Source of the DNA: Bacteroidota bacterium
GTDB taxonomy: Bacteria; Bacteroidota; Bacteroidia; Bacteroidales; VadinHA17
Assembly: GCA_022711195.1 (NCBI GenBank)
Contig: JAKLFN010000072.1
Coordinates: 1 to 9,873 of the forward strand
Length of the DNA stretch: 9,873 nt
Direction: 5' to 3'
The translations under genes were made by a program, and so were the position numbers. The notes beneath the pieces were generated by a model that saw only the letters and a program-made list of their open reading frames with translations, did not search any database and was not told where the DNA came from. Positions 1-9,873 of the stretch are shown here, one piece after another; the stretch's first letter is position 1; each line of letters opens with the position of its first letter.

Positions 1-299
1 GCGGACATATAGAAGATGGAGAATCACCCTCTGAAGCAGCAGCCAGAGAACTTGAAGAAGAGACTGGTGCAAAGAAGTTTGATCTTGAATGTGTTGCAAC
101 CTACTCGGTAGAGAAGGAGGGAAGCTTTGGATTCGGACGCATCTTCTTTGCAGAAGAGCACTCACTGGGAAAGATTCCGGATCTTTCTGAAATAGCTGAG
201 GTGACACTTTCAGATCATCTGCCGGAGAACCTCACTTACACCGACATCCAGCCCGGCCTCTTCCGCAAGGTCCTGGAATTTTTAAAGAAAAAGGACTAA
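1..299 (+). CDS. Nudix hydrolase, 3' part only
   Basis: This is the C-terminal 98 residues of a Nudix hydrolase. Codons begin at base 3, and the start codon lies upstream of the window. The visible part opens directly in the Nudix box: G-x5-E-x7-R-E-L-x-E-E-x-G is met exactly over the first 22 residues (GHIEDGE ... RELEEETG), with the metal-binding glutamates in RELEEE. Nudix enzymes hydrolyse a nucleoside diphosphate linked to another group, using Mg2+. The substrate cannot be told here. The tail (SEIAEV, LPENLTYTDIQPGLF) resembles small cytosolic Nudix proteins often annotated as ADP-ribose or NTP pyrophosphohydrolases, but that is only an impression. The gene converges on the phosphatase gene and shows no functional link to the hydrogenase locus. 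Confidence 0.9.
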   Translation, partial: GHIEDGESPSEAAARELEEETGAKKFDLECVATYSVEKEGSFGFGRIFFAEEHSLGKIPDLSEIAEVTLSDHLPENLTYTDIQPGLFRKVLEFLKKKD

Positions 300-307
300 C
301 TCACCCC

Positions 308-337
308 TGCACCCTCGTCCCAGTGCACCCTTCGTCC
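308..337. repeat. Short tandem direct repeat, 13-14 bp units
   Basis: TGCACCCTCGTCC (308-320) is followed by TGCACCCTTCGTCC (324-337), differing by one inserted T. The second copy runs into the hairpin at 335-360. It lies between two convergent genes. No function is evident. Confidence 0.6.
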
Positions 338-360
338 GCCGAAGCCTAAGCGAAGGCGGA
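335..360. repeat. GC-rich hairpin between convergent genes
   Basis: TCCGCC (335-340) pairs perfectly with GGCGGA (355-360). An inner GC/GC pair (344-345 with 350-351) is separated from the main stem by an internal loop. The element sits in the 70-bp gap between the Nudix and phosphatase stop codons, where a bidirectional terminator would be expected. However, no T-run follows it on either strand, so intrinsic termination is not supported. It shares CCGCCGAAGC with the hairpin at 8205-8220, which suggests a dispersed palindromic repeat family. Confidence 0.55.
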
Positions 361-369
361 ATTGTGCCA

Positions 370-1554
370 TTAAATATATTCAAACGTCACATTCTTCAGC
401 CACTTCTCCTCCAGCAGCCTGGCGATTCGCTTCACCACTGTCCTCCGTATTTCCAGTTCAACAGGAAGGTTGGGATCCTGGTGTGCGATGTTGATCCTTG
501 TACCGATGATAAAGTGTATCTCATCGCTGTCCATCAGCATTTTTACGATCTTGTCGGCAGGTCCTTTCTGCAGACGTGTACTGTTATTATATCTCTTCAG
601 AATCTCATTTACTTTCTGGAGAGTGAGTATGCCCTCAGTAACAAGGTCGATGCCTTCAAGGAAGCTCTCCGGGGGAAGCTCCGGGTCTTCAAAGATCAGC
701 TCATCTACAATTGTACGGTTGAGTTCTCGCGCAATAATGTCGGCGGTTGTGCCGCCGCACAGGATTACGCCCCCTTCATACTCTTTTACCTTGGTAGCCA
801 GCAGAGTGTCCTTTTCCTTTTCATAGGGCGGGCCTGTGCATATCAGAAGCTTGCGCGGCTCGCGGAAATAAATGATGGCACAGCTGATATCGTCCTTGGC
901 TTTGTAGCCGTCGTTCTTGTGCGCCATGGTCACAATTTTTCCTGCCAGCACCGACGCCGATATTGATGATTCGCCAGAAACAAGTGCAGAGGCATACTTC
1001 GAAATACTTTCTCTTTCCCAGCCGAAGGGAAACACCTCACTTCCCATACCGCTCTGTGCCACGCCGTCGGAGCAGAAGATTATCCTGTCTTCTTTTTCGG
1101 GCATGAACGTACATGTTTTCAACACCTTCCCGGCATGTTTTCCCTTTTCGAGCGTGACTCTCTTCCACCCGGGATCAAACTCCTGGTTCCCCCTGAGTAT
1201 GATAGCATGGGGATTATCGTATTCGAGTATGTTGGCTTTACCGCTGCTCTCGATGTCGACGATCGTAAAGGTCGAATAGGCTATCTTCCTTTCGCTGCAC
1301 ACTGGCAGTGTGTTCATAATGATTTCTGCAATAAGGTCAATATCCTTGTGTTCCCTGGTGAAGTTGAGAGCCATTGTGGCTGTAAGGGTAGCCAGGATGT
1401 TGGCTTTAACGCCATGACCCATGCCATCCGAAAGTACAGCAACTACGCGGTCTTCCTCCTTAATATATTTATTAAGAAAGACATCGCCGCAAATCCTCTC
1501 TCCGTCGTGGTTGCGCTGCTGGCTGTTGACCTCTATGTAAAAATCCTTCTTCAC
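370..1554 (-). CDS. SpoIIE/PP2C-type serine phosphatase
   Basis: A 394-residue cytosolic PPM/SpoIIE-family protein phosphatase, expected to remove phosphate from Ser/Thr of a partner protein using two metal ions. Seen in the sequence: a short N-terminus with CGD (22-24), the metal-binding SDGMGHG loop (42-48), FCSDGVAQSG (160-169) and KDDISCAI (220-227), which supply the usual acidic ligands. Residues of about 235-394 form a C-terminal extension beyond the catalytic domain (LLICTGPP, ILCGGTTADI) whose role I cannot name. No membrane segment or receiver domain is seen. The start is GTG at 1554, only 6 bases after the stop of the upstream sensor gene and in the same frame; the next in-frame ATG is residue 45, inside the catalytic motif. 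No Shine-Dalgarno precedes it, so translation is probably coupled. PP2C-type phosphatases next to sensory hydrogenases are known from anaerobes such as Ruminococcus albus, so a role in H2-dependent signalling is likely but inferred. Confidence 0.88.
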   Translation of the reverse strand: MKKDFYIEVNSQQRNHDGERICGDVFLNKYIKEEDRVVAVLSDGMGHGVKANILATLTATMALNFTREHKDIDLIAEIIMNTLPVCSERKIAYSTFTIVDIESSGKANILEYDNPHAIILRGNQEFDPGWKRVTLEKGKHAGKVLKTCTFMPEKEDRIIFCSDGVAQSGMGSEVFPFGWERESISKYASALVSGESSISASVLAGKIVTMAHKNDGYKAKDDISCAIIYFREPRKLLICTGPPYEKEKDTLLATKVKEYEGGVILCGGTTADIIARELNRTIVDELIFEDPELPPESFLEGIDLVTEGILTLQKVNEILKRYNNSTRLQKGPADKIVKMLMDSDEIHFIIGTRINIAHQDPNLPVELEIRRTVVKRIARLLEEKWLKNVTFEYI

Positions 1555-1560
1555 AACGGA

Positions 1561-3447
1561 TCAGATTTTTTTATTCTGGCTGCTTCTTTTCTTGTATGAT
1601 TCTATGATTGAGTTAAGCATCTGTTCTGTCTCTGATGCCCCTTCACCCAGGAGAAACCCTATTTTCTGTACCATCTCGAGATTCTTCTCGATCACCTCAC
1701 TGACCCTGTTAGTGACCTCTTCACCCTGTACCTCGGGTGAATAAAGATCGCGTATCACAGCCCCGCACATTTTGTTTTTCTTAATAGGGAAGATTGAGAT
1801 ATTGAGCATCTTATCCTCAAAGTGGATATCCTTGCTTACCACAGGTTCATCTTCTTTAAGAACGAAGGTGAACATATTGTAAACATTAAAAGGAATGAGA
1901 GTCTTCAGGTCGGCCCCGGCAAGGCCCGGAATGACTTCAGATATTGCACGTGCATCTTCTCCTATTATATTGATGAAGCCCCTGTTTGAGTGAAGAATCT
2001 TGAGGTTATTATCGGCGATCACAACACCGTTCGGGAGCTTATCGAGCATGTTGTTGAGCATGTCGGAAGCGCTCTGTGCCATCTCCTTCTCCCTGAGGGC
2101 CAGCTCTTCCGACTCCTTCAGCGCCTTTTTTGTCTCTGCAAGCTTCCTGTTAGTCTGCCTGAGTGTCTCTATATACTCCTGCTTGTTGCGCAGATTGAAG
2201 GTATGACACATCTCCGGGACAGCCAGTCCTTTGGCTACCGTCGATGCAAAATCGCGGCACGACATGTAACCACACGCACCGCAATTAAGCTCCTCCTCGG
2301 GATCATTCTTCCCAACGATCTTAAGCACTTCGATGATTGCTTCCTCTGGCGGCTCCGGAATACGCTGGTCGTCGGGCACAAAACTCCTCGAGAAATCGAG
2401 TTTCAGGAATTTATCCATGTTTTTCTGCCACTGATCCCTGTCGAGAGTTGAAATTCTTTTTTCGGTATAGCGGCTTACCAGCGCCCTCCTGCGGAACTTT
2501 TCGTTATGATTCTCCATACCCGGGCCCAGGAGGCACCCATGACAGAAGAAGAGGTTGAAATGATGGTTAATAGTATCAATCGATTTGTCGAAGTCGTGGA
2601 TCGCCTCGAGAACATCTTCCCTCCCAGAGGCAGTGATGACCCTTCCTGAGAGCATATCGCGTTTAATACCGGCAGCCTGGATTATTCCTGCCGGGACAGG
2701 ATAAAGAGCTCCCCAGTAACCATAAGGAGGGTCAAAGTCAGACATTTTTACTGTTCTCTCCTGTATATTGAATTCCTCGAAAAGCTGGCGAAGCTCAATG
2801 AAGGTGAGTACACCACTTATCAGTTTACCGGAATCATACAGCAGAGCTTCATCTTTTGCGTCAATACAAGGGCCTATCTGTACTGCCGCAACATCGTCAC
2901 CATAAAGTTTCTTTACCACCATCGCCGTTGCAATCATCGGCGATACAAGAGGGGCAAGGTTGGTAGTCATTTCAGGATGGAACTTCTCAACCATTTTGAC
3001 TACCGACGGGCAATTGGCAGTAATATAATATTTTCCTTCTGCCTTGCTGAAGAGGTCGGCATAATTAGCTGCAATAAGATCGACACCGAAAGATACCTCA
3101 TGTACATAGTTAAATCCCAGTTTCCTGATCATTGCCACGAACTTCCTGAAGTCAGTTATGTCGTCAAATTCCGATGCTATTGAAGGTTCAATCAGCGCGA
3201 CTACCTTCTTCCCTGACCGGAGCAGATCCTTTACTTCTTCCTTTGAGTCGCGGAACTCTATCGCTTTCGGTGAACAGGAGATATAGCATAATCCGCATCC
3301 TATGCAGCGGTTGCTGAGTATTGTGGGATGATCCTTCTGAGGCCGGACTTCAATGGCGTTTACAGGACAAACCCTTACACAGGAGTATGAGTTCCGGCAT
3401 TTATCATCATCGATCCGCAGAACAGGCTTTAAACTCTTCATTGTCAT
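1561..3447 (-). CDS. Sensory [FeFe]-hydrogenase-like protein with PAS domain (HydS type)
   Basis: A 628-residue soluble protein of the group C/D sensory hydrogenase type, thought to sense H2 or redox state through an H-cluster and pass a signal through a PAS domain. Order: two-cluster ferredoxin domain (first cluster C17, C23, C27 with Ser20 where the second Cys is expected; second cluster C48, C51, C54, C58); H-cluster domain of about 80-345 with L1 TANCP (143-147), L2 GPCIDAKDE (192-200) and L3 FCHGCLLGPG (301-310); a CxxCx4Cx16C [4Fe-4S] domain (C389, C392, C397, C414); a coiled coil of about 422-460; a PAS domain of about 462-570; and a C-terminal helix. The proton-relay Cys of catalytic enzymes is Asn145. 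The start is set by AGGAGG six bases upstream. The gene lies 15 bases after the small [2Fe-2S] gene and 6 before the phosphatase, implying one transcript. The output is probably protein-protein contact, possibly with the phosphatase. Confidence 0.88.
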   Translation of the reverse strand: MTMKSLKPVLRIDDDKCRNSYSCVRVCPVNAIEVRPQKDHPTILSNRCIGCGLCYISCSPKAIEFRDSKEEVKDLLRSGKKVVALIEPSIASEFDDITDFRKFVAMIRKLGFNYVHEVSFGVDLIAANYADLFSKAEGKYYITANCPSVVKMVEKFHPEMTTNLAPLVSPMIATAMVVKKLYGDDVAAVQIGPCIDAKDEALLYDSGKLISGVLTFIELRQLFEEFNIQERTVKMSDFDPPYGYWGALYPVPAGIIQAAGIKRDMLSGRVITASGREDVLEAIHDFDKSIDTINHHFNLFFCHGCLLGPGMENHNEKFRRRALVSRYTEKRISTLDRDQWQKNMDKFLKLDFSRSFVPDDQRIPEPPEEAIIEVLKIVGKNDPEEELNCGACGYMSCRDFASTVAKGLAVPEMCHTFNLRNKQEYIETLRQTNRKLAETKKALKESEELALREKEMAQSASDMLNNMLDKLPNGVVIADNNLKILHSNRGFINIIGEDARAISEVIPGLAGADLKTLIPFNVYNMFTFVLKEDEPVVSKDIHFEDKMLNISIFPIKKNKMCGAVIRDLYSPEVQGEEVTNRVSEVIEKNLEMVQKIGFLLGEGASETEQMLNSIIESYKKRSSQNKKI

Positions 3448-3453
3448 TTCTTA

Positions 3454-3459
3454 CCTCCT
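3454..3459 (-). promoter_or_regulatory. Shine-Dalgarno for the PAS-type sensor gene
   Basis: AGGAGG on the minus strand lies 6 bases before the ATG at 3447. It selects this ATG over the second one at 3441. It stands out because no other start in the window has a clear, well-spaced Shine-Dalgarno. Confidence 0.75.
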
Positions 3460-3462
3460 GTC

Positions 3463-3717
3463 TTATTTTAACCTCCCCAGTTCCTTCTCGAGAAGAGATT
3501 CAATCCCTGAAACAGTAACACATTCATATAATGTCCCGTTGATAGTAAGATTGGGCCCGTTGCTACAATGTCCCATACAACGTGCTCCCTTAAAGACAAC
3601 CTTATCTTCGAGGTGATTCCTTTTAAGGTAATCCCGTATATACATTACTACATCCTTGTTGCCTCTTGAAAAACAAGAACTTCCAAGACAAATCTGCATT
3701 TCCGTCGCTTGTGCCAT
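3463..3717 (-). CDS. Thioredoxin-like [2Fe-2S] ferredoxin-domain protein
   Basis: An 84-residue cytosolic protein with the thioredoxin-fold [2Fe-2S] pattern: C10-x4-C15 and C47-x3-C51, the latter in RCMGHCSNGPN. This is the ligand arrangement of NuoE and of the small ferredoxin-like proteins found in hydrogenase clusters. It is about half the length of NuoE and lacks the N-terminal helical bundle seen in the 156-residue protein encoded at 4018. It probably transfers single electrons, most plausibly to or from the hydrogenase-like sensor encoded 15 bases downstream. It is the first gene of the minus-strand operon. No Shine-Dalgarno is visible before the ATG. A second Met at residue 7 is possible but would leave only three residues before the first Cys ligand, so the longer form is preferred. 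Confidence 0.85.
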   Translation of the reverse strand: MAQATEMQICLGSSCFSRGNKDVVMYIRDYLKRNHLEDKVVFKGARCMGHCSNGPNLTINGTLYECVTVSGIESLLEKELGRLK

Positions 3718-3725
3718 CTATTTTA

Positions 3726-3743
3726 TTGTTTTTCAAAAAACAA
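3726..3743. promoter_or_regulatory. Rex-like palindrome before the sensor operon
   Basis: TTGTTTTTCAAAAAACAA has arms that pair at 8 of 9 positions. It shares the outer TTGTT-N8-AACAA with the plus-strand operator at 3963-3980, but matches only 10 of the 14 fixed positions of TTGTTAANNNNTTAACAA. It lies 9 bases upstream of the minus-strand ATG and just downstream of the candidate -7 element, where bound repressor would block transcription. A/T-rich chance similarity is possible. Confidence 0.4.
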
Positions 3744-3748
3744 CAACA

Positions 3749-3756
3749 CAAAATTA
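3749..3756 (-). promoter_or_regulatory. Candidate Bacteroidota -7 element, sensor operon
   Basis: On the minus strand this reads TAATTTTG, matching TAnnTTTG, and lies 31 bases upstream of the ATG at 3717. No good -33 TTTG is seen at the usual distance, so the call rests on the -7 element and its position. Confidence 0.4.
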
Positions 3757-3942
3757 CAAATTATTTATGTGCAGTAAGGTAAGGGTATTAACTTAAAAAC
3801 CATGCCGATAACCTGTGGAATATTCCTTTCTACTCAAAATATCAAAAAAATCTGTTACTCTATAAATATCAGATGGATTACCATAATAGCTTAATATTCA
3901 ATATGATATATTTTGGGATATAGTATATTGCTCTGTCTTTTA

Positions 3943-3983
3943 TTATTGTTATTAAATAAACATTGTTATTTAATTAACAATAA
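3943..3983. repeat. 41-bp imperfect inverted repeat
   Basis: The left arm 3943-3959 (TTATTGTTATTAAATAA) pairs with the right arm 3966-3983 (TTATTTAATTAACAATAA) apart from one unpaired base, around the loop ACATTG. The half-element ATTGTTA occurs at 3945-3951 and 3962-3968 and inverted at 3975-3981. The two direct copies are 17 bp apart. This could allow two overlapping dimer-binding arrangements upstream of the hydC start. Confidence 0.65.
3963..3980. promoter_or_regulatory. Rex-type operator upstream of the hydCBA genes
   Basis: TTGTTATTTAATTAACAA agrees with the Rex consensus TTGTTAANNNNTTAACAA at 13 of 14 fixed positions; only the seventh base differs. Rex is a repressor that releases DNA when NADH is high relative to NAD+, and in clostridia and Thermotogae it controls NADH-consuming fermentation genes including hydrogenases. 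The site lies just upstream of the candidate -7 element (3990-3997), over the -33 region, so binding would block RNA polymerase. A CRP/FNR-family regulator is the main alternative. Confidence 0.6.
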
Positions 3984-3989
3984 ATTTAT

Positions 3990-3997
3990 TATATTTG
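3990..3997 (+). promoter_or_regulatory. Candidate Bacteroidota -7 element, hydCBA operon
   Basis: TATATTTG matches TAnnTTTG exactly and ends 20 bases before the ATG at 4018, predicting a very short leader. The nearest upstream TTG (3963-3965) is 24 bases away, longer than the usual 19-21, and lies inside the operator. Confidence 0.5.
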
Positions 3998-4017
3998 TGT
4001 ATTGATTCAATCCTCTG

Positions 4018-4488
4018 ATGAGTAAAGATATAGAGTCCATAATCAAACAGTATAAGCCCGGTAAAAGGGAGGAGCTCATACCTCTCCTGCAGGAGATACA
4101 GGACAAAAACGGACATCTGTCAGAGGAAGCTATCGTGAAGGTTGGAAAATTCGTAGGTCTGAGCACCACAAAGATCTACGGCCTTGCTACATTTTATGAT
4201 CAGTTCAGGTTTATACCCTCAGGCAAAGTCTGTATAAAAATCTGCAACGGAACAACCTGCTTCCTGAATGGCTCGCGGTCTGTAATAAATAAAATCAGGG
4301 AAGAAACAGGCCTGAGCGCCGGTCAGACTGGCAGGGACGGCAATTTCAGCTATGAAATCGTTACATGCATGGGAGGATGCAACAATGGCCCGCTGATACG
4401 TATTGAAGGGGAGTATTCAACACATGTAAAACCCGAACAAATACCTGACCTTATTAAAAAGCTCAGGTTTATTATTGAAAATGATTAA
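4018..4488 (+). CDS. hydC: NuoE-like [2Fe-2S] subunit (HydC) of NAD-linked hydrogenase-type complex
   Basis: A 156-residue cytosolic subunit of the NuoE/HydC family, which carries one [2Fe-2S] cluster next to the flavin subunit. An N-terminal helical bundle (about 1-65, with GLSTTKIYGLATFYDQF at 47-63, the family's signature region) precedes a thioredoxin-fold domain with ligands C76-x4-C81 and C117-x3-C121 in CMGGCNNGP. Length is usual for the family. No Shine-Dalgarno precedes the ATG; the start is fixed by the family N-terminus. The stop codon TAA directly abuts the ATG of the next gene, so translation is probably coupled. Association with NuoF-like and HydA-like genes, without other complex I genes, identifies a soluble trimeric hydrogenase-type complex and not respiratory complex I. 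It is the first gene of the operon and probably sits under the Rex-type operator. Confidence 0.92.
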   Translation: MSKDIESIIKQYKPGKREELIPLLQEIQDKNGHLSEEAIVKVGKFVGLSTTKIYGLATFYDQFRFIPSGKVCIKICNGTTCFLNGSRSVINKIREETGLSAGQTGRDGNFSYEIVTCMGGCNNGPLIRIEGEYSTHVKPEQIPDLIKKLRFIIEND

Positions 4489-6423
4489 ATGGAAGATCTG
4501 AAGAAATTCCTGACCGACAGGGTACTTCTGTTTGAGTCTGATACTCTGCCTCCTGAAACTGAAAAAGTTCTCAGCAGGATACGGAGAGAGAAGGCTGACA
4601 AGCCTGTTATTTATGTCTCCTCAGGAACTTCGGCAATAATTGCGGGTGCGGAAAAAACCTTCTCTTCAATAAAATCGTTTACAGACGACATAGGACAACC
4701 GGTTGAACTGGTAAAAGTCGGCTGTACGAGCCCTTTTAATTTTGAACCATTCATCTGCATACAGCTTCCCGGCAAGAACAAACTATTCTTCCGTAATATT
4801 ACAGAGGAGAAGGTCGAGCCTCTCATCAACGGGTTATTGCATAACGATATTAATAAAGACGACCTTGCCGGCCAGCAGGGAACAAAAGGATTCGAATTAT
4901 GGCCCGGGATCCCTTTTCTTGATGAGATACCCTTCTTCAGAAGGCAGAAAAGGGCTGTCCTGAATAACTGCGGCTGCTACGATCCGGAGAGTATTTCCGA
5001 ATATATCGCGCGCGGCGGTTATCGAGCATTTGTAAAAGCTATTCTGCACTATACTTATGAAGAAGTCTGCAACATAATCGAAACCAGTGGATTAAGGGGC
5101 AGAAGCGGCGGGGGATATCCCACTGGCTTAAAATGGAAGCAGGCGCTGAACACAACCTCTGCATCACGATACCTGATCTGCAATGCCCGGGAAAGCGACC
5201 CCGGAGGTTTCACCGACCGCACAATCCTCGAAAGCGATCCACACCGCCTGGTGGAAGGTATTGCCATCGCTTCTTATGCCATCGGAGCTACATCAGCTAT
5301 TATCTTCTTCAGGAAAGGATCATTACACGCACTAAACCGTTTGCAGAAAGCTATCGACCAGGCAAGGGAGTATTCACTGCTCGGCCATAATATCTTTTCC
5401 AGCGGATATAACCTCGATATTATTATCAGGCAGGAACCCGGTGCTTTTGTATGCGGCGAGGAGACAGCCCTAATAAGCACCCTCGAAGGCAAACGCGGAA
5501 TGCCTCAGCTTAAACCCCCATATCCGACTGCATCAGGATTATTCGGAAAACCGACAGTCATTAATAATGTCGAGACACTGATGAATGTTCCCCTTATCAT
5601 GCAAAACGGCCCGGAATGGTTCCGCTCAATGGGAACAGAGACAAGCCCTGGAACCAAGGTCTTCGCAGTTGCCGGAAAAGGCAGGATGTCGGGAGTCGTG
5701 GAGGTGGAAATGGGAACTTCCATCAGATCTGTCATCGACGATATTGCCGACGGGATCAAGGATGGTAAAGAACTGAAAGCTGTCCAGATGGGAGGAGCTT
5801 CCGGTACATTCATCACCTCTTCAAACCTCGACCTGGCAATAGACTATGATATATTAAAGGAGAAGGGTATTGCAATGGGATCAGGAGGTTTCGTGATCAT
5901 CGACGAATCAACATGCATCGTCGACCTGGTGCGCTATTATATGGAGTTTATCAGGGGCGAAAGCTGCGGTAAATGTATCCCATGCCGCGAAGGCACAGGA
6001 CGAATGCTGGAAATACTCGACAGTGTGATCCGCAAACCGGCAACCGAAGATTCAGGTACTACACTCGAGAGATTCAAGGGTGTGATGCAGCTCGAGACAA
6101 TAGCCTCGGTGATGAAAGATACCTCTCTCTGCGGCCTCGGCCAGACAGCTCCTAATCCTTTTCTCAGCGCCCTGGAAAATTTCAGGGAAGAGTTCGAGGA
6201 ACATATCTTCGACCGGAAATGCAAGGCAAATATCTGCAGGGGCCTCCGGACTTTCTCAATCGATGTCGAGAAATGTACCGGTTGTACTGCCTGCGAATCA
6301 AAATGTCCGGTAAACGCAATTTACGGAACAAGACTCCAGCCCTTCTTTATAGTTGAAGAGAAATGTACCGGATGTGGTATTTGCTATGATATCTGCAAAT
6401 TCAGTGCAATAAAAGTAAAATAA
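4489..6423 (+). CDS. hydB: NuoF-like flavoprotein subunit (HydB) with C-terminal 2[4Fe-4S] domain
   Basis: A 644-residue cytosolic HydB-type subunit, normally the FMN and NAD(H) site of HydABC. Order: N-terminal thioredoxin-like domain of about 38-125; NuoF core of about 155-575 with GLRGRSGGGYPTG (201-213), CNARESDPGGF (231-241), CGEETAL (322-328) and NNVETL (359-364); the [4Fe-4S] site C493, C496, C499 and C548; a possible HydB-type zinc site H572, C578, C583; and a ferredoxin domain (C596, C599, C602, C606 and C626, C629, C632, C636). Oddities: the N-terminal domain has SSGTSA (44-49) where cysteines are expected and keeps only C79 of the second pair, so its [2Fe-2S] cluster is probably lost. 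Using a constant offset of 140 from Thermus Nqo1, FMN/NADH-contact positions Gly66, Phe78 and Asp94 become Ser206, Gln218 and Arg234, while Lys75, Asn92, Glu95, Glu184 and Glu185 are kept. Nucleotide use may therefore differ. Confidence 0.9.
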   Translation: MEDLKKFLTDRVLLFESDTLPPETEKVLSRIRREKADKPVIYVSSGTSAIIAGAEKTFSSIKSFTDDIGQPVELVKVGCTSPFNFEPFICIQLPGKNKLFFRNITEEKVEPLINGLLHNDINKDDLAGQQGTKGFELWPGIPFLDEIPFFRRQKRAVLNNCGCYDPESISEYIARGGYRAFVKAILHYTYEEVCNIIETSGLRGRSGGGYPTGLKWKQALNTTSASRYLICNARESDPGGFTDRTILESDPHRLVEGIAIASYAIGATSAIIFFRKGSLHALNRLQKAIDQAREYSLLGHNIFSSGYNLDIIIRQEPGAFVCGEETALISTLEGKRGMPQLKPPYPTASGLFGKPTVINNVETLMNVPLIMQNGPEWFRSMGTETSPGTKVFAVAGKGRMSGVVEVEMGTSIRSVIDDIADGIKDGKELKAVQMGGASGTFITSSNLDLAIDYDILKEKGIAMGSGGFVIIDESTCIVDLVRYYMEFIRGESCGKCIPCREGTGRMLEILDSVIRKPATEDSGTTLERFKGVMQLETIASVMKDTSLCGLGQTAPNPFLSALENFREEFEEHIFDRKCKANICRGLRTFSIDVEKCTGCTACESKCPVNAIYGTRLQPFFIVEEKCTGCGICYDICKFSAIKVK

Positions 6424-6427
6424 GCTT

Positions 6428-8149
6428 ATGCTTTTTACGATACAGGTAAATAACAAGAAGATTAAAGCTGAAAAAGGAGAAACGATCCTTTCGGCCCTGA
6501 ACCGCAATGGCATAATTATTCCCACATTGTGCCGTATGAAGGAGTTCTCTCCCACAGGGGCATGCAGGATGTGTGTTGTTGAAGTTGAAGGACGCGACAG
6601 GTTAGTAACTGCCTGCTCACAGCCTGTTGAGGAATGGATGAAGATAAAAACACACTCACCGAGAGTGATCACAGCGCGGAAAACAATTGTGGAACTCCTT
6701 CTTTCCAATCACCCCGACGATTGTCTCTATTGTGACAAAAACCTGAATTGTGAACTTCAGAGCCTTTCCGAAGAGCTTAACATCAGGGAAAGACGTATCC
6801 GTGCAAAGAAAATACGTCCTCGCCTCGACCAGTCGAGCCCGGCAATCGTCAGGGAACTGTCAAAATGCATCCTCTGCGGAAGGTGTGTGCGAGTCTGCGA
6901 AGAGGTAATAACTGCTACATCACTCGATTTTATTAACAGGGGATCTCTTACACATGTAGGCCCTGCAATGGACAAGGACTTTAACTTCTCAAGCTGTATC
7001 CATTGCGGCCAGTGCGTCCTTGTTTGCCCTACAGGGGCCCTGCATGAAAAACACAATATTTCGGAGGTGCAGGAGTATCTTAATAATCCCGATATACTGA
7101 AAGTTATACAGTATTCTCCTCTTGTAGCTTCAGGAATCGCCGGAGAGCTGGGAATAAAGTACACCAGGGATTTTGACAGGATACTTAACTCTATACTCCG
7201 TAAGATAGGCTTTGAGAAAGTCTTCACCACCGGTACGGGCACTGATATATGTATTACTGAGGTAATGAACCAGCTCAGGAATAATATCGAAACGAAATCT
7301 GGTCAGCCTCTCTACATTTCTGCATGTCCGGCATGGATCAAATATGCCGAACAATTTATGCCCGAAATTATTCCCCAGCTGTCAACCGTAAAATCACCGC
7401 AACAAATTACAGGCATTCTCATAAAGACGCTCGTTGCTGAAGAATCGGGTGTAAAACCTGAAAAGATATTTTCAGTTTCTGCAACACCCTGTATGGCAAT
7501 GAAATTCGAGGCCCGCAGGGATGGGATGATGCGTAAGGGGATAAGCGATGTTGACTCCGTAATGACTGTCAGGGAACTGGTGCGGCTGATCAGGCTTTAC
7601 GGGATCGATGTCACAAATATCGAACCCGAACCTGTCGATGAACCGATTTCCGGACTGACATCCTCTGCATTGCTGGCAGAAGTGTCAGGAGGAATTGCCG
7701 AGGCTGTCATCAGGCTCTTGTTGTTCGATAAGAACGGCAGGGAGGCCGACAGGCAGATATTTAAGAAACTTCGCACCGGAAACCAGTTCAGGGAACTCTC
7801 CGTTAAAACTGAAGAAACGGAAATTAATATCGCTATTGTTGACGGGCTGAAAGGACTCGAAAAGCTCAAAATAGCACAAGCTGCAGGAAAACAGTATGAC
7901 CTTATTGAAGTTATGGCCTGCCAGGGAGGGTGTATTAATGGAGCAGGCCTGCCCTACAGCTCTGTGAAGGAAGAGAAGAAAAGCAGAACCAGGCTGATCT
8001 ATTCTGCCGACGACACTGATGCACTTAATCTCCCGTGCAAATCACCTGTCCTCATAAACCTGTATGACAGGCTCATTAAAGAAAATAAGGAAATTGCCGA
8101 TAAGAAAATATTCTTTACACATTTTGAAAAGAGAAATGTATTACTATAA
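6428..8149 (+). CDS. hydA: [FeFe]-hydrogenase-type catalytic subunit (HydA), divergent active site
   Basis: A 573-residue HydA-type subunit, expected to carry the H-cluster that interconverts H2 with protons and electrons. Order: N-terminal [2Fe-2S] domain (C35, C46, C49, C63); His-ligated [4Fe-4S] domain (H95, C99, C102, C108); two-cluster ferredoxin domain (C147, C150, C153, C157 and C190, C193, C196, C200); H-cluster domain of about 220-573. All four H-cluster cysteines are present: C300 (L1, SACPAW), C355 (L2, TPCMAMKFE), C498 and C502 (L3, MACQGGCINGAG). Residue numbers coincide with CpI through L2, exposing striking substitutions: Cys299 to Ala, Glu279 to Val, Glu282 to Gln, Arg286 to Asn, Met353 to Thr and Lys358 to Met; Ser319 is kept. 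It starts 4 bases after hydB with no Shine-Dalgarno. It is clearly a HydA homologue of an NAD-linked trimer, but normal H2 turnover is doubtful. It lacks the extra C-terminal [2Fe-2S] domain of Thermotoga HydA. No maturase genes (hydE, hydF, hydG) lie in the window. Confidence 0.9.
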   Translation: MLFTIQVNNKKIKAEKGETILSALNRNGIIIPTLCRMKEFSPTGACRMCVVEVEGRDRLVTACSQPVEEWMKIKTHSPRVITARKTIVELLLSNHPDDCLYCDKNLNCELQSLSEELNIRERRIRAKKIRPRLDQSSPAIVRELSKCILCGRCVRVCEEVITATSLDFINRGSLTHVGPAMDKDFNFSSCIHCGQCVLVCPTGALHEKHNISEVQEYLNNPDILKVIQYSPLVASGIAGELGIKYTRDFDRILNSILRKIGFEKVFTTGTGTDICITEVMNQLRNNIETKSGQPLYISACPAWIKYAEQFMPEIIPQLSTVKSPQQITGILIKTLVAEESGVKPEKIFSVSATPCMAMKFEARRDGMMRKGISDVDSVMTVRELVRLIRLYGIDVTNIEPEPVDEPISGLTSSALLAEVSGGIAEAVIRLLLFDKNGREADRQIFKKLRTGNQFRELSVKTEETEINIAIVDGLKGLEKLKIAQAAGKQYDLIEVMACQGGCINGAGLPYSSVKEEKKSRTRLIYSADDTDALNLPCKSPVLINLYDRLIKENKEIADKKIFFTHFEKRNVLL

Positions 8150-8154
8150 TTAAA

Positions 8155-8170
8155 TCCCTCCCGAGAGGGA
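8155..8170. repeat. GC-rich hairpin after hydA
   Basis: TCCCTC (8155-8160) and GAGGGA (8165-8170) form a perfect 6-bp stem with loop CCGA, starting 5 bases after the hydA stop. No T-run follows, so it is not a standard intrinsic terminator. It could attenuate transcription, stabilise the 3' end of the hydCBA message, or belong to a dispersed repeat. Confidence 0.6.
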
Positions 8171-8204
8171 CCCGGGGTGTGTTATTCATACATCCTCCTG
8201 GCCC

Positions 8205-8220
8205 TCCCGCCGAAGCGGGA
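8205..8220. repeat. GC-rich hairpin before the kinase-type sensor
   Basis: TCCCGC (8205-8210) and GCGGGA (8215-8220) form a perfect 6-bp stem around CGAA. It shares CCGCCGAAGC with the hairpin at 335-360. It lies 37 bases upstream of the sensor start, in a GC-rich spacer unlike the AT-rich divergent region, so the spacer may be a small inserted repeat element. Confidence 0.6.
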
Positions 8221-8257
8221 CAAGCTCTTTAAGGGGGAAACAGAAGACTTTCAGACC

Positions 8258-9873
8258 ATGCTTGTATACACCATAAAAGAACTTTGCCGTACCTGCTACA
8301 CTTGTGTAAGGGAATGCCCTGCAAAGGCTATCCGTATTGTCGGCGGACAGGCAGAGGTAATTGTTGAAAGGTGTATTGCATGCGGTAACTGTACGAAGGT
8401 GTGCAGCCAGGGTGCAAAAGTATTTCTTAACACCACCGACAGGGTTATGAAGCTGCTCGGGGAAAACCAGAAGGTAGCAGCCATTGTCGCTCCAAGCTTC
8501 CCTGCAGAATTTTCCGACATCCCCGACCATAATATCCTGATCGGTATGATAAGGGCAATAGGATTTAAATATGTTACCGAGGTATCATTTGGCGCCGACT
8601 TAGTTGCCGACAGGTACAAATCGCTCGTCAATGAAAGCAAGGAATATTATATAACATCTGATTGCCCGTCTATAGTCAATTATATAAAATACTATCATCC
8701 TGCACTCACCGACAGCCTTGCCCCGATAGTGTCACCGATGGTGGCAATGAGCAGGGTGGTTCGAAAGAAATACGGCGATGATGTTAAAGTCGTTTTTATC
8801 GGTCCCTGTGTTGCCAAGAAAGCCGAAAGCAGCGAGATCGACGAAGCTATAACATTCACCGAGCTGAGGGATATGTTCATACAGCTCGGCATAACCGCGG
8901 CTACCGTTACTCCAACCGGGTTTGACCCCCCGGAAGGTGGAAGAGGAGCCATCTTCCCTGTTACCAGGGGATTATTGCAGACAGCAAATATAAACGATGA
9001 CGCAATTACCGGAAACATCATTGCTGCCGAGGGAAGGATAGGCTTCCAGGAAGCATTGAAGGAGTTTGAAGCGGGCCTCATTAAAACACAGCATGTAGAA
9101 TTGTTATGCTGCGAAGGATGTATTATGGGACCGGGACTCTCAAAAAACGGTAAACAGTACAACCGCAGGGCGCTGGTAAGCAGCTACGCAAACCAGAAAA
9201 TGAACAATATCGGCAACAGCGACTGGAAGGAGGCTTTTGAGGAGTTCTCAACAATCGATCTTTCAGTGAAGCACAGGTCTGAAGATCACAGGCTGCTGAT
9301 AGCCGACGATATTGATGTGTCAGATGTCCTGATCTCAATGGGTAAGAAAACCAAGAAAGATCAGCTCGACTGCGGCGCCTGCGGTTACGAGACATGTATT
9401 GAACATGCCATTGCCATAAAAAGAGGACTTGCTGAAGTAGAAATGTGCCTGCCCTATACTATTGAGAAGCTTCATAAATCGGTTACCGACCTGGCTCTTT
9501 CTAATGAAAAACTCAGCTCCATGAAGCAGGCATTGAAACAATCCGAGAAGCTTGCACACATGGGTCAACTGTCGGCAGGAATAGCACATGAACTGAACAA
9601 CCCGCTGGGCGTGGTGATAATGTACAGCAATATCCTGCTTGACGAATGCAAACCCGACGATCCGGTACGAGAAGATTTAAAACTCGTTGTAGAACAGGCC
9701 GGCCGTTGTAAAAAAATTGTTGCCGGACTGCTGAATTTTGCCAGGAAGAACCAGGTGAACCATCAGATTATAAACCTCAATGAACTTATCTCTCACAGCC
9801 TTGAAAGTATTATCGTTCCAAAATCGATCAAGGTAACTGTTTCCGATAAGACCACTAATCCGGATACCATGCT
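8258..9873 (+). CDS. Sensory [FeFe]-hydrogenase-like histidine kinase, 3' end outside window
   Basis: The first 538 residues of a soluble sensor kinase with a hydrogenase-derived input domain. Order: two complete [4Fe-4S] motifs (C10, C13, C16, C20 and C39, C42, C45, C49); H-cluster domain of about 70-335 with L1 TSDCP (133-137), L2 GPCVAKKAE (182-190) and L3 CCEGCIMGPG (284-293); a CxxCx4Cx16C [4Fe-4S] domain (C372, C375, C380, C397); a coiled coil of about 404-430; and a HisKA domain whose H-box GIAHELNNP places the phospho-accepting histidine at 444. The ATP-binding domain should follow beyond the window edge. Asp135 replaces the proton-relay Cys, as expected for a sensor, while the L2 lysine is kept (Lys187). 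ATG 8258 is chosen because it precedes the first cluster by nine residues, as in the paralogue family; AGGGGGA lies some 20 bases upstream, too far for a normal Shine-Dalgarno. A response regulator is expected downstream. The gene may be co-transcribed with hydCBA across a 108-bp spacer. Confidence 0.88.
   Translation, partial: MLVYTIKELCRTCYTCVRECPAKAIRIVGGQAEVIVERCIACGNCTKVCSQGAKVFLNTTDRVMKLLGENQKVAAIVAPSFPAEFSDIPDHNILIGMIRAIGFKYVTEVSFGADLVADRYKSLVNESKEYYITSDCPSIVNYIKYYHPALTDSLAPIVSPMVAMSRVVRKKYGDDVKVVFIGPCVAKKAESSEIDEAITFTELRDMFIQLGITAATVTPTGFDPPEGGRGAIFPVTRGLLQTANINDDAITGNIIAAEGRIGFQEALKEFEAGLIKTQHVELLCCEGCIMGPGLSKNGKQYNRRALVSSYANQKMNNIGNSDWKEAFEEFSTIDLSVKHRSEDHRLLIADDIDVSDVLISMGKKTKKDQLDCGACGYETCIEHAIAIKRGLAEVEMCLPYTIEKLHKSVTDLALSNEKLSSMKQALKQSEKLAHMGQLSAGIAHELNNPLGVVIMYSNILLDECKPDDPVREDLKLVVEQAGRCKKIVAGLLNFARKNQVNHQIINLNELISHSLESIIVPKSIKVTVSDKTTNPDTM

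Follow-up and report, generated by a model that had tools for sequence, protein, structure and literature searches.

Remodelled HydA pocket and linked loss of the HydB cluster B5 ligands in HydABC-like trimers of environmental Bacteroidales

The HydA-like subunit encoded in the window, which is the whole stretch of 9,873 nucleotides analysed here, belongs to a clade of HydABC-like trimers with a remodelled active site, which in this sampling comes mostly from a single family of environmental Bacteroidales. Judged on sequence, the truly unusual part is Met358 in combination with Glu418 and Leu509, together with a linked loss of the cluster B5 ligands in HydB; an earlier note on this DNA, which described the exchanged HydA residues, contained neither Glu418 and Leu509 nor the HydB loss. 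Somewhat less than an even chance is given to the reading that the complex is linked to NAD and handles H2 in a pocket like that of Group D, slow or sensor-like in character, with Glu418 standing in for Lys358 and Cys299.

Gene organization and active-site residues of HydA

The HydA-like subunit of 573 amino acids (6428..8149, plus strand) contains a 2Fe-2S domain, a His/Cys 4Fe-4S domain, two further 4Fe-4S clusters and the H-domain, as identified by Pfam (PF02906, PF13510, PF10588, Fer4) and PDB alignments. Its fold matches that of CpI, as shown by structure comparison with re-alignment of Foldseek's matches, and in the predicted model the mean pLDDT is 51-69 in ten-residue blocks across residues 91-210. 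On the same strand, HydB (4489..6423) is a BfuB-like FMN/NAD subunit with a C-terminal 2x4Fe-4S domain, identified by Pfam and PDB alignments and containing the BfuB domain set (PF01512, PF10589, Fer4), and HydC (4018..4488) is a thioredoxin-like [2Fe-2S] subunit with the BfuC-type domain PF01257, in which the ligands of cluster C1 are kept. HydS2 (8258..9871, plus strand, with an alternative GTG start at 8177) is an H-domain sensor with HisKA which continues past the window end. The minus strand codes for HydS1, an H-domain protein with a C-terminal FeS domain (1561..3447), a SpoIIE-type phosphatase (370..1554, PF07228) and a small thioredoxin-like [2Fe-2S] protein (3463..3717, PF01257) with four conserved cysteines.

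Bacteroidales MAGs supplied the closest proteins and loci, at 87% identity. Among 48 fetched Met358 loci, several of which are cut by contig ends, HydC-HydB-HydA was complete in 40, and HydS1 was identified in 39, HydS2 in 43, a response regulator in 38, Rex in 38, RibF in 33, HydG in 28 and HydE in 24. Besides the two H-domain sensors and the SpoIIE phosphatase, the conserved operon of the clade includes a two-component pair, Rex, RibF and, in many cases, HydG. The claim that the second sensor has a more canonical L2 loop than HydA holds for HydS2 (GPCVAKKAE, Lys358 kept), but not for HydS1 (GPCIDAKDE, with Ala at the Lys358 position). Wherever the HydS1 motif was found (GPC-I-D/G-A-K-x-E), the Lys358 equivalent is absent, in Met358 and Lys/Arg358 loci alike, and HydS1 itself may therefore lack a diiron site.

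CpI numbering was taken from HMMER alignments to CpI 6gly (the C299A variant), CpI 9rj9 (Cys299) and the HydA chains of 8a6t, 7q4v and 7p5h. In the alignment to CpI, all four H-cluster cysteines of the window HydA are present (C300, C355, C498 and C502). The coincidence of its numbering with that of CpI applies to all residues named earlier except those of L3, where the cysteines are 498 and 502 in the window and 499 and 503 in CpI because the window protein has by then one residue fewer. V279 (nt 7262), Q282 (7271) and N286 (7283), encoded at 7262..7285 on the plus strand, replace the proton-path residues Glu279, Glu282 and Arg286 and are variable across the clade, while S319 is retained (codon at nt 7382). 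A299 (nt 7322), a Cys in Group A, directly precedes the ligand C300 (nt 7325; both at 7322..7327, plus strand), and Ala is found here in 224 of the 256 Met358 homologues. The L2 loop, TPCMAMKFE (7484..7510, plus strand), contains T353 (7484), the ligand C355 (7490), M358 in place of the consensus Lys (7499) and E361 (7508), with Thr or Ser at 353 in 255/256 homologues; the span 7259-7510 corresponds exactly to residues 278-361. The pair A417 and E418 (7676..7681, plus strand) takes the place of Phe417 and Gly418 of CpI, and is matched by Ala417 in 237/256 and by Glu or Asp418 in 255/256 homologues. In the L3 loop, CQGGCINGAGL (7919..7951, plus strand), the two ligands are followed by L508 at the position of CpI Gln509, where Leu or Met is present in 252/256, and the pocket further contains L232 for Ser232 of CpI.

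With TPCMAMKFE and GCINGAGL, the window HydA departs from the Group A consensus, which was given as (M/T)PCx2Kx2E for L2 and as an L3 ending in GxGQ (PMC11926857, PMC11406978). It also scores below the curated NCBIfam cut-offs (NF040763, 564.6 versus 765 bits; TIGR02512, 337.1 versus 405.95 bits), while the Pfam PF02906 cut-off is passed (215.6 versus 22.1). Each of the substitutions V279, Q282, N286, A299, T353 and M358, along with the four H-cluster cysteines and Ser319, was confirmed by the HMMER alignment and the codon positions, and the alignment to CpI and the three HydABC HydA chains places neither a Cys at 299 nor a Lys at 358. By themselves, Ala299 and a residue with a hydroxyl group at 353 are not anomalous, since Group C/D enzymes have both and still carry the H-cluster (PMC10407848, PMC8163306), and CpII with Thr353 shows high activity with an altered bias (PMC10055695).

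The Met358 clade and the linked change in HydB

Residues were counted over 456 sequences longer than 440 residues, most of which came from searches seeded with clade members, so that the totals do not represent natural frequencies. Met358 is present in 256 of the 456, and Gln509 is lost in 255 of these; the sole exception, P0133 (M358, N418, Q509), lies outside the lineage and speaks against a strict link between 358 and 509. Gln509 is found in all 175 Lys/Arg358 homologues and is absent from 280 of the 281 sequences without Lys or Arg at 358. Among 167 clade members, in a table which mixes database proteins with genome loci and counts some proteins twice, Met497, Gln325 and Pro354 are conserved in 99-100% and Pro324 in 97%. 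In a quick IQ-TREE analysis of 89 rows, 52 Met358 rows and three variants formed one group (SH-aLRT 100, stem 0.93), with long branches for L040, L041, L054, L071 and L076, whose exact places are unsure. A clade sharing Ala299, Thr353 and Met358, as the earlier note had proposed to look for, was thus found.

The clade is under purifying selection, with dN/dS of 0.018-0.076 in nine of 11 gene pairs, the other two being saturated. That the gene is a pseudogene in decay or arose as an assembly artefact is barely conceivable and was rejected, as the pattern is common to 255 clade homologues from many assemblies; the sharing of the residues and the low dN/dS values argue against both chance and decay, in agreement with the former judgement that the changes are coherent. 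Of the 117 genomes in the family to which the nearest genome belongs, 77 contained a match at E 1e-130 or better, and in 73 of these 77 the match was at least 56% identical (a hand count, with residues read in part of them). Among 295 genomes of that order, 101 had a match, two of them above 52% identity, and the 30 order-level loci read comprised 28 with Lys/Arg358 and two with Met358. By these genome counts, the trait seems to be confined to the family and inherited vertically. All named clade genomes are uncultured MAGs.

In HydB, the B5 ligands Cys48 and Cys83 of the N-terminal [2Fe-2S] domain (4630..4737, plus strand) are replaced by Ser48 and Phe83. None of the 44 clade loci has a Cys at either position, while all 23 Lys/Arg358 loci have it at both. 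His572, Cys476, Cys578 and Cys583 of B2 and the checked ligands of B1 and B3 are present in 44/44 clade HydB proteins, where the B2 histidine corresponds to H525 in the NiFe enzyme; for B4, the count covered its first and last Cys. Leaving aside truncated rows and single exceptions, the HydB ligands other than those of B5, the C1 ligands of HydC and the accessory ligands of HydA are kept in both groups. B5 was described to help hold electrons during bifurcation, in a study which calls the cofactors of BfuBC absolutely conserved (PMC9304861). As the B5 ligands are lost in the Met358 loci, H2 pocket and electron path are changed jointly; the loss of B5 suggests a change of function.

A second lineage without Lys358 (L072 and L073 with P0121-P0124 and P0126) lost the basic residue independently, in a series leading from Arg358/Asn418 relatives to Ala358, Asn418 and Leu, Phe or Tyr at 509. 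Both of its HydB proteins that were read keep Cys48 and Cys83, so that B5 loss does not always follow the loss of Lys358. On a 206-row tree (of the 456 rows), the basic residue was lost three times and Gln509 was lost in two of these cases. A sign test for the coupling of 358 with 509 and 418 on these 206 rows gave a median p of 0.5; with only three independent losses it cannot reach significance, and the raw counts are not independent. Position 418 turns to Glu, Asp or Asn in nearly every sequence without Lys358, as if one side chain were replacing the other.

Part of the proton path is already missing from Lys/Arg358 relatives that share the operon: most of 26 such relatives lack Glu279. Cys299 is present in 46% of them and Asp299 in 42%. 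Asp was reported as the only substitution at 299 tolerated by prototypical enzymes, others causing severe impairment (PMC10055695). The Asp299 proteins, some labelled Lentimicrobium (L048, L049, L053, L057, L059, L061-L063, L066, L074 and others), are a natural counterpart of the CpI C299D variants. Another set (L078-L107) contains 29 canonical-looking HydA proteins with the motif TSCSPGW, in which Ser instead of Cys aligns with the CpI cluster-ligand position 300, as in A. woodii HydA; this motif is already known (PMC11406978).

Maturases and the presence of the diiron site

HydG is encoded beside 28 clade loci, with all ligand cysteines of both clusters intact, and is present in 56 of the 73 family genomes, in one of them (G025) on a contig of odd composition. 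There, on contig C169 (locus L119), the HydF-HydE-HydG stretch has 61.7% G+C compared to 45-47% in two other stretches of the same genome, and is therefore probably foreign or misbinned. HydG was further identified in 26 of 27 genomes comprising those of the Lys/Arg358 group and the second lineage plus that of L071. HydG normally follows RibF or Rex, but is cleanly missing there at 11 clade loci (L019, L026, L037, L038, L042, L044, L215, L216, L218, L220 and L221), and no HydE, HydF or HydG of their own was found in the six genomes G018, G025, G036, G037, G041 and G043, which contain the first six of these loci. However, these six genomes still carry canonical HydA genes, two of which lie in G018 on contigs of at least 197 kb; dN/dS was 0.03-0.04 in two of four pairs of such genes, and the other two were saturated. 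In these genomes, either maturases were missed or the hydrogenases are matured otherwise. Missing maturases can thus not be read simply, and their absence was rejected as proof of an enzyme without [2Fe]. The maturase evidence conflicts and is not decisive either way.

Two main readings have to be weighed, and between the alternatives raised earlier, a slow, biased or sensor-like hydrogenase and a relative with other electron-transfer chemistry, the evidence favours neither decisively. For the reading as a slow H2 enzyme, the H-cluster would still be assembled in a pocket converged on the Group D sensory type, with turnover slowed by Ala299 and the hydroxyl at 353. Glu418, located in a loop beside the diiron site, might hold the cofactor in place of Lys358, relay protons in place of Cys299-Glu279, or both, and the complex would be a slow NAD-linked H2 enzyme, probably biased to uptake or sensing, with altered or no bifurcation. 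This is consistent with the ligand-complete HydG genes and their frequency in the family, with the occurrence of Glu, Asp or Asn at 418 almost without exception wherever Lys358 is lost, and with genome G072, a single 2.5-Mb MAG which may be incomplete, whose only two detected PF02906 proteins, HydA and an H-domain sensor, both have Ala358 while HydF and HydG are kept. Ala299 with Ser or Thr353 and a new pocket Glu is, moreover, the solution found in Group D, where a homology model put Glu252 at a distance of 3.4 A to the dithiolate (PMC10407848, PMC8163306). The Group D Glu position, however, is not 418 but probably corresponds to about Val423, which is Ile in the window and Leu, Met, Ile or Phe in most clade members. 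The loss of B5 also speaks for a changed function, and the operon was kept at the 11 loci without HydG. The basic residue near the distal cyanide that was mutated to Asn in a Group A enzyme is presumably Lys358. Against the reading with an H-cluster, this exchange removed the [2Fe] signals, in a report which calls the residue an arginine (PMC11376134).

Alternatively, the [2Fe] site may have been given up with only [4Fe-4S]H left, so that the protein would be part of a Bfu-like NADH/ferredoxin oxidoreductase instead of a hydrogenase, and HydA would hand electrons over, in the pocket left empty, to a partner protein or to some other third substrate; the chance of this is appreciable, though clearly below even. 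Lys358, Met353, Gln509 and, in the window, the three charged proton-path residues are all lost together, as are Cys48 and Cys83 of HydB, and the Nar1/IOP1 proteins, which lack [2Fe], likewise carry Ala299. The six genomes without own maturases belong to those 11 loci from which HydG is gone, and pairs of Met358 operons from five of these six genomes and from L026 are under purifying selection (dN/dS 0.029-0.076). About half of the HydABC homologues were reported not to be hydrogenases (PMC9304861). On the other side stand the persistence of canonical HydA genes in the same six genomes, the retention of HydG in most of the family, and the conservation of Met497 and of the shell around [2Fe]; this conservation favours the slow H2 enzyme, and in a Group A enzyme an M497L exchange leads to loss of [2Fe] (PMC10055695). 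That throughout a Bacteroidales family the H2 site was dismantled and the pocket rebuilt on Met358, Glu418 and Leu509, with a HydB devoid of B5, to give a non-hydrogenase electron-transfer complex with some third substrate or a protein acceptor, under 'iron-only hydrogenase group A' annotations, has an only slightly lower chance than the loss of the [2Fe] site itself. An ordinary hydrogenase, in which the effects of the substitutions cancel out and both H2 turnover and bifurcation stay close to normal, is improbable, since all of Cys299, Lys358, Gln509, B5 and the proton path are altered and changes of Cys299 other than to Asp severely impair prototypical enzymes (PMC10055695). On balance, we lean narrowly to the reading with an H-cluster, the one without [2Fe] being nearly as likely.

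Comparison to known systems and significance

The window complex agrees with the Group A3 HydABC (BfuABC) hydrogenases (8a6t, 7q4v, 7p5h) in its subunits and the order of their domains, in the FMN/NAD subunit, in clusters B1-B4 and C1, in the accessory clusters of HydA and in the four H-cluster cysteines, but A299, M358, E418 and L509 and a HydB without B5 ligands set it apart. Ala299 and, at 353, a residue that is small or carries a hydroxyl are shared with the sensory hydrogenases of Groups D and C, TamHydS and TmHydS (PMC10407848, PMC8163306, PMC10055695), and have thus published precedents. In contrast to these, the clade HydA belongs to a trimer, has Met358 and a new Glu at 418 and keeps Met497, and the C-terminal FeS domain PF04060 is found on HydS1 and HydS2 but was not listed for the window HydA. 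The Lys/Arg358 HydA proteins (25 loci in the range L045-L076) share the operon layout and about 43-52% identity, but have mostly Cys299 or Asp299, Met353 and Gln509, with Cys48 and Cys83 in HydB. Like the clade, the second lineage has lost the basic residue and has a polar residue at 418 and a hydrophobic or aromatic one at 509; it differs in Ser or Asn299, Leu353, Ala358 and Asn418 and in the retained B5 cysteines of both HydB proteins read, and no sensor was called at L072 and L073. In the titles and abstract openings of the literature searched, no description of a HydABC HydA without Lys358 was recognised.

If the diiron site is present, a lysine regarded as needed to hold it would be replaceable in nature, with glutamate as the candidate substitute, and the clade would allow the tuning of the H-cluster by the protein to be tested directly. 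If it is absent, annotation would overstate the H2 metabolism of these environmental Bacteroidales, with one more Bfu-type reaction still to be discovered. In both cases, HydB with its linked loss of B5 is a natural experiment on what this cluster does in electron bifurcation.
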